Of a DNA stretch of 64,000 nucleotides, positions 1 to 64,000 are shown piece by piece. The stretch covers positions 2,229,001-2,293,000 of the forward strand of contig NZ_QUQO01000001.1 in assembly GCF_003399445.1 (NCBI RefSeq), given 5' to 3'. Every line of letters starts with the position of its first letter. Within the stretch, counting starts at the first letter, position 1. The translations under genes were made by a program, and so were the position numbers. The stretch is from Parvularcula marina. Lineage in GTDB: Bacteria; Pseudomonadota; Alphaproteobacteria; Caulobacterales; Parvularculaceae. The notes under the pieces are model-generated. The model saw only the letters and a program-made list of their open reading frames with translations, ran no database searches and had not been told where the DNA came from.

Positions 1-204
1 ATGCTGATGATGCAGGGTGCTTCGACCCAGCCGGGCCGCTCGGCCTTCCTTGCGGGGCTTGCGGGCGGGGCCTTCGGTGCCTTTGTCTTCTCGCTTCAAT
101 GCCCGATGGTCTCGATCTGGTATCTGGGTCTCTGGTACGGCGCGGGCATCGCGGTCGTCTCGGCTGCCTCCTATCTGCTGATGCCGAAATTCATTCGCTG
201 GTAA
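1..204 (+). CDS. NrsF-like (DUF1109) anti-sigma factor, C-terminal fragment
   Basis: Only the last 67 or so residues lie in the window and the reading frame is open to its left edge, so the ATG at base 1 is probably internal. Two hydrophobic segments are visible, followed by the ending CPMVSIWYLGLWYGAGI and a terminal IRW. This resembles the end of the DUF1109/NrsF family, in which a Cys-Pro pair, a LWYGLGI-like helix and a final LLRW are typical. NrsF proteins are inner-membrane anti-sigma factors for ECF sigma-F-type factors and normally sit next to the sigma gene, which would lie outside the window. The family call rests on C-terminal resemblance alone. Confidence 0.6.
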   Translation: MLMMQGASTQPGRSAFLAGLAGGAFGAFVFSLQCPMVSIWYLGLWYGAGIAVVSAASYLLMPKFIRW

Positions 205-240
205 GGGGAGCTTTTCCCTCTTCCCGTAACCTGACAGAAC

Positions 241-272
241 GGCGCGCGGCCATGACCGGCCCCGCGCCTTTT
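241..272 (+). terminator. Rho-independent terminator-like hairpin between nrsF-like gene and cdsA
   Basis: An 11-bp arm (241-251) and its complement (258-268) form a GC-rich stem with one mismatch, a 6-nt loop and a TTTT run at 269-272. It follows the nrsF-like stop by 36 bases. It ends only 16 bases before the earliest possible cdsA start, which leaves no room for a promoter between the two. Confidence 0.6.
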
Positions 273-312
273 CGTCGGGAGAAGACCCATCAGTGATACC
301 GATCCGCCAGTC

Positions 313-1134
313 GTGAGCGAAGACAAGTCCGCATCGAAAATGCGCGGGCTGCTCACCCGTGCGCTGACGGCTGCCGTGTTGATCCCGATTGCGGTCGGTG
401 TCGTGGTCTGTGGCGGGCGCGCCTATTCGGCGCTGATCGCCTTCATGGTGATCATCCTGATTTTCGAATGGGCGCGGATTGTCGACCGGGCGGAGTTCTC
501 ACGTGGTTTTTATACGCTTTCATTCACCGCGATTGCGGCGGTGTTCTTTGCGGCAGGCGGGCAGTACTGGCTCGCCATCGGCCTTGCGCTCGGGGGCGGG
601 GGGCTCGCGACCATTCTGGAGCTGCGAAAGAAGCCAGCGGTGTCCTGGCCGCTGGTCGGGGCGGTCTATCTCGTCCTGCCCGCGATCGCGGTTCTCTTTA
701 TCAGGCACATCCCGGAGACGGGGCTCGGGCTGACGCTGGTCCTGTTCGGGGTTGTCTGGGCGACCGATAGCGGCGCCTATCTTTTCGGCACTTTCATCGG
801 TGGGCCGAAGCTGTGGGAGAAGCTCTCGCCCGGCAAGACATGGAGCGGAGCGATTGGCGGGCTCTTCTGCGGCGCAGCGGCAGCGATGGTCATCGGCCTG
901 ATGAGCGGGCTGTTACTCACACCGCAAAGGCTGATGCTGACAGGCTTTGCGCTAGCGCTGGCAACGATTGCAGGCGACCTGCTCGAAAGCGCGCTGAAGC
1001 GGGCTTACGGGGTCAAGGATACGGGCGGAGCTTTCCCCGGCCATGGCGGCGTCCTTGACCGGCTCGACGGGTTTATCCTTGCCGCAACAGCACTTGCGCT
1101 CTTACTGGTGGCCCGCGGGCAAGGCATTGCCTAA
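313..1134 (+). CDS. cdsA: Phosphatidate cytidylyltransferase
   Basis: Inner-membrane enzyme making CDP-diacylglycerol from phosphatidic acid and CTP, the precursor of all bacterial phospholipids. The 273-residue product is hydrophobic with several membrane helices. The CdsA signature is near the end: SALKRAYGVKD followed by HGGVLDR (about residues 225-253). The start is uncertain. The GTG at 313 has no ribosome site close by, whereas an in-frame ATC at 289 has GGGAG seven bases upstream and would add SDTDPPV, a plausible N-terminus. It is followed by dxr after 29 bases, the usual alphaproteobacterial order. uppS, which normally precedes cdsA, is not present here. Confidence 0.95.
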   Translation: MSEDKSASKMRGLLTRALTAAVLIPIAVGVVVCGGRAYSALIAFMVIILIFEWARIVDRAEFSRGFYTLSFTAIAAVFFAAGGQYWLAIGLALGGGGLATILELRKKPAVSWPLVGAVYLVLPAIAVLFIRHIPETGLGLTLVLFGVVWATDSGAYLFGTFIGGPKLWEKLSPGKTWSGAIGGLFCGAAAAMVIGLMSGLLLTPQRLMLTGFALALATIAGDLLESALKRAYGVKDTGGAFPGHGGVLDRLDGFILAATALALLLVARGQGIA

Positions 1135-1163
1135 GAGAAGAACAGGCAATCAGGGTTTCAGGA

Positions 1164-2345
1164 ATGACGCTTTCTCGGCGCGTGACAGTTTTGGGGGCCA
1201 CCGGCTCCGTCGGGACAACCACCCTGTCGCTGATTGAGGCATCGAACGCCGCATGCGAAGCCGATATCGAGGTCGTGGCCCTCACCGCCAATTCCAATGC
1301 GAAAGAACTGGCAGAGCTTGCGATTGCTCACCGGGCGGAGTTCGCCGCCGTCTGTGACGAAGCCGCGGGGCCGGCGCTCGCTGACGCGTTGGCTGGGACC
1401 GGCATACGCCATGGCGCCGGCGTCGAGGCGGTGATTGAAGCAGCGATGATGGATGCGGGCTGGGTCATGGCGGCGATCGTCGGCGCGGCAGGCATCCAGC
1501 CCTTATTGGCCGCCGCCACGCGCGGCGCCGATATCGCCTTTGCCAATAAGGAATGCCTTGTCTGCGCGGGCGATGCGGTGCTGGCGGCAGTGGCCAAGGG
1601 CGGCGGGCGGCTCCTGCCGGTCGACTCTGAGCACAACGCGATTTTTCAGGTCTATGATTTCGAACGCCCTGAGCGGGTACGGAGGATCATCCTCACAGCA
1701 TCAGGTGGGCCGTTCCGTGAGCGCTGCCGCACGACGCTGGCCGGGATCACCCCGGCGGAAGCCGTCGCCCATCCGAACTGGACCATGGGCGCGAAAATCT
1801 CGGTCGATAGCGCGACCATGATGAATAAGGGTCTTGAGCGGATCGAGGCCGCCTATCTTTTCCCGACGCCGAAGGAGAAGATCGAGATCCTGGTTCATCC
1901 GCAGTCGGTCATTCACTCGATGGTCGATTATGTTGATGGCTCGGTGCTGGCACAGCTCGGGCCGCCTGACATGACGGTGCCGGTTGCCTCGACGCTCGCC
2001 TGGCCGGATCGGATCCCGACTCCGGTTGAGCCCCTCGATTTTGCAAAGATTGGCACCATGACCTTCGAGACACCGGATGAGGAGCGCTTCCCCGCTTTGC
2101 GGCAGGCGCGTGAAAGTCTTGATGAGGGCGGGCTGATGACGGCAGTGATGAATGCCGCGAATGAAGTGGCGGTCGAAGCCTTTCTCAACGGTCACATCGG
2201 TTTTCTGGACATTGCGGAGATCACCGATCATTGTCTCGCATCGGCGCGGCCGGAAGGTGTCTCGACCGAACTTGAGGCGGTCCTTTCGGCGGATGCAGCA
2301 TCCCGTGAAGCAGCGCGCCAGCGCATCGCACGGCTCAACGGTTAA
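1164..2345 (+). CDS. dxr: 1-deoxy-D-xylulose 5-phosphate reductoisomerase
   Basis: Cytosolic NADPH-dependent enzyme of the MEP isoprenoid pathway, converting DXP to MEP. At 393 residues it has the normal family length. Visible motifs are the N-terminal dinucleotide loop VLGATGSVGT (about residues 9-18), the metal/substrate segment PVDSEHNAIFQ, the substrate loop LTASGGPFR, KISVDSATMMNKG, and HPQSVIHSMV. The start at 1164 has a weak site (CAGG) just upstream. Lies between cdsA and rseP, so isoprenoid and phospholipid precursor synthesis are probably co-transcribed with outer-membrane assembly genes. Confidence 0.97.
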   Translation: MTLSRRVTVLGATGSVGTTTLSLIEASNAACEADIEVVALTANSNAKELAELAIAHRAEFAAVCDEAAGPALADALAGTGIRHGAGVEAVIEAAMMDAGWVMAAIVGAAGIQPLLAAATRGADIAFANKECLVCAGDAVLAAVAKGGGRLLPVDSEHNAIFQVYDFERPERVRRIILTASGGPFRERCRTTLAGITPAEAVAHPNWTMGAKISVDSATMMNKGLERIEAAYLFPTPKEKIEILVHPQSVIHSMVDYVDGSVLAQLGPPDMTVPVASTLAWPDRIPTPVEPLDFAKIGTMTFETPDEERFPALRQARESLDEGGLMTAVMNAANEVAVEAFLNGHIGFLDIAEITDHCLASARPEGVSTELEAVLSADAASREAARQRIARLNG

Positions 2346-2380
2346 ATAGAACAGGGCGCGGCTGCGCGGGTATCAATTTC

Positions 2381-3865
2381 ATGATCGAATTACTGGTTTC
2401 TATCGGGATTTCTCTGGCTGCCTTTGCGGTCCTCCTCGCTTTCATCGTCTTCATCCATGAGTACGGCCATTTCAAAGTGGCGCGGCTCTGCGGGATCCGG
2501 GTCGATACATTCTCGATTGGGTTCGGCCCGGCCATGCTCAAATGGACCGACAAGAAAGGCACGGTCTGGAAGATCGCGGCGATCCCGCTGGGCGGGTTCG
2601 TCAAATTCTTCGGCGATGCGAATGCGGCTTCCGCAGGCACCAGCACGGATGAGCATGAAGAGCATCCGATGACGACCCAGTTCAATTCGGAGAAGGATCG
2701 CCTCGCCGCGGTGCTGACCGAAGAAGAGAAAAAAGTCTGCTTCCATTTCAAACCGGTCTGGCAGCGCATGGCGGTTGTCGCCGCGGGGCCGTTCTCGAAT
2801 TTCATTCTTGGCGCGGTGATCTTTGCGATCCTTTTCGCCACCGTCGGCACACAGGAAATCACGCCCGTTGTCGGACGGGTACAGGCCGAGACCGCAGCCG
2901 ATGAGGCGGGCTTTGAAGCCGGCGACAAGATCCTCACGCTCAATGGTCGTCGGGTGCGCGATTTCACAGATATGGCGACGCGGGTGAAGCTCTCCTCCGG
3001 CGAGACCCTGACCTTTGAGGTCGAGCGCGACGGCAGGGAGCTGACGCTGATTGCTGTGCCCAAGCGCGTTACTCAGACGGATGGCTTTGGGAATGAAGTC
3101 CGCGTCGGACAGCTCGGCATTGTCGCCTTTACCGACCCCGTGATCGGGGTGGTGATTGACGACTCGACAGCGGCGAGGGCCGGGCTTGAGGCGGGCGACC
3201 GGGTTCTTTCCGTTGATGGCCAGCCGATTTTCACCTGGTCGGATATCGGGCTCGTCACGGAGGGACGCGCAGGCGAGACTGTGCCGGTCATCATTGAGCG
3301 CGATGGTCAGGAGCTGACCCGCAATGTGGAAATCTATTCCGTCACCGTGACGGACACCGAAGGCAATGAGCTGAGCTTTGATACGCTTGGTCTTGGGCCG
3401 AAACGCGATCCGCTCCAGCGGCTCGGACCGGCGGCTGCGGCGAAGGCCGGGGTCGAGCAGGTTGGCGAAGTGCTGGGCGTTACCGTGCGCTATCTGGGCC
3501 GGCTGATTTCCTTCAAGGAAGACCCTCGCCAGCTCGGCGGTCCCGTGAAAATTGCGAAATATGCCGGACAGGCAGCGGAGGCTGGCTTCAATCCGGCTTA
3601 CGAGATTCCGCTCACAGACCGCATTCTTATTAGCCTTCAGACCTTCATCAACCTCGCGGCGCTGATTTCTGTCTCAATTGGGTTCATGAATATCCTTCCA
3701 ATCCCAGTTCTGGACGGGGGGCACCTTGTGTACTACGCGTACGAGGCTATCGCCGGGCGGCCACTCAGTGACCGGATACAGGGGATCGGGTTCCGCATCG
3801 GCCTCGCGATCGTCGGAACGTTCATGATCTTCGTCATCGTCAATGATGTGGTGGGCCTGTTTTGA
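2381..3865 (+). CDS. rseP: RIP metalloprotease RseP (site-2 protease, M50B)
   Basis: Inner-membrane zinc protease that cuts transmembrane anti-sigma factors or signal-peptide remnants. The active-site helix carries HEYGH at residues 26-30. The second metal motif, FMNILPIPVLDGGH, is close to the C-terminus. Two PDZ domains (about 165-245 and 245-330) lie between them in the periplasm. At 494 residues it is longer than many alphaproteobacterial homologues because of an acidic cytoplasmic insert (about 85-120, rich in Glu, Asp and Lys) after the first helix. Located directly before bamA as in most relatives, linking proteolytic envelope-stress control to outer-membrane assembly. Confidence 0.96.
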   Translation: MIELLVSIGISLAAFAVLLAFIVFIHEYGHFKVARLCGIRVDTFSIGFGPAMLKWTDKKGTVWKIAAIPLGGFVKFFGDANAASAGTSTDEHEEHPMTTQFNSEKDRLAAVLTEEEKKVCFHFKPVWQRMAVVAAGPFSNFILGAVIFAILFATVGTQEITPVVGRVQAETAADEAGFEAGDKILTLNGRRVRDFTDMATRVKLSSGETLTFEVERDGRELTLIAVPKRVTQTDGFGNEVRVGQLGIVAFTDPVIGVVIDDSTAARAGLEAGDRVLSVDGQPIFTWSDIGLVTEGRAGETVPVIIERDGQELTRNVEIYSVTVTDTEGNELSFDTLGLGPKRDPLQRLGPAAAAKAGVEQVGEVLGVTVRYLGRLISFKEDPRQLGGPVKIAKYAGQAAEAGFNPAYEIPLTDRILISLQTFINLAALISVSIGFMNILPIPVLDGGHLVYYAYEAIAGRPLSDRIQGIGFRIGLAIVGTFMIFVIVNDVVGLF

Positions 3866-3937
3866 TGCTGGCACTGGACGGCAGGCGAGAGTTGAGTATT
3901 GAGGGCGACCCGGCGTAAGGCGCCGCAGGTCTAACGG

Positions 3938-6532
3938 ATGGGTGATATGGGCGCGAAACGCTTTCAGGCAATCTTGATGGGCGGTGTTGCGCCCCTGATC
4001 ATCGGACTTTCAGCATCAGCCATGGCGCAGGAGCCGGCCCCGCAAGGCGCCGCCCAGCCGGGTGCGATCCAGCAGTCGCCGATCGTTCAGCGGATCGAAG
4101 TCACCGGCAACCAGCGGATCGAATCAGGGACCATCCGGTCCTATCTGCCGATCAGCCCGGGCCAGCCGGTCAGCCAGATCGTCATCGACTCCTCGCTGAA
4201 AGCGCTCTTCGGCACCGGCCTTTTTGCTGATGCAGAGATCACGTTCGACAATGAAGGGACCATGCGCGTCGACGTGCTGGAAAACCCCATCGTCAACCGC
4301 GTCCGCTTTGAGGGCAACAAGACTAAGGAAGACAAGCTCACCGAAGAGCTCCAGCTTTCGCCGCGCGCTATCTATACTCGCGCAAAGGTCCAGGCCGACA
4401 CCCAGCGGATCATCGATATCTACCGCGCGCAGGGCAAATTCGCTGCGACCGTGGTGCCGAAAATCATCGAGCTGCCGCAGAACCGCGTCGACGTTATCTT
4501 CGAGATCGACGAAGGCCCGAAAACCGGCGTCGCCAAGATTACCTTCATCGGCAATGAGGAATTCACTGATGCCGAGCTGCGCAAGGCGGTTCTGACCGCT
4601 GAAACGCGCTGGTGGGATTTCCTTGAGTCCAACGACAACTACGACCCCGACCGTCTCGAATATGACCGCCAGCTCCTGCGCGAATTCTATACGAAGCAAG
4701 GGTATGCGGACTTTTCTGTTGTCTCTGCTGTCGCTGAGCTGACGCCGGACCGCGAGGACTTCTACATCACCTTCACGGTGGAAGAGGGCCCGCAATATGA
4801 ATTCGGCAAGATCGATGTGCGGACATCGCTCGAAAAAGTGCCGGGCGGCAGCCTCGAGCGGGTCATCCCGATCCGTCAGGGCATGCAGTTCAACTCCGAA
4901 CTTATGGAGCAGGCGGAAGAATCGATCACTTACGCGACCGGGATTGCCGGTTACGCCTTCGTCGATGTTCAGCCGCGCCTGACCCGGAACCCTGAGACCC
5001 AGACAGTCGATGTCGTCTTTGAGGTCAATGAAGGCCCGCGTGTCTATGTCGAGCGGATCAATATCCGCGGCAACTTCCAGACCCTCGACCGCGTCATCCG
5101 CCGTGAGATGCGTCTTGCCGAAGGTGATGCCTTCAACAAGGTGCTGGTTGAGCGCTCCGAGCGCCGGATCAAGGGCCTTGGCTATTTCTCGGAAGTTGAA
5201 GTCACCGAACAGCCGGGCTCAGCGCCTGACCGGACGGAACTCGATGTTGCCGTGACGGAACAGTCGACCGGCTCCTTCCAGGTCGGCGCGGGCTTTAGCT
5301 CGGCTGATGCGTTCATCGTCAACTTCCAGCTTGAGCAGCGCAACCTGCTTGGCCGTGGCCAGTATCTCCTGCTTGATCTTTCGGGCTCCTCTCGGACCCG
5401 CCGGGCACGGATCAGTTTCACTGAACCTTACTTCCTTGGTCGCCGCCTGCGCTCTGGCTTCTCGGTCTTTGCCAACCGCACGGACTTCGAAGAAGCGGGC
5501 TTTGTTTCGGACAGCTATGGCGCCGGTCTGAACGTCGGCTTCCCGGTTTCCGAATTCGGCTCGATTGGCCTCAGCTATCTTCTGCGTCAGGACGATATCA
5601 CGCTTGAGATTCCGGGCCAGCAGACGCTGCTTGCCGGTCAGTCACCGCAGGATATCCTGGTCGCAGGCGCAAGCTTCACGCTTAACGGCACCAACACAGT
5701 TGTTGCCAACCGCTGTGACTTCCTGACGTCGAGCATTGATCCGACCTGTGACAGCCGCGGTAAGCGCCTGACCTCACAGATTGGCTATAACCTCCGCTTT
5801 GACCGCCGGAACGATCCGATCGACCCAAGCGCCGGCTGGCGTTTTGATGTCGGTCAGTCGCTCGCCGGTGTCGGCGGTGATGTGAACTTCCTTCAGACGA
5901 CCGCTCGCGGCTCGATCTATCAGCGCCTGCCGTTTGATTTCGTCGGTGCGCTGAAGTTTGATGCAGGCTACGTCGATGGCTTTGGCGATGACGGCGTTCG
6001 CGTGAACGACCGCTTCTTCAAAGGCGGCAACCGGGGCTTCCGCGGCTTTGACGTCGCTGGTGTCGGCCCCCGCTATATCCAGTGCCGCTCTGGCGGGACG
6101 CGGATTGCCGGGACAGCCCGTTATGAACGCTTTGACGGCGACCCCGTCGGCACGCTCTGCACGAACACAGTCGATCGCGCGATCGGCGCACGCGCCTACG
6201 CTATCGGGACACTGGAGGCGAAAATTCCGCTTCCCACCCCGCCTGAGCAGGGCATCCGCGCCGCACTCTTCACCGATTTCGGTGCCGTCGGTGTGATCGA
6301 TGAGGATGACAAGCTGCTGAACCAGAACCTCCTCTCCTATATCGATTACGACGGGAATGGCGTCGGGGATGAGCCGGTGCAGGATGACTTCTCGCTCCGC
6401 GTCTCAGCGGGTCTCTCGATCAACTGGAACTCGCCTTTCGGCCCGGTCCAGATCGATATTGCCGAAGCGCTGGTCCGCGAAGAGTATGACGAAGAGCAGG
6501 TCATTCGCTTCAGTGCTGGCGGGGCCTTCTAA
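3938..6532 (+). CDS. bamA: Outer membrane protein assembly factor BamA
   Basis: Central Omp85 subunit of the BAM complex, inserting beta-barrel proteins into the outer membrane. A signal peptide ends at about AMAQ (residue 31). Five POTRA repeats follow (about 45-430; POTRA-like phrases such as VRFEGNKTKEDKL and INIRGNFQTLDRVI are visible), then the barrel. The lid-loop motif NRGFRGFD, equivalent to the conserved RGF of strand 6, is present, and the protein ends in Phe as outer-membrane proteins do. Length 864 residues. The ATG at 3947 is an alternative start three codons in. Confidence 0.97.
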   Translation: MGDMGAKRFQAILMGGVAPLIIGLSASAMAQEPAPQGAAQPGAIQQSPIVQRIEVTGNQRIESGTIRSYLPISPGQPVSQIVIDSSLKALFGTGLFADAEITFDNEGTMRVDVLENPIVNRVRFEGNKTKEDKLTEELQLSPRAIYTRAKVQADTQRIIDIYRAQGKFAATVVPKIIELPQNRVDVIFEIDEGPKTGVAKITFIGNEEFTDAELRKAVLTAETRWWDFLESNDNYDPDRLEYDRQLLREFYTKQGYADFSVVSAVAELTPDREDFYITFTVEEGPQYEFGKIDVRTSLEKVPGGSLERVIPIRQGMQFNSELMEQAEESITYATGIAGYAFVDVQPRLTRNPETQTVDVVFEVNEGPRVYVERINIRGNFQTLDRVIRREMRLAEGDAFNKVLVERSERRIKGLGYFSEVEVTEQPGSAPDRTELDVAVTEQSTGSFQVGAGFSSADAFIVNFQLEQRNLLGRGQYLLLDLSGSSRTRRARISFTEPYFLGRRLRSGFSVFANRTDFEEAGFVSDSYGAGLNVGFPVSEFGSIGLSYLLRQDDITLEIPGQQTLLAGQSPQDILVAGASFTLNGTNTVVANRCDFLTSSIDPTCDSRGKRLTSQIGYNLRFDRRNDPIDPSAGWRFDVGQSLAGVGGDVNFLQTTARGSIYQRLPFDFVGALKFDAGYVDGFGDDGVRVNDRFFKGGNRGFRGFDVAGVGPRYIQCRSGGTRIAGTARYERFDGDPVGTLCTNTVDRAIGARAYAIGTLEAKIPLPTPPEQGIRAALFTDFGAVGVIDEDDKLLNQNLLSYIDYDGNGVGDEPVQDDFSLRVSAGLSINWNSPFGPVQIDIAEALVREEYDEEQVIRFSAGGAF

Positions 6533-6600
6533 AGGTCGTTAAATTTCACGAAACGGTAACGGGCCGGGGGGCTCTTCCGCCGTTAAGCAGTCGTGCGTTG

Positions 6601-6618
6601 CGGGATGGAGACATCCCG
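6601..6618 (+). other. Perfect 7-bp hairpin with GAGA loop upstream of skp
   Basis: CGGGATG (6601-6607) and CATCCCG (6612-6618) pair perfectly around the GNRA-type tetraloop GAGA, 30 bases before the skp start. There is no T-run, so it is not a terminator. It may stabilise or regulate the skp leader RNA, or be an accidental dyad. Confidence 0.4.
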
Positions 6619-6648
6619 GTCCACGATATAACCAGGGGCAGGTGTCCA

Positions 6649-7245
6649 ATGTTGAAGAAACTTATCGCCGCTGCGGCGGCCATGCTTGTTGTCGGGGCCG
6701 CGCCGGCTCTTGCACAGAAAACCGCTTATTATGACCACGCCAAAGTGGTGAATGATTCCAATGCCTGGAAAGCACTTCAGGCAGAGCTGCAGACCAAGAG
6801 CGCGGAAGTTGCTTCCAAGCTCAAGCCGATCGCTGACGAGATCAACAGCGAAGCGGCTGCTGTCGAGCAGATCGTTGCCGACAAGACGCCGCAACAGCTG
6901 CAAAGCCTCAGCGACGAGCAAAAGAAACTTGTCGGTCAGTGGGACCAGAAACGTCAGGCCCTTCAGGCCAGCCAGCAACGCGTGAGCCAGGAATTCGGCC
7001 TCATCCGTGAGCTTGCTGAAGCCAAGATCAACGAAGCGATCGTGAACAGCCTTGAGGATGTTGCAAAATCCAAACGCGTCGATGTTATCGAGCGCCAGAC
7101 CGCTCTGGGCCACTACAGCTCCAAATTCGATGCAACACCGGAAGTTCTGGCTGCTGTGAACCGCTCGCTCTCGACCCTTTCGGTCGATGGCCTCGTTGCG
7201 GAAGTCGCCGAAGCCCAGAAACAGGCACAGGCAGCCGCGCAATAA
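6649..7245 (+). CDS. skp: OmpH/Skp-family periplasmic chaperone
   Basis: Periplasmic holdase that keeps unfolded outer-membrane proteins soluble on their way to BAM. The 198-residue product starts with a clear signal peptide (MLKKLIAAAAAML to ALAQ). It continues as a charged helical coiled-coil rich in Gln, Glu and Lys (about 45-130), as in Skp tentacles. The frame is open further upstream, but the ATG at 6649 is chosen because it follows AGGGGCAGG and begins the signal peptide. Position between bamA and lpxD matches the conserved order. A strong terminator follows, so skp is probably the last gene of its transcript. Confidence 0.88.
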   Translation: MLKKLIAAAAAMLVVGAAPALAQKTAYYDHAKVVNDSNAWKALQAELQTKSAEVASKLKPIADEINSEAAAVEQIVADKTPQQLQSLSDEQKKLVGQWDQKRQALQASQQRVSQEFGLIRELAEAKINEAIVNSLEDVAKSKRVDVIERQTALGHYSSKFDATPEVLAAVNRSLSTLSVDGLVAEVAEAQKQAQAAAQ

Positions 7246-7270
7246 GCCGGACTGCTTACTCTTTTTAAGA

Positions 7271-7298
7271 CCGGGCCCCGAAACGGGCCCGGTTTTTT
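7271..7298 (+). terminator. Rho-independent terminator after skp
   Basis: An 8-bp perfect GC stem (7271-7278 with 7285-7292), a six-base loop and a run of six T at 7293-7298. It separates skp from lpxD and implies a separate promoter or limited read-through into the lipid A genes. Confidence 0.85.
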
Positions 7299-7360
7299 GT
7301 TGCCTCGCGCCCGAAGGAAAGGGGTGCAAGTGAAGATGGGAAGCCCTAAGGGCATGGGTC

Positions 7361-8422
7361 ATGACGACTGAACAGCCGGCCGGCGGTTTCCGGCCAGATC
7401 CCCGATTTTTTCTCACCCGTCCGCCGCTGCCGTTGATCGATGCGATCGCTGTGGCCCGGGCCGAGATCAGCCATTCCGATGCAGGCCAGCACCGGATCAG
7501 CCATGCCGCACCGCTCACCGATGCGGGCGAGGGCGCCGTTGTCTTTGCTGAGAGCGCTCGAGACATCGAAGCGCTTGAGGCATGCGAGGCGAGCCTGATC
7601 CTGACGAACGAGAAAGCTGCCGAAGCTGCTGCTGCACGCTTCCCCGAGGCAACGATTGCGATTGCCAACACGCCGAAAGCTGCTTTTGCGCGGCTTGCCG
7701 AGGCGCTGCACCGGCCGCTTTCAGACCTCGCCGGGGATGAAGAGCTGCCTGAGATGGATGAGCCGAACATCGCCAAATCCGCGCATCTGGGCAAAGGTGT
7801 CATCGTCATGCCCGGCGCGGTGATCGGCGCGGATGCCGTGATCGGCCCTCGCGTTGTCATTGGCCCCGGCGTTGTGATCGGCGAGGGCACGCGGATCGGT
7901 GCTCATGTCTCAATCTCCCATGCTGTGATCGGCCGCGAATGCGTGATCCTTGCAGGCGCGCGGATTGGTGAGGCGGGCTTTGGCTATGTCGCCGATGAGG
8001 GCCGGGCTCTGCCACTGCCCCAGCTTGGGCGCGTCATGATCGGCGATCATGTCGATATCGGTGCGAATACCACCGTCGATCGGGGCACGCTTGGCGATAC
8101 GGTCATCGGCGACGGGACCAAGATCGATAACCTTGTGCAGGTCGCCCATAATTGCCGCATCGGGCGGGGTGTGCTGATCGCCTCCCAGACGGGGATTTCA
8201 GGCTCTTGCGAGATTGGCGACGGCGTCATGATTGGCGGGCAGGCCGGCATGGCGGACCATGTCACGATCGGCGCAGGCGCGATGATCACCGCGAAATCGG
8301 GCCTGATGAAAGATGTGCCGCCGGGCGAGCGCTGGGGCGGTATCCCCGCCAAGCCCGCACGCGAGTGGATGAAAGACGTTGCAGCCCTCAGTAAACTGAC
8401 CAAAAAGGGAGGAAGCAAATGA
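7361..8422 (+). CDS. lpxD: UDP-3-O-acylglucosamine N-acyltransferase
   Basis: Third step of lipid A synthesis, moving a 3-hydroxyacyl chain from ACP to the free amine of UDP-3-O-acyl-glucosamine. The 353-residue protein has an N-terminal uridine-binding region (about 1-120), then left-handed beta-helix hexapeptide repeats (about 140-320; many [IV]G-x4 units). The catalytic His lies in [12 protein letters not shown], about residue 263. The stop overlaps the fabZ start by four bases (ATGA), indicating translational coupling in lpxD-fabZ-lpxA-lpxI-lpxB. Confidence 0.97.
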
Positions 8423-8886
8423 CCGAAGAAAATACAGAATTTCTGCCCGATTTGGACCTGGCTGCGATCAAGGAGATCCTGCCGCACCGTTTCCCGATGC
8501 TGATGGTCGACAAGATTGTCGAGATTTCAAAAGACGGGGCCACGGGCGTCAAGGGCGTGACCGCGAATGAGCAGTTCTTCGAAGGGCACTTCCCGCAAAT
8601 GGCGGTCATGCCCGGTGTGCTGATCATTGAATCGATGGCGCAGACGGCGGCGGCCTATACCGCCTATATCGACAATGTGGATACGGACAATAATATCGTC
8701 CTGTTCATGGGCGTTGAGAAAGCCAAATTCAGAAAACCTGTCGTCCCCGGTGATCAATTGCGTATCCGCGCGACGATCACAGCCCGCCGCCCGCCGGTCT
8801 GGAAATATGAAGCCAAGGCCTATGTCGATGACAAGCTGGTCGCGGAAGCCGCCTTCAGTGCCATGATGACGCCGCCCAAGGACTAA
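8419..8886 (+). CDS. fabZ: 3-hydroxyacyl-[acyl-carrier-protein] dehydratase FabZ
   Basis: Hot-dog-fold dehydratase of type II fatty acid synthesis, acting on 3-hydroxyacyl-ACP, the same pool used by LpxA and LpxD. Length 155 residues is normal. The catalytic pair is visible: His57 in GHFP and Glu71 in LIIESMAQ, with the family motif [11 protein letters not shown] at about 21-31. A ribosome site GGGAGG precedes the start inside lpxD. Placement inside the lpx cluster is typical and couples membrane fatty acid and lipid A demand. Confidence 0.97.
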
Positions 8887-8890
8887 GCTC

Positions 8891-9676
8891 ATGAGTATTC
8901 ATCCCACCGCGATTATCGAGGACGGCGCGCAGATCGACCCGTCCGTTGAGATTGGCGCCTATGCCCATATCGGCCCGAATGTCGTTCTCAAGGAAAAGGT
9001 GAAAATCCTCTCTCATGCCAGCGTGACGGGGCACACGACCGTCGGGGCGGAAACCGAGATCCATCCCTTTGCCGTGATCGGCGCGCCGCCCCAGCATAAT
9101 GGCTATAAGGGTGAGCCGACGACCCTGATCATCGGGGAACGGAACAAAATCCGTGAGCATGTGACGATGCATACCGGCACCGTGCAGGGGCATGGCGAAA
9201 CCCGTGTCGGCAATGACTGCCTTTTCATGGTTGGCGCGCATGTCGCGCATGACTGCACGGTCGATGACCGGGTCATCATGGCGAATAACGCGACGCTGGG
9301 TGGGCATATCCATATCGGCGAGAGCGTATTCCTTGGCGGGCTCTGCGCCATTCACCAGTTCTGCCGCATCGGCGCCTTTGCCTTCCTTGGCGGCGGCGGT
9401 ATTCTGACAACGGACATTATCCCTTACGGCTCTGCCTTCGGGAACCATGCCCGGCTTGAAGGGCTAAATATTGTCGGCATGAAGCGCCGCGGAATGAAGC
9501 GGGAGACGATCCACGCCATTCGCTCTGCCTATCGCATGCTGTTTGCCGAGGAAGGCACGCTGAAGGAACGGCTCGAGGATGCAACCTCGCTCTTCTCTGA
9601 AGTCCCCGAGGCGATGACCATCATCAATTTCATGAAGGCCGATGCCGACCGGCCGCTTTGCCTGCCGGAGAAATAA
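8891..9676 (+). CDS. lpxA: UDP-N-acetylglucosamine acyltransferase
   Basis: First step of lipid A synthesis: O-acylation of UDP-GlcNAc from 3-hydroxyacyl-ACP in the cytosol. At 261 residues it has the family length. The N-terminal two thirds is a hexapeptide beta-helix. The catalytic His corresponds to His120 in GAHVAHDC (E. coli His125). IGAPPQHNGYKGE and AIHQFCRIG are further family motifs. A helical C-terminal domain (about 195-261) completes the fold. Four bases separate it from fabZ and three from lpxI. Confidence 0.97.
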   Translation: MSIHPTAIIEDGAQIDPSVEIGAYAHIGPNVVLKEKVKILSHASVTGHTTVGAETEIHPFAVIGAPPQHNGYKGEPTTLIIGERNKIREHVTMHTGTVQGHGETRVGNDCLFMVGAHVAHDCTVDDRVIMANNATLGGHIHIGESVFLGGLCAIHQFCRIGAFAFLGGGGILTTDIIPYGSAFGNHARLEGLNIVGMKRRGMKRETIHAIRSAYRMLFAEEGTLKERLEDATSLFSEVPEAMTIINFMKADADRPLCLPEK

Positions 9677-9679
9677 AAG

Positions 9680-10552
9680 ATGAGCCGCCGTTGGGAAAAG
9701 GTCGGGATCATCGCCGGGGGCGGCGAGCTGCCGCGCCAATTGGCGCAGGCGGCGCACGACATGGACGCGCCCTATCATGTGATCCGGCTCAACGGGTTCG
9801 CCGATGAGGCGATGAAGGCATTTCCTGGCGATGATGCGGGGATCGGCGAGGCGGGAAAGATCATCCGCCTTCTGAAAAAATCTGAATGCGATGCCGTCGT
9901 CTTTGCGGGCCTCGTCCAGCGGCCGAATTTCGGTCAGCTCAAACCCGACTGGCGCGGCGCGGCGCTCTTGCCACGTGTCGTGGCCGCTGCCCGCAAGGGC
10001 GATGGCGCGATGCTCGACGTGCTGGTCGAGACATTCGCGGCTGAGGGCTTCCTTGTCATCGGCGCTGAAGAGGTCACCGGCGTCCTGCGCAGCGAGGCGG
10101 GCACTCTGGGCCAGATCGTACCTGACGATGTGGCGTATGCGGACATGAAAAAGGCCGCAGCTCTCATTGAGGCTATCGGTCCGTTTGATGTCGGCCAAGG
10201 CGCAATCGTGCGCGAGGGCTTTGTTGTTGCTGTCGAGGCGGCAGAGGGAACTGATGCCATGCTGCGCCGGGCCGCACCGATTATCGCGCGGCTTCAAGGC
10301 GAAGAAGGAGATGGCGGGCACCGTGCAGGTCTCCTTCTCAAACGGCCGAAGCCGGGGCAGGAAATGCGTATTGATCTGCCAACCATTGGGGCACGGACAG
10401 TCGAGCTTGCCGCCGAAGCCGGCCTTGCCGGTATTGCGATTGCGGCGGGGGAATCCCTGCTACTCGATGCCGAAGAGGCGATCCGTCTCGCCGATGAGCG
10501 CGGACTTTTCATCCATGCCTATTCAGCCGAAGAGCTGAAACGCCGGACGTGA
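9680..10552 (+). CDS. lpxI: UDP-2,3-diacylglucosamine diphosphatase LpxI
   Basis: Hydrolyses UDP-2,3-diacylglucosamine to lipid X. LpxI (DUF1009) replaces LpxH in alphaproteobacteria. The N-terminus GIIAGGGELPRQLA is characteristic, and phrases such as VVFAGLVQRPNF, EVTGVL and DVGQGAIV occur in the expected order over 290 residues. No lpxH-like gene is in the window, and the position between lpxA and lpxB fits the pathway order. The stop overlaps the GTG start of lpxB by four bases. Confidence 0.95.
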   Translation: MSRRWEKVGIIAGGGELPRQLAQAAHDMDAPYHVIRLNGFADEAMKAFPGDDAGIGEAGKIIRLLKKSECDAVVFAGLVQRPNFGQLKPDWRGAALLPRVVAAARKGDGAMLDVLVETFAAEGFLVIGAEEVTGVLRSEAGTLGQIVPDDVAYADMKKAAALIEAIGPFDVGQGAIVREGFVVAVEAAEGTDAMLRRAAPIIARLQGEEGDGGHRAGLLLKRPKPGQEMRIDLPTIGARTVELAAEAGLAGIAIAAGESLLLDAEEAIRLADERGLFIHAYSAEELKRRT

Positions 10553-11736
10553 CCGCGCCCCGCCTTCTCCTCGCGGCGGTGGAGCCTTCCGCGGATGCAC
10601 TCGGGGCCTCTCTTATCCGGGCGCTGAAAACCCTCATTCCAGAGATTGAGCTGACCGGTTGCGGTGGCCCACTGATGGCCGCCGAAGGCTTTGAGAGCCG
10701 TTTCGATACCTCCGCCTTTTCGGTGATGGGGTTCACGGATGTTGCCCGCGTCCTGCCCGAAGCGTGGCGTCGCTCACGCGAACTCGCCGCGATCTGCGAG
10801 AAGGAAAAGATCGACATTGCTGTCTTTGTTGATGGCTGGAGCTTCTCTCGGCTTGGCGCCAAGCGCATCCGCAAACGCAGCCCGGGCACGAAAATCGTCA
10901 AATTCGGCGCGCCACAGGTCTGGGCCTCGCGCCCGCAGCGGACAGAATTCGTCCGTGATCATTTCGATCTTGTCCTGACACTGCTGCCCTTCGAGCCGCC
11001 TTATTTCGAAGAGGTGGGCACGAAGGCAGTCTTTGTCGGCAATCCCAATTTCGAAGCGGTGTCACAGGTGCCGCGCTCGGGCCCATCTTTTCGGGCACGT
11101 CATGATATCGGCCCTTCGCCCCTGCTTGCGGTCCTTCCGGGCAGTCGCAAGGGCGAGGTGACGCGGCTCCTCATCCCCTTTGCCGATGCGGTGACGGTTG
11201 CGGCAGAAGAAATTCCCGGCCTCAAGGTCGTGATCCCGGCGGCGCCCGCGGTCGAGGAGATCGTGAAAGCCAGCGCTGACCAATGGCCGGTCAAACCGAT
11301 CATCATCTCCGCCGATGACCGCTTCGATGCATTCGAAGCTGCGGATGTCGCGATTGCCGCCTCTGGTACGGTGACGACGGAGCTGGCGCTTTGCAACACG
11401 CCGATGGTTGTCGGCTACAAAGTTGATGCGCTCACGGCCTATTGGGCAAAGAAAGTACTTGTGACGGAATATGTCTCCATCCTGAATGTCTTTGCCAAAG
11501 AGGCGATCATTCCTGAGCGGCTGCAGGATGACTGCACGCCCGAGCAATTGGGGGCCGATATCGTCCGGCTGTTCCGTGACGAGGAAGCGCGCCGTCTGCA
11601 ATTGTCAGCCTTCCGGCGTCTCCTGCCCGAACTGGTCGGGCAGGGCGATTCAGCCTCGCGCGCGGCGGTCGAAATCCTTCGCCTAACGAATACGGAAGAT
11701 CCCGTCGATCTCGACAGCAGCGCCGAGGGGCAGTGA
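10549..11736 (+). CDS. lpxB: Lipid-A-disaccharide synthase
   Basis: Family GT19 glycosyltransferase joining lipid X and UDP-diacylglucosamine to make the tetraacyl disaccharide on the inner face of the inner membrane. Visible motifs include the N-terminal LLAAVEPSADALGA (family: AGExSGD), KFGAPQVWASRP, LAVLPGSRKGEV, and IAASGTVTTELAL with the conserved TELAL donor site. The start is GTG, overlapping lpxI (GTGA). The 395-residue protein ends with a short acidic tail encoded in the stretch that overlaps the opposing RidA-family gene by 54 bases. Confidence 0.96.
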   Translation: MTAPRLLLAAVEPSADALGASLIRALKTLIPEIELTGCGGPLMAAEGFESRFDTSAFSVMGFTDVARVLPEAWRRSRELAAICEKEKIDIAVFVDGWSFSRLGAKRIRKRSPGTKIVKFGAPQVWASRPQRTEFVRDHFDLVLTLLPFEPPYFEEVGTKAVFVGNPNFEAVSQVPRSGPSFRARHDIGPSPLLAVLPGSRKGEVTRLLIPFADAVTVAAEEIPGLKVVIPAAPAVEEIVKASADQWPVKPIIISADDRFDAFEAADVAIAASGTVTTELALCNTPMVVGYKVDALTAYWAKKVLVTEYVSILNVFAKEAIIPERLQDDCTPEQLGADIVRLFRDEEARRLQLSAFRRLLPELVGQGDSASRAAVEILRLTNTEDPVDLDSSAEGQ

Positions 11737-12162
11737 CGGCACGCCGACGGCGGCGCGGGTGTGCTTGCCTGCATCTCCCATGACATCGAGCATCAAATCC
11801 GACGCGCCATTGATGACTTTCGGGTGATCGAAAAAGTCAGCCGTCGATGCAACGAACCCGCCGAGCCGGACACAGGACGCAACCCGGTCAAGATCGCCCT
11901 CGAGCGCGGCACGCGCCTGGGCGAGAAGCATGATCCCGCAGGCACGGGCTGCTGCAATCCCTTCTTCTAGCGACAAAGCCGTGATCCCGGCTGCCGGGCT
12001 GCCGCCAAGGCATCCCTTGATGATCTGGCCGTCCGTCATTGAGACCTGCCCCGAAATATAAAGAAGCTCACCCACGATCTGCGTCGGCACATAGGAGGCG
12101 ACGGGGGCGGCGGGTTGGGGAAGTTCGAGCCCCAGTTCCTCGAGGCGGGCGATGATCGACAT
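11683..12162 (-). CDS. RidA family protein
   Basis: Small trimeric fold of the YjgF/YER057c/UK114 (Rid) family; the best known members hydrolyse reactive enamine/imine intermediates. The 159-residue protein has the Rid core with LLYISGQVSMTDGQI near residues 33-47 and the ending TRAAVGVPSLPLGAAVEI. The Arg in TRAAVGV sits where RidA has its substrate-carboxylate Arg. It belongs to the longer subgroup with a GxxxAGITAL insert rather than archetypal RidA, so the substrate is unknown. Its 3' end overlaps lpxB on the other strand, and its start lies four bases after dinB. Confidence 0.85.
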   Translation of the reverse strand: MSIIARLEELGLELPQPAAPVASYVPTQIVGELLYISGQVSMTDGQIIKGCLGGSPAAGITALSLEEGIAAARACGIMLLAQARAALEGDLDRVASCVRLGGFVASTADFFDHPKVINGASDLMLDVMGDAGKHTRAAVGVPSLPLGAAVEIDGIFRIR

Positions 12163-12166
12163 GGCA

Positions 12167-13465
12167 TCAGTCCTTTTTCTTGCGGGTCGTCCGGTAATCT
12201 CTCAGTGTGCCAATGACCCCGTCACCGAATTTCTCGGCAAGGGATGAGACGGCATTCTCCCGCCTTCCTATACGCTTGTGGTCGCCGGAAAACAAAAATC
12301 CGTCATCCATCAGGTCGGCATCGACGAGGTCGGAAATCCCGACACCGATAAGGCGGTATTTGCGCCGGGGCGCCTCAATCAGTTCCTCTGCAAGCAGCTC
12401 GCGCCCAGTCTCGAAGATCAGCGCGGTGAGGTTCGTTGCATGCGGCAAGGTCCGCCGGCGGGTAAAGCTCTTGAAGTCATGTGTTTTGAGCTTGAGGGTG
12501 ACGACCCGGCCAGCCAGCTGGGCTGCTTTAGCGCGGGTCGAGACTTTCTTTGCCATGGCATAGAGGCGATCCTCCAGCGGCTCACGGTCGGAGAGATCCT
12601 CATTGAACGTCGTCTCGCCCGAGACGCTTTTCGTTTCATGGCTGGTGACGACTTCGCGGCGGTCCTCGCCCCGCGCGCGGCGGGCGAGCGAGCGGCCATG
12701 GTCGCCATATTTCTTCTCAAGCCAGGCATCATCAGCTTTCTGAACATCACCCAGTGTCCTGAAGCCGTCTCGCGAGAGGCGGGCGGCAAAGGCCTGACCC
12801 ACGCCGGGGATCAGGCTGACGGGATGGGGTGCAAGAAAGGCGGCGGTCTCTTCCCGCCCGATCACGAAAAAGCCGCGCGGCTTGTCAAAATCGGATGCAA
12901 TCTTGGCAAGGAGCTTATTATGGCTGAGCCCGATAGAGACGGTGATGCCGACCCGTTCCTCGATCCGCCGGGCGAACCGGGCGAGTGTTGCGGCGGGCGG
13001 CGCGCCATGCAGGCGGTCCGTGCCCGTCATATCCATATAGGCTTCGTCAATGGAGGCGGGCTCGACCAGCGGGGTCAGCGCGCGCATCTCTTCCCGGATC
13101 TGATGGGCCGCCTCTTTATATCTATCAAAGCTTGACCGGACGACGACCGCCTCAGGGCAGAGCTGTTTTGCCTTGAACATCGGCATTGCCGAACGGATGC
13201 CGTAGGAGCGGGCGATATAACAGCAGGCGGCAACGACCCCGCGCACTTCTCCGCCGACAAGGACGGGCTTGTTGGCCAGCTCCGGGCGGTCTCGCTTTTC
13301 GATCGCGGCGAAAAACGCATCGCAATCGACATGGGCAATGCCGAGGGAGAAAAGTTCAGGATGGCGAACCGTCCGTGCCGAGCCGCAATTGGGGCACAGC
13401 TCCTCCATGGGCGCGGTGTTTCCGCAATCCCGGCAGAGCTGTTTTTCGGATCGCTCAGGCATCAT
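12167..13465 (-). CDS. dinB: DNA polymerase IV (Y-family) with N-terminal zinc ribbon
   Basis: Error-prone translesion polymerase. After a CxxC-x9-CxxC zinc ribbon (Cys11, 14, 24, 27), a form seen in alphaproteobacterial DinB, the palm domain shows HVDCDAFF (catalytic Asp47) and PASIDEAYMD (Asp140, Glu141), followed by SIGLSHNKLLAKIASD and the little-finger domain. The start was placed at the ATG at 13465 because the in-frame codon at 13477 is TTG. Length 432 residues. It is divergent from divK across 126 bases and co-directional with the RidA-family gene. No LexA box was recognised in the upstream gap. Confidence 0.95.
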   Translation of the reverse strand: MMPERSEKQLCRDCGNTAPMEELCPNCGSARTVRHPELFSLGIAHVDCDAFFAAIEKRDRPELANKPVLVGGEVRGVVAACCYIARSYGIRSAMPMFKAKQLCPEAVVVRSSFDRYKEAAHQIREEMRALTPLVEPASIDEAYMDMTGTDRLHGAPPAATLARFARRIEERVGITVSIGLSHNKLLAKIASDFDKPRGFFVIGREETAAFLAPHPVSLIPGVGQAFAARLSRDGFRTLGDVQKADDAWLEKKYGDHGRSLARRARGEDRREVVTSHETKSVSGETTFNEDLSDREPLEDRLYAMAKKVSTRAKAAQLAGRVVTLKLKTHDFKSFTRRRTLPHATNLTALIFETGRELLAEELIEAPRRKYRLIGVGISDLVDADLMDDGFLFSGDHKRIGRRENAVSSLAEKFGDGVIGTLRDYRTTRKKKD

Positions 13466-13591
13466 CTTCAGGGTCAACCAGCAATTAACCTAATTCGCGG
13501 CAGAAAGTCCGACGGGAAAAAGGTCTTGATAACGCCTTTCCCAACCGCCACTCCCAGAAAGGGGTAGCCTTTTGTTACCGGTTCGCAAATC

Positions 13592-13984
13592 ATGATGTCC
13601 TCGATGGCTGAAACATCCGAAACCAAAACGGTGCTTGTCGTCGAGGATAACGAGCTGAATATGAAGCTCTTTCATGACCTCCTCGATGTTCAGGGATACC
13701 GCGTCCTGCAGGCCATGAACGGCCCGGACGCGCTGATTCTGGCGCGTGAGCACATGCCTGACCTTATATTAATGGACATCCAGCTGCCGGAGCAGTCGGG
13801 CCTAGATGTCACCCGTGAGATCAAAGCGGACGAGGAATTGCGCGCGATTCCGGTCATTGCCGTCACCGCTTTCGCCATGAAAAGCGACGAACAACGCATC
13901 CGGGACGGCGGATGCGAAGATTATATTGCAAAACCTATCTCGGTTCCGGTCTTTCTTGAGAAAGTGAAAAGGTATCTCGGGTAG
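13592..13984 (+). CDS. divK: Single-domain response regulator DivK
   Basis: A 130-residue stand-alone receiver domain. The acidic pocket is VVEDNELN, the phosphoacceptor is Asp62 in [13 protein letters not shown], and the switch residues are Thr (VTAFAM) and Lys (YIAKP). No output domain is present. In Caulobacter and relatives DivK is phosphorylated by DivJ/PleC and acts through DivL on the CckA-CtrA pathway to set polarity and cell cycle. Being followed directly by pleD is the strongest support for the name. The ATG at 13604 is an alternative start. Confidence 0.93.
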
Positions 13985-14043
13985 AACCCTCTCAATGTAG
14001 GATCTTTGCTTTTTGGCAAAGGGGTGCTGGTGAGGGTAGGCAA

Positions 14044-15432
14044 ATGACTGCCAGAGTTCTTGTTGTTGACGATCTGATCCCGAATGTGCGGCTGCTAGAG
14101 GCCAAACTCCGGGCCGAATATTTCGAGGTCCTGACGGCCTTGTCCGGGCAGGAAGGGATCGACATTGCGCTCGAGAATTCGCCAGACATTATTCTCCTTG
14201 ATGTGATGATGCCGGGGCTCGACGGGTTTGAAACCTGCGAGCGGCTGAAAGCCGACCCCCGGACCTGCCATATCCCCGTTGTGATGGTGACCGCGCTTGA
14301 CCAACAGGCGGACCGGATTGCCGGGCTGAAAGCCGGGGCGGACGATTTCCTGACGAAACCTGTCCAGGATCTTGCCCTGTTCGCGCGTGTCAGGAGTCTC
14401 ACACGTCTGAAACAGATGACGGATGAATTGCGACATCGCCACGCCAAAGGCGCGGAGCTGGGTGCGATCATGCCGCCCGATCTCGATAATCAGGCCTATC
14501 GCACCTCGGAAATCCTGGTCATCTCAGAAGATCTGATCATTGATGGGCTGAGCGACGATGTCGATGGCCTGCCCGAAGGTGTCACATTCAATTTTGAGAA
14601 CGATCCACGCAAGGCGATTGAGCATATCCGCTCTAGTGCGCCGGACATGCTGATCGTCGATTTGGGGCTGAAAGAATATGACCCCTTGCGGCTTTGCTCC
14701 GCGATCCGGTCATTTGAAGAATCACGGCTGACGCCTCTTCTGGCGCTCGCCCATGAATCTGAGATGCGCAAACTCGTCCGGGCACTGGATATCGGGGTCA
14801 ATGACTATCTGATGCGCCCCATCGACAGCCAGGAAATGGTCGCGCGCGTTCGCACCCAGCTGCGCCGTCAGTGGTATGTTGAGGATCTGCGCCAGTCCGT
14901 GCAGCAGAGCCTTGAGCTTGCCGTCACCGATGCGCTGACCGGGCTTTATAATCGCCGCTATCTGGGGTCCCAGCTGCCGCGCCAGTTCGGCCTTTCAAAA
15001 GAGCGCAATCTGCCGTTCTCGCTGATCATTCTCGATGTCGATCACTTCAAGGTGGTCAATGACACACACGGCCATGATGTTGGCGACGAAGTGCTGGTTG
15101 AAATTTCCGATCGGCTGAAGCGCTGCGTCCGGGGGATGGATATTGCTTGCCGTTATGGCGGTGAAGAATTTGTCTGTGTCCTGCCGGAAACCGATCAAGA
15201 AGGTGCGCGGGTGATCGCTGAGCGCGTCCGGGAAGATATTGCCAACCGCCCCATGTCTCTGTCGAGTGGGCAGGAACTAGACGTGACGGTCAGTATCGGT
15301 CTTGCCACGCATGAGCCGCAAGATGCGGAGGATACCCCGCCGCGACTGCTCAAGCGGGCTGACGAAGCGCTTTATGCGGCGAAAACCGGCGGCAGGAACC
15401 GTGTCGTGCCGCAGACGGAACTTGCAGCGTAA
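14044..15432 (+). CDS. pleD: PleD-type response regulator diguanylate cyclase
   Basis: Makes cyclic di-GMP at the cell pole during the swarmer-to-stalked transition in Caulobacter; the same role is inferred here. Domain order: receiver with phosphoacceptor Asp53 (LLDVMMPGLDG), a degenerate adaptor receiver (about 155-275) lacking the full acidic pocket, then GGDEF. The active site is GGEEF at 372-376. An intact inhibitory I-site, RGMD at 363-366, predicts product feedback. Length 462. Only 59 bases separate it from divK, consistent with one operon. Confidence 0.95.
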   Translation: MTARVLVVDDLIPNVRLLEAKLRAEYFEVLTALSGQEGIDIALENSPDIILLDVMMPGLDGFETCERLKADPRTCHIPVVMVTALDQQADRIAGLKAGADDFLTKPVQDLALFARVRSLTRLKQMTDELRHRHAKGAELGAIMPPDLDNQAYRTSEILVISEDLIIDGLSDDVDGLPEGVTFNFENDPRKAIEHIRSSAPDMLIVDLGLKEYDPLRLCSAIRSFEESRLTPLLALAHESEMRKLVRALDIGVNDYLMRPIDSQEMVARVRTQLRRQWYVEDLRQSVQQSLELAVTDALTGLYNRRYLGSQLPRQFGLSKERNLPFSLIILDVDHFKVVNDTHGHDVGDEVLVEISDRLKRCVRGMDIACRYGGEEFVCVLPETDQEGARVIAERVREDIANRPMSLSSGQELDVTVSIGLATHEPQDAEDTPPRLLKRADEALYAAKTGGRNRVVPQTELAA

Positions 15433-15453
15433 ATACCGACAATCTCAACGGAC

Positions 15454-15486
15454 AAAAAAACGGCCGGAGAAATCTCCGGCCGTTTT
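15454..15486. terminator. Bidirectional terminator between pleD and glnA
   Basis: A perfect inverted repeat (15461-15471 with 15472-15482, CGGCCGGAGA-type arms) is preceded by seven A (15454-15460) and followed by TTTT (15483-15486). It can therefore stop transcription of both converging genes, pleD on plus and glnA on minus. Confidence 0.85.
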
Positions 15487-15512
15487 GCATTTCATGGACC
15501 TGAAGGTCGTCC

Positions 15513-16919
15513 TTAGACGCTGTAATACATGTCGAATTCGACAGGGTGCGGCGTCGTGTTGTAGCGGACGACTTCTGATTTCTTCAGCTCGATATAGGCG
15601 TCGATCTGATCATCCGAGAAGACATTGCCTTTCTTGAGGAAGTCGCGGTCAGCATCGAGCGCGGCCAGTGCTTCGTCGAGTGAGGCGCAGACCGTCGGCA
15701 GGCCCTGCTGCTCTTCAGGCGGCAGGTCGTAAAGGTCTTTGTCCATCGCATCGCCCGGATCGATCTTGTTCTCGATACCATCGAGGCCGGCCATCAGAAG
15801 GGCCGAGAAGGTCAGATACGGGTTACCGGCGGCATCCGGGAAACGGGTCTCGATGCGCTTGGCTTTCGGTGAGGACACCCACGGAATACGGATCGAGGCA
15901 GACCGGTTACGAGCCGAATAGGCCAGCATGATCGGCGCTTCGAAGCCCGGGACCAGACGCTTGTAGCTGTTGGTCGAAGAGTTCGAGAAGGCGTTGATCG
16001 CGCGGGCGTGTTTGATGATGCCGCCAATATAGTGCAGGCAGGTCTCGGAGAGATCCGCATACCGATCACCGGCGAAGACCGGCGTGTCGCCTTTGAAGAT
16101 CGACTGGTGAACGTGCATGCCCGAACCGTTGTCGTTATAGACCGGTTTCGGCATGAAGGTCGCGGTCTTGCCAAAGGCGTGCGCGACCTGATGGACGACA
16201 TATTTGTACATCTGCATCTGGTCGCCCATTTTGAGCAGGGTCGAGAACATCATGCCCAGCTCATGCTGGCTAGGGGCCACTTCGTGGTGATGCTTCTCAG
16301 GGCGCAGACCCATATCCGACATGTAAGAAAGCATCTCGGTACGGAGGTCCTGGCAAGAGTCGACCGGCGGGACGGGGAAGTAGCCGCCCTTGGCGCGCGG
16401 CCGGTGCGCAAGGTTGCCGCCTTCAAAATCGCGGTCCGAATTATACGGGCCTTCATTCGAATCGATGGCAAAGCCCATATGGTTCTGGTCGGTCGCAAAA
16501 CGGACATCGTCAAAGACGAAGAATTCCGCTTCCGGACCGAAATAGGCCGTATCGCCGATGCCTAGCGATTTCATATAGGCTTCGGCGGCCTTGGCTGTCG
16601 TGCGCGGGTCGCGCGAATAGGGCTGGCCTGTCGACGGCTCGAGAATGTCGCAGATCAGGATCAGCGTCGGCTGGGCGAAGAACGGATCGATGACCGCCGT
16701 TGACGGGTCGGGCATCAGGATCATGTCGCTTTCATTGATGGCTTTCCACCCGGCGATGGAGGAGCCATCGAACATGGTGCCGTCTTCGAACAGATCCTCG
16801 TCCACCATGGACCGGTCGAATGTGACGTGCTGCCATTTCCCGCGCGGATCAGTGAACCTCAGGTCAACATAGCGGATGTCTTCATCCTTGATTTTCTTAA
16901 GGACGTCTTTGGCCTTCAT
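15513..16919 (-). CDS. glnA: Type I glutamine synthetase
   Basis: Dodecameric cytosolic enzyme making glutamine from glutamate, ammonia and ATP. At 468 residues it matches GSI-beta. Motifs: [10 protein letters not shown] (about 49-58), the active-site [12 protein letters not shown] (262-273), the ATP-site region and the adenylylation Tyr397 in [10 protein letters not shown], implying GlnE control. A good ribosome site (AGGGG) lies nine bases before the ATG. No glnB precedes it, unlike the usual alphaproteobacterial glnB-glnA operon. A 22-bp dyad lies about 120-145 bases upstream. Confidence 0.98.
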
Positions 16920-17040
16920 TCGTCATACCCCTGTCGGATTTGCTGCGCTGCAGCAGGAAGCCGCAGCCGTTGTGCAGAGACTGCTGGCAGATTCGAGTGC
17001 CCGCAAGAGAAATTTCCAGTTTTGGCGAATTGTCGCGTCA

Positions 17041-17062
17041 ATTGCGCTAAAATTAGCACAAT
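17041..17062. promoter_or_regulatory. Dyad operator candidate upstream of glnA
   Basis: ATTGCGCTAAA and ATTAGCACAAT form a 22-bp inverted repeat with two mismatching positions, in the intergenic region between plsY and glnA, about 122 bases before the glnA ATG. The TGCGC/GCACA core recalls NtrC sites (TGCACC-N5-GGTGCA), but the half-site spacing is one base longer, so the regulator cannot be named from sequence. Confidence 0.4.
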
Positions 17063-17071
17063 ATATCTGTA

Positions 17072-17785
17072 TTAATCCCTCTTGGGGGGATTCATGCCGT
17101 CATCTTGTGCCTCTGCGTCATCTTCCGGCGGCGTGGCCGTTGCCGAGATGGAGGCTGTCCAAGCGCCGTCAGTAGAGCCTGAGTCGGCCTTTTTGCCTTG
17201 CCCTATTCGCGGCTCGGTGCCGGCCATGATGCGCTCGATATTCGCTCGGTGGCGGAAGAAGATGAGGGCACTCATGAACAGTGCCGCGCCAAAAAAGGCC
17301 CATTGGCCATTCACGAGGAACAGGAAGGGCGTGATCGCGGCAGCGACCAGCGCGGAGAGCGAGGAGATACGGCTGAGGGCGGCGGTTGCCAGCCAGATGC
17401 CGCAGGCAATCAGCCCGACCGTGAAACCGAGCGCGAGCGTGGTGCCAAGGAAGGTCGCAACGCCCTTGCCGCCCTTAAAACCCAGATAGACCGGGAAGCA
17501 ATGGCCGAGAAAGGCCGCACCCGCCGCAATCGCCATCAGGACCTCACGGTCCTGCCGCGCGATGGTTGCGATCCCGACAAGGAGAACCGCAATCGCGCCT
17601 TTGCCTGAATCAAGGATGAGCGTGGCCAGCGCCAGATCCTTGCGCCCGGTACGGAGCACATTGGTTGCGCCGATATTGCCAGAGCCGATCTTGCGGATAT
17701 CGCCCAGCCCTGCCGTCCGGGTCAGGACGAGGCCGAAGGGCACGGCGCCCAGAAGATAGGAGAATACGAAAACGAGAAGGCTCAT
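17072..17785 (-). CDS. plsY: Glycerol-3-phosphate acyltransferase PlsY
   Basis: Integral membrane enzyme using acyl-phosphate to acylate sn-glycerol-3-phosphate, the first step of phospholipid synthesis. Motif 1, GSGNIGATNVLRTG (about 37-50), and motif 2, GHCFPVYLGFKGGKGVAT, are present, with about five membrane helices. The 237-residue protein carries a hydrophilic C-terminal tail of about 40 residues beyond the usual end, rich in Ala, Asp and Glu. Its start overlaps the pyrB stop by four bases. In many alphaproteobacteria pyrC lies between pyrB and plsY; here it is absent. Confidence 0.95.
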   Translation of the reverse strand: MSLLVFVFSYLLGAVPFGLVLTRTAGLGDIRKIGSGNIGATNVLRTGRKDLALATLILDSGKGAIAVLLVGIATIARQDREVLMAIAAGAAFLGHCFPVYLGFKGGKGVATFLGTTLALGFTVGLIACGIWLATAALSRISSLSALVAAAITPFLFLVNGQWAFFGAALFMSALIFFRHRANIERIMAGTEPRIGQGKKADSGSTDGAWTASISATATPPEDDAEAQDDGMNPPKRD

Positions 17786-18735
17786 CGGGTCTTGCCCCGT
17801 TCGATATGTTCAAGAAGGGCCATGCGCAGGGCGACCCCCTGGCGGACCTGACTGCGGATCAGGGAGCGGTCGGGGTCATCGGCTAGCTCCTCGGTGATCT
17901 CGACATTGCGGTTCATCGGCCCCGGATGCATGACGCGATAGCCGGGCTTGGCTGCCGACATGCGGTCATGGGTCAGGGCGTAGGCGGCGTGATATTCTTC
18001 CGTATTCAGAGAAAGCGCTTCGGTCATGCGCTCGACCTGCAGACGCAGGGTCATCGCAAAATCGACGCCTTCGACGACCTCTGCGATGTCATGAACCATG
18101 CTGGAAACGCCTTCGGGTTTCTCCTCGGGCAGAAGATCAGGCGGCCCGCCAAGCCGGATGGTTGCGCCCAGACGCGAGAGAGCGGAGATTGCCGAGGCGG
18201 CAACGCGCGAATGCCGGACATCGCCGCAGATCGCGACAGTGATGTCCTCCAGCCCGTCTTCAGCACGGCGACCCAGCGACAACAGGATCGATGAGACATC
18301 AAGCAGGCCTTGGGTTGGATGCCCAAGGGCCCCTTCGCCGGCATTGATGACGGAGGTTGGAAAACCGTCCCCTTCGATGGCGGCGACCGCCCGATTGATC
18401 GTCTCGGGCTCGGTTGCGCGCAGGACGAGGTAATCGGTCCCTTGTGCCCCGAGGGTCAAAACCGTGTCTTCGAGGCTCTCGCCCTTCTGTACGGAAGACG
18501 CCGCAATCGGCAGCGTCACGGTGAGGGCGCCCAGCCGCTTGGCCGCGATGTCAAAAGACATCAGCGTCCGGGTCGAGGTCTCATAGAAAATATTGGCCTG
18601 AAGCCGTGTCGCGAGGGCCGGGGCGGGCCAGCTTCCCCGATCCATCATGTCTCGCATGACGAGGGAGCGGTTGAGGACCGCCAGAAAGGCGTCCTCGGGC
18701 ATGGAGCGGATGTCGGTGAGATGGCGCAAACTCAT
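17782..18735 (-). CDS. pyrB: Aspartate carbamoyltransferase catalytic subunit
   Basis: Commits carbamoyl phosphate and aspartate to pyrimidine synthesis. The carbamoyl-phosphate motif is FYETSTRTLMSF (about 51-62; family FxxxSTRT). Further matches are GHPTQGLLD near the middle (family HPTQ) and the late VMHPGPMNRNVEI (family HPGPxNR). Length 317. It overlaps plsY downstream and ruvX upstream by four bases each, forming a coupled ruvX-pyrB-plsY transcript. No regulatory subunit pyrI or pyrC-like gene is adjacent. Confidence 0.96.
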   Translation of the reverse strand: MSLRHLTDIRSMPEDAFLAVLNRSLVMRDMMDRGSWPAPALATRLQANIFYETSTRTLMSFDIAAKRLGALTVTLPIAASSVQKGESLEDTVLTLGAQGTDYLVLRATEPETINRAVAAIEGDGFPTSVINAGEGALGHPTQGLLDVSSILLSLGRRAEDGLEDITVAICGDVRHSRVAASAISALSRLGATIRLGGPPDLLPEEKPEGVSSMVHDIAEVVEGVDFAMTLRLQVERMTEALSLNTEEYHAAYALTHDRMSAAKPGYRVMHPGPMNRNVEITEELADDPDRSLIRSQVRQGVALRMALLEHIERGKTR

Positions 18736-19208
18736 GAGTCGCCGCTTTGCCGTGCGGCGGCCAAACGGTCCAGAGCCCCTTGCAGAATATGTGTCGCGGC
18801 ATGGGCATCGATGGTCGCGGCGCGTTTGTCCCGGCGCATCCCGATGGCGATCAGCTTGTCCTCGACCGCTGCCGTCGACAGCCGCTCATCCCAGAACGCG
18901 ATGGGCAGGTCGGTCTTTTTCTTCATGTTTAGGGCAAAGGTGCGTGTCGACTGGGCGCGGGGGCCCTCCGAGCCATCCATATTATAGGGCAGGCCGAGGA
19001 CGAGGCCGACAACATTGCGCTCTTGCGCCAAGTGCAGCAATTCAGCCGCGTCGGCGCCGAATTTTGTCCGCTTGATCACGGTGACGGGGGTCGCCAGACT
19101 TCGCTCCGGGTTTGAGACCGCAATGCCGATGGTCTTGGTGCCAAGATCGAGGCCGAGCAGTGCCCCAGGCGGGAACTTCGCGGCTGCATTGAGGAAAGGA
19201 TCATCCAT
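18732..19208 (-). CDS. ruvX: Holliday junction resolvase RuvX (YqgF family)
   Basis: Small RNase H-fold protein implicated in Holliday-junction resolution and in 16S rRNA 5' processing. GLDLGTKTIGIAVSN (first catalytic Asp), VVGLVLGLPYNMDG, FWDERLST and a late IDAHAA Asp show the fold. The frame is open to 19316, but the ATG at 19208 gives the usual length (158 residues) and the usual distance to the first Asp. This ATG overlaps the opposite-strand ATG of the next gene in the tetranucleotide CATG. Confidence 0.9.
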   Translation of the reverse strand: MDDPFLNAAAKFPPGALLGLDLGTKTIGIAVSNPERSLATPVTVIKRTKFGADAAELLHLAQERNVVGLVLGLPYNMDGSEGPRAQSTRTFALNMKKKTDLPIAFWDERLSTAAVEDKLIAIGMRRDKRAATIDAHAATHILQGALDRLAAARQSGDS

Positions 19209-20055
19209 GGCTGTCGTCTGGTCTCTGCTGGCGCTCTTGGCAATGGCGGCGTCGCCGGTCGAGATTGTCCCTGATGAACCGGGCATTGGCGGGCAGGACG
19301 TGCCCGCATGGACCAAAGAGGCATGGCAGGCCGATGGCGATGCCTTGCTCGCTGTCTCTTCCTTTGACGGCAGCCTTCAGCTTTCGGTGGGGCAGGTGCC
19401 TTTTACGACGATTGAGGCCGACGAGCCGGACGTGGCGCGCGTGAATGTCGCGACCGTGCCGCATGGCCAGCTCTCCCTGATCGCCCACACTTCGCTGGAG
19501 GAGCAGGCAGGCCGTATCCGCATTGAGCTGATCGGCGATGGCTGGCAGGCCGGCAGCGACAAGGCGCGGCACCTCCTGCGCCAGAACCTCGCCCATGAGA
19601 TTGCTCATCTAGCCCAGAAACAGCGTTATGATTCCGCCTATGAGCTGGCCGTCTTGCATGAGGGCTATGCCGAGGCGCGCGCGCTCGACCTTCTGATCGA
19701 CGCAAAGCTCTGGACCGCTGCGGATGTCCGGCTTGCCCGATTGGGATTTGAGCAATCCTGCGAGGCCGCGCTTCGTCGCGGGCCGCTGCTGCCGCAGATC
19801 GAGGCCGGCGACCGGGAGGCAAGTTATGCCTGCGGCGCGTTACTCTGGATTGCGGCGTCCGAACGGGTGAATGCGCGGCCGGATGTCCTTCACCGCTCCT
19901 ATGCGAAGGCGGTGCGGCAACCCGCGGGGCTCGGCCCCTGGGCGCGGGAGACTTTCGGGCCGGACTTTACCCGCTCGGCCTATATGTTTCTGACGGCCAA
20001 TTATTCAGGCGGCCCGCAGACAGCGCTTGAGGGCCTCGCCGCTGGACGGCTTTGA
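19207..20055 (+). CDS. Predicted secreted gluzincin-like metallopeptidase
   Basis: Not a protein with a recognised name. The 282-residue product begins with a short signal peptide (to about residue 15) and contains NLAHEIAHLAQ, an HExxH zinc site with His130, Glu131 and His134. HEGYAEARA follows, where Glu152 or Glu156 could be the third ligand, as in gluzincins and M1/MA-clan peptidases. Two Cys (about 183 and 205) could form a disulphide. The start at 19207 is chosen for its GAGGAAAGG site and signal peptide. It lies head to head with ruvX with no gap. Protease activity is inferred only from the motif. Confidence 0.7.
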   Translation: MAVVWSLLALLAMAASPVEIVPDEPGIGGQDVPAWTKEAWQADGDALLAVSSFDGSLQLSVGQVPFTTIEADEPDVARVNVATVPHGQLSLIAHTSLEEQAGRIRIELIGDGWQAGSDKARHLLRQNLAHEIAHLAQKQRYDSAYELAVLHEGYAEARALDLLIDAKLWTAADVRLARLGFEQSCEAALRRGPLLPQIEAGDREASYACGALLWIAASERVNARPDVLHRSYAKAVRQPAGLGPWARETFGPDFTRSAYMFLTANYSGGPQTALEGLAAGRL

Positions 20056-20106
20056 GCGCCGCTGGTAGGGCGCGGCTCTTCACCTCGAAGGAGTTGCTTC
20101 GCCCCA

Positions 20107-20406
20107 ATGAGCATTGACCGGGATACCGTCTTGAAAGTCGCCAATCTCGCGCGCATTCGCCTTGCCGATGACCGCGTCGAGCCGATGACAAAGGAATTGT
20201 CCTCGATCCTCGACTGGATCGAGCAGTTGCAGGAAGTCGATGTCGACGGCGTTGAGGCCATGGCCTCCACCGTCGAGGTTTCGCTGCCGATGCGTGAGGA
20301 TGTGCTTGCCGAAGACCAGACCGGCGGCGGACGCCCCGAGGAAGTCGTCGCAAATGCGCCGAAGACGGAAGATCACTTCTTTGTCGTGCCGAAGGTGGTG
20401 GAATGA
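20107..20406 (+). CDS. gatC: Asp-tRNA(Asn)/Glu-tRNA(Gln) amidotransferase subunit C
   Basis: Small stabilising subunit of the GatCAB complex that amidates mischarged Glu-tRNA(Gln) and Asp-tRNA(Asn). The 99-residue protein has the family layout: [14 protein letters not shown] at the N-terminus, an acidic helical middle ([15 protein letters not shown]) and LPMREDV. Four-base overlap with gatA (ATGA) indicates translational coupling. Confidence 0.95.
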
Positions 20407-21878
20407 GCAAGCTGACTGACCTCACCCTTGCGGGCCTGCGTGACGGGCTCGGCAAGAAGGAATTCTCTGCTCGCGAAGTGACCGACGCCTATCTTGAGCG
20501 TGCCGGGCAGGCAGGGCCCCTCAACGCCTTTGTGCGCATCACGGATGATATTGCCCGCAAGCAGGCCGAAGATTCAGACGCCCGTATCGCGCGCGGCGAT
20601 GCTCGCCCGCTCGAAGGCATTCCCTTGGGCATCAAGGATCTTTTCTGCACCAAGGGTGTGACGACGCAGGCCGGCAGCCACATTCTTGATGGCTTCACGC
20701 CGACCTATGAGAGCACGGTTTCGCAGAACCTTTTCGACGATGGCGCGGTGATGCTGGGCAAGCTGAACCTTGATGAATTCGCCATGGGCTCCTCGAATGA
20801 GACGAGCTATTTCGGGCCTGTCGTGAACCCGTGGCGGCGCGAAGGCGATGAAGCCAAGCTGACCCCCGGCGGCTCGTCGGGCGGTTCTTCCGCGGCCGTT
20901 TCTGCGCGTCTTTGCGCTGGCGCGACCGCGACCGATACGGGCGGCTCGATCCGTCAGCCTGCGTCTGTCACGGGTACGGTCGGCATCAAGCCGACCTATG
21001 GCCGTTGTTCTCGCTGGGGCATTGTGGCATTCGCCTCCTCGCTCGATCAGGCGGGGCCGATCACCCGCGATGTGCGCGATGCCGCGATCATGCTCAAATC
21101 CATGGCCGGACACGACGCCAAGGATTCCACCTCGATTGACTGTCCGGTCCCGGATTATGAGGCTGTGCTCGATCAGGGTGTCAAAGGCCTGAAAATCGGT
21201 GTGCCGAAGGAATACCGCATTGACGGGATGCCGGTGGAGATCGAAGCCCTGTGGCAGCAGGGGATCGAGTGGCTGAAAGATGCGGGCGCGGAGATCGTCG
21301 ATGTCTCCCTGCCGATGACCAAATACGCCTTGCCGGTCTATTATATCGTGGCGCCCGCCGAGGCGTCCTCGAACCTTGCGCGCTATGACGGTGTCAAATA
21401 CGGCCTGCGCGTCGAGGACGACAACATCCACGAGATGTATTCAAAGACCCGGGCCGCAGGCTTCGGTGCCGAAGTCCAGCGACGCATCCTGATCGGCACC
21501 TATGTGCTCTCGGCAGGCTATTATGATGCTTATTATATCCGGGCACAGAAGGTCAGAAAGAAGATCTTTGACGAGATGATGGGCGTTCTGAACGGCGTTG
21601 ATCTCTTGCTCACGCCCTCCACGCCGTCGGCGGCATTTGGACTTGGTGAGAAAACTGCTGATCCGATTTCGATGTATCTCAACGACATCTTCACCGTGAC
21701 GGCAAACCTTGCCGGCCTGCCGGGGATTTCGGTGCCCGCAGGGCTCGACGCCCAACAATTGCCGCTGGGGCTGCAGCTCATCGGCCGGCCGTTTGATGAG
21801 GAAACCGTCTTCCGCGGCGCAAAAGCGCTCGAGGATGCGGCGGGCTTTACCGCCCGTCCGGGCGAATGGTGGAGTTAA
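20403..21878 (+). CDS. gatA: Asp-tRNA(Asn)/Glu-tRNA(Gln) amidotransferase subunit A
   Basis: Glutaminase subunit supplying ammonia to GatB. The amidase-signature triad is present: Lys in LGIKDLF, and the cis-Ser and nucleophile Ser within [13 protein letters not shown] and [13 protein letters not shown]. The 491-residue length is normal. The next gene starts ten bases downstream with a strong ribosome site. gatC and gatA are adjacent, but gatB is separated by a glyoxalase gene. Confidence 0.97.
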
Positions 21879-21888
21879 GGAGGAGCCG

Positions 21889-22326
21889 ATGCGTTACCTT
21901 CACACGATGATCCGTGTCTCCGATCTCGATGCGACGATCGGGTTCTTCAATCTTCTCGGGCTGGAGGAATTCAGCCGTATGGAGAGCGAGAAAGGCCGCT
22001 TCACGCTGGTGTTTCTTGTCGCGCCCGAAGACCGGGAGCTGGCCAAGGAAAACAAGGCGCCGCTGGTCGAACTCACCTATAATTGGGATCCGGAAGAATA
22101 TGCGGGCGGCCGGAATTTCGGCCACCTCGCCTACCGGGTTGAGAATATCTATGACACCTGCCAGCGGCTGGCCGATGCAGGCGTGACGATCAACCGTCCG
22201 CCCCGGGACGGTCATATGGCCTTCGTGAAGACGCCCGACGGTATTTCCATCGAGCTCCTGCAGGAAGGCGACAACCTGCCGCCCGCTGAGCCCTGGGCGA
22301 CGATGGAAAACACCGGCAGCTGGTAA
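21889..22326 (+). CDS. gloA: Lactoylglutathione lyase (glyoxalase I)
   Basis: VOC-fold metalloenzyme that isomerises the methylglyoxal-glutathione hemithioacetal. The four metal ligands are in the expected places: His5 (MRYLHTM), a Glu in PLVELTYNW, His in NFGHLAYRV, and Glu in GISIELLQE. Length 145, close to GloA (about 135). The start is set by AAGGAGGAG five bases upstream. It interrupts gatCA-gatB and is co-oriented with 21 bases to gatB, so it probably rides on the housekeeping transcript. Confidence 0.88.
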   Translation: MRYLHTMIRVSDLDATIGFFNLLGLEEFSRMESEKGRFTLVFLVAPEDRELAKENKAPLVELTYNWDPEEYAGGRNFGHLAYRVENIYDTCQRLADAGVTINRPPRDGHMAFVKTPDGISIELLQEGDNLPPAEPWATMENTGSW

Positions 22327-22347
22327 AGATTACGAGAAAGAACGAAC

Positions 22348-23844
22348 ATGTCCGAACCCCGTAAAGTTCTGCAAGGCGAAACCGGCGACTGGGAAGTCGT
22401 GATCGGCCTTGAGGTGCATGCGCAGGTCTCGTCCAAGGCCAAGCTGTTCTCCGGCTCGTCCGCAGAATATGGCGCCGGGCCGAATGAGAATGTCAGCCTC
22501 GTCGATGCGGCCATGCCCGGCATGCTGCCCGTCATCAACCGGTTCTGCGTCGAACAGGCGGTGAAGACCGGCCTTGGCCTCAATGCGAAGATCAACAAAT
22601 GGTCGCGCTTTGACCGCAAGAACTATTTCTACCCGGATCTTCCGCAGGGCTATCAGATCTCACAATATAAAGACCCTGTCGTCGGCGAAGGCGAGATCGA
22701 GGTCGAGCTTTCCGATGGGGAGACCATCATTGTCGGGATCGAACGGCTCCACCTTGAGCAAGATGCCGGCAAGTCGATCCACGACCTTGCGCCGCGCGAA
22801 AGCTATGTTGACCTCAACCGCTCCGGCGTTGCGCTGATGGAAATCGTCTCCAAGCCGCATATGCGGACGGCGGAGGAGGGCGCGGCCTATTTCTCCAAGC
22901 TGCGGACCATCGTGCGCTATCTTGGCACCTGTGACGGCAATATGGAGCAGGGCTCCATGCGGGCGGACGTCAACGTCTCGGTCTGCCGCGCGGGCAGCTA
23001 TGAGAAATTCATGGAGACCGGCGACTTCAGTCACCTCGGCACACGGACGGAAACCAAGAACGTCAACTCCATCCGCTATGTCCGTCAGGTCATCGATTAT
23101 GAAGCGCGCCGCCAGATCGAGGTGCTCGAGGCCGGCGGCGAGATTGATCAGGAAACACGGCTCTTTGACGTGAAGACGGGCGAGACCCGGACCATGCGTT
23201 CCAAAGAGGATGCGCATGACTACCGCTATTTCCCTGATCCCGACCTGCTGCCGCTCGAGCTTGACGATGCGATGATCGAGGAGATCAAGGCGTCCCTGCC
23301 CGAGTTGCCCGATCAGAAAAAGCACCGCTTCATCAATGATTATGGCCTCTCGCCTTACGATGCGGCGGTGCTGGCCGCGGATCGTGAGAAGGCGGAGTAT
23401 TTTGAGGACGTCGCCAAGGGGCGAGATGGCAAGCTCGCCGCCAACTGGGTGACAACGGAACTCTTCGGGGTGCTGAACAAGGAAGGGCTTGAAATTTCAC
23501 AGAGCCCGGTCAGCGCGGCACAGCTTAACGAGATGCTGGGCTTGATCGAGGACAACACCATCTCCGGCAAGATCGCCAAGCAGGTCTTCGAGATCATGTT
23601 CGAAGAAGGCGGCAATCCGGGTGAGATCGTCGAGAAGCGCGGCCTTAAACAGGTGACCGATACGGGCGCAATCGAAGCCGCCGTCGATGCCGTGATTGCG
23701 GCGAACCCGGATCAGGTTGCGAAGGTCAAAGACAAGCCCAAGACCCTCGGCTGGTTTGTCGGTCAGGTGATGAAAGAAACTGGCGGCAAGGCGAACCCGC
23801 AGGCCGTCAACGAGATCCTGAAAGCAAAGCTCGGGGTGGAGTAA
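22348..23844 (+). CDS. gatB: Asp-tRNA(Asn)/Glu-tRNA(Gln) amidotransferase subunit B
   Basis: ATP-dependent kinase/transamidase subunit of GatCAB. The signature [18 protein letters not shown] (about 20-37) is present, then [27 protein letters not shown] and [15 protein letters not shown]. The C-terminal YqeY-like tRNA-binding tail ends with [17 protein letters not shown]. Length 498. A 10-bp hairpin follows. Confidence 0.97.
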
Positions 23845-23850
23845 TCTTCT

Positions 23851-23886
23851 CTTCCCCCGCATTGCGGGGGAAGTGCCTTATTTTTT
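23851..23886 (+). terminator. Terminator-like hairpin after gatB
   Basis: Perfect 10-bp arms at 23851-23860 and 23864-23873 around the loop ATT, then TGCCTTA and six T (23881-23886). The T-run lies inside the last codons of the converging rlmJ gene. It probably ends gatB transcription. Confidence 0.65.
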
Positions 23887-24648
23887 CAGTATGATTCCCG
23901 CCTGCGTCAGCGCGGCCTCGAAACAGGCCTCGCTGCCAAAAGGCGGGTTCACGAGGATGAGGCCGGAGCCGAGCATCCCTTTGCCTTCTTTGTAATGGAA
24001 GCGGACCTCGTGCCGAACTGAAGAGAGAGGTGCGAGCGTCTCGATCATGCCTTCATGCCGACCGGCGGCTAGGATCGGATACCAGATCAGGATTGAGGCT
24101 TCGGGCCATTTCTTCGTCAGCTTGGGGACAAAATCTGCAACCTGATCATATTCGGTTTTCACTTCATAGGAAGGGTCGATCAGGACCAGCCCCTTGCGCG
24201 GGGTGGGCGGCGCGATGGCGAGGACGCCCTCATAGCCGTCGCGCTGGTGAATCTCCGCTATCGTCCCTTTCATATTGTGTTTGAGGGCGGGGCCTTCCGC
24301 GGGATGCAGCTCCATCAGAAGCTGGCGGTCCTGCGGGCGCAGGAAATGGCTCGCGATCAGCGGGGAGCCGGGATACGCAGTCTCGCCATGCCGCGCGCGG
24401 ATCGCACGGATAGCCGCGCCATAGGGCGTGTCCAGATCAAGAGACAGCTTGCCTACGCCATCGGCGGCCTCGCCGGTCTTTTGCGCCTCGGCGGAGGTGA
24501 GGTCATAGAGCCCGCGGCCCGAATGGGTCTCCATCACCGTGATGCCGCGGTCCTTTTTCGTCAGCAAAGAGAGGAGTTCGGCAAAGACAATGTGTTTGTG
24601 CAAATCCGCCGGGTTTCCGGCGTGAAAGGCGTGCTGGTAGGAGAGCAT
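23878..24648 (-). CDS. rlmJ: 23S rRNA (adenine(2030)-N(6))-methyltransferase
   Basis: SAM-dependent N6-adenine methyltransferase acting on 23S rRNA. The N-terminus MLSYQHAFHAGNPADLHKH is diagnostic of RlmJ/YhiR. The catalytic DPPY-type motif appears as IDPSYE in LVLIDPSYEVK, and METHSGRGLYDL forms the SAM site. 256 residues. Its ATG shares one base with the rsmA stop (TGATG), so two rRNA methyltransferases are coupled, after pdxA and surA. Confidence 0.93.
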   Translation of the reverse strand: MLSYQHAFHAGNPADLHKHIVFAELLSLLTKKDRGITVMETHSGRGLYDLTSAEAQKTGEAADGVGKLSLDLDTPYGAAIRAIRARHGETAYPGSPLIASHFLRPQDRQLLMELHPAEGPALKHNMKGTIAEIHQRDGYEGVLAIAPPTPRKGLVLIDPSYEVKTEYDQVADFVPKLTKKWPEASILIWYPILAAGRHEGMIETLAPLSSVRHEVRFHYKEGKGMLGSGLILVNPPFGSEACFEAALTQAGIILKK

Positions 24649-25460
24649 CAGGCGCGTGCCGCCAGAGAAAGGAACTGATCCACCGAGAGGGTTTCGGCGC
24701 GGGCGGTTTCCGCAATGCCGAGGTCCTCAAGCACCTCGCCGAGCCGCTCGCCAAAGACAGGTTTCAGGGTCGAGCGCAGCATCTTGCGGCGCTGGCCGAA
24801 GGCGGCGGCGGTCACTTTCTCTAAGGACCGGACCAGCGCCGGGTCGATCTCGCATGTCTCAAAGACGAGGACAGATGAATCAACTTTCGGCGGCGGCGTG
24901 AAAGCGCGGGCGGGCAGATGAAAGCCGAGCCGGGGGCGGCTCGCTGCCTGCGCGATCACCGACAGGCGGCCATAGGTTTTCGAGCCCGGCGCAGCGAGGA
25001 TGCGGTCCCCGACCTCGCGCTGGAACATCAGCACCATGCGCGTCCACCAGCGCGGTGAGGCAGTCAACCACTTCACCAGAAGCTCCGTAGAGATATTATA
25101 AGGCAGGTTCGACGCAATGATGCTGCCCATGGGCGCGATTTCGGTCTCGTCATAGGCGAGGGCATCGGTCTCGATGGTGGTGAGCTGGCCCGGATGGGCG
25201 GCGCCCAGCTCTTCCATGACCGGGATCACCCTTGCGTCACGCTCAACCGCGATGACAGCGGCGCCTGTTTCGAGCAACGCGCGGGTCAGCCCGCCAGGGC
25301 CGGGGCCGACCTCCAGCACGGTATCGTCCGCACCCGCTTCTGTGAGCCCCGCGATCTTCCGTGTGAGGTTGAGATCGAGCAGGAAGTGCTGGCCCAGCCC
25401 TTTCTTTGCGGCAAGGCCATGCGCGGCAATCGTCTCTTTGAGGGGCGGAAGGTCAGCCAT
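24648..25460 (-). CDS. rsmA: 16S rRNA (adenine(1518)-N(6)/adenine(1519)-N(6))-dimethyltransferase
   Basis: KsgA/RsmA, dimethylating two adjacent adenines in the 3' hairpin of 16S rRNA late in 30S assembly. GLGQHFLLD near residue 20, the SAM motif LEVGPGPGGLTRALL and the catalytic NLPYNIS are all present. The start is the ATG at 25460 (270 residues). A longer open frame upstream encodes residues that overlap pdxA and do not resemble the family. It overlaps pdxA by eight bases. Confidence 0.95.
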   Translation of the reverse strand: MADLPPLKETIAAHGLAAKKGLGQHFLLDLNLTRKIAGLTEAGADDTVLEVGPGPGGLTRALLETGAAVIAVERDARVIPVMEELGAAHPGQLTTIETDALAYDETEIAPMGSIIASNLPYNISTELLVKWLTASPRWWTRMVLMFQREVGDRILAAPGSKTYGRLSVIAQAASRPRLGFHLPARAFTPPPKVDSSVLVFETCEIDPALVRSLEKVTAAAFGQRRKMLRSTLKPVFGERLGEVLEDLGIAETARAETLSVDQFLSLAARA

Positions 25461-26535
25461 TCGTCTGATGCTGGAACGCGTTGCGCGCCATGACCATCCG
25501 GTCGGCGGAATAAATCGCATTGATCAGGCTGTCGGGCCGGGCGTGGCCTTTTCCGGCGATGTCGAGCCCCGTGCCGTGATCGGGCGAGGTGCGAACAATC
25601 GGCAGGCCGAGGGTCGTGTTGACAGCGGCATAGAAGGCCGCGGTCTTCATCGGGATCAGTGCCTGATCGTGGTACATGCAGAGCGCGGCGGAATATTTCG
25701 TCCGCGCCTCCTCATGAAACATGGTGTCGGCGGGGAAGGGGCCGATCGCGTCAATGCCGCGTTCGCGAAGCATGCTGATGGCGGGCAGAATGGTCTCCTG
25801 CTCTTCCTTGCCAAGCTTGCCGCCTTCGCCCGCATGGGGGTTGAGGCCTGCGACCGCGATGCGCGGGTTGGGGATGCCGTAATCACGGACCAGCGCCTGC
25901 GCGAGGATGAGGCCTGTACGGAAAATCCGTTCCTTGGTGATCAGCGCAGGGACTTCGGCGAGCGAGACATGCACGGTCATCGGCACGACACGAAACGGCC
26001 CGGCGGTAAGGATCATCACCGCGCCACGCTCGACGCCTTTGGGCATGTCGGTCTTGGCGGTCAGTTTCTCGAGATATTCGGTGTGCCCCGGATGGGCGAA
26101 CCCTGCATCGGCTAGGGCTTCTTTCTGGATCGGCAGGGTGACGAGCCCGCCCCCCGCCCCTTCGCTGATAAGTTCGACGGCGCGGTCGATACTGGCGACC
26201 ACTGCCGGCGCGGAGGCTGGCAACGCTTTGCCAAACTCGCAGTCTTTCAGGAGCCCAAGCGTATCTTCGGGAAGCGCCATGACGGGCAGGGCAGAGGGGA
26301 ACAGCTCTTGCGCGCGCGACGGGTCGCTCAAGGTCGCAATCGGGATATCGGCATTGAAGGCGCGGGCAACGCGCTCGACCCGCATGGGGTCATCGATCAG
26401 GAAAAAGGTAGGCCCCTGACCGGGCGGCATTTCGGAGAAATGCTTCCACGCCTTGAGCAGGATCTCGGTGCCCACCCCGCCTGGTTCGCCCATGGAGACG
26501 GCGAGGGGAAGGCGATCCTCCGTGTCCGTCGTCAA
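25453..26535 (-). CDS. pdxA: 4-hydroxythreonine-4-phosphate dehydrogenase
   Basis: NAD-dependent step of pyridoxal-5'-phosphate synthesis. Metal and substrate motifs are visible: MGEPGGVGTEI, GHTEYL, MYHDQALIPMK and RTSPDHGTGLD. Length 360. The start appears to be TTG at 26535, three bases after the surA stop with TAAGG just upstream. The next in-frame ATG would delete the conserved first strand up to Ser14. Gene order surA-pdxA-rsmA is conserved across proteobacteria. Confidence 0.95.
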   Translation of the reverse strand: MTTDTEDRLPLAVSMGEPGGVGTEILLKAWKHFSEMPPGQGPTFFLIDDPMRVERVARAFNADIPIATLSDPSRAQELFPSALPVMALPEDTLGLLKDCEFGKALPASAPAVVASIDRAVELISEGAGGGLVTLPIQKEALADAGFAHPGHTEYLEKLTAKTDMPKGVERGAVMILTAGPFRVVPMTVHVSLAEVPALITKERIFRTGLILAQALVRDYGIPNPRIAVAGLNPHAGEGGKLGKEEQETILPAISMLRERGIDAIGPFPADTMFHEEARTKYSAALCMYHDQALIPMKTAAFYAAVNTTLGLPIVRTSPDHGTGLDIAGKGHARPDSLINAIYSADRMVMARNAFQHQTNG

Positions 26536-26538
26536 ACC

Positions 26539-27807
26539 TTAGCTGCCTGACTCATCGTCTTGCTGGGAAAGCCGCATCTCGACGGCGCTGTCCCGCTCGA
26601 CATCGCGCAGGTAACGGCGCGAGAGCAGCTCGAGCTCTTCGGCGCGAAGCTGGTTCTCGACTGCGGCACGTGGCGGCAGACCATAGCCTGCGTCCCGCTC
26701 ACACATCAGGATGCGGTGATAGGCGCCTTCGCTTTCGATGATGTCTGAGACTTTGCCCTCTTCAAGATTGGCAAGGACATCATGAAAGACGGATTCGTAA
26801 TCGCTTTCGCGCAGCATCGGCAGGGCGGTGACACCGATCCCGGAACCCAGATCGATGCTCAACTCATCGCCATTGCAGGCATTGGTGCGCGCAAGGTTCG
26901 CCATGCCCTTTTCGACTTCAGCGCGGTCCATCGTGGCCGGCGCGCCCGCATAGGCGACCATGTAGCCCGGCTCACCGGCTTGTGTGGCTGGACGGTGCTG
27001 GCGCACGGCAATCATTTTCAGCATGCCGGTCTGCGGGATCGGCCGCGAGATATTGCCTTCGCCAAGACGGGTGACAACAGCGGCAAGGTCGGGGTCCAGA
27101 TCATTTGCAACGACCCAGCCAATGTCACCGCCGCGAGCGGCAGAGGGGCAGGCGGAATATTGCTGGGCCAGCGCGCGGAAAGGGGCCCCGCGGCGCATCT
27201 GCTCGATCATCTGCATGCCGATATTATACATCTGCTCCTGCTCTGACGCCTGAGAGACAGGCAGGCAGATTTCGGAGATGAGATATTGGTCCGCCGTTAC
27301 GGTGGCGAGGAGATCCTCCATCGTGCTCTCGACTTCGTCGTCGGTGACGGAGACACGGCTGCCGAACCGTCCGCGCACGAGCTGTTCCCAGGCGAGGTCC
27401 GCGCGGATGCGTTCCGCCAGCGTGCTGACGTCGACGCCTTGTGAGCTGAGGTCGCGGGTCAGATCCTCGATCGTGCCGCCGCCTTGTGCTGCCATGTTGG
27501 CGAGCTCTTCCTGCACAGCCTCATCCGGAATTTGCAGATCCCAGCGCTCGGCTTCCTGCAGTTTCAGGCGCTCTTCGACGAGTTCGCGAAGGGCTTGTTG
27601 CTGGAATTGCGGAATGGCCTCGGGGGGCAGTTCGGGAATGCCTTGCGTGACCATCATCAGCCGCATGCGCTGGCGGATGTCGAAGGTCGAAATCGGATCA
27701 TCATTGACGACCGCTGCCACACGCTCGCCGACCGGCTGTGCGGCGGCCTGGGCCATCCCGCAAATCCCCGCCAGGACGGCGGCGCATACGCATCCAACTA
27801 ACCTCAT
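26539..27807 (-). CDS. surA: SurA-like periplasmic peptidyl-prolyl isomerase/chaperone
   Basis: Periplasmic chaperone for outer-membrane proteins, cooperating with BamA and Skp encoded earlier in the window. A signal peptide ends at about AQAAAQ. The SurA N-terminal domain follows (VAAVVNDDPISTFDIRQRM, about residue 30). The PPIC (parvulin) region is about 170-275 (ARGGDIGWV is the recognisable core), with a divergent second half. The ATG at 27807 is preferred because AGGA lies eight bases before it. lptD, the usual upstream neighbour, is absent. Confidence 0.88.
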   Translation of the reverse strand: MRLVGCVCAAVLAGICGMAQAAAQPVGERVAAVVNDDPISTFDIRQRMRLMMVTQGIPELPPEAIPQFQQQALRELVEERLKLQEAERWDLQIPDEAVQEELANMAAQGGGTIEDLTRDLSSQGVDVSTLAERIRADLAWEQLVRGRFGSRVSVTDDEVESTMEDLLATVTADQYLISEICLPVSQASEQEQMYNIGMQMIEQMRRGAPFRALAQQYSACPSAARGGDIGWVVANDLDPDLAAVVTRLGEGNISRPIPQTGMLKMIAVRQHRPATQAGEPGYMVAYAGAPATMDRAEVEKGMANLARTNACNGDELSIDLGSGIGVTALPMLRESDYESVFHDVLANLEEGKVSDIIESEGAYHRILMCERDAGYGLPPRAAVENQLRAEELELLSRRYLRDVERDSAVEMRLSQQDDESGS

Positions 27808-27925
27808 GGACATATCCTGATCTGCCTGCGGCGGTGGAGTTCCGCCCTGTTTCTTTTCGGCCTTCTACCGGACCTTTTCCCCAAGCGAAACGGGCTGGCC
27901 GTGAAAAGCCGTTAAAACCTGCGGG

Positions 27926-28474
27926 TTAACTTTCTGGCCTGTCTCTTTTCTGGAGCTCCAGCACCATCGGGCGCAGGGTTTTCTCCCAGAAATCAGGGGT
28001 CAGGGGGCCGGCATGGCGATATCGGATACGCCCTTCCTGATCGATCAGAAATGTCTCGGGCGCCGCGGTGACACCGAACTGGATGATATTCCGCCCCGCC
28101 GCGTCATTGCCGACCTTGTCATAGGGGTTGCCCCATTGGGCCAGCCAGTCCGCGCCGCGTTCGGGCGTATCGATCCAGTTGATGCCGTAAAGCGGGACTT
28201 CATCTTCGGCGCCGATCTGCATGAGCAGGCTGTGCTCCAACCGGCAGGACGGGCACCAGGAGCCGAAAATGTTGACCAGTGTGACCTGGCCTTTGAGCTC
28301 TTCAGTCGTAAAGGCATTACCGAGCCCCGGCATATCCGCCAGCTCTAGATCAGGCGCGGGCTTGTCGATCAGTACAGAGGGCAGATTCTGCTGGTCAAGG
28401 CTGAGCCCGCGAACGGCGAACAGGGCCACGATGACAAACAGGCCGAGCGGGATGATAAGGAGAAGGCGCTTCAT
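27926..28474 (-). CDS. ccmG: Thiol:disulfide interchange protein CcmG/DsbE
   Basis: Membrane-anchored periplasmic thioredoxin that reduces apocytochrome c for haem attachment. One N-terminal membrane helix (about residues 2-20) is followed by a thioredoxin fold with the active site GSWCPSC. The family features GVTAAPETFLID (cis-Pro) and LVNIFGSW are present. 182 residues from the ATG at 28474. No other ccm gene is near, so it stands alone here. The upstream region holds the paired operators described for the adjacent divergent regulator, which could also affect this gene. Confidence 0.9.
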   Translation of the reverse strand: MKRLLLIIPLGLFVIVALFAVRGLSLDQQNLPSVLIDKPAPDLELADMPGLGNAFTTEELKGQVTLVNIFGSWCPSCRLEHSLLMQIGAEDEVPLYGINWIDTPERGADWLAQWGNPYDKVGNDAAGRNIIQFGVTAAPETFLIDQEGRIRYRHAGPLTPDFWEKTLRPMVLELQKRDRPES

Positions 28475-28540
28475 GGGCGCCTTTCTGCCGTGCAGGCCGA
28501 GGGCTGGCAATGCGTCATCGCGGCGAAAGTGATTGACCAC

Positions 28541-28556
28541 ATAAAGATTTCTTTAT
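28541..28556. promoter_or_regulatory. Operator copy 1, perfect palindrome ATAAAGA-TT-TCTTTAT
   Basis: A perfect 7-bp inverted repeat around TT, in the ccmG/regulator intergenic gap. An identical copy lies 28 bases downstream. The ATAAAGA-n2-TCTTTAT form is, from memory, like the site of SahR-type ArsR regulators of methionine metabolism. The adjoining ArsR gene supports autoregulation. Confidence 0.75.
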
Positions 28557-28568
28557 ATCCATTCTCGC

Positions 28569-28584
28569 ATAAAGATTTCTTTAT
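28569..28584. promoter_or_regulatory. Operator copy 2, identical palindrome
   Basis: Second exact copy of the 16-bp palindrome, ending one base before the in-frame ATG at 28585. Because it abuts that codon, the ATG probably lies within the promoter/operator, and translation more likely begins at the GTG at 28633. Confidence 0.75.
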
Positions 28585-28632
28585 ATGCGGTCGGTTTCAT
28601 CTGCGCATTCATCTGGAAGGACAGCCAGTTCC

Positions 28633-29622
28633 GTGACCGGTTTTGACCATATCCTCGGCCAGCTCCGCGCAGCGGGAGAACAGACGCGGCTGCGTATCCT
28701 TCTGCTTCTGCGCGAGAGTGAGCTGACGGTCACCGAGCTCACCGAGATTCTGGACCAGAGCCAGCCGCGAGTCAGCCGGCATTTAAAGGTGCTGGCCGAT
28801 TCAGGGCTCGTCGAACGTTTTCATGAAGGCGCGTGGGTTTTCTACCGGCTGGCCGCGCCGCTGACGCTTGGGCCGCTCGCCGATCTGCTGGCGGAAGGCG
28901 ATACCGAAGCTCTGCCCGAAGACATGACGGCATTTGCGCGCATCCGTGAACGGCGCGCCAAACAGGCGGCGGATTATTTCGCCGCGCAGGCCTCCCATTG
29001 GGAAGCCCTCCGTGCCCTTCATATCGCAGATGAGAAGGTGGAAGAGGCGCTGCTCGAGCTGTCCGGCGGGCCGGGGGAGACCTTCCTCGATCTTGGCACC
29101 GGCACGGGCCGGATGCTGATGCTGTTTGCGGATCATTATGAGCAGGGCATCGGCTATGACCTCTCGCCCGAAATGCTGGCGATTGCCCGCTCGCGCGTGA
29201 TGGAGGCGGGACTTGCCCACGCGCAGGTGCGGCGCGGCGATTTCATGGAAGATCCTTTGCAGGACGGCGCGGATATTATCTGCCTGCATCATGTCCTGCA
29301 CTACCTCACCGCGCCGGAGCAGGCGATCAAGGCGGCAGCAGAAGCCGTGACGCCGACGGGCCGCATCCTGATCGCTGATTTTGCACCGCATACCCATGAA
29401 GACCTGCGCGAGACACATGCGCATCGCCGCCTGGGGTTTGAGGACAGCGAAATCGAAGGCTGGGCCCGGAGAAATGGGCTTCATCTGATCGGCGACCGGC
29501 GGTTGGAGCCGCCTCGCGAAGGTGGTCTTGTCACCCGCGTCTGGTGCCTGTCACCGCAAAAATCCTCGCAACCTTTTGCTTCCTCACATTCCACCCATCA
29601 GGTGCCGCATGCCGCCAGTTAA
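28633..29622 (+). CDS. ArsR-family regulator fused to SAM-dependent methyltransferase domain (SahR-like)
   Basis: Predicted transcription repressor of methionine-cycle genes. Residues 1-90 are an ArsR winged helix (TRLRILLLLRESELTV, QPRVSRHLKVLADSGLV). A class I methyltransferase fold follows, with SAM motif FLDLGTGTGRMLML and later ICLHHVLHYL. In alphaproteobacteria this fusion sits upstream of metF/metH and is known or predicted to sense S-adenosylhomocysteine. The GTG at 28633 is preferred (GGAAGGA 11 bases upstream); ATG 28585 abuts the operator. It overlaps the metF start by 14 bases. Whether the methyltransferase half is catalytic or only a ligand sensor is not visible. Confidence 0.85.
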   Translation: MTGFDHILGQLRAAGEQTRLRILLLLRESELTVTELTEILDQSQPRVSRHLKVLADSGLVERFHEGAWVFYRLAAPLTLGPLADLLAEGDTEALPEDMTAFARIRERRAKQAADYFAAQASHWEALRALHIADEKVEEALLELSGGPGETFLDLGTGTGRMLMLFADHYEQGIGYDLSPEMLAIARSRVMEAGLAHAQVRRGDFMEDPLQDGADIICLHHVLHYLTAPEQAIKAAAEAVTPTGRILIADFAPHTHEDLRETHAHRRLGFEDSEIEGWARRNGLHLIGDRRLEPPREGGLVTRVWCLSPQKSSQPFASSHSTHQVPHAAS

Positions 29623-30475
29623 AGTCAGTTTTGAATTCTTTCCGCCGAAGACGGATAAAATGGGGGAGACCCTCTGGACCTCTGTTGGCAAGCTGGCGCC
29701 GTTGAAGCCGACATTCGTCTCCGTGACTTATGGTGCGGGCGGCTCGACTCGGGAGCGAACGCACAAGACAGTTGAGCGGATTGTGTCGGAGACGGAGCTT
29801 TCCGTTGCCGCTCACCTCACCACGGTTGAAGCCACAAAAGACACGGTCGATGATGTTTTGCGCGACTATTGGGCGGTGGGTGTCCGGCATATCGTGGCGC
29901 TGCGCGGTGATCCGCCCGCCGGTGTGGGCGAGACATATGTGCCGACACCGGGCGGCTATGCGAATGCGGCGGAGCTGACGGTGGGCGCAAAAGGCATCGC
30001 CGATTTTGAGATTTCCGTTGGCTGCTACCCCGAAAAGCACCCTGAAAGTGCATCCGTCGAGGCGGATATCGATTATCTGAAAGCCAAGGTCGATGCCGGG
30101 GCGACGCGGGCGATCACCCAGTTCTTCTATGACAATGATGTCTACGAACGATATGTCGAGCGGGTCCGCAAGGCGGGCATCGACATTCCGATCGTGCCCG
30201 GCATCATGCCGATTTCGAATTTTAAATCACTCTGCCGGATGTCGTCCCTGTGCGGGGCGAGCCTGCCGAAACGTCTGCATGCGCTGTTCGATGATCTCGA
30301 TGATGACCCGGCCCAGCGCCAGTTGGTCGCCGCGACGATTGCTGCTGAGCAATGCGTTGACCTGCAGAAACGCGGTATCGACCAGTTTCATTTCTACACG
30401 CTCAACCGCGCGGAGCTGACGCTCGCCACCTGCCGGATGATGGGCCTGACGCCTGCCGTTACCGAGGCGGCGTGA
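29609..30475 (+). CDS. metF: 5,10-methylenetetrahydrofolate reductase
   Basis: FAD enzyme producing 5-methyl-THF, the methyl donor for MetH encoded next. Family motifs: [11 protein letters not shown] at the N-terminus, [43 protein letters not shown], and the closing [11 protein letters not shown]. The ATG at 29609 gives 288 residues, matching the family. A longer open frame upstream reads through the regulator's end in another frame. The metF stop shares one base with the metH ATG. Confidence 0.96.
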
Positions 30476-33126
30476 TGTCAGAAGCGAAGATGGTCCCGAC
30501 CTTCGTCAATATCGGCGAACGGACGAATGTCACGGGCTCCGCGAAATTCCGGAAGCTGATCAAGGCTGGTGACTATGCCACCGCCGTCGATGTCGCGCGC
30601 CAGCAGGTCGAAAACGGCGCGCAGGTGATCGACGTCAATATGGACGAAGGCATGCTCGACGGTGCCGAGGCCATGGTGACCTTCCTGCGGCTGATTGCCT
30701 CCGAGCCTGATATCGCCCGCGTGCCGGTGATGATCGACAGCTCCAAATGGGAAGTGATCGAGGCGGGCCTCAAACAGGTACAGGGCAAGGCCATCGTCAA
30801 TTCGATCTCGCTTAAAGAAGGCGAAGACGCCTTCCTGTATCATGCCGGGCTTTGCCGCCGCTATGGCGCGGCGGTCGTGGTCATGGCGTTTGATGAGGAT
30901 GGGCAGGCCGATGCGGCGGACCGCAAGATTGAAATCTGTACACGCAGTTATAACCTCCTTGTCGAGAACGGCTTTCCGCCCGAGGACATCATCTTTGATC
31001 CTAATATTTTTGCGGTGGCGACGGGGATTGAGGAACACAATAATTACGCCAATGATTTCATCAACGCGACGCAGGCCATCAAGGAAACCCTGCCCGGCGC
31101 GCGGGTGTCGGGCGGCGTCTCGAATATCTCCTTCTCTTTTCGCGGCAATGATGCCGTGCGCGAGGCGATGCATTCGGTCTTTCTCTATCATGCCATCCGT
31201 GCCGGGATGGATATGGGGATCGTCAATGCTGGTCAGCTTGCGATCTATGATGATATCCCGGCGGAGCTGCGCGATCCGGTTGAGGACGTGATCCTCAACC
31301 GCCGTGACGATGCGACTGAGCGCCTGCTGGAGGTTGCCGAACGCTATCGCGGACAGGGCGCCAAAGCGCGTGAGGAGGATCTGACCTGGCGCGAGGCGCC
31401 AGTCGAAGAACGCATCCGCCACGCCCTCGTCAAGGGTATTACGGCGTATATTGAAGAAGATACGGAAGAAGCCCGCATTGCACTCGGTCGTCCGCTTCAT
31501 GTCATCGAAGGTCCGTTGATGGACGGCATGAATGTCGTCGGGGACCTCTTTGGTGACGGCAAGATGTTCCTGCCGCAGGTTGTCAAATCCGCCCGCGTCA
31601 TGAAACAGGCGGTTGCCTATCTCACCCCCTTCATGGAGGAGGAGAAGCGCCTGTCGGGCGAGGATTCAGCACCCAAGGCCAATGGCAAAGTGCTGCTCGC
31701 GACGGTCAAGGGCGATGTCCATGATATCGGCAAGAACATTGTCGGCGTCGTTCTTCAGTGTAACAACTATGAAGTCATCGATATGGGCGTCATGGTGCCT
31801 GCCAATGACATTCTTGCCAAAGCGCGCGAGGAAAAAGTCGATGTCATCGGGCTCTCGGGCCTCATCACGCCGAGCCTGGATGAAATGGTCAATGTAGCAA
31901 GCGAGATGAAGCGGCTCAGTATGGACCAACCGCTGCTGATCGGTGGGGCGACGACCTCGATTGCGCATACGGCAGTGAAAATCGCCCCTAGCTATGACAA
32001 GGGCGTCGTCTATGTCACCGATGCAAGCCGGGCTGTCGGGGTCGTCAGTAATCTGATCTCCACCGAGCGCCGGACAGATTATTTGGCCGGGATCGCCGGT
32101 GAATATGATAATGTGCGCGAGAAATTCCTTGGCCGTCAGAAACAAGATGACCGCATCTCCATTGCTGATGCGCGTAAGACGCCTTTCTCGGATCATGCGG
32201 GCTGGACGCCGCCTGCGCCGAAACAGACGGGCCTGACCGAGATCAATGACCTGCCGCTCAAAGAGCTTGTCCCCTATATCGACTGGTCGCCGTTTTTCCA
32301 GAGCTGGGATCTGCACGGACGATTCCCGGCGATCCTTGAGGATGACAAGGTCGGCGAGGCGGCAACCAGCCTTTACAATGATGCGCAGGAAATGCTGGTG
32401 CAGCTCGTCGAAGAGGGGTGGTACACGGCGCACGGCGTTGTCGGGTTGTGGCCGGCCAATCGGCGCGGCGATGACATTGTTGTGTGGACGGATGAAACAC
32501 GGAGCGAGGAGCGCGCAGTCTTTCATTCTCTCCGCCAGCAGATCAAAAAGCGTGAAGGCCAGCCCAATTACGCTCTGTCCGATTTCATCCTGCCCGAAGG
32601 CGAGGCGGACTGGATCGGCGGCTTTGCTGTCACCGCCGGGCATGGCGAGGACGAGATCGTCGCGCGCTTCAATAAGAAGAACGACAACTACAGCTCGATC
32701 ATGGCCTCAGCCCTGGCTGACCGGCTGGCCGAAGCCTTCGCGGAATATCTGCATGAGAAAGTCCGGCGCGAGATCTGGGGCTATGCCGCAGATGAGACAC
32801 TGACGCCGGAGGAGCTGATTGCGGAGGATTATCAGGGCATCCGCCCGGCGGCGGGATATCCAGCGCAACCGGACCATACGGAAAAGGAAGTCCTCTTCTC
32901 GCTTTTAGAGGCAGAAGAGAAATGCGGCATCTCACTGACTGAAAGCTATGCGATGCAGCCGGGCGCGGCGGTCTCGGGGCTCTATTTCGCGCATCCGAAA
33001 TCGGTTTATTTTGGTACGGGGAAAATCAGCCGCGATCAGGTTGAAGATTATGCCGCCCGCAAAGGCTGGGAGCTCAGCCGCGCCGAGAAATGGCTGAGCC
33101 CCATCCTGTCCTACATCCCGGGTTGA
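30475..33126 (+). CDS. metH: Cobalamin-dependent methionine synthase lacking the homocysteine-binding module
   Basis: B12-dependent methyl transfer from 5-methyl-THF. This 883-residue protein contains the folate barrel (about 5-270; [11 protein letters not shown]), the cobalamin cap and Rossmann module with the B12 ligand His416 in GDVHDIGKN, and the SAM-activation domain ([10 protein letters not shown]). The roughly 340-residue N-terminal homocysteine/zinc barrel of E. coli MetH is missing. Such split MetH proteins occur in alphaproteobacteria with the homocysteine module encoded separately, but no such gene is in this window. A GTG at 30472 is an alternative start. It is coupled to metF. 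Confidence 0.95.
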
Positions 33127-34541
33127 GGCGGTGGCGTCCCTTCCTTCACGAAAACTCCGTAAGGCCGGCCGGTCTTACGCCATGTCAGGAACAGCGTGAC
33201 GGATACCAGCACCGCCATTGACGCTTGCGCGATGGGACTGGCGATCCAGATGCCCCACTCCCCGATGATCCGTGGCAGGATGAGGGTGAGGGGGATCGTG
33301 AAAAGATAGACCTGCGACAGCCCGAACAGGGCCGCGCGCCCCGCATCGCCGAGCGCCTGAAAATAGCCTGCAAGGATCGTATTGCTCGCAAAAATCACGA
33401 ACAGCATGACCATGATCGGCAGGATGCGTTCAACTTCGGCGATGACTGTCTCATCACCGACGAACATGCGCGCCAAGAGCCCTGCGCCGAGGATGAAGAC
33501 CGCCTCGATCACAATCGCAAAACCGACGGCAAGACCGAGGGCGACGACAAGCGCCTGATTGGAACGATGATAGGCCCCGGCGCCATAATTGTTGCCGACA
33601 ATCGCCTGCGCGGCGAGCGACAGGCCGAGGATCGGGAAGAAGGCAAAGGTCATGATCCGCTGGATGATACCGTAAGCGGCCACTGTCAGTGCGTACTCCT
33701 CGCCTGCAAAGGCTTGGATCGAATAAACGATGATCCCCGCCATCAGGCTGACGCCTAGGAAGTTGAGCGAACCCGGCAGGCCGAGCGCAAGGATGCGCCG
33801 CCAGCGATCCCAGTCGGGGAAGGGCGCGTGGGGCAGCGCGCGGATATCGGAGAAATGCCGCAAGCGGAGGATGACAATAATCGCAAAGGCCACACCCTGC
33901 GCCGCAATCGTGCCAAGGGCGGAGCCAAGCACGCCGAGGCCGAGAACAACGATAAGGACAAAGTTGAACCCGACATTGAGAAGGGTGATCCCGGCCGACA
34001 GCATGGTCATCAGGCCGATCTTTCCCTCCGACCGGAAGGTGTCATATTGCAGGGCCAGGATGAAATTCATCGGCGCCGCCAGATAGATCGGCGTGATATA
34101 GGTGCTCGCCATCGCCGCCAGATCCTCATTCCCGCCGGAGAGCAGGGTGAGAACACTCGTCCGGGTCAGGAGATAGAGGGCAAGGACCACAAGGCTGATG
34201 ATCAGGCTGAGGCGCTGAGCCGACCCGAAAATCGAATTGGCGCGCTCAACATCATCGGCACCTAGCGCGCGGGCGATGAGGCTCGCCGACCCGCTGCCGA
34301 CCAGCGAGGAAAGGGCGATCAACAGCATGAAGAGCGGGAAGGCCATGGTCACCGCCGAGAGGGCATCGGCGCCGACATAATGGCCGAGGAAAATGGCATC
34401 GACGATGTTGAGCAGACCATTGACCATCATCACCGCGATGATCGGCGCGGCGGATTTGAGGAATAGCTGGACAAGGCTTCCCTGCAGATAGGGGTTCTGG
34501 CGGCGGGGTGCGGCGGTCGCAGGCATCGGGGCAACTTTCAT
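33111..34541 (-). CDS. MATE family efflux transporter
   Basis: Multidrug/toxin cation antiporter in the inner membrane. Twelve hydrophobic segments with two related halves are seen, and each half begins with MATE-like wording (for example [18 protein letters not shown] and [14 protein letters not shown]). The ATG at 34541 gives 476 residues. An earlier ATG at 34637 would add 32 polar residues not typical of the family, so the start is uncertain. The 3' end overlaps the converging metH by 16 bases. Substrate cannot be inferred. Confidence 0.88.
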
Positions 34542-34702
34542 TTGGGCAGCCGACCCGGATAGGGCAACGAATTCTCGATGGATACCCCATGGCTCCTGAA
34601 AGCTGATCTCTGCATCCTTTTTGCCGCACTGCGCCATTGCACTGGTTCAGGCTAGGGAGCCTCCCCATATCCAGAAACTAACGCGTAGGATTGGTGCCAT
34701 CC

Positions 34703-34966
34703 ATGCAAGAGAATGACGATCAGCAATTAGATCCCAGTGCAGCCAACACTTCGAACCGGCGGTTCGTCCTGTGGGCTGGCGGCTTGCTTGTGGCGGCTGT
34801 GCTGGTATTTGCGGCGGTGACGCAATTGCCGATTTTCGGGCGCGGCTTTCATGCCGTCTTTGCGGTCATTCTCGGGGTCGGTTTCACGATTGCGCTGGCC
34901 GTGGGGCTGATGGCGTTGACTTTCTACTCGGCCCGGTCCGGGCATGATGATCAGATCGGCGAGTAA
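34703..34966 (+). CDS. Small membrane protein, unknown function
   Basis: Not recognised. The 87-residue product has a polar, Asp/Gln-rich N-terminus, two clear membrane helices (about 22-40 and 50-75) and a short charged tail. The ATG at 34703 is preferred over the in-frame TTG at 34691. It is divergent from the MATE gene, with its stop only two bases before the converging CE15-like gene. High GC and codon pattern like its neighbours support a real gene. Confidence 0.55.
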   Translation: MQENDDQQLDPSAANTSNRRFVLWAGGLLVAAVLVFAAVTQLPIFGRGFHAVFAVILGVGFTIALAVGLMALTFYSARSGHDDQIGE

Positions 34967-34968
34967 CG

Positions 34969-36192
34969 CTACTCATCCAGTCCGAAATGCTGGGATACGA
35001 AGGCGATGAAATTCTCCCAGTCCGACAGTTTCGTGCCGTGGGTGCCCTCGCGGATGAAGACCGCGATGTCTGCGTTGGCGTTCATTTCCTCCGGGTCCGT
35101 CTGATCGAGACCTGAGAGACCGTAAAGCTCATAGGCGGGATCGGCACCTTCGGCGGTTCGATAAGCACCCATAGGTCCGGCCCAGAGATCGTCCCAGCCG
35201 CCGCCGAACAGGACCGGCCGCGGTGCCATCGTGCCAAGCGCCATATGCTGATCAATCGGCAGCTCCGTTTCGAGGCCCGCAAAATCCCGATAGGCGGGCG
35301 CGAACCAGTGCGGGAAACCGCCGGTGATGTTCTCGATTGACTCCCCCTCATAAGAGCGGTTGAGCGTAGCGCCCCCTGTCCCTGACTGATGCGCCCACAG
35401 AAGATCGATGCGCGGGTCGAACAGCATGGCGGCAAAGGCCGCCTTGCCGTTCCGCGAATGGCCCATCACCGCCATGCGGTCCGGATCAAACCGGCTGTTC
35501 GTTTCGAGCTGGGTGACGGCGAGGCTCGCGACCCACCCCCAGGCGGCGATTGCGCCGGGACGTACAGCCGGATCATCCGCAGGCGACAGGTCTTCGAGAA
35601 GCGGAATGGCTTTTTCCCGGTCGTCAGGGATCACGTCGCCAGCATAAATGCTGACAACCGCCATGCCTTTGGCGAGGAGGCGCTCGACCGGCATCGAGAT
35701 GAGGAAGGGATCGTCACCTTCCGGGAGCGGCATGTTCGCAAACCGACTGCAGAAGTCTGGTGCACCGTTGAACGGCGCGCTGAAGGCTTCACGACCGCCC
35801 AGTGCCAGCGGATTGCCGCAAAAGCTGAACTGCATGATGGCCGGGTACGGACCATCGCCCATTGGCAGGATATAAGCCACCGAAAAGCGGCGGTGGAGGG
35901 TGGGGTCTTCTAGTATAAATTCTCCGGCAGCGCTCGCGCCCGTGATGCCATCGGCGCTGACGGCCTTATGGTCGATCAGGACCGGCTCGCGGCTTTCGGG
36001 AAGACGGCCATAGATCTGGTCGGCAAAGGCATCTCGCAAAGCGGGCACGCGGGCTTCCCACTCTGCTCGGGTTTTCACTTTGGGGCTGTCGCTAAAGGCC
36101 GCAAGGACCGGCGGAGTTGCGGGCGGCGTCTTGTCCGCGGGCTCGTCAGCAAGCAGCGCACCGAGCGTGATCAATGATATTAGCCAGGCCAT
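34969..36192 (-). CDS. Secreted CE15-like glucuronoyl esterase family protein
   Basis: Alpha/beta hydrolase with signal peptide (to about residue 15). GHSRNGKAA places the nucleophile Ser246 in the Ser-Arg-x-Gly-Lys motif of carbohydrate esterase family 15, followed by HQSGTGGATLNR and FPHWFAPAY, also family-like. His385 (GTHG) is the likely triad His. The position before SGTGG is Gln269, where many members have Glu, so Asp334/335 in GGWDDLW may supply the acid. CE15 enzymes cut ester links between lignin and glucuronoxylan. No other glycan genes surround it, so the natural substrate is open. Confidence 0.75.
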   Translation of the reverse strand: MAWLISLITLGALLADEPADKTPPATPPVLAAFSDSPKVKTRAEWEARVPALRDAFADQIYGRLPESREPVLIDHKAVSADGITGASAAGEFILEDPTLHRRFSVAYILPMGDGPYPAIMQFSFCGNPLALGGREAFSAPFNGAPDFCSRFANMPLPEGDDPFLISMPVERLLAKGMAVVSIYAGDVIPDDREKAIPLLEDLSPADDPAVRPGAIAAWGWVASLAVTQLETNSRFDPDRMAVMGHSRNGKAAFAAMLFDPRIDLLWAHQSGTGGATLNRSYEGESIENITGGFPHWFAPAYRDFAGLETELPIDQHMALGTMAPRPVLFGGGWDDLWAGPMGAYRTAEGADPAYELYGLSGLDQTDPEEMNANADIAVFIREGTHGTKLSDWENFIAFVSQHFGLDE

Positions 36193-36271
36193 GTTTGGCT
36201 CCTCCCGTTCATAAGGAGGAGACCATTCACGGCGCTGTCATTCAAGTCAGTTCTGCTGAGGGACCCGCGGT

Positions 36272-37120
36272 CTAAGCGCCGCTGCCGGAGAGCTGGCTGA
36301 GCTTGATGCCGGTCCGTTTCATGACATCCGTGCAGAACGGGTCGGCGGTGCAGGCCGCCCTGAAACCGCTGACGGCGTAGATCGCGCTGGCATCGCTTTT
36401 GCCGCTTTCGAAATAGTCGGTGAACGATGCAACAAGATCGATATTGAAACGTCCTTGGATCTCGCGGAGCGTTTGTTCGTTGCTAACCTCGCTGCTGCAA
36501 TCACGCTGCTTCATGCAGACGGCAGTAAAAGCGAGCCAGTCCGCATCCCCATCCTTGATGCCTTGCGCATACTGATCAAGGTATTCGCCGGGAGAGAATG
36601 AGTAGCGACCATAGGTGATGTAGTCGCCATTGATCATGGGGATGCGCCGGAATTCGCGCTCATCACTATGCGGCGAAGTATTCTCCGAGACAGTCAGCAT
36701 TTCGTATAGCTCACGCTGGGCCGGGGAAAGCATATTGATCGTCCGTGAATAGGGCTCGCGCTGGCGCGCCATCTCCTGATAGCCTTCGCCCCAGACAAGT
36801 GTGCGAGGTGAGCCAACTTCTGGCGCATCGTTCCACTCGTGACGCAATTGCAGACCATGGGCGATGCCGCTGGCCAACGCCGTTACCGCAAAAAGACCAT
36901 ATAGGACTTTCTGTTTCCGTTTACGGATGAGCCGGTCAAAAAAGAGCGCAACGGCAGCGGCAATGCCGAACAGAATCAGCGGATTGCCGCGCGTCCAGAT
37001 TTCGCCAAGCGCGGCGAGGGCCGCCAGCGGCATGACAATGAAGATGAGGACAAGAAGGACCGCCTGAGTGAGGCGCATCACGCCATTGGCAGCATCATTG
37101 GCATTGACGACGAGAAGCAT
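36272..37120 (-). CDS. Membrane-anchored protein of unknown function
   Basis: Not recognised. The 282-residue protein has three hydrophobic segments near its N-terminus (about 15-38, 45-60, 72-88). A hydrophilic C-terminal region of about 190 residues follows, containing four Cys (CMKQRDC, then CTADPFC), suggesting two disulphides in the periplasm. No catalytic motif is apparent. It lies between the CE15-like gene and the DUF697-type gene on the same strand, with gaps of 79 and 111 bases. No transfer signature is evident. Confidence 0.6.
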   Translation of the reverse strand: MLLVVNANDAANGVMRLTQAVLLVLIFIVMPLAALAALGEIWTRGNPLILFGIAAAVALFFDRLIRKRKQKVLYGLFAVTALASGIAHGLQLRHEWNDAPEVGSPRTLVWGEGYQEMARQREPYSRTINMLSPAQRELYEMLTVSENTSPHSDEREFRRIPMINGDYITYGRYSFSPGEYLDQYAQGIKDGDADWLAFTAVCMKQRDCSSEVSNEQTLREIQGRFNIDLVASFTDYFESGKSDASAIYAVSGFRAACTADPFCTDVMKRTGIKLSQLSGSGA

Positions 37121-37231
37121 GTTCCACCCCTGAAAGACAGTTCCGAAGGGGGAAGATAGATGCGTAATCGTAATTATCCGCCTAGCGTGAGGGGCATCAG
37201 GGTAAAGATCAGTTTACCATGTTGCCGTTGG

Positions 37232-38398
37232 TCAGGACGGCTCGGAGCTTTCCTTGGGGCGCATCCGCTTACCGACGGTGTTCTGGACGATCGACCATGC
37301 CGATTTCGGTGCGGCCATGGCCTTGCCTGCGACATCCATGGCGGTGCCAGTGACCCCGCCGCAAGCTTTGACCAGATCGCTGATCAGGCTGGCCGAGTCG
37401 CGCCGGACCTGCTCGACGACATCGCTTGCGACCTGCAGGGCTTTTCGTTTTGACCAGACATCAAAGCTGCGGCAGCGGCGTTTCGCGGCATAACCCAGCT
37501 TCATGGTCATCAGCGCATTGACGGAGCCATCCATCAGCGGACCTGCGACGACGCCACCCAACCGGTTCATCACGCCACGGAGCGTATCGCCCGCTGTCTC
37601 ACTGAGGTCATCGGCCACCCGGCTGAGGACGACAGAGGCGGCGACATCGCCGATAATCTTGAAGCTGAGCCTCAGGCTGGGACGGCCATAATAAAGCCTA
37701 CCGATACGGCTGATCATATTGACGTTGCGCCACAGCACAATGAAGGCATCGACGGTGCCGTTGAGGCTGACGGCGGTGGCGGTGCCGACGCCTAGTGCTT
37801 CTTTTCGGATGTAGGCGTCGATCTTCTTGTCGAGACCCGTCAGCAAAGGGAGGATCCGCTCCTGCTCGAACCGGTTGATCTCCTCACCTGCGACTTTCGG
37901 GTCGATATGTTTCTCCGCCTGACGGAGCTTCTCCAGATCAAGGATCGCCGCATCAATCCCCTCATGCTCTTCGGTGAGGGCCGGATTGCGGCGCATGTTT
38001 TTGAGATAGTTGAGATCATACTGGGTGCGGTGCTCGACGTCGCGATGCGTGAGGGCGGGATCGCCCAGCTCGACATCGGGCGGCACGGCAACGGCGGGCA
38101 TACGGAGGAACCGCCATGCGGGCCTGAGGACGAACCAGACCAGGGCGACGGTGACGAAACCGAGGAAGATGCCGCCGAGCAGCGGATGGATGCCGAAAAA
38201 CATCGAGGCGAAAAGATAGACCTGCCCGATGATGACGAGGGCCGCGAGCATGGCCGCGCCGTAAGCGGTCCATTTGATCGCCGCCCAGGCGCGTTTCCAC
38301 TGGGCGGAAATCTCCCAGCGCTCCTCGGCGGGCGTGTCTTCCGCGGCTTCGGCCGGGGGCACCTCTTCGGGCGCGCGTTGTCGGGTCCAGATGGGCAT
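37232..38398 (-). CDS. DUF697-type membrane protein (YcjF-like)
   Basis: A 388-residue protein with a Pro/Ala/Glu-rich start, two adjacent membrane helices (about 43-65 and 72-92), a long charged helical region (LDLEKLRQAEKH), and a C-terminal DUF697-like region with Gly/Ala helices (GTATAVSLNGTVDAFIVLWRNVNMI is the recognisable part, here split at about 205-230). YcjF/DUF697 proteins often accompany the GTPase YcjX, which is not in the window. The ATG at 38398 is chosen; an in-frame TTG at 38449 is less likely. Function unknown. Confidence 0.7.
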   Translation of the reverse strand: MPIWTRQRAPEEVPPAEAAEDTPAEERWEISAQWKRAWAAIKWTAYGAAMLAALVIIGQVYLFASMFFGIHPLLGGIFLGFVTVALVWFVLRPAWRFLRMPAVAVPPDVELGDPALTHRDVEHRTQYDLNYLKNMRRNPALTEEHEGIDAAILDLEKLRQAEKHIDPKVAGEEINRFEQERILPLLTGLDKKIDAYIRKEALGVGTATAVSLNGTVDAFIVLWRNVNMISRIGRLYYGRPSLRLSFKIIGDVAASVVLSRVADDLSETAGDTLRGVMNRLGGVVAGPLMDGSVNALMTMKLGYAAKRRCRSFDVWSKRKALQVASDVVEQVRRDSASLISDLVKACGGVTGTAMDVAGKAMAAPKSAWSIVQNTVGKRMRPKESSEPS

Positions 38399-38489
38399 AG
38401 GCACAATAGATGTAAGAGTGCCGAGGCGGGTTTTGAAGATGGGCGCCAATCTTCACCGCTTGCTAACCAAATCGGCTTGGGATGGCGCG

Positions 38490-38996
38490 ATGCAAATCAC
38501 ATCCGCAGCCACTCATCCTGTGTCTCCGTCCGTCGCCACAGGTCCCCAGCGGGTCGAGACCGAGGCCGGGCGCTTTGCGCTCGCCGTGGCAGAGCCCGAT
38601 GGCCGCCCGAGCGTCGAGGACATTTTCGCAAAATACGACCTTAACAATATCTCCCCGCGCGAGATCGACCAGCTCGTCGATGAGCTGCGCGATAACGGGC
38701 ACACAGACGATGTTGAGATGATCATGATGCTGGAGACTCGCGGTGAGCGGTTCATGAGGCATCTGCGCGAGTCGGTGGGCGTAGAGGCTGTGGCGAATGA
38801 TTACACCACGAAATTCGACCTGATCGGCTCGATCAAGACCCAGATCCAGTTCGCCCGTGCCCATGGCGATCCGACCGAGGCGAGCGAGGAATTGCTGGCG
38901 ATGCTGGAGCGCTATGACGCTCAGAGGGAGACGCAACTTCGCCCCAGTGCCGGAAATTCGTCTGCGGAGAATATGGTCCGGGCAGCGCTGGTTTAA
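38490..38996 (+). CDS. Conserved-looking cytoplasmic protein, unknown function
   Basis: Not recognised. The 168-residue product is acidic and helical with no signal peptide or membrane segment. A central stretch, KYDLNNISPREIDQLVDEL (about 51-69), is reminiscent of short helix-loop repeats seen in uncharacterised alphaproteobacterial proteins but is not a canonical EF-hand. GGGATGG lies close upstream of the ATG. It is divergent from the DUF697 gene and converges on the cupin gene nine bases away. Codon pattern matches its neighbours. Confidence 0.6.
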   Translation: MQITSAATHPVSPSVATGPQRVETEAGRFALAVAEPDGRPSVEDIFAKYDLNNISPREIDQLVDELRDNGHTDDVEMIMMLETRGERFMRHLRESVGVEAVANDYTTKFDLIGSIKTQIQFARAHGDPTEASEELLAMLERYDAQRETQLRPSAGNSSAENMVRAALV

Positions 38997-39005
38997 GACT
39001 ACGCC

Positions 39006-39752
39006 TCAGCCATATTTGGCGAGTGCTTCGGCCACGCCCATGCGCGGGGCGATGAGATCGCCATTGGGCTCGCGGCTTGCTTCATCCATGTCGAGATTGA
39101 AGATATCGAAGGCCTGGGCCGCGCTCTCATCAACGCCTGTGACGATGGTATCGAGCGTATGGGCGGGCTCGGTCGCAACGAACCAGTGGATATTGTCCGC
39201 CTCCATCCCGATTGAGGAAAGATCGCCGGGGCGGACCTCCCTGTCGACGGTAGGCCGGATACGGAGTGCCGTCTCATTACGCTCCAGCTGGTCATATTGC
39301 CGGAGGTGCATCGCCCCGGACAGTGGCAGATGGGCGGAAACCATGCCGGCGTGACCATGTGGAATGATCGCGCGGCCTTTGCCGATCGCGAAGATCTTCG
39401 AGAAAAAAGAGAGACGGCGGTTCGTGCCGTCATCCCATTTGATGTTTGCTGTGGCGACGCCTTTCTCGGCAAACCCGGCAGCTTCGCTCCTGGCGGTAAA
39501 ATCCGTGTCCCGAAGGATATCGTCGAGGGAGACTTGCGCGAAGAGCTGGTCGAGGCCGGTACGCCAGTCAGCAACGCTGAGGCTCTCAGCCCGGAGAAAG
39601 GCGGTCAGTTCATCGGTTTTCCGCACCCAATCGGGAAGCTCCCTTGCGGCGCTCCCTCTGCGGGTGGCGGCCTGAGCGGGATGGATCAGCGTGCCGAGTA
39701 ATGCGGTCACGGCACTCATCTGGATCAGGGTTTCGCGGCGGGTAGAAGTCAT
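39006..39752 (-). CDS. Predicted exported cupin-fold protein
   Basis: The 248-residue protein begins STRRETL followed by a hydrophobic stretch ending HPAQA, like a Tat-type signal peptide (the second Arg of the twin pair precedes Glu). A cupin-like core is suggested by IIPHGHAGMVSAHLPLSG (possible metal His pair), spaced from REVRPGDLSSIG and NIHWFVA. No enzyme family can be named. The ATG at 39752 is used because the upstream in-frame codon is GTG. It follows prkA on the same strand, across a repeat and a terminator. Confidence 0.6.
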   Translation of the reverse strand: MTSTRRETLIQMSAVTALLGTLIHPAQAATRRGSAARELPDWVRKTDELTAFLRAESLSVADWRTGLDQLFAQVSLDDILRDTDFTARSEAAGFAEKGVATANIKWDDGTNRRLSFFSKIFAIGKGRAIIPHGHAGMVSAHLPLSGAMHLRQYDQLERNETALRIRPTVDREVRPGDLSSIGMEADNIHWFVATEPAHTLDTIVTGVDESAAQAFDIFNLDMDEASREPNGDLIAPRMGVAEALAKYG

Positions 39753-39787
39753 GATCACATTTATATCAGATGTCTGGGCTGTCGTCC

Positions 39788-39915
39788 CCGCTCCCCGGGA
39801 ACGGGGAGAGGGACAGGGTGAGGGGTTCTCAGGGCAGTGCGCTGCTCCAGCAAACCCTCACCCTAAGCCCGCCGACGCGGCCTTCGACCTCTCCCTTTGC
39901 CAAGGGAGAGGTGAG
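39788..39915. repeat. REP-like intergenic palindromic repeat
   Basis: Nested inverted repeats: hairpin 39790-39810 (GCTCCCCG/CGGGGAGAG), hairpin 39891-39910 (CTCCCTTTGCCAAGGGAGAG), and outer arms GGGTGAGGGGTT (39816-39827) pairing with AACCCTCACCCT (39853-39864). The GGGAGAGGG, AGGGTGAGGG and CCCTCACCC wording is common in interspersed intergenic elements of many proteobacterial genomes. No coding capacity. Only one copy is in the window. Confidence 0.6.
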
Positions 39916-39940
39916 GAGCGCGCGACCGGCAATCAGCAAC

Positions 39941-39971
39941 AAAAAAGGCGGCAAGGCTTTGCCTTACCGCC
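39941..39971 (-). terminator. Rho-independent terminator of prkA
   Basis: Read on the minus strand: an 11-bp GC-rich stem (GGCGGTAAGGC with GCCTTGCCGCC) with an AAA loop, followed by six T (complement of A at 39941-39946). It lies 28 bases after the prkA stop. Confidence 0.85.
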
Positions 39972-39998
39972 TTACTGAATAGGTGTTGGTGGGTTTGA

Positions 39999-41954
39999 TC
40001 ACCCCGCCTTGTTGACCCGCATATACCACTCGACGAGGCGGCGGACCTGGCGGGGCGTGTAGTCCCGGTCGGTCATGCGCGCGACGAAGTCATTATGCTT
40101 CTTCTCGGTCTCTGAATCCTTCTTCGAGTCAAAGGAGATGACCGGGAGGAGGTCTTCGACTTGCGTGAACATCCGCTTTTCAATCACGGTACGGAGCTTC
40201 TCGTAAGACGTCCATTTGGGGTTCTTGCCCTCATTCGCCGCACGGGCGCGAAGGGCAAATTTGACCACCTCGTTGCGGAAGTCTTTCGGGTTGGCGATGC
40301 CGGCCGGTTTCTCGATCTTGGAGAGTTCCTGATCGAGCGTGTTGCGGTCGAGGAGCTGGCCGGTATCCGGATCCTTGAAGTCCTGATCCTCGATCCATGC
40401 ATCGGCATAGGCGATATAGCGATCGAACAGGTTCTGTCCGTATTCGCCATAGCTTTCGAGATAGGCTTTCTGGATTTCCTTGCCGATGAAGTCGGCATAG
40501 CGCGGGGAAAGCTCGCCCTTGATGAATTCGAGATATTGCTTCTCGACCTCGTCGGGGAACTGCTCGCGCTTGATGGCATTCTCGAGCACATACATCAGGT
40601 GCACGGGATCGGCGGAGACTTCTTCGGTATCGAAGTTGAACGTCTCGGACAGGATCTTGAAGGCAAAGCGGGTCGAGATACCGTCCATACCCTCATCGAC
40701 GCCGGCGGCGTCTTTATATTCCTGATGGCTCTTCGCCTTGGGATCGGTGTCTTTCAGCTTCTCGCCGTCATAGACCCGCATCTTGGAATAAAGGTTTGAG
40801 TTCTCGTGCTCGCGCAGGCGCGTGAGGACCGAGAAACGAGCCAGCATGGGCAGGGTCTCTGGCGCGCAGGAAGCCTGCGACAGCTCGGAATGCGCCAGCA
40901 GCTTTTCGTAGATCTTGGTCTCTTCGGTTGGCCGCAGGCAGTAGGGAACCTTGATGACGGAGATCCGGTCAAGGAAGGCCTCGTTCGAGCGGTTGTTCCG
41001 GAACTGCTGCCATTCGCTTTCGTTCGAGTGCGCCAGAATGATGCCCTGGAAGGGGATCGGGCCGAGCGCTTCGGTACCGACATAGTTCCCTTCCTGCGTT
41101 GCGGTCAGCAGCGGGTGGAGCACTTTGATCGGGGCTTTGAACATCTCGACGAATTCGAGAAGCCCCTGGTTCGACATGCAGAGGCCACCTGAATAGGAAT
41201 AGGCGTCCGTGTCGTCCTGTGAGTAGTGCTCGAGCTTGCGGATATCGACCTTGCCGACGAGGGCGGAGATATCCTGATTGTTCTCATCACCCGGCTCGGT
41301 CTTTGAGATCGCGATCTGGCGGAGTTTCGACGGCCAGAGTTTGACCACGGAGAATTTCGAGATGTCCCCGCCGAACTCGTCGAGGCGCTTGGTCGCCCAC
41401 GGGCTCATGATCCCGGTCAGGCGGCGTTTCTCGATGCCGTATTTTTCTTCGAGCAGGTTTTTGAGGTCATCGGTCTGGAACAGGCCGAGCGGACTTTCAT
41501 AGACGGGGCTGATCTGGTCACCGGCTTTCAGGACGTAGATCGGGAACTGCTCCATCAGGTCCTTGAGGCGTTCAGCGAGTGAGGACTTGCCGCCGCCGAC
41601 CGGCCCGAGAAGGTAGAGCACCTGACGCTTTTCCTCGAGGCCCTGGGCGGCATGGCGGAAGTAGCCGACGATCCGTTCGATCGTGTCTTCCATGCCGTAA
41701 AAGCCTTCAAAGGCTTTGTACTGTTTGATGGTGCGGTTGAAGAAAATCCGGGACAGCCGCGGATCCTTCGATGTGTCGATCATCTCCGGCTCGCCGATGG
41801 CTTTCACCATGCGCTCGGCCGGGGAGGCGTAGAGCATCATGTCATCCCGCGCGGCGAGGAGGTAATCGCGGAGACTCATCTCCTCGTGCCGGGTCCGCTC
41901 ATAGCTTTCCGCAAAGGCGTCGAAAATATCCAGTCCGTCGGTCATGATCGCCAT
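39999..41954 (-). CDS. prkA: PrkA family serine protein kinase
   Basis: Homologue of Bacillus PrkA and E. coli YeaG, AAA+-linked kinases tied to stationary phase and nutrient stress. Walker A is GPVGGGKSS (117-125). The AAA core is followed by the C-terminal kinase-like PrkA domain, ending in the family-typical RDYTPRQVRRLVEWYMRVN. Length 651 is as expected. The usual partners yeaH and spoVR are not adjacent; a terminator follows directly, so it is monocistronic. M1 (41954) or M4 (41945) may be the start. A 523-base gap precedes it. Confidence 0.95.
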   Translation of the reverse strand: MAIMTDGLDIFDAFAESYERTRHEEMSLRDYLLAARDDMMLYASPAERMVKAIGEPEMIDTSKDPRLSRIFFNRTIKQYKAFEGFYGMEDTIERIVGYFRHAAQGLEEKRQVLYLLGPVGGGKSSLAERLKDLMEQFPIYVLKAGDQISPVYESPLGLFQTDDLKNLLEEKYGIEKRRLTGIMSPWATKRLDEFGGDISKFSVVKLWPSKLRQIAISKTEPGDENNQDISALVGKVDIRKLEHYSQDDTDAYSYSGGLCMSNQGLLEFVEMFKAPIKVLHPLLTATQEGNYVGTEALGPIPFQGIILAHSNESEWQQFRNNRSNEAFLDRISVIKVPYCLRPTEETKIYEKLLAHSELSQASCAPETLPMLARFSVLTRLREHENSNLYSKMRVYDGEKLKDTDPKAKSHQEYKDAAGVDEGMDGISTRFAFKILSETFNFDTEEVSADPVHLMYVLENAIKREQFPDEVEKQYLEFIKGELSPRYADFIGKEIQKAYLESYGEYGQNLFDRYIAYADAWIEDQDFKDPDTGQLLDRNTLDQELSKIEKPAGIANPKDFRNEVVKFALRARAANEGKNPKWTSYEKLRTVIEKRMFTQVEDLLPVISFDSKKDSETEKKHNDFVARMTDRDYTPRQVRRLVEWYMRVNKAG

Positions 41955-42477
41955 CCGTCTCTCGCCGCGTTCCTGCGGCGGTTACTCACCAGCCCGGTTG
42001 AGGGCCCCAGTGCACCACGCGAACCGTGGCCAGAATAAGGCGATTCAAATGCGGATTCCCCAAATAGGGGTGCCGCAAGACCCGCCCGTCTCTCATCCGG
42101 TAAGTATAGTGCAAGCCTATTAAGAAGGTACGACTGCCCGGCACTTTTTACGAGTGCAGTGAAGTCACACTTTGTCCCCGCTGCTTCATTTTTTCCAAGC
42201 AGATGCTTGTTTTTTAAGAAAAAAGTGAATTGACCGAGACCGTTAAAAATCCGTACCATGCGGAAAATTTGCGATCTCCGGGCGCGGAGCGTTGCTGGCA
42301 GTCGGCATGCCCGAGTGCCAGCCGCGACTGCCTGTCGCGATGGCCAGTCTCTGGCGCACACACTTCGCCTTAATGGGGTAGGGGTCATCTCACCCTCCGC
42401 ACGGCCCTTGGGGACATTTCTCCCTTGCATGCAGGATACCATCCCGCGGGGGCATGCGGATAAATTGACCGAAAATG
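41955..42477. other. 523-base stretch without a convincing gene upstream of prkA
   Basis: No reading frame here looks like a protein; short frames are Arg/Ala/Ser-rich shadows. The central part (about 42110-42265) is AT-richer than its surroundings. It contains CTGCTT/AAGCAG arms (42181-42202) followed by a T6 run (42210-42215) and an A-tract. It probably holds the prkA promoter and the 3' flank of the channel gene is on its other side. No specific sigma-factor site could be assigned. Confidence 0.5.
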
Positions 42478-43914
42478 CTACAAGGAAAAGAAGGAGCGGA
42501 TGCGCGCGCCGATGCCGGCGGGGGCATGTGCCGGGGCCTTATCATCTGTTGGCAGACGGTCGTGATCGGCCTGCTCGCCTGCCCTCTGGGCCAGAAGAGC
42601 GCTGAGATCTTCGGCCAGTTCTGGGCGTTTCTTCAGGATCGGTGCGAGAGCCTGCTTGCTGATTTCGAGCGCTTCGAGGTCAGTGCAGGCGATGACGCTG
42701 GCGGTGCGCGCCTCGCCAGTCAGGAGCGACATCTCGCCGACCACATCCCCGGTCGACAGGGTGGCAAGCGCATGGGCGGTGTCATGGCCATTGCACCGCT
42801 GCACGACGGCTGCGCCTGAGAGGAGGATAAAGAGGGAGCTACCCTCCACACCTTCCTCGATCATAGGCTGGCTACTCGAAAAGTGCCGCCGGGTGGCAGC
42901 AGCGGCGAGGCTCTCAATTTCGTCCTCATTCAGGACACTGCCAAAGAGGCGGGTCTGGCGGATCGCGGCCTCGGCATCAACGCTTGCCCGCGACTGGGGC
43001 TTGCGGTCGCGAGGATCGCTCAGCTCGATCTGCGCGGGCGGGATGCGCAGATCATTTCCGGCAACGGCTTCGAGCAGGGCCGTGCGCAAAATCGAGCGGG
43101 CAATCGATGGGCTGAGACGGTGAATGTCCGCATAGAAACGGACCTGATATTCGATCCCGTCGGTCGTCACATCGGTGACGAGGACGGAGGAGGCGGGTGA
43201 TATGTGAAGGCCCTCAGCCTCTTCAATAGCCTTCATGGCGGCACCCAGCAGGAGCTTGCGGGCGCGTTCCGTCGGCGTCTCATGCGGCAGGTGGATCGTC
43301 ACCTCGAGCCGTTTGGGACCAACGGGCTGGCTGTGATTCGTGATCGTGAAGACCCCGCCGATCGAGTTCGGCATGATGAAGCTGCGTCCATCCTCCAGCA
43401 TCAGGCGCGTTGTCCGCCAGTCGATCTCGGTCACAAGGCCATAGACGGGTTCTTCGAAGTCGCGGCTGGTCACGCTGATCCAGTCACCGACCGCGTATGA
43501 CCGGTCGATCGATATGGCGAGGCCGGAGAAAAGATCGAGAATGACGCTACGCAGGGCAAAGCCGATGATGACGGCAAGAAAGCCCGAGGCTGCAAGCGCC
43601 CCGCCGAGCGAGAAACCGAGCTGGTTCTGCAAGATGTGGAACAGCGCCGCGCCGAAAATGAGGATCGAGACGGTCAGCGGCAAAAGGCGCGGGACCTTCG
43701 CGCCCATCACATTGGCGAGATAACCTTTCCAGAAGAAGACACGGACAATCCCGTCAATAACCAGCGCGACGGACAGGGCGATGAGGCCGCCGAGGAGTTT
43801 CTCGATGGCGAGCACCCATTCGGGGCTCGTCTCTCCAGCATACGCGGAGATCACCCACCAGCGCAGGGCCAGCAGGACCGACAGGAGGATGATGCGCCGA
43901 AGAACCAGCAGCAT
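42478..43914 (-). CDS. MscS-family channel with C-terminal cyclic-nucleotide-binding domain
   Basis: Inner-membrane small-conductance mechanosensitive-type channel. Four N-terminal hydrophobic segments are seen. The pore helix and beta domain (about 100-200; ALAASGFLAVIIGFALRS, then VGDWISV, EDGRSFIMPNS) match MscS, with an alpha/beta domain to about 315. A cNMP-binding domain (about 340-440) has LSTGDVVGEMSLLTGEARTA, including the phosphate-binding Glu and Arg. Such fusions (bCNG group) are gated by or respond to cyclic nucleotides rather than tension. The ATG at 43914 is preferred to the GTG at 43923. Length 478. Confidence 0.88.
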   Translation of the reverse strand: MLLVLRRIILLSVLLALRWWVISAYAGETSPEWVLAIEKLLGGLIALSVALVIDGIVRVFFWKGYLANVMGAKVPRLLPLTVSILIFGAALFHILQNQLGFSLGGALAASGFLAVIIGFALRSVILDLFSGLAISIDRSYAVGDWISVTSRDFEEPVYGLVTEIDWRTTRLMLEDGRSFIMPNSIGGVFTITNHSQPVGPKRLEVTIHLPHETPTERARKLLLGAAMKAIEEAEGLHISPASSVLVTDVTTDGIEYQVRFYADIHRLSPSIARSILRTALLEAVAGNDLRIPPAQIELSDPRDRKPQSRASVDAEAAIRQTRLFGSVLNEDEIESLAAAATRRHFSSSQPMIEEGVEGSSLFILLSGAAVVQRCNGHDTAHALATLSTGDVVGEMSLLTGEARTASVIACTDLEALEISKQALAPILKKRPELAEDLSALLAQRAGEQADHDRLPTDDKAPAHAPAGIGARIRSFFSL

Positions 43915-44020
43915 GACGATCACTTTGCCTCTTCAGATCCGAGGCCCGGGAATGTCAGGAAATGCGGGCGCAATCAATGCAGCCAGCGCATCTGGCTAAA
44001 CGCGCCGGTAAGGCTGCGGC

Positions 44021-44653
44021 TCAGAGCGAGGCCGCAAAAAGGAGCTGCGCGGCATAATAAAGAGGCAGGCCCCAGATGCGCGAGCCGGGATCAGAAGCGG
44101 TGAGCCGGTCGCGCGCCACCGAGATATCCGAGACGGCAAAGGCAAGGGCGGCGGCGGCGAAAGGAAGGGCGAGGTGCCCGCCAATTCCGCCAGCAAGGGC
44201 GGTGGCGACCATCGCGCCGATGATGATCGTGTAGGCAGCCACCGGCACACGCCACTGAGTGAGGAGCGATGGCCAGAGCCGGACCATGACCCCGCCCATG
44301 AAAAGGACAGTGAGCCCGGCCCCTGCCGCCCAGGCAAAATTGGGGAACGGGCTGAGCCGCAGGAACCCGGCCGTATAGGCAACATGCGCGGCGCCAAAGG
44401 CCGCCATGCCGCCAAGGAACAAAAACCGCCGGGCACTGAGCAGGAAGACATCCCCCAGAAGGCTGAGGATGAGCCCGGCAAAGATCAGCCGGCTGAAATG
44501 CGTCTCCATCGCGCCCTGATGCCAGGCGAGATAAACGAAACAGAGCGAGGCCGCGCTTTTTGAAAACCCGATCAGCAGTATCGCTCGCCGCTGTTCGGCC
44601 CACAGGCAGACCGCGACAAAGAAGAGGCAGAGTAAGATGAGATAAAGGGTCAT
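44021..44653 (-). CDS. Lysoplasmalogenase (YhhN/TMEM86 family)
   Basis: Polytopic membrane protein of 210 residues with about eight helices. The family's two acidic active-site motifs are present: LSLLGDVFLL (about 63-72) and FAVSDISVARDR (about 172-183). Family members hydrolyse the vinyl-ether bond of lysoplasmalogens, but many bacterial members are uncharacterised. It is on the same strand as the MscS-cNMP gene, 97 bases downstream of its start, and divergent from the DUF2270 gene. Confidence 0.85.
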   Translation of the reverse strand: MTLYLILLCLFFVAVCLWAEQRRAILLIGFSKSAASLCFVYLAWHQGAMETHFSRLIFAGLILSLLGDVFLLSARRFLFLGGMAAFGAAHVAYTAGFLRLSPFPNFAWAAGAGLTVLFMGGVMVRLWPSLLTQWRVPVAAYTIIIGAMVATALAGGIGGHLALPFAAAALAFAVSDISVARDRLTASDPGSRIWGLPLYYAAQLLFAASL

Positions 44654-44752
44654 CGGGTCAGTATCTGCACATTCTCGTCATGGGCAAGCAGCTTGTCCCA
44701 TTTGACGAACCCCCGAAGCGGGTGACATTCCCTCTCCAAGGAGAGCCCGAAA

Positions 44753-45457
44753 ATGGCCAAGAGCAAACCGACACGTTCCCAGCTACCGCCGCCTGAGGCG
44801 CCTGATGGCGACCCTTTCTCGGGCTCCGAAATGGGGGCTATCGCCCACCTTTACCGTGGCGAGGTCTACCGCTCGACAATCTGGCGAACGCGGCTTGATG
44901 CGACGACCAACTGGTCTGTGGTCTCACTCGGTATCGCGCTCAGCCTCTCTTATGCGAATCCCGAGGCGAGCGCCCTGCCGCTCCTGCTGGTCGCGCCGCT
45001 GATCTTCCTCTTTTTATATCTCGAAGCACGGCGATACCGATATTTCAATGTGTGGCGGGCGCGGGCGCGCTGGATCGAGATCAATTTCTATGCGCCGCTG
45101 CTGAAAAGGCAGCCTTATGTGAACGGGCCGTGGCAGACGACGCTCGCGGAGGATTATGAGATCCCCGAGCACCACATCTCTTTTTCGCGGGCGATGGGGC
45201 GGCGCCTGCGGCGGAATTATCTTTGGATTTTTTCGGTTCAGGCGCTGGCCTTTTTCGGCAAGGTCATCGTCCACCCTGTGCCGTTGGAGAATTGGGGTCA
45301 GCTGTTCGAGCGTATGGGGACAGGGCCAATCCCCGGCTGGGCGGCAGGTGGTGCGGTGCTTGGACTCTACCTTTCTGCAGCGACTTTCACATGGGTGATG
45401 CTGCGCGCGGACCGCAAGAAACTGCGCGATCGGCCGAACCCGATTTCGATGGGGTAA
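44753..45457 (+). CDS. DUF2270 membrane protein
   Basis: 234 residues with a polar start and the family phrase IAHLYRGEVYRSTIWRTRLD (about 29-48). Membrane helix pairs follow at about 53-88 and 160-215, with LEARRYRYFNVWRARARWIE between them. The family is widespread but has no known role. Start supported by CCAAGGAGAG upstream. It is followed by the lipoprotein hydrolase after 63 bases on the same strand. Confidence 0.82.
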   Translation: MAKSKPTRSQLPPPEAPDGDPFSGSEMGAIAHLYRGEVYRSTIWRTRLDATTNWSVVSLGIALSLSYANPEASALPLLLVAPLIFLFLYLEARRYRYFNVWRARARWIEINFYAPLLKRQPYVNGPWQTTLAEDYEIPEHHISFSRAMGRRLRRNYLWIFSVQALAFFGKVIVHPVPLENWGQLFERMGTGPIPGWAAGGAVLGLYLSAATFTWVMLRADRKKLRDRPNPISMG

Positions 45458-45520
45458 GGATGGGCGACGGCGGGCTTATCCGCTATAGCCGCCCCCGTGA
45501 TGCGTAAAGGAGAGAGCCCG

Positions 45521-46396
45521 ATGAAATCCTGGATCATGCTTGCCCTGCTTGGCACGTCGATGTTGACCGCTTGTGGCGGCAAGGACGACACCAATGAGCC
45601 GGAACAGATCACCGAGCCGCCGGTCGTTGAAGAAGCAGCCGTGACAGGCGTCGCGACAGCGCTTTACGTCTTTGATTGCGGAACGATTGCGATCTCGGAT
45701 CTCGATGTCTTTGCCTCAGACGGCAGTTATGCGGGCCAGACTGATACGTTCACGGATAGCTGTTTTCTGATCCGCCACCCAAAGGGCGATCTTCTGTGGG
45801 ATCTCGGCCTGCCAGCTGCGCTTGTCGGGCAGGAGCCTCAGGTCAACGAGCCTTTCACCGTTTCTCTTGAAACTTCTCTTGCTGATCAGCTGAATGCGAT
45901 CGGCGTTGCGCCAGGCGATATTGATCTTGTCTCAATTTCGCATTCGCATTTTGACCACACCGGCCAGCCAGAGGCGGCAGGCAAGGCGCTGTGGCTCGTT
46001 CATCAGGCGGAATATGATCACATGTTCGATGCCGAGAACCCGAATGACTACTCAGCTTTCGAGAAGTTCGACACAAAGACGTTCACGGAAGATTACGATG
46101 TCTTCGGCGACGGCGCAGTCCGCATCATGTCGCTGCCCGGCCACACGCCGGGGCATACGGCGCTGCTGGTGAAGATGGCGGAGACCGGCCCGGTCCTGCT
46201 CTCAGGCGATCTTTATCACCGCGCGGAAAGCCGTGAAGGGACGAAGGTGCCGCGCTTCAACACCGACGAAGCGATGACGCGGAATTCCATGGACCGGTTC
46301 GAGGCGATTGCAGCGGCGAGCGAAGCGCTGGTCATCATCCAGCATGAGCCGGTTGATGTCGCGAAGCTGCCGAAACCGCCGGAAGCACTGAAATAA
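45521..46396 (+). CDS. Lipoprotein metallo-beta-lactamase-fold hydrolase, N-acyl-homoserine-lactonase family
   Basis: Starts with a lipoprotein signal: lipobox MLTAC with Cys18, then an acidic Pro-rich linker (to about 42). The metallo-beta-lactamase core has HSHFDH (141-146), GHTPGHTALLV and LSGDLYH, in the order seen in AttM/AiiA-type lactonases. Predicted envelope-anchored with the catalytic domain in the periplasm, able to hydrolyse lactones or related esters. AHL activity is only inferred. AAAGGAGAG fixes the ATG at 45521 (291 residues). No luxI/luxR genes are in the window. Confidence 0.8.
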   Translation: MKSWIMLALLGTSMLTACGGKDDTNEPEQITEPPVVEEAAVTGVATALYVFDCGTIAISDLDVFASDGSYAGQTDTFTDSCFLIRHPKGDLLWDLGLPAALVGQEPQVNEPFTVSLETSLADQLNAIGVAPGDIDLVSISHSHFDHTGQPEAAGKALWLVHQAEYDHMFDAENPNDYSAFEKFDTKTFTEDYDVFGDGAVRIMSLPGHTPGHTALLVKMAETGPVLLSGDLYHRAESREGTKVPRFNTDEAMTRNSMDRFEAIAAASEALVIIQHEPVDVAKLPKPPEALK

Positions 46397-46412
46397 TCCC
46401 GTTCAGGACTTA

Positions 46413-46838
46413 TTAGAGCTTCTCGCCGGGAAGTCTGCTTGCCTGCCTGACCCAGCCTGCGAGCAATTCCTCGTCAAAGCCGTCATCTTCATAGATGGCG
46501 TAATATCGGACACCTTCCTGCTTTGAGGCTTTCGGGGGGACAGGATCGAGATCCGTCCCTCGGAAAAAAGTGATCTGGATATATTCCTTATAACAATAAA
46601 GGGCGAGGAACCATGAACCCGGCTCGACGCCATAAAAGGGCGTGTTCCATTTGACGGCCTTTGCCGCGCCGGGCACAGTTTTTTCAACCAGGGCATCGAG
46701 CTTTCGTCCGATAGCGGATTTCCAGCCGGGCATGGCATTGATATAGGCTTGGACAGGGGCATCCCCGTCCCCTTTGGGGATCTGCGGGTTCCCGCTGGAG
46801 AGGAGTTTCGGAGCGTCGCCGGAAGCCTTTCGGGTCAT
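46413..46838 (-). CDS. DUF1801 domain protein
   Basis: 141-residue cytosolic protein with the DUF1801 (YdhG-like) pattern: VQAYINAMPGWK near the start, KWNTPFYGV in the middle and FFRGTDL later. Function of the fold is unclear; related proteins bind small ligands or iron. The ATG at 46838 is chosen because it lies two bases after the preceding gene's stop with GGCAGG upstream. It appears to be the third gene of lysS-mscS-DUF1801. Confidence 0.78.
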   Translation of the reverse strand: MTRKASGDAPKLLSSGNPQIPKGDGDAPVQAYINAMPGWKSAIGRKLDALVEKTVPGAAKAVKWNTPFYGVEPGSWFLALYCYKEYIQITFFRGTDLDPVPPKASKQEGVRYYAIYEDDGFDEELLAGWVRQASRLPGEKL

Positions 46839-46839
46839 G

Positions 46840-48231
46840 TCACAACCCTGCCTTTCCCTCATCGCCAAATTCGGTCGGGGCAGCGTCCGAGAGAAGATCC
46901 GCCTCCCCCGTTTCGGCGCGGTCCTCGGCGACTTTCTCCTCGATGCTGCGGTCAGGCGCGACGTCGACGGGGCCAGTGGCAGTAGCCGGTTCTGGCCGGG
47001 ACGACGCAGTCGTCACGGTGGCCGATCCTTTGGGCAAGACCACACCTTCCGGCATCTGGTCGATGCGCAGTCGGTAGATCGGCTCGGGCAGGGTGAAGCC
47101 TTTTGCCTCCAGCTCATTCTTGACGATACGGATGGAGGCCGATTTCGCCTTTGCGAAGTCCGTATGCGCCTGATCGATCCATGCCGCAAAGCTGAGGACG
47201 ATATTGCTGTCCCCGACCTTTTCGATCCATGCGGTGGGCTCGGGATCCTTCAGGATGAATTCGAGTGTTTCGAGCTGGGCAAGGCCGGTTTCAATGGCTG
47301 CCTGCGGATCATCATTCGCATCGACCCCAAGCTCAAAGGAAAAGCGGCGCTCCGGATTGCGCGTATAATTGACGATGATGGCCTTGAAGACCTGCGCATT
47401 GGGGATGCGCACATGATTGCCGTCCCGCGACATCAGGATGGTCGCGCGGGAGGTCAGGCGCACGACATGGCCTTCCTGCCCGTCAATATCGACGAGATCC
47501 TTCGGCCGGAAGGGCTGGCGAAGGGAGAGCATGACGCTGGCGATGAAGTTCTCGATTGAGTCCCTGACGGCAAAGCCGACCGCGAGGCCGAGAACACCTG
47601 CTGCCCCCAGAACGGCGGAGAGGACAGCCACGGCATCAAGGATGTTCAGGGCAATGACGAGCCCGAGCATGATGAAGACCAGAGGGATGATCATGCCGAA
47701 GAGCCCGGCGACCAGCGTGTTGGGGGCGATCCGCCGCCACAGCCATCGTTGCCGCCCGAGGAACAGGCCGAGGAGCCAGAAGACGATGACGATGGTGATC
47801 GCGACAGCGAGCAGGGGAAGAAGGGCAATCGAGTCGCGGGCAAGCTGCTGCGCGCGCTCCGTTGCCGGGCCAAGCTGGCGGTTGACCGAAAGGTCCGTAC
47901 TGATTGCATTGTCGACGGCGACCACACCGCTGATCCGGCTGGCGACTGCCTCCGCCTCGCTCGCTGCCGTGCGCGAGGTGACCATGCCGGAGAGGCGGAC
48001 AACGCCGCCCGTCACCTCAACCTCGATCCCGTCAAAGGCGGGCAGTGCGGCAAAGATATTTGTCAGCCGCGCTTCGATATTCTCGTCTTCGGCTTCGGTG
48101 GGCTGCGTGGTTTCAATCTGGCCGTCAGTGAAGACGACCTCGCCTTTATCGTTCTCCTCCACCTCCTGCGCCCCGGCCGGGACGAACCCGGTCAGGGCGA
48201 GAAGGAGGATGAGGAGCGGCAGGGTTCTCAC
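46840..48231 (-). CDS. MscS-family mechanosensitive channel with N-terminal BON domain
   Basis: 463-residue inner-membrane channel. A signal peptide (to about PAGAQ) precedes an acidic stretch and a BON domain (about 50-105, VEVTGGVVRLSGMV), which is likely periplasmic. Three to four membrane helices follow, then the MscS beta domain (VGFAVRDSIENFIASV, RPKDLVDIDGQEG, IPNAQVFKAII) and a Pro/Ala/Glu-rich C-terminal tail. The GTG at 48231 overlaps the lysS stop in GTGA. The frame extends further upstream, but that part is antisense-like wording inside lysS. Confidence 0.9.
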   Translation of the reverse strand: MRTLPLLILLLALTGFVPAGAQEVEENDKGEVVFTDGQIETTQPTEAEDENIEARLTNIFAALPAFDGIEVEVTGGVVRLSGMVTSRTAASEAEAVASRISGVVAVDNAISTDLSVNRQLGPATERAQQLARDSIALLPLLAVAITIVIVFWLLGLFLGRQRWLWRRIAPNTLVAGLFGMIIPLVFIMLGLVIALNILDAVAVLSAVLGAAGVLGLAVGFAVRDSIENFIASVMLSLRQPFRPKDLVDIDGQEGHVVRLTSRATILMSRDGNHVRIPNAQVFKAIIVNYTRNPERRFSFELGVDANDDPQAAIETGLAQLETLEFILKDPEPTAWIEKVGDSNIVLSFAAWIDQAHTDFAKAKSASIRIVKNELEAKGFTLPEPIYRLRIDQMPEGVVLPKGSATVTTASSRPEPATATGPVDVAPDRSIEEKVAEDRAETGEADLLSDAAPTEFGDEGKAGL

Positions 48232-49802
48232 CGGGCCAGCGCCTCGCGGATGAGGGCCGCGACTTTGTCCGGACCCATCACTTTGGTGAAGGCGCCCATG
48301 CGAGGGCCTTCGGACTGGCCGAAGACGACCTCGTAAAGCCCGACGAACCATTGGCGGATATTCTCATATTCCGCCGCCTTGCCGGCATCGAAGACGGCTG
48401 TCTGGTATACATCTTCCTCTTCGCCAGGCACAAGGACGTCGAGCCGGCCAGCGAGATCTTCGAGCGCACCGCGCTCCTGATCCGTTGGCTGACGATAGTT
48501 CTTCTTCGGCTTCACGAAGTCTTCGAAATAGTTGATCGCATAGGCAAAGAGCGGCTCGACCGCTGCCATCTCCGCATCCGACGCCTGCGGGCGGTATTTG
48601 CGGATGAAGCCGCGCAGCACGTCTGGATCGGACGTGCCCGAGGCATCAACCAGCGTCAGGAGCAGCCCGAACGGCACGGGCGGGGTGACGTCCGGCACAT
48701 CGCCGCCATGGACATGCCAAGCGGGGTTGTCGATGGCTTTTGCGCCTTCCTGCTCGGGGTACTTGGTGACATGCGTCCAGTACTCATCGACCGTCTTCGG
48801 AATAATATCGAAATAGAGCTTTTTCGCCTTTTTCGGATTGATGAAATTGTAAAGGGCGAGGCTCTCGGGCGCTGCATAACGCAGCCATTCGTCGATGGTC
48901 AGGCCATTGCCTTTGGTTTTCGAGATTTTCTGTCCGTGCTCGTCAAGGAAGAGCTGGTAGTTAAAGCCAGCCGGCGGCGTGCCGCCGAGCGCGGCGACAA
49001 TCCGGTTGGACAGCCGCACGCTTTCGGTCAGATCTTCGCCCGACATCTCGTAATCGACGCCGAGCGCATACCAGCGCCCTGCCCAGTCAGCTTTCCATTG
49101 GAGCTTGACCGCGCCGCCCGTGACCGAGCTTTCGACGCGGCTGCCGTCCTCATCCTCATAGACGACCATGCCGGAGGCGGCATCGCGCTCGAGCAGAGGC
49201 ACGTAGAGGACGCGGCCGGATTTCGGACTGATCGGAAGGATCGGCGAATAGGTCGCGCGGCGTTCCTCCCCCAGGGTCGGCAGGATGATGTCCATGATGT
49301 CTTCATAGACTTCGAGGACGCGGGTGAGCGTCGTATCAAACATGCCCGCTTCATAGGCGGCGGTTGCCGACTGGAACTCATAGTCAAAGCCGAAATGGTC
49401 GAGGAAGGCCTGCAGCCGTGCGTTATTGTGGGCCGCAAAGCTCTCATGCGTCCCGAAGGGGTCGGGCACACGGCTCAGCGGTTTTTGCAGATGCGGCTCA
49501 AGCTGGTCCGGGTTGGGGACGGTGGGCGGCACTTTGCGCATCCCGTCCATATCATCTGAAAAGCAGATGAGGCGCGTTTCACGGCCCGTCAGGGCCTCGA
49601 ACGCCCGGCGTACCATGGTCGTGCGGGCAACTTCCCCGAAGGTGCCGATATGCGGCAGGCCGGACGGCCCATAGCCTGTCTGGAAGACGACCGGCCCGTC
49701 CTTTTCCGCCTTTTCGAGCCGCTTGATCAGGTTTTGGGCTTCCTGGAATGGCCAGGACCTGGCGTCGGCGTACTCGTTTGCGGTGAACTCTCTTAGGCTC
49801 AA
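48228..49802 (-). CDS. lysS: Lysyl-tRNA synthetase, class I
   Basis: Class I LysRS (LysK type) of 524 residues, found in archaea, spirochaetes and many alphaproteobacteria in place of class II LysS. The HIGH motif is PHIGTFGE (His51-Gly-Thr54 region), and the KMSKS equivalent is KISKTKGNG (about 299-307). SDDMDGMRKVP is another family phrase. The start is TTG at 49802 with GAGGA about ten bases before; no suitable ATG exists nearby. It is translationally coupled to a BON-MscS channel, an unusual pairing. Confidence 0.96.
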   Translation of the reverse strand: MSLREFTANEYADARSWPFQEAQNLIKRLEKAEKDGPVVFQTGYGPSGLPHIGTFGEVARTTMVRRAFEALTGRETRLICFSDDMDGMRKVPPTVPNPDQLEPHLQKPLSRVPDPFGTHESFAAHNNARLQAFLDHFGFDYEFQSATAAYEAGMFDTTLTRVLEVYEDIMDIILPTLGEERRATYSPILPISPKSGRVLYVPLLERDAASGMVVYEDEDGSRVESSVTGGAVKLQWKADWAGRWYALGVDYEMSGEDLTESVRLSNRIVAALGGTPPAGFNYQLFLDEHGQKISKTKGNGLTIDEWLRYAAPESLALYNFINPKKAKKLYFDIIPKTVDEYWTHVTKYPEQEGAKAIDNPAWHVHGGDVPDVTPPVPFGLLLTLVDASGTSDPDVLRGFIRKYRPQASDAEMAAVEPLFAYAINYFEDFVKPKKNYRQPTDQERGALEDLAGRLDVLVPGEEEDVYQTAVFDAGKAAEYENIRQWFVGLYEVVFGQSEGPRMGAFTKVMGPDKVAALIREALAR

Positions 49803-49892
49803 GGGTCTTATCCTCTTTCAGGGTGTAAGGGGGGTTTGCGAAGTTGCGCGGCATTCCCTAGCAAGCCGCCCGTATAGTCATAAAGGCGCAAG

Positions 49893-50327
49893 ATGGCCCA
49901 TACCGTTGTTCAGCTAACACCCGCCGAAGCCGTCATCTATCTCATGGTCATGACTTCGGCCTCGGATGGACGCATTTCCGAAACCGAACTCCGGGCGATT
50001 GGCCGGGTTGTCCGGTCCTATCCCATGTTCACCGATGCCGATGAAGACGGGCTGGTGCAGACATCCGAAGCGGCTGGCCAGCTCATGTCATCTGACGGGG
50101 GCCTGCACAAGGTGATCGATTCAGCCGCGGCGGCCCTGCCGTCCCATCTGAACGAGACTGCCTACGCCGCCGTCGTCGATGTCGTCACCGCGGATGAAAA
50201 TCTCGACATGACGGAGATCCGCGTGCTCGAGCTGATCCGCGATGCGCTGAAGGTAAGTGATGACGGCGCTGCCGCTATCGAGCATGCCGCACGCGCCCGT
50301 CACATGACTCTCGAGGAGATCGAATGA
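49893..50327 (+). CDS. TerB-family tellurite-resistance-like protein
   Basis: 144-residue acidic helical protein with the TerB/DjlA N-terminal pattern: two repeated helical units with acidic residues ([19 protein letters not shown] and [19 protein letters not shown]), likely a metal-binding fold. It ends ...TLEEIE. TerB proteins link to membrane stress and tellurite resistance, but no other ter gene is present. First gene of a four-gene overlapped operon with a RimB-RimK fusion, DUF952 and pyrD. The stop overlaps the next start (ATGA). Confidence 0.85.
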
Positions 50328-51733
50328 CTGATGACAGCCTAAAACTGGGCTGGGTTGAGTGGTGTTCCCTGCCGGTACTGGGGTTACCGGCCCTCAAGGT
50401 GAAGGTCGATACCGGGGCGAAAACCTCGGCCCTGCATGCTTTCACCGTCGAGCCATTTGGCCCCGCGAGTAAGCCGAAAGTCCGCTTCGGGATTCATCCT
50501 ATCCCGGAGAAACCTGAAATCGAAGTCTATTGCTCTGCCGATGTGGTCGACCGCCGTGAAGTGACAAGCTCCAATGGCGAGACCGAGATGCGCTATGTCA
50601 TCGAGACGCTGATCCAGATGGGCGATCATGAATGGCCGATCCAGATCACGCTCTCTGACCGTGAGGGGATGAGCTATCACATGCTGCTCGGGCGTCAGGC
50701 GCTCTCGGCATATCCAGGTGATGGCGAGCCGCAAGTCTTGCCCTCGATGAGCTATCAGCAGCCGAGCCTCGATTACGACGTCTACGACAAGATCACGAAG
50801 AAGCCGCCGACCAAGCGCTCCTTACGCATTGGTGTGCTGACTCGCGAGCCGAAATCCTATTCGACGAAACGGCTGGTCGAGGCGGCAGAAGCGCGCGAGC
50901 ATGTCGTCGAGCTGATCGACACGCGGCGCTGCTATATGCTGATCAATGCGGGCAAGCCGGAGGTCCATTATGATGGCCGCGCTCTGCCGATCTATGATGC
51001 GATCATCCCGCGTATCGGCGCCTCGATTACCAATTACGGCACGGCCGTCACGCGCCAGTTCGAGGCCATGGGCTGTTACTGCGTTAATGGCAGCCACGCC
51101 ATCGCGGTCAGCCGGGATAAGCTCTATGCGCATCAATTGCTGGCGCGCGAAGGGATCGGCATGCCGACCACGGCCTTTGCGTCGAGCCCGCAGGACAATA
51201 AGAGCCTGATCGATCTGATGGGCTCACCGCCGATCATCGTGAAGCTGCTTGAATCAAGCCAAGGCAAGGGCGTGGTCCTCGCTGATACGAAGAAGGCGGC
51301 TGAGTCAGTTGTCGGGGCCTTCCGTGGGCTGAAGGCGGATTTCCTCGTTCAGCAATTCGTCAAGGAAGCGGGCGGCGAAGACATTCGCTGCCTCGTCATT
51401 GGCGGCAAGGTTGTCGCGGCGATCAAGCGGACTGCCGCCCCCGGCGACTTCCGCTCGAACCTGCATCAGGGCGGCTCGGCGTCGGTCGTCAGGATCACGA
51501 AAGAAGAGCGTGAAACCGCGCTCGCTGCCGCCAAGGTGCTGAATCTCGGCATGGCGGGTGTGGACCTGTTGCGGTCGAATGACGGCCCCAAAGTGCTGGA
51601 AGTCAATTCGAGCCCCGGCCTTGAGGGCGTTGAGACCGCATCCGGCAAGGACATTGCGGGGCTCGTCATTGAAGCGATCGAGAAGCGCGTCTCGAGCTAT
51701 GTCCGCCGCCGCCGGCGGGCAAGAGCCGCATGA
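50324..51733 (+). CDS. rimK: RimB-RimK fusion: retropepsin-like domain plus ribosomal S6 glutamate ligase
   Basis: 469 residues in two parts. Residues 1-150 are a RimB/DUF785 'ATP-dependent zinc protease' domain with the aspartic-protease-like [12 protein letters not shown] (Asp29). Residues about 166-460 closely follow E. coli RimK in motif order: [56 protein letters not shown], and the ATP-grasp metal site [13 protein letters not shown]. RimK adds glutamates to the C-terminus of ribosomal protein S6. In Pseudomonas, RimB and RimK are separate genes; here they are one polypeptide. It ends in an Arg-rich tail. Confidence 0.92.
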
Positions 51734-52095
51734 GCCCGTTCCGGGAGGGATATCTCTACCGGCTGTGCTGTCCGGCACAGTGGGACGGGTTACGCAAATG
51801 CGAACATGTTCCGTATAGCCCGGATGATGCGCATGACGGCTTCTTTCACATGTCGACCCCGGTGCAGGTGCTGGAGACGGCGGCAAAGCATTATGCCATG
51901 CATCCAAAGCTTGTCGCCATCGGATGCCCCGACAGCGCCCCCGGTGAGCTTCTCAAATGGGAGCCTTCACGCGGCGGGGCGCTCTTTCCGCATGTTTACG
52001 GCGATGTCCTGACCGAATGGTTTGACCACCTCGTCCCCCTGATCAAACAGGCTGATGGCTACGTGCCGGTTCCGGGAGCAGAAGAAAATATATGA
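51730..52095 (+). CDS. DUF952 family protein
   Basis: 121-residue protein with the DUF952 pattern: [14 protein letters not shown], a Ser-Pro-D loop, [16 protein letters not shown], and [12 protein letters not shown]. The fold resembles ADP-ribosyltransferase-like or RNA-phosphotransferase-like proteins, but its activity is unknown. Overlaps the rimBK stop by four bases and the pyrD start by four bases, so it is co-translated between them. In many alphaproteobacteria a DUF952 gene precedes pyrD, which supports the call. Confidence 0.85.
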
Positions 52096-53126
52096 GCATC
52101 TGGCGGCTCGGCACGCGTGCCTTTCATGCCTTTGATCCCGAAACGGCTCACAATCTGACGATCCGCGCCTTGAAGGCGGGGGTTGGCCCCCAGCGCAAGG
52201 GGGATCTGTTCCCGGCGCTTGAGACCAAGGTTGCGGGCCTCACCTTCCCCAATCCGCTGGGGCTGGCGGCCGGTTTCGACAAAAATGCCGCGGTGCCGGA
52301 TGCCTGCCTGAATATGGGGTTCGGCTTTGTCGAGGTCGGCGCCGTCACGCCGCGGCCGCAGGCCGGCAATGACAAACCGCGGGTCTTCCGTCTCTCTCGC
52401 GATCAGGCGGTGATCAACCGCTATGGTTTTAACAATGACGGGCTCGAAGCCATTGCCGCGCGGCTGTCTGCCCGTTCGGGCCGGGGGATTGTCGGGATTA
52501 ATCTGGGGGCGAACAAGGATTCGACCGACCGTGTCGGCGATTATGTGACCTGCGCCGCGCGGCTCGCGCCGCTTGTCTCTTTCTGTACAGTGAATGTTTC
52601 CTCCCCCAATACGCCGGGCCTGCGCGCGCTTCAGGAAAAAGATGTCCTGATGTCGCTTCTCAAGAATGTCCGTATGGCGATGACGGGGAATGCCAAGCTC
52701 TTCCTCAAGATTGCGCCGGATCTCGGCGATGAGGATCGTGCCGACCTTGTCGAACTGGCCAAGGCCGCGCCGATTGATGCGCTGGTGATCTCCAACACGA
52801 CCATTGGCGAACGGGACCGGCTGGCTCATGATCCCGACCAAAAAGGCGGGCTCTCTGGCCGTCCGCTTTTCCCGCTCTCAACCGCGCGGCTGAAGGAATT
52901 CGCAGGCGCCCTTAGCGGAGCCGTCCCGCTGATCGGAGTGGGCGGGATTTCCGGTGCGCAGGACGCTTATGAGAAAATCCTCGGCGGCGCCTCGCTCGTC
53001 CAGCTCTATACCGCGCTCGTCTATAAGGGCCCGGATCTCGTCATCGATATCCTAGAGGGCCTGTCTGAACGTTTGTCAGCGGACGGTTTTCAGGACGTCG
53101 CGGATGCGGTTGGCAAGGGGCTCTAA
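52092..53126 (+). CDS. pyrD: Dihydroorotate dehydrogenase (quinone), class 2
   Basis: Membrane-associated FMN enzyme oxidising dihydroorotate to orotate with quinone. Features: the N-terminal helical membrane-contact segment, NPLGLAAGFDKNA, TPRPQAGNDKPR, the catalytic Ser in FCTVNVSSPNTPGL, KIAPDL, ISNTTI, and IGVGGISGAQDAYEKI. Length 344. A decayed copy of its last 120 or so bases lies at 54352-54476, 1.2 kb downstream beyond the serine hydrolase gene. Confidence 0.97.
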   Translation: MSIWRLGTRAFHAFDPETAHNLTIRALKAGVGPQRKGDLFPALETKVAGLTFPNPLGLAAGFDKNAAVPDACLNMGFGFVEVGAVTPRPQAGNDKPRVFRLSRDQAVINRYGFNNDGLEAIAARLSARSGRGIVGINLGANKDSTDRVGDYVTCAARLAPLVSFCTVNVSSPNTPGLRALQEKDVLMSLLKNVRMAMTGNAKLFLKIAPDLGDEDRADLVELAKAAPIDALVISNTTIGERDRLAHDPDQKGGLSGRPLFPLSTARLKEFAGALSGAVPLIGVGGISGAQDAYEKILGGASLVQLYTALVYKGPDLVIDILEGLSERLSADGFQDVADAVGKGL

Positions 53127-53151
53127 GGCCTGCCTGCTGACTGTTAGATGG

Positions 53152-53168
53152 TTATCGACTTTCGATAA
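53152..53168. promoter_or_regulatory. Perfect palindrome TTATCGA-CTT-TCGATAA upstream of serine hydrolase gene
   Basis: Perfect 7-bp inverted repeat with a 3-nt centre, 25 bases after the pyrD stop. Likely operator or recombination-related site; regulator not identifiable. A second palindrome begins three bases later. Confidence 0.5.
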
Positions 53169-53170
53169 GA

Positions 53171-53185
53171 TCATGCTAAGCATGA
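53171..53185. promoter_or_regulatory. Perfect palindrome TCATGCT-A-AGCATGA upstream of serine hydrolase gene
   Basis: Perfect 7-bp inverted repeat with a one-base centre, next to the previous palindrome and 25 bases before the hydrolase ATG. It overlaps the expected promoter or leader of that gene. Confidence 0.5.
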
Positions 53186-53209
53186 CCCCCTGAGGGAAAG
53201 GGACTCGTC

Positions 53210-54307
53210 ATGCTTCATCTTCTGATCGCCTCACTCGCTGTGTTCATGGCCAGCCCGCCGGAAGTGGCCGAGATCAGCCCTCCCAAAGAGATCATTGCCG
53301 AACGGATCAGCGGCCTGCTGGAAGAGCGCCCTGACCTGAAGGGCGTCTCCGTCACCGTCCGGCAGGAGGACCGGACAATGGCGATCAGCAAGGGGCAGGC
53401 CGCGCCTGACGGCACGCAGCTGACGGCCGAAACGCCCATTCGGATTGCAAGCGTTGCCAAGACCTTCACGGCGGCAACGGTGCTGCGGCTTTACGAACAG
53501 GGTATGGTTGATCTCGACACGCCGATCCGTGAGCTGATCGATGATCGTTATGACACCCTCCTGAGTGGAGACGGATATGACACTTCCATCATCACGGTGA
53601 GGCATTTGCTGATGCATGTCTCCGGCATGCCGGATGCTGCGGATCGCGCATATATCGATCTGGTTCTCGCTGATACATCGCAGCAATGGACACGAGATGA
53701 ACAGCTGCAACTGCTTGTCGACAATCACGATCCGATTGGTCCGCCGAATACTGAGTTTCGCTATTCGGATACCGGATATGTCCTTCTCGGCCATATTATC
53801 GAGCGCCTGACCGGTGATGCGTTGGGAATTGCAGTTCGGCGTGAGCTTAAATTCGATGAGATTGGCCTGACCTCAACATGGTGGGAGCAGACAGAGATGC
53901 CCCCTGCAACGGCCCTTCCTCGGGGGCACCAATATCTGGGTGAGCAGGATACGCATGACTGGAACGGCTCGATGGATCTTTATGGCGGCGGCGGGCTCAT
54001 CTCGACGACCACGGATCTTTCCCGATTCATGCAGGTGTTATTCAACGGCGAGATTTATGATGACCCAGAGACGCTCGAACTCATGACGACGGCGCCCGGT
54101 CATCCGTTTCCGGATAACTATCGGATCGGTCTTTTCCCGCGCGACATCAATGGCGTGCAGGCCTATTCCCATGGCGGGTTCTGGGGGGTTGAGATCATGG
54201 CCTCGCCGGCGATAGATTTTTATGCAGCAGGTGTGTCGATGGAGCAGTCCGGTTATCGCGCCATGGTCGCAATCCTTCGGGATGCTCTGGGCGCGATGGC
54301 GGAATAA
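53210..54307 (+). CDS. Serine hydrolase of the class C beta-lactamase/penicillin-binding family
   Basis: 365-residue secreted or periplasmic protein with a short signal-like N-terminus (to about residue 14). SVAK (Ser81, Lys84) is the catalytic tetrad. The second motif reads YSD (Tyr185) instead of the usual Tyr-x-Asn, and SHGGFWG near the end may serve as the third motif. This pattern suits esterase or peptidase members of the Beta-lactamase Pfam family better than true AmpC. GAGGGAAAGGG precedes the ATG. It is bracketed by intact pyrD and a decayed pyrD end, implying later acquisition or duplication. Confidence 0.85.
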   Translation: MLHLLIASLAVFMASPPEVAEISPPKEIIAERISGLLEERPDLKGVSVTVRQEDRTMAISKGQAAPDGTQLTAETPIRIASVAKTFTAATVLRLYEQGMVDLDTPIRELIDDRYDTLLSGDGYDTSIITVRHLLMHVSGMPDAADRAYIDLVLADTSQQWTRDEQLQLLVDNHDPIGPPNTEFRYSDTGYVLLGHIIERLTGDALGIAVRRELKFDEIGLTSTWWEQTEMPPATALPRGHQYLGEQDTHDWNGSMDLYGGGGLISTTTDLSRFMQVLFNGEIYDDPETLELMTTAPGHPFPDNYRIGLFPRDINGVQAYSHGGFWGVEIMASPAIDFYAAGVSMEQSGYRAMVAILRDALGAMAE

Positions 54308-54351
54308 TTGAGTCTTATCGTTGGTGCTGCTCAGGCGACACGCTTGCCCGA

Positions 54352-54476
54352 CTCTATACTGCACTCGCTTATATAAGGGCCGGGACCTCGTGGTCGATAT
54401 CCTTGAAGCTTGTCAGAACATTTATCAGTGGACGGTCTTCAGGAGGTCGTAGGGCGCGGTTGGCAAGAGGCTGTGA
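54352..54476 (+). pseudogene. Degenerate duplicate of the pyrD 3' end
   Basis: Aligns by eye, end to end, with 53004-53126 of pyrD at roughly three-quarters identity with a few small indels. Both begin CTCTATAC; both keep TATAAGGGC, TCGATATCC, TCAGAAC/CTGAAC-like, GACGGT.TTCAGGA and GCGGTTGGCAAG, and both end at a stop codon. Translated in shifting frames it gives YKG-DLVVDILE and then LSEHLSVDGLQEVVG, matching PyrD's YKGPDLVIDILEGLSERLSADGFQDV. It is frameshifted and has no start, so it is a remnant. Confidence 0.85.
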
Positions 54477-54502
54477 AAAAAGTTTGATGAACGACAAATC
54501 AT

Positions 54503-54997
54503 TCAGCTGATTTTTTCCAGCCTTTCCCAAAAATCGATCGGGGGAACACTTTCGATCATTCCTGCGACCATTTCCACAAATCCGGCATTGAAATAGTTTT
54601 TGCACAACTCCCAAAGTTCGCGGCCACGCTCTGTACCAAGAACAAAATAAATTACGCCGCGATAGCTCTCCCAGGTTTCCTTGTCCAGCGCGCCGTTTCT
54701 ATATTGTAGCCATTCGTGCTCGCGTGCGCGCATCTGCCCGATCATCCAGAAAATCAGCTTGGTCTTCTCTTCTTTTGTAGGTGTTTCCGGCTGGGAAAAG
54801 ATGCGTCCGAGTTCCGGAAATTCCAGGTACTTATAGACACCTGTCTGATCATTGGTCAGCTGAGCTTGTCGAGATTCCGAGCGCAGCTGTTGTGCCCCCT
54901 GCCTTACTTGAATCGTCAAATAGATGAGAGTGACAGCGACCACGACGACCCCGATGATCTGGGCCAGATAGGCGATATCTTCGAGGGTCAGGGTCAT
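54503..54997 (-). CDS. Membrane-anchored protein of unknown function
   Basis: 164 residues with one N-terminal membrane helix (about 10-30, IIGVVVVAVTLIYLTIQV). A charged helical cytoplasmic part rich in Glu, Arg and Trp follows. The pattern (one helix, then QVRQGAQQLR) resembles a scattered family of small accessory-region proteins, but no function is known. The coding region is visibly lower in GC than its neighbours, and it lies just beyond the pyrD scar. Both suggest horizontal origin. The ATG at 54997 follows CGGAG. Confidence 0.6.
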   Translation of the reverse strand: MTLTLEDIAYLAQIIGVVVVAVTLIYLTIQVRQGAQQLRSESRQAQLTNDQTGVYKYLEFPELGRIFSQPETPTKEEKTKLIFWMIGQMRAREHEWLQYRNGALDKETWESYRGVIYFVLGTERGRELWELCKNYFNAGFVEMVAGMIESVPPIDFWERLEKIS

Positions 54998-55183
54998 AAC
55001 GCTAATGCTCCGGCAGGTCTGGCCATAGTAGTTCTTACTCGTCTTGCAATTTGAGTAATTGGTGGACCAGATCACAATTCATTCTGACCGGCTAGATGAC
55101 GGCGTATGGCTCCGATTGAAGCCCCCCCTTCATCGGCGCGCGCCGGGGTGCTAGTGGGCGCACCGCGAGACGCATTTTGAGGA

Positions 55184-56842
55184 ATGGTGGATCAGGCGAT
55201 GACGTACTCCCTTCTTTCCGTTGCCATGGCGGCGATGTCTTCGGTTCTGTCGGCGGGGTCAGCGCCCGGCGATACTTGCGAGAGCTGGGCGATGACCGGC
55301 GATATCCGCACCGCGCCGGGCGAAGCCGCCGAAGCGGTCCTTATCTCCGGCGAGCGCGTGACGGCTGTCGGGGATGCGTCACTGGCCGATGCGCTGCCCG
55401 CCGAATGTGTTGTCGCGCTGCCCGAAGGCGCGGTTGCGCTGCCCGGCCTGCATGATGGTCACGCCCACCTTCTCGGTGTGGGCCTGCGGGAGATGACCCT
55501 CAATCTTGAAGGAACGACCTCGATTGCAGAGCTGCAGACCCGGATCAAATCGGCAGCGGCAGAACTCGACAAATGCGAGACGCTCTATGGTCGCGGCTGG
55601 ATTGAAACCGGCTGGCCCGAAGGGCGCATGCCGACGGCTGCAGATCTCGACAAGGTCGTCAAAGACCGCCCCGTCATTCTGGTGAGGGCGGACGGTCATG
55701 CCATGGTTGTTAACACGATGGCGCTGAAGAGAGCCGGGATTACGAAGGACACGGCCGATCCTGAAGGCGGGCGCGTTGAACGCGACGAGAAGGGCAAGGC
55801 GACAGGCCTTCTGATCGATATGGCTATGCCGCTTGTTGATGATCTTCTGCCCAAGCTTGATGAGGATCGCCGCCGCGAGGGGTTGAAAGTCGGCGCCGAG
55901 AAGATGGCCTCGCTCGGTTGGACCGGCGTTCACAACATGTCGGTCAATCCGGAAGATGTCGTGATCCTCAAGGAGATGTCAGCGGCGGGCGAGCTGCCGG
56001 TACGCGTCTTCAACTATCTCGTACCCGGGGCGCTTGATCAGGTGATCGAGCAGGGGACGGGGTGCACGGATGATGACATGGTGTGCACGAACGGCATCAA
56101 ATTCTATGTCGATGGCGCACTTGGCTCGCGCGGGGCGCTGCTCTTTCATGATTATGCCGACCAGCCCGGCAAGCGCGGCCTGCAATTGATGCAGAAAGAA
56201 GATGCGGTCGAGGCCTTCCAGAAAGCCTATGAGAACAAGGTCCAGGTCACGACCCATGCGATTGGTGACAAGGGTAATTTCCTCGTCCTTGACTGGTATA
56301 AACGCGTGCTGGGAGAGTTGGACGCGACAGAGCGCAAAGCGCCACGCTGGCGGATTGAACATGCGCAGATCGTCCGACCGAACGATATTCCGCGTTTCGC
56401 CTTTTACGGCATTACACCGTCCATGCAGCCGAGCCATGCGATTGGCGATCTCTTCTTTGCGCCAGCCCGTCTGGGCGAGCAGCGCCTGCTTGGTGCCTAT
56501 GCCTGGGGCCGGTTCTTTGAGAATGGCGCTAATGTCGTCGGCGGTTCTGATGCGCCGGTCGAGAAAGGTGATCCACGGATCGAGATTTTTGCTGCCACCA
56601 AACGAAAGGCCCTCGACGGCACGCAAGGCGAAAACTGGCACCCCGAAGAGGCGGTGACCGAGGAGCAGGCGATTGCCATGTTCACCACCAATGCCGCCTA
56701 TGCCGTCTTCAAGGAAGACCGACTGGGGCGCCTTGCCGAAGGGTTCTATGCGGACATTTCGGTTTTCTCGGGCGATCCGTTCGAGACGGATTGGAATGCC
56801 ACCAACGCCCTGATGACGGTGGTGGGCGGCAAGGTCCGCTAA
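55184..56842 (+). CDS. Amidohydrolase family 3 protein (YtcJ-like), secreted
   Basis: 552-residue metal-dependent hydrolase with a hydrophobic, signal-like N-terminus (residues 6-25). The core shows GLHDGHAHL (first metal His pair), KFYVDGALGSRGA (Lys ligand region), THAIGD, RIEHAQIV and GGSDAPVE, the order of the amidohydrolase_3 group. Members act on amides, formamides or cyclic substrates; the substrate is not predictable here. An ATG at 55199 is an alternative start. Its stop overlaps the converging QEGLA gene by four bases. Confidence 0.88.
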   Translation: MVDQAMTYSLLSVAMAAMSSVLSAGSAPGDTCESWAMTGDIRTAPGEAAEAVLISGERVTAVGDASLADALPAECVVALPEGAVALPGLHDGHAHLLGVGLREMTLNLEGTTSIAELQTRIKSAAAELDKCETLYGRGWIETGWPEGRMPTAADLDKVVKDRPVILVRADGHAMVVNTMALKRAGITKDTADPEGGRVERDEKGKATGLLIDMAMPLVDDLLPKLDEDRRREGLKVGAEKMASLGWTGVHNMSVNPEDVVILKEMSAAGELPVRVFNYLVPGALDQVIEQGTGCTDDDMVCTNGIKFYVDGALGSRGALLFHDYADQPGKRGLQLMQKEDAVEAFQKAYENKVQVTTHAIGDKGNFLVLDWYKRVLGELDATERKAPRWRIEHAQIVRPNDIPRFAFYGITPSMQPSHAIGDLFFAPARLGEQRLLGAYAWGRFFENGANVVGGSDAPVEKGDPRIEIFAATKRKALDGTQGENWHPEEAVTEEQAIAMFTTNAAYAVFKEDRLGRLAEGFYADISVFSGDPFETDWNATNALMTVVGGKVR

Positions 56843-58113
56843 TCCTTGATCTCGGTGAGCAGGGTCTCAAAGCGTTTCTCGACGCTTTCGAGATCCACCG
56901 AGGCGAGGAAAGTCGAATAGGCAAGTGCCGAGAGAAGATAGCGCAGATCCCGCACCCAAGGGGGCAGGAATTGCGGCTCACTGATCAAGCCTTCATCAAG
57001 CAGCATACGGACGGCATCGATGTCGTTGATGTCGATCTTGCCGACGAACAGCGCGCGGATCAGGTCGGCATCGCCTGTCGTGACTGCGGCACGCAAGAAA
57101 TTGTGCACCTCAAGCAGGCCGCCTAGATAGACTGAGTCCTTCGTGAAAGGGCCGCCGCCATTGACGAGGCCACCGCGCACGACCCGGCGCGCGCTTTCAA
57201 AGGCTTCGAGGGGCGCATCCTTTGGGTTCCGTTCACGGAAGAACTGATAGAGCTCAATAAAGTCGGCGCCCTCGGTCGACATCTCAATGCCGATCACCCG
57301 GTCGGCGAGCCGTTTGAACCGGCGCGGATCAAGCGATCCGGTAATGAACTCGGCAAAGACGGCAAGCCCTTCCTGCGTGCGTGCATTGCCCGGATGGCTT
57401 TCGGCGAGCAGGGGGAAGCGGTTCTGTGACCGACCGTTATAGCCGGTCGCAATGTGGATCAGCGCTTCATGATGGAGGAGCTGGTCGACATCGAGATCTG
57501 AGAAACTCGCATCGGCGCGCAGCTTGATATAGTCGCTGCCGGCGGCGGCCTTGGCGGAGACATTCGTTGTGACTTCAAGGCGCGGTGCCCGGTCCCCGAA
57601 ATGCTCCGGCAGCTCTTTTTCCATCCGGGAACGGACGTCTTCGGCCGTCAGGACTTCGGGCGGTTCCAGCAGCATACTGCCTTCATCGAATTCGGAGAGG
57701 ACAGTGTCGAGCCGGTGGGCAAGGTCGAGCGCCGTCACCTTGCCATCGGCAATCGCCGCCGTGGGCGAGCCGTAAAGTGCGACCGAATGGCCGTAAAAGG
57801 CGCTGGTCCCGACGCAGGTGAGCAGCGCGGCGGTCTCCTCGACCGTGTCGATCATCCGGTCGAGCCAGGCATGAACCGGGGTCGAACCGTCGACCAGATG
57901 CTCTGCATCATGCAGCAGCTCAAGCGAAGGGCTCGGATCGATAATGTCATATTCAGGGGTTGGGGGCTCTTTCTCGCCGCTGGCAAAGAATTTGTCGGCA
58001 AGGTCGCGGTCCCAGCTCAGCGTGCGCAAGACAGGCAGGCGCTCCTCCGCGGCGAGAATGAGCGCAGCTGCGTGTTGCAGCCTTTCGAGTTCTGCTTCTG
58101 AAAATGCCGACAT
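56839..58113 (-). CDS. QEGLA-motif metallopeptidase-like protein (DUF1704/MATCAP family)
   Basis: 424-residue cytosolic protein annotated in relatives as 'flavohemoglobin expression-modulating QEGLA motif protein'. The zinc site HHEALIH gives His215-Glu216-x3-His220, and the namesake TQEGLA places Glu248 as the third ligand. The same HExxxH-plus-Glu layout defines eukaryotic microtubule tyrosine carboxypeptidases (MATCAP). The bacterial substrate is unknown. The ATG at 58113 is used (the upstream in-frame codon is TTG). Divergent from ydbH, convergent with the amidohydrolase. Confidence 0.85.
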   Translation of the reverse strand: MSAFSEAELERLQHAAALILAAEERLPVLRTLSWDRDLADKFFASGEKEPPTPEYDIIDPSPSLELLHDAEHLVDGSTPVHAWLDRMIDTVEETAALLTCVGTSAFYGHSVALYGSPTAAIADGKVTALDLAHRLDTVLSEFDEGSMLLEPPEVLTAEDVRSRMEKELPEHFGDRAPRLEVTTNVSAKAAAGSDYIKLRADASFSDLDVDQLLHHEALIHIATGYNGRSQNRFPLLAESHPGNARTQEGLAVFAEFITGSLDPRRFKRLADRVIGIEMSTEGADFIELYQFFRERNPKDAPLEAFESARRVVRGGLVNGGGPFTKDSVYLGGLLEVHNFLRAAVTTGDADLIRALFVGKIDINDIDAVRMLLDEGLISEPQFLPPWVRDLRYLLSALAYSTFLASVDLESVEKRFETLLTEIKD

Positions 58114-58260
58114 GAAACCCTTCTGAATCAACCGGCTCCATGGCCGCAGTCGCAACCTTCTTACAACAGATTCCGCACTGCGTCATATTCGCTGGCGCCT
58201 GCCCTCGCCTTGGCGGGAACGCCGGGGCATAGTGCACATTATATATGAGGGGCGAGCGGC

Positions 58261-61110
58261 GTGGCCGCGAAAGGGTTTGATCTGTTGAAATGGTTGTGGC
58301 GCATATCGGCCGGACTGGTCCTGCTGCTGATCGTGGCGGCGGGGGCGGCCTATATCTGGCGCCTGCCGCTGGCCGGCTGGATCGCTGAGGGCCAGCTTGA
58401 AAAGCTTGGGCTGGAAGATCCGGACGTCACCGTCACGACACTGACCATGAAAAAGGCGGCCTTCACACTGGAGGCGCCGCAGCTCTCGGGCGAAGCCTCG
58501 GTCGATTACGAATTTGGCGAGCTTTGGCGCGACCGCCGCGTGCGGGACATCGTCGTGCCGCGGCTCGAAGGCACGCTTGTTCTCACCGAAACGGGCGAGG
58601 TGAGTGTCGAGGGGCTGTCACTTCCCCAAGGCGATGGCGAGCCGCAGGAGAAAAGCGGCTATCCCTTCCGTTCCCTGACGGTGGCGGAGGCGAATGTCGC
58701 GCTGATGACGCCGGAAGGCGAGGGGCGGCTGACCGCCGCCATCGCGGTGGATCCTGAAGAGGGCGGTGAGATCGTGCTGGAGCTGACCGGCGACCGGCTC
58801 GGGGTAGAGACGCTGTCCGCGGAAGCGATCAACCTCTCCGCCAATATCGATCTTACATCTGATGGCCCGGCCACGGGCAAAGCCACTCTGCGAGGCGATG
58901 TCCTCACAGCACAGACGATTGCCCGTAATCTCGATCTGCAGCTTGATGGCGCGGCGGGAGACTGGCGACCTTTGCTTGCGGGCAAGCTGCCGGACAGCGG
59001 GCGTCTATCGCTCAATATCAGCTCGGCCTCAATCGGCGCGGAGACGACGGCCGTGCTGCAAAGCCTTGCTGATGGCGCACCGCCCTTCCAGACCGAACTC
59101 GATCTCGTCACCCTGACGGGCTCTGTTGATGCGATGATCGAAGGCGGTGTGATGACCGCCCGGATCGGCGATGCGCCTATTGAAGCCCGCAGTAGTGAAG
59201 GCAGCTTCCTCCGCCTTGAAGGAATAGAGGCAGAGCCCCTCCTTGTACTGAGTGAAGACAGTGCGGATGTTGCCGCACGTCTCTCGACAGAGCTGCCGCA
59301 ATTTGCGGGCGATGTCGTGCTGCTCGCTAAACAGGAGGGAACTGGCCCATGGGAGTTGGCTCTCGCCGGCCATTTGCCGCGCTGGGAGATTGCTGGGCTG
59401 ACGCTCAATGCGGATGAGGTGGCCGCACAGGGCAGCTATGATCGCGGTGTCCTGACGTTGGAAACACAGCTTGCCGGCCGATTGCAGCAGGCCCGGCTGG
59501 GCGCGCTGACCGTCAGTGATGCGCCGATCCGCGCGCAATTGCCCGTGCGGGCCGATTTCAATACCAGCCTCTTCAGCATTCCGGGAACGGAAGACGCTAC
59601 AGTCGTTGTTGGTGGCGCAAAGCTGCGCTCCACCAATGGCAGTATGAGGGCGACGTTGGGGCCGACGGAACTGATCCCAGAAGCAGGCCGCCCCTTCCTG
59701 TCTGCGGCTTTGGGTGAGGCCAACAGCCTTGAAGGCGGCGTCGGTGTGCGGCTCTCGCGGATTTCGGCGCAAGCCGGAGAAACGCAAATCCGGGCGAGCA
59801 GCCTGCGCGGCGCGGCTAGCCTTGATTTCGATAATCAGGAGAATATCACTGCCCTGACCATGTCACTGACTGGCGGGAATGGGCAGATCAATAATACGCT
59901 CAGCCTCCAGAATATTGTTGCCGACGGACAGGTCCGGGTGCTCAGCGGGGATGCCGAAGGCGAGCTTACCATCAAGGGTGTGACCATCACCGAAGCGCGG
60001 GAGGCTCCGCGCGTTGCGTCCATGAAAGTCAGCGGCCCCGTGAAGCTGAAAAGCGGGCGGGTTGGTTTTAATTTGGCTGTAGCCGGCCCCAACGGCACGC
60101 CGCTTGGCACAGTCAAAGGTCAGCACACGCTGGAAACGGGCCGGGGGCATGCTGAATTTGACAGCGGGGAGCTGCGTTTCGTGGCCGGCGGACTGCAACC
60201 CTCAAAACTCCTGCCGCCTCTGATCGGGATCATCAGCAAGGCGACGGGAAGCCTGCATGGCTCGGCGGTCGCGGATTGGGGTAATGGCGGACTCAAGACG
60301 AGCGCGGTCATCTCTCCCACAAAGCTCAGCTTCTCGGGCCCCGGTATTACGGTCGAGCGGACATCCGAGCTGACGGGTGTGCTGACTTTCTCGAACCTCT
60401 TCCCCGTGACGACGGATGGGATGCAGGTCATCGAGGTCGGCTCCATCGATTTCGGCTCGATCGCCCTGCCCAACGGAGAAGTCCGTTTCGAACTGCCGGG
60501 TGATGACACGCTGGTCGTTGAGGAAGCGGTCTTCCCGCTTTTTGACGGGCAGATGATCGCCGAAAAGGCCGTGATCGGATTTGATGGTGGCTCGGTGGCA
60601 ACCTTGCGCGCGGAGGATCTTGATCTCGGCGCGATCCTGTCCTTCCTCAAAGTGAAGGGGCTGACAGGCGCGGGCCGGGTTGAAGGTACACTGCCCATCG
60701 TCTTTGACCGCTTTGCCGTCCGTATCGAGAATGGTGTGTTGCGGGCAACCTCACCGGGGGTGATCGAGTTCACCGGTCCGACCGCGGAAGCTGCGGCCCA
60801 ATCGAACCAGGGCGCGCGCCTTGCCTTTGATGCGCTCGAATTCCTGCGCTTCTCGGAGCTTGAGGCGACGATCAACGGCCGGCTCGACGGCGATCTTGAT
60901 TTCAAATTCACCTTCAAGGGTGAGAGCGAGGTCGATCTCGATGGAGATGGCGGGGCAGAGAATGTGAATGCGCCTATCATTTTCCGCGCCAATGTCGAAG
61001 TGCCGTTGATTTCGCTCATCAATCAGGCGCGGCTGTCGCGCGATACGCGGCTCCAGATCGAGGCGGCGCGAGAACAGCTTGAGAATGAACGCAATGATCC
61101 CGAAGAGTAA
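58261..61110 (+). CDS. ydbH: YdbH-like intermembrane phospholipid transport protein
   Basis: 949-residue AsmA-like protein: one N-terminal membrane helix (about 12-35), then a long periplasmic beta-rich region of alternating short strands, as in the bridge proteins TamB, YhdP and YdbH. The C-terminal DUF748-like region (about 680-900) includes PLFDGQMIAEKAVIGFDGG and LEFLRFSELEATINGRLDG. In E. coli YdbH pairs with the lipoprotein YnbE to carry phospholipid to the outer membrane. The start is GTG with GAGGGGCGAG upstream. It is followed by ynbE and ydbL homologues, which is strong support. Confidence 0.88.
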   Translation: MAAKGFDLLKWLWRISAGLVLLLIVAAGAAYIWRLPLAGWIAEGQLEKLGLEDPDVTVTTLTMKKAAFTLEAPQLSGEASVDYEFGELWRDRRVRDIVVPRLEGTLVLTETGEVSVEGLSLPQGDGEPQEKSGYPFRSLTVAEANVALMTPEGEGRLTAAIAVDPEEGGEIVLELTGDRLGVETLSAEAINLSANIDLTSDGPATGKATLRGDVLTAQTIARNLDLQLDGAAGDWRPLLAGKLPDSGRLSLNISSASIGAETTAVLQSLADGAPPFQTELDLVTLTGSVDAMIEGGVMTARIGDAPIEARSSEGSFLRLEGIEAEPLLVLSEDSADVAARLSTELPQFAGDVVLLAKQEGTGPWELALAGHLPRWEIAGLTLNADEVAAQGSYDRGVLTLETQLAGRLQQARLGALTVSDAPIRAQLPVRADFNTSLFSIPGTEDATVVVGGAKLRSTNGSMRATLGPTELIPEAGRPFLSAALGEANSLEGGVGVRLSRISAQAGETQIRASSLRGAASLDFDNQENITALTMSLTGGNGQINNTLSLQNIVADGQVRVLSGDAEGELTIKGVTITEAREAPRVASMKVSGPVKLKSGRVGFNLAVAGPNGTPLGTVKGQHTLETGRGHAEFDSGELRFVAGGLQPSKLLPPLIGIISKATGSLHGSAVADWGNGGLKTSAVISPTKLSFSGPGITVERTSELTGVLTFSNLFPVTTDGMQVIEVGSIDFGSIALPNGEVRFELPGDDTLVVEEAVFPLFDGQMIAEKAVIGFDGGSVATLRAEDLDLGAILSFLKVKGLTGAGRVEGTLPIVFDRFAVRIENGVLRATSPGVIEFTGPTAEAAAQSNQGARLAFDALEFLRFSELEATINGRLDGDLDFKFTFKGESEVDLDGDGGAENVNAPIIFRANVEVPLISLINQARLSRDTRLQIEAAREQLENERNDPEE

Positions 61111-61191
61111 CGGCGTGTCGCGCTTTTTTTTCTGCCGCAATCCTGCCATGTTGGGGCAAGAGATTTGGTGCCCACCAAACGGGAGACCCGC

Positions 61192-61374
61192 ATGACCCGA
61201 TTTGCCTTTCTGGCCCTTGCGCCGCTGACCATGGCGGCTTGCGCAACCGTGAAGGTTGAGGCCCCCGACAAGCCCATTGAGATCAACCTCAACGTCAAGA
61301 TCGAACAGGAAGTTCGTGTGAAACTTGATCGTGAGGTCGAGGATCTGATTTCGTCCAACCCGGATATTTTCTGA
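61192..61374 (+). CDS. ynbE: YnbE-like outer-membrane lipoprotein
   Basis: 60-residue lipoprotein with lipobox LTMAAC. The YnbE core follows: TVKVEAPDKPIEINLNVKI then a Glu/Arg/Val-rich end. YnbE polymerises with YdbH's C-terminus to complete the inter-membrane bridge. The ATG at 61192 follows GGGAG. It lies between ydbH and ydbL, the same order as in E. coli. Confidence 0.9.
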   Translation: MTRFAFLALAPLTMAACATVKVEAPDKPIEINLNVKIEQEVRVKLDREVEDLISSNPDIF

Positions 61375-61389
61375 GCAAGGAGCCGCATC

Positions 61390-61731
61390 ATGACATTGAA
61401 AGCGCTCGCCGCCGCCCTCACCCTGACGCTGTTTACCGGCGTCGCCCATTCTGCCCCGCCGATCATCGAGGAGGCGAAAGCCGCCTGTGTCGTCGGTGAA
61501 CGGATTGATGGCTATCTCGGCATTATCGACGAAAGTGCCGCCAGTGATACGCTTCGCCGCGAAGTGCGGGACATCAATCAAAAGCGGAAAGACGCCTATC
61601 AGCAATTGGCCAGCGCCAATGGCGTGCCGGTGGCTGCCGCTGCCAAGGTGACCGCTGAAAAGCTGATCAATGGCGCGCCGTCCGGCCATTGTGTTCAGGA
61701 CGCGTCCGGCCAGTGGGTGAAGAAACCCTGA
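61390..61731 (+). CDS. ydbL: YdbL-like (DUF1318) periplasmic protein
   Basis: 113 residues with a signal peptide (to HSA). The DUF1318 core carries EAKAACVVGERIDGYLGI and a late GHCVQ; the two Cys may pair. YdbL is proposed to chaperone YdbH-YnbE. AGGAG lies just upstream of the ATG. It closes the three-gene operon, with a weak 6-bp hairpin after the stop. Confidence 0.88.
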   Translation: MTLKALAAALTLTLFTGVAHSAPPIIEEAKAACVVGERIDGYLGIIDESAASDTLRREVRDINQKRKDAYQQLASANGVPVAAAAKVTAEKLINGAPSGHCVQDASGQWVKKP

Positions 61732-61751
61732 TCAGACGATCCGTCTGGGAA

Positions 61752-62261
61752 TTAATGATTCTGCGCTATGTGCGCAGGTATGTGGCTACGCAGCCGGTAT
61801 TGGCGGCGTGAACCCTTTGACGTTGAGCCATGCTCAGTCGGCATCTCGGGGCGGATTATTTCTGCGCGGGCGTCTGACATTTTTTGCCTTATGAGGATCG
61901 GGTTCATGACCGGCGGTGAGCAGAGCTCGCCCCGGCCGGAACCCCATAGCCGCAACTGGCCATAGCCGAAGAGCCATCCCCAAAATCCTTGTTCGATCGT
62001 CACTTCATCAAGCGAGGTGAGCGGGATTTCATGGGTCTCGCGGGAGAAGAAGCCGACCTTGTAGATGATCTTGCGGTCGGTCAGGCCGAACTCTGTTGTA
62101 TGCAACCAGATCTGCATTCGGACGAAAATGACGATGCCAATAATGAGGATGCCGAGAAAGATCAGCGCCAGCCAGGAGATGACATGATAGGGCCAGGCGA
62201 TATCCGCCTCATGCAGGATATTCTCGCCCTCGGCTTGGCTTTTCTGGATATATGTCGGCAT
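61752..62261 (-). CDS. PH-domain (bPH2) membrane protein
   Basis: 169 residues from the ATG at 62261. Two hydrophobic segments (about 28-52) precede a bacterial pleckstrin-homology domain: TEFGLTDRKIIYKVGFFSR, then HEIPLTSLDEVTIEQGFWG and YGQLRLWGSG. The function of bPH2 proteins is mostly unknown. It is on the minus strand, 49 bases after the ABC ATPase, possibly the distal gene of that operon. Confidence 0.82.
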   Translation of the reverse strand: MPTYIQKSQAEGENILHEADIAWPYHVISWLALIFLGILIIGIVIFVRMQIWLHTTEFGLTDRKIIYKVGFFSRETHEIPLTSLDEVTIEQGFWGWLFGYGQLRLWGSGRGELCSPPVMNPILIRQKMSDARAEIIRPEMPTEHGSTSKGSRRQYRLRSHIPAHIAQNH

Positions 62262-62310
62262 GATTGTTTGACCTCGATGGGGTAAACGGATGGCCTGCCG
62301 CAAGGTTCCC

Positions 62311-63081
62311 TCAGGTTCGCCGCCAGGGGATGAGCCAACGCTGGCCGTCGCTCTCACCCGTCAGCGGTGTGATGCCGTAAGCTGTTTGCAGGGTGTCTTC
62401 GCACAACACCTCTGCGGGCGGACCGTCCGCAATGATCCGCCCCCGATGCATTACGATGACTTGATCGAGATAGCGTGAGGCAAGGTTAAGATCATGCAGG
62501 ACGACAAGGATGCCCTTGCCGCTTTTGGCCTCGGCGGAAAGAAGGTCTATGACCTCAAGCTGGCGGGCCGGGTCGAGCGCGGCGGTTGGCTCATCTGCGA
62601 AAAGGTAAGGCGTGCGGGCGGCGAGCGCCCGGCCCAGCAGGACCAATGCCCGCTCCCCGCCTGACAGGGACGTCGCGGCGCGTTCGGCAATCGCAGAGAG
62701 CCCCAGCCTGCCGATCGTATCCTCGACAATGGCGCGGTCTTCTGCAGACGGACGGCCGAACCGACCTTGAAAGGGAAAGCGACCAAGCCCGACAACATCC
62801 CTGACCGTCAGGGACCAGTCGACTTGCTGGCCTTGTGGCAAATAAGCGAGGCGATGGGCTAACTGGCGTGGGGTAAGGCTTGCCGTCGTAATGTCGTCAA
62901 GGCGGACCTCGCCTTTTGCATCAGGGAGAAGCCCTGCTATCGCGCGCATCAGGGTCGATTTACCGGCTCCATTCGCGCCGATCAGGCCGGTGAGGTTGCC
63001 GGGCTCAACGGTGAGAGAGGCGTCCTCGACGATATGGCATTCACCAAGCGGGACGCTCAGCTTTCGGACAATCAGGCTCAT
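62311..63081 (-). CDS. ABC transporter ATP-binding protein of the Fe3+-siderophore/haem/B12 importer type
   Basis: 256-residue ATPase powering a FecCD/BtuC-type importer. Walker A is GANGAGKST (35-43), signature LSGGERALV, Walker B YLFADEPTAALD, with the switch His in VLHDLNLA. Its start overlaps the permease stop by four bases. Closest in style to HmuV/FecE. Substrate cannot be decided: no TonB receptor, binding protein or riboswitch is in the window. Confidence 0.92.
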   Translation of the reverse strand: MSLIVRKLSVPLGECHIVEDASLTVEPGNLTGLIGANGAGKSTLMRAIAGLLPDAKGEVRLDDITTASLTPRQLAHRLAYLPQGQQVDWSLTVRDVVGLGRFPFQGRFGRPSAEDRAIVEDTIGRLGLSAIAERAATSLSGGERALVLLGRALAARTPYLFADEPTAALDPARQLEVIDLLSAEAKSGKGILVVLHDLNLASRYLDQVIVMHRGRIIADGPPAEVLCEDTLQTAYGITPLTGESDGQRWLIPWRRT

Positions 63082-64000
63082 GAGGCGCTGCTCCTCGTCT
63101 TAAGGACCAGCCAGAGGAAGAAAGGCGCGCCGATCAGTGCGGTCACAACGCCGAGCTTCAATTCCGTGCCGGGTGTGATCAGCCGCACGAGGATGTCCGC
63201 GAGTAAAAGGAGAAGCGCCCCGCCCAGCGCACTGACAGGCAGGAGGCGCGAAGGCCGGTGCCCGACGAGCGGGCGGAGAAGGTGCGGGACGATCAGGCCG
63301 ATAAAGCCGATGACACCGCTGACGGCGGTCGCGGCGCCGACGCAGAGGGCCGTGCCGCTAATGATCAGGATACGGGTACGGCGTAAGTCCGCGCCCATGC
63401 TCTGCGCAGTTTCCTCGCCGAGGGTGAGGGCATCAAGTGCAGGCGCGGCAAGGAGCAGCATGACCCACCCGGCGACAATGAAGGGTGCGGCGAGCGTCAC
63501 ATGAACCATGCTGCGATCCGTCAGGGAGCCGAGCATCCAGGTGACGATCTCATAGGCGGCAAAGGGATTGGGGGAGAGATTGAGAGCAAGCGCGGTCAGC
63601 GCGCCAGTCAGGCTGGTGAGCGCTACGCCCGCAAGGATCAGTGTCAGGATCGATTGTCGGCCCGCAAGAACATGCAGGAGCAAGGCGGCGAGCAGCGCGC
63701 CGATGATCGCCAGCAGTGGCAGGGCCAGCGCGAAGGCTGCTGACAGGCCGAAATAGAGTGCGATCACGGCGCCGAGGCTGGCGGCGCCCGAGACACCGAT
63801 AATGCCAGGCTCGGCCAGCGGGTTGCGCAAAAGCCCTTGAAGCGCCGCGCCAGAGAGCCCGAGCGAGCCGCCGATCAGGACCGCAAGCAGCATCCTAGGC
63901 AGGCGGATCTCCCGCATGATCAGGATCGCCGTGTCCGCTTCCCCGCCGGTCAGCTTGCCGAAAAGGCTCCCCAGCCCAGCGGCCGCAGGCCCAATCATCA
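63078..64000 (-). CDS. FecCD/BtuC-family ABC transporter permease, N-terminus outside window
   Basis: The reading frame runs off the right edge, so the first helix or so is missing; about 307 residues are visible. Multiple membrane helices and the family motifs REIRLPRMLLAVLIGGSLGLSG (in part), NPLAEPGIIGVSGAA, GVIGFIGLIVPHLLR and the closing IGAPFFLWL are present. Works with the coupled ATPase to import iron-siderophore, haem or cobalamin. If cobalamin, it would serve the B12-dependent MetH, but that is speculation. Confidence 0.92.
   Translation of the reverse strand, partial: MIGPAAAGLGSLFGKLTGGEADTAILIMREIRLPRMLLAVLIGGSLGLSGAALQGLLRNPLAEPGIIGVSGAASLGAVIALYFGLSAAFALALPLLAIIGALLAALLLHVLAGRQSILTLILAGVALTSLTGALTALALNLSPNPFAAYEIVTWMLGSLTDRSMVHVTLAAPFIVAGWVMLLLAAPALDALTLGEETAQSMGADLRRTRILIISGTALCVGAATAVSGVIGFIGLIVPHLLRPLVGHRPSRLLPVSALGGALLLLLADILVRLITPGTELKLGVVTALIGAPFFLWLVLKTRSSAS

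Follow-up and report, generated by a model that had tools for sequence, protein, structure and literature searches.

A decayed duplicate of the pyrD 3′ end behind a serine hydrolase gene in Parvularcula marina

Displaced or duplicated gene ends have been described in Escherichia coli and Vibrio cholerae. The element e14 displaces 163 bp of the end of icd in E. coli and supplies the gene with a new end, as set out in PMC6379469. A study on V. cholerae (PMC5361080) reports displaced 3′ ends at the T6SS and Rhs loci and tentatively attributes them to homology-facilitated illegitimate recombination. In E. coli, single crossovers of circular molecules duplicated the end of lacZ over 109 to 950 bp, with 14 clones sequenced, according to PMC3240628, which also describes one-sided illegitimate recombination as very rare in E. 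coli and doubts it as the explanation of such variation there.

We analyzed a stretch of 64,000 nucleotides of Parvularcula marina (positions 2229001 to 2293000 of contig C1, hereafter the window; all coordinates below are counted from its first letter) from a genome of 3.4 Mb that is 99.5% complete. The window holds an intact pyrD gene (52092-53126, plus strand), which encodes a class 2 (quinone) dihydroorotate dehydrogenase of 344 aa (NF003645, E = 3.4e-137, and TIGR01036, above cut-offs). It is followed by a spacer (53127-53209), in which no sigma-70-like promoter match was found, and by an intact gene of 365 aa (53210-54307, plus strand) that encodes a serine hydrolase of the beta-lactamase/esterase family PF00144 (E = 5.6e-44). 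A joint of 26 bp (54308-54333) leads from the hydrolase stop codon to a decayed second pyrD 3′ end of 143 bp (54334-54476, plus strand), which runs from codon 299 to a TGA stop and carries three frameshifting indels. Behind this remnant lie a 190-aa open reading frame (ORF) on the minus strand (54503-55075), with a low GC content (49.9%) and no Pfam or NCBIfam match, and an amidohydrolase gene (PF07969; 55184-56842, plus strand). ARAGORN found no tRNA in the window.

This arrangement resembles each of the three described systems in part. Like icd with e14 (PMC6379469), pyrD is a housekeeping gene that keeps a complete 3′ end while a displaced end lies beyond the insert (163 bp for e14 and 143 bp for pyrD), so the gene end stands on both sides of the insert and the intact gene is complete. 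Unlike e14, which is a 15-kb prophage, the pyrD insert consists of one gene, with no tyrosine integrase (PF00589) found, no att core shown and no recurrence seen. As at the T6SS and Rhs loci of V. cholerae (PMC5361080), a new 3′ part and a downstream gene are inserted and the older 3′ end is pushed downstream, but those loci are arrays with variable ends, whereas pyrD is a conserved housekeeping gene with a single event. The lacZ duplications (PMC3240628) share with pyrD the duplicated gene ends, 109 to 950 bp long in lacZ, that accompany inserted DNA; they were fresh laboratory events, however, whereas the spare copy of pyrD has decayed to 80% identity.

The repeated part comprises the last 47 codons of pyrD including the stop (52986-53126, 141 bases), which recur at 54334-54476. 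When the alignment was extended through both stop codons, 112 of the 140 ungapped sites were identical, with three indels, and blastn within the window aligned 52986-53122 with 54334-54472 over 140 columns at 78.6% identity (E = 3e-26). A simple alignment of the pyrD end against 54301-54520 scored 77, compared with a mean of 11.7 (standard deviation, 1.9; maximum, 24) for 1000 dinucleotide shuffles. An earlier sequence-only reading had paired 53004-53126 with 54352-54476 and had named alignment against shuffled sequence as a check; the match passes this check, although its start had been placed 18 bp too late. The same reading correctly described frameshifts, a stop codon at the end of both copies (TAA at 53124-53126 in the intact copy; TGA in the remnant, the last open stretch of which reads ...GAVGKRL* and ends at 54476), and one complete hydrolase gene between them. 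A search of the whole 3.4-Mb genome with pyrD DNA (E ≤ 0.001; 40 of the 50 first-look candidates scored) returned only these two matches and no third copy of the pyrD end. On the right side, the homology between the two ends stops at the stop codon, and no convincing similarity was found behind the two stops, between the spacer and the DNA after the remnant. The first 12 bases of the duplicated ends, in which an identical crossover core was sought, differ at three sites; decay of the remnant would erase any such core.

The second copy is the decayed one, as the sequence-only reading had claimed. When the remnant is read whole, two frames contain an internal stop, and the pyrD register is lost in the third. 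Mismatches between the copies number 6, 9, and 13 at codon positions 1, 2, and 3, respectively (of 47 each). Across 22 family genomes, the intact letter recurs 235 times and the remnant letter 38 times at the 15 sites that mismatch in positions 1 and 2, the stop-codon site contributing no votes, and the remnant is therefore the copy that changed. The 13 third-position mismatches yielded 117 votes for the intact letter and 48 for the remnant letter from the same 22 genomes. There are exceptions: at 53080 the remnant, and not the intact copy, has the letter of G004, G006, and G007 (three of the nine genus relatives described below, G001 to G009), and at 53036 and 53043 the remnant's letter is the commoner one among the 22 family genomes, so that some of the differences are not due to decay of the remnant.

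The mismatch counts also bear on the origin of the second end. Under a simple Jukes-Cantor profile with neutral change on the remnant and equal silent change on the intact copy, the best estimate of earlier silent divergence between the copies was 0, with a 95% upper bound of 0.28 (a crude model on 47 codons); the silent-site counts thus lack the sign of an other-species donor. The counts fit the decay of one copy with no prior silent divergence, and the lack of such divergence suits a purely local duplication equally well. The genus-mate species are unlikely donors, the closest one found being 32% different at the protein level. The sequence-only reading had suggested testing whether the last 120 bases of the intact gene differ in phylogeny from the rest. 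When this was examined as identities at 109 loci, G007 (L004/L033) led for the body of pyrD (0.66), where G004 (L005) came ninth (0.63); for the last 46 residues, G004 led (0.78) and G007 came second (0.74). This comparison, in which 46 residues carry little power, revealed no clear foreign signal at the end of the intact gene.

We compared the surroundings of pyrD in nine relatives from the genus. The amidohydrolase gene directly follows pyrD in five of them (G001, G002, G003, G005, and G009), with the ends of the two matches 23 to 135 bp apart. In G004, one 211-aa gene with no Pfam match (L133) lies between pyrD and the amidohydrolase gene, and in G006, G007, and G008 there was no amidohydrolase match in the approximately 10 kb read downstream of pyrD. 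The gene after pyrD is a sensor kinase gene in G006 (L134) and a glucosamine-phosphate-isomerase-family gene in G008 (L135). Upstream of pyrD, TerB-like and RimK-like genes are found together in seven of the nine; G001 has RimK alone and G007 has neither, in both cases on a contig that begins there. DUF952 matches occur upstream of pyrD in four of the nine. The hydrolase had no match behind pyrD in any of the nine, and the gene order in the window is unlike that of most of the genus. Because pyrD adjoins the amidohydrolase gene in five of the nine, the hydrolase gene is most simply read as an insert, that is, a newcomer, and the pyrD-amidohydrolase order is likely the ancestral, uninserted one, with the amidohydrolase gene of the window as the right flank of the probable ancestral site. 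The differing genes in G004, G006, and G008 indicate turnover behind pyrD within the genus. The sequence-only reading had proposed to look for different passengers at this site in related genomes; different genes are indeed found after pyrD in some of them, but no pyrD remnants were seen beside the variable genes of these three. No strain of the same species or of a sister species was found, the nearest pyrD being 68% identical.

The hydrolase has a hydrophobic N-terminus and SVAK (81), YSD (185), and HGG (321) motifs. It reached no NCBIfam cut-off (12 families listed, all below), and we therefore call it a serine hydrolase and not a beta-lactamase. Its distribution is patchy as judged from homology searches: homologs at E ≤ 1e-60 were found in 10 of 62 family genomes, and the threshold of 1e-90 was passed in 7 of 200 sampled genomes of the order, its own genome being included in both counts. 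The best match among the 62 family genomes (56%) is from another genus, while the three genus-mates that passed E = 1e-60 show 45 to 47%. In the four other genomes in which the place of pyrD is known (G001, G005, G009, and G023), the homolog and pyrD are on different contigs, and no pyrD was found near the homologs in nine stretches of 2.4 to 10 kb each. At none of these nine loci did the two flanks of the homolog, taken up to 1500 bp long, share a same-strand repeat (E ≤ 1e-3); one locus had no downstream DNA and another only 827 bp. On plasmids, 330 records match the hydrolase, all below 60% identity. The GC3 of the hydrolase gene, 0.65, lies at the low edge of the range of 12 other genes in the window (0.60 to 0.79); as the DUF952 gene has an equal GC3, this is weak evidence.

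Homologs of the 190-aa ORF with 62 to 69% identity occur in 4 of the 61 other family genomes, and a further 21 have weaker ones; the ORFs of the close homologs suggest that the gene may really start at Met27. It may be another patchily distributed gene at this locus. No match to it was found in the pyrD loci read, nor was pyrD found beside its four close homologs in their stretches of 2.4 to 3.5 kb; the homolog in G009 lies on a contig other than that of pyrD.

The sequence-only reading had further seen in this locus the signature of an unrecognized integration or recombination hot spot. We looked for a second pyrD end on the same strand at 125 other pyrD loci from at most 103 genomes, at least 22 of the loci being second looks at genomes already included. 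A match with E ≤ 0.01 was obtained at 30 loci, only one of them below 1e-6, and none of the 125 had a pyrD-end remnant with a passenger. The DNA available downstream ranged from none to 12.6 kb, with at least 1350 bp at 120 loci, less than that at 5, and at least 4 kb at 86, so larger elements could escape. The one strong match is in G034 (L030, C18), which belongs to the same order and another family. It was considered as a second independent integration and rejected as such, as it is a tandem duplication of approximately 180 bp comprising the pyrD end and the spacer (94% identity over 204 bp). The same gene end is thus repeated downstream in G034 as in the window, but the duplication in G034, located 70 bp behind the pyrD stop codon, has adjacent copies with homology running past the stop and no passenger, whereas the two ends in the window flank the hydrolase gene. 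Part of the L030 spacer resembles another stretch approximately 6 kb away in L152 (79% over 107 bp).

In none of the 10 genus genomes was a tyrosine integrase (PF00589) found closer than 100 kb to pyrD on its contig. The nearest match lies approximately 479 kb from pyrD in the genome of the window and 129 to 509 kb away in G004, G005, G006, G008, and G009. No match lies on the pyrD contigs of G001, G002, G003, and G007, and the test is weak in G001 and G007, where these contigs span just 7 and 15 kb, respectively. Among viral contigs, 58 stretches matched a pattern, and in none was a pyrD end confirmed. A further 17 phage and 117 plasmid records match pyrD, all below 60% identity, and the matches listed (15 phage and 30 plasmid) carry an annotation as dihydroorotate or dihydropyrimidine dehydrogenase or no annotation; none of these viral, phage, and plasmid sources yielded a close pyrD end. 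The titles and abstract openings of the open-access literature searched made no mention of pyrD as an attachment site, and an open-access search for displaced housekeeping gene ends gave no result. An exact match of 22 bases to the remnant in G004 is confined to those 22 bases and lies far from pyrD, and it was set aside as chance. With a single event, no PF00589 match found nearby, no remnant with a passenger at the 125 loci, and no confirmed viral pyrD end, the proposed hot spot at pyrD is unsupported, and the locus alone provides no evidence for a new mobile system or a new integration hot spot.

To place the repeat against a background, we collected direct repeats (same strand, 70 to 600 bp long, identity of 65% or more, separated by less than 8 kb) with a word size of 7, a word size of 11 missing the pair of the window. 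In 101 sources totaling 1.73 Mb, mostly pyrD neighborhoods and including the window, 19 pairs passed this filter, six of them with a copy at the 3′ end of an ORF. Four of these six fall inside a single L082 ORF, another connects two neighboring ORFs of L146 at their ends, and the last is that of the window, the only one of the six linking the end of an intact gene to a piece that is not a gene end. The G034 duplication is among the 13 unflagged pairs because its homology passes the stop codon and the flag misses it. No second such case was recognized in 464 kb of the window's own genome (a 400-kb sample in 20 stretches plus the window, with repeats classed by ORF position), in which the other direct repeats fall in repetitive ORFs, across or beside neighboring ORFs, or in a stretch with no long ORF (L184). 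The latter is a 350-bp repeat on the same contig as the window (G000:C1), with 75% identity between 15060-15409 and 15489-15824 of L184 and mostly free of long ORFs. At 13723-19134 of L171 (also G000:C1), two adjacent ORFs of approximately 800 aa, both with internal repeats, are 85% identical in DNA across 2.5 kb.

We consider it about an even call that the hydrolase gene joined pyrD from behind in one recombination event involving a second pyrD 3′ end. Incoming DNA, probably from the same or a very close lineage, would have carried a pyrD end followed by the hydrolase gene and recombined with the resident pyrD, either through a single crossover of a circular molecule or with homologous recombination at one boundary and an illegitimate joint at the opposite one. 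The product would have been a pyrD with a complete end, the hydrolase gene, a spare pyrD end, and the old right flank, and the spare end, useless afterwards, would have decayed by drift with frameshifts. With pyrD-hydrolase and pyrD-(190-aa gene)-amidohydrolase as hypothetical parents, the present order could arise through one joint, at 54308-54333. The anatomy allows one non-homologous joint, at this place, and the point of a homologous crossover is invisible. The sequence-only reading had also proposed incoming DNA with its own pyrD end and a passenger; the insert order deduced from five of the nine relatives, the decayed end, and the homology stopping at the gene end agree with this part of it. 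Several observations count against a single recombination event: it leaves the 190-aa ORF, another extra gene, unexplained, one-sided illegitimate recombination is experimentally rare, the letters at 53080, 53036, and 53043 indicate that decay of the remnant does not account for all differences, and a mobile or viral source with a close pyrD end was not found. The absence of earlier silent divergence fits equally with a strong rival, a local duplication plus an insertion, which gives the same anatomy. Here the last 47 codons of pyrD would have been duplicated in place by a replication or repair error and the hydrolase gene inserted between the copies, either during that repair, at a staggered break with filler DNA, or afterwards. 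We hold this to be a possible, though somewhat doubtful, course; an old tandem duplication was also the alternative that the sequence-only reading had offered. The G034 case demonstrates that a pure tandem duplication of the pyrD end exists, and the codon-position counts need no outside donor, but a simple tandem duplication is expected to leave homology across the whole unit including the spacer, as in G034, whereas in the window it stops at the stop codon. By the anatomy, if the hydrolase gene had been within the duplicated unit, its second copy must have been deleted from just past the stop codon, and if it had been outside, the insertion must have struck the boundary of the duplication, unless both arose together.

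Site-specific integration, in which an element that attached at the pyrD 3′ end supplied the new end and later shrank to the hydrolase gene while the displaced host end decayed, shares its anatomy with e14 in icd and agrees with the homology ending at the stop codon and with the varying genes downstream of pyrD in the genus. The element e14 carries its own integrase; the lack of PF00589 within 100 kb of pyrD in the 10 genus genomes (on short contigs in G001 and G007), of a remnant with a passenger at the 125 loci, and of a confirmed viral or close phage or plasmid pyrD end makes this course unlikely. That a small integrative unit uses the pyrD 3′ end for attachment in Parvularcula, with its integrase since lost and the hydrolase gene as its last cargo, appears very improbable. 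Recombination in the reverse direction would give an identical product: a strain with pyrD-hydrolase would have received DNA with the 190-aa gene and the amidohydrolase gene behind a truncated pyrD end, and with the remnant as the newcomer the intact pyrD would never have been touched. It would accommodate the 190-aa ORF, which is also extra, with its 49.9% GC and its few close homologs in the family, and nothing specific speaks against it, but it requires an earlier, separate arrival of the hydrolase gene at the pyrD site, and we rate it as a slim prospect. A single recombination event that brought the hydrolase gene in with a pyrD end is the reading we favor.

The pyrD scar is real, seemingly rare in what was scanned, and of a known kind. 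Taken alone, it gives no indication of a new mobile system; it is a clean recombination scar, showing the addition of a single gene behind a housekeeping gene without breaking the housekeeping gene.
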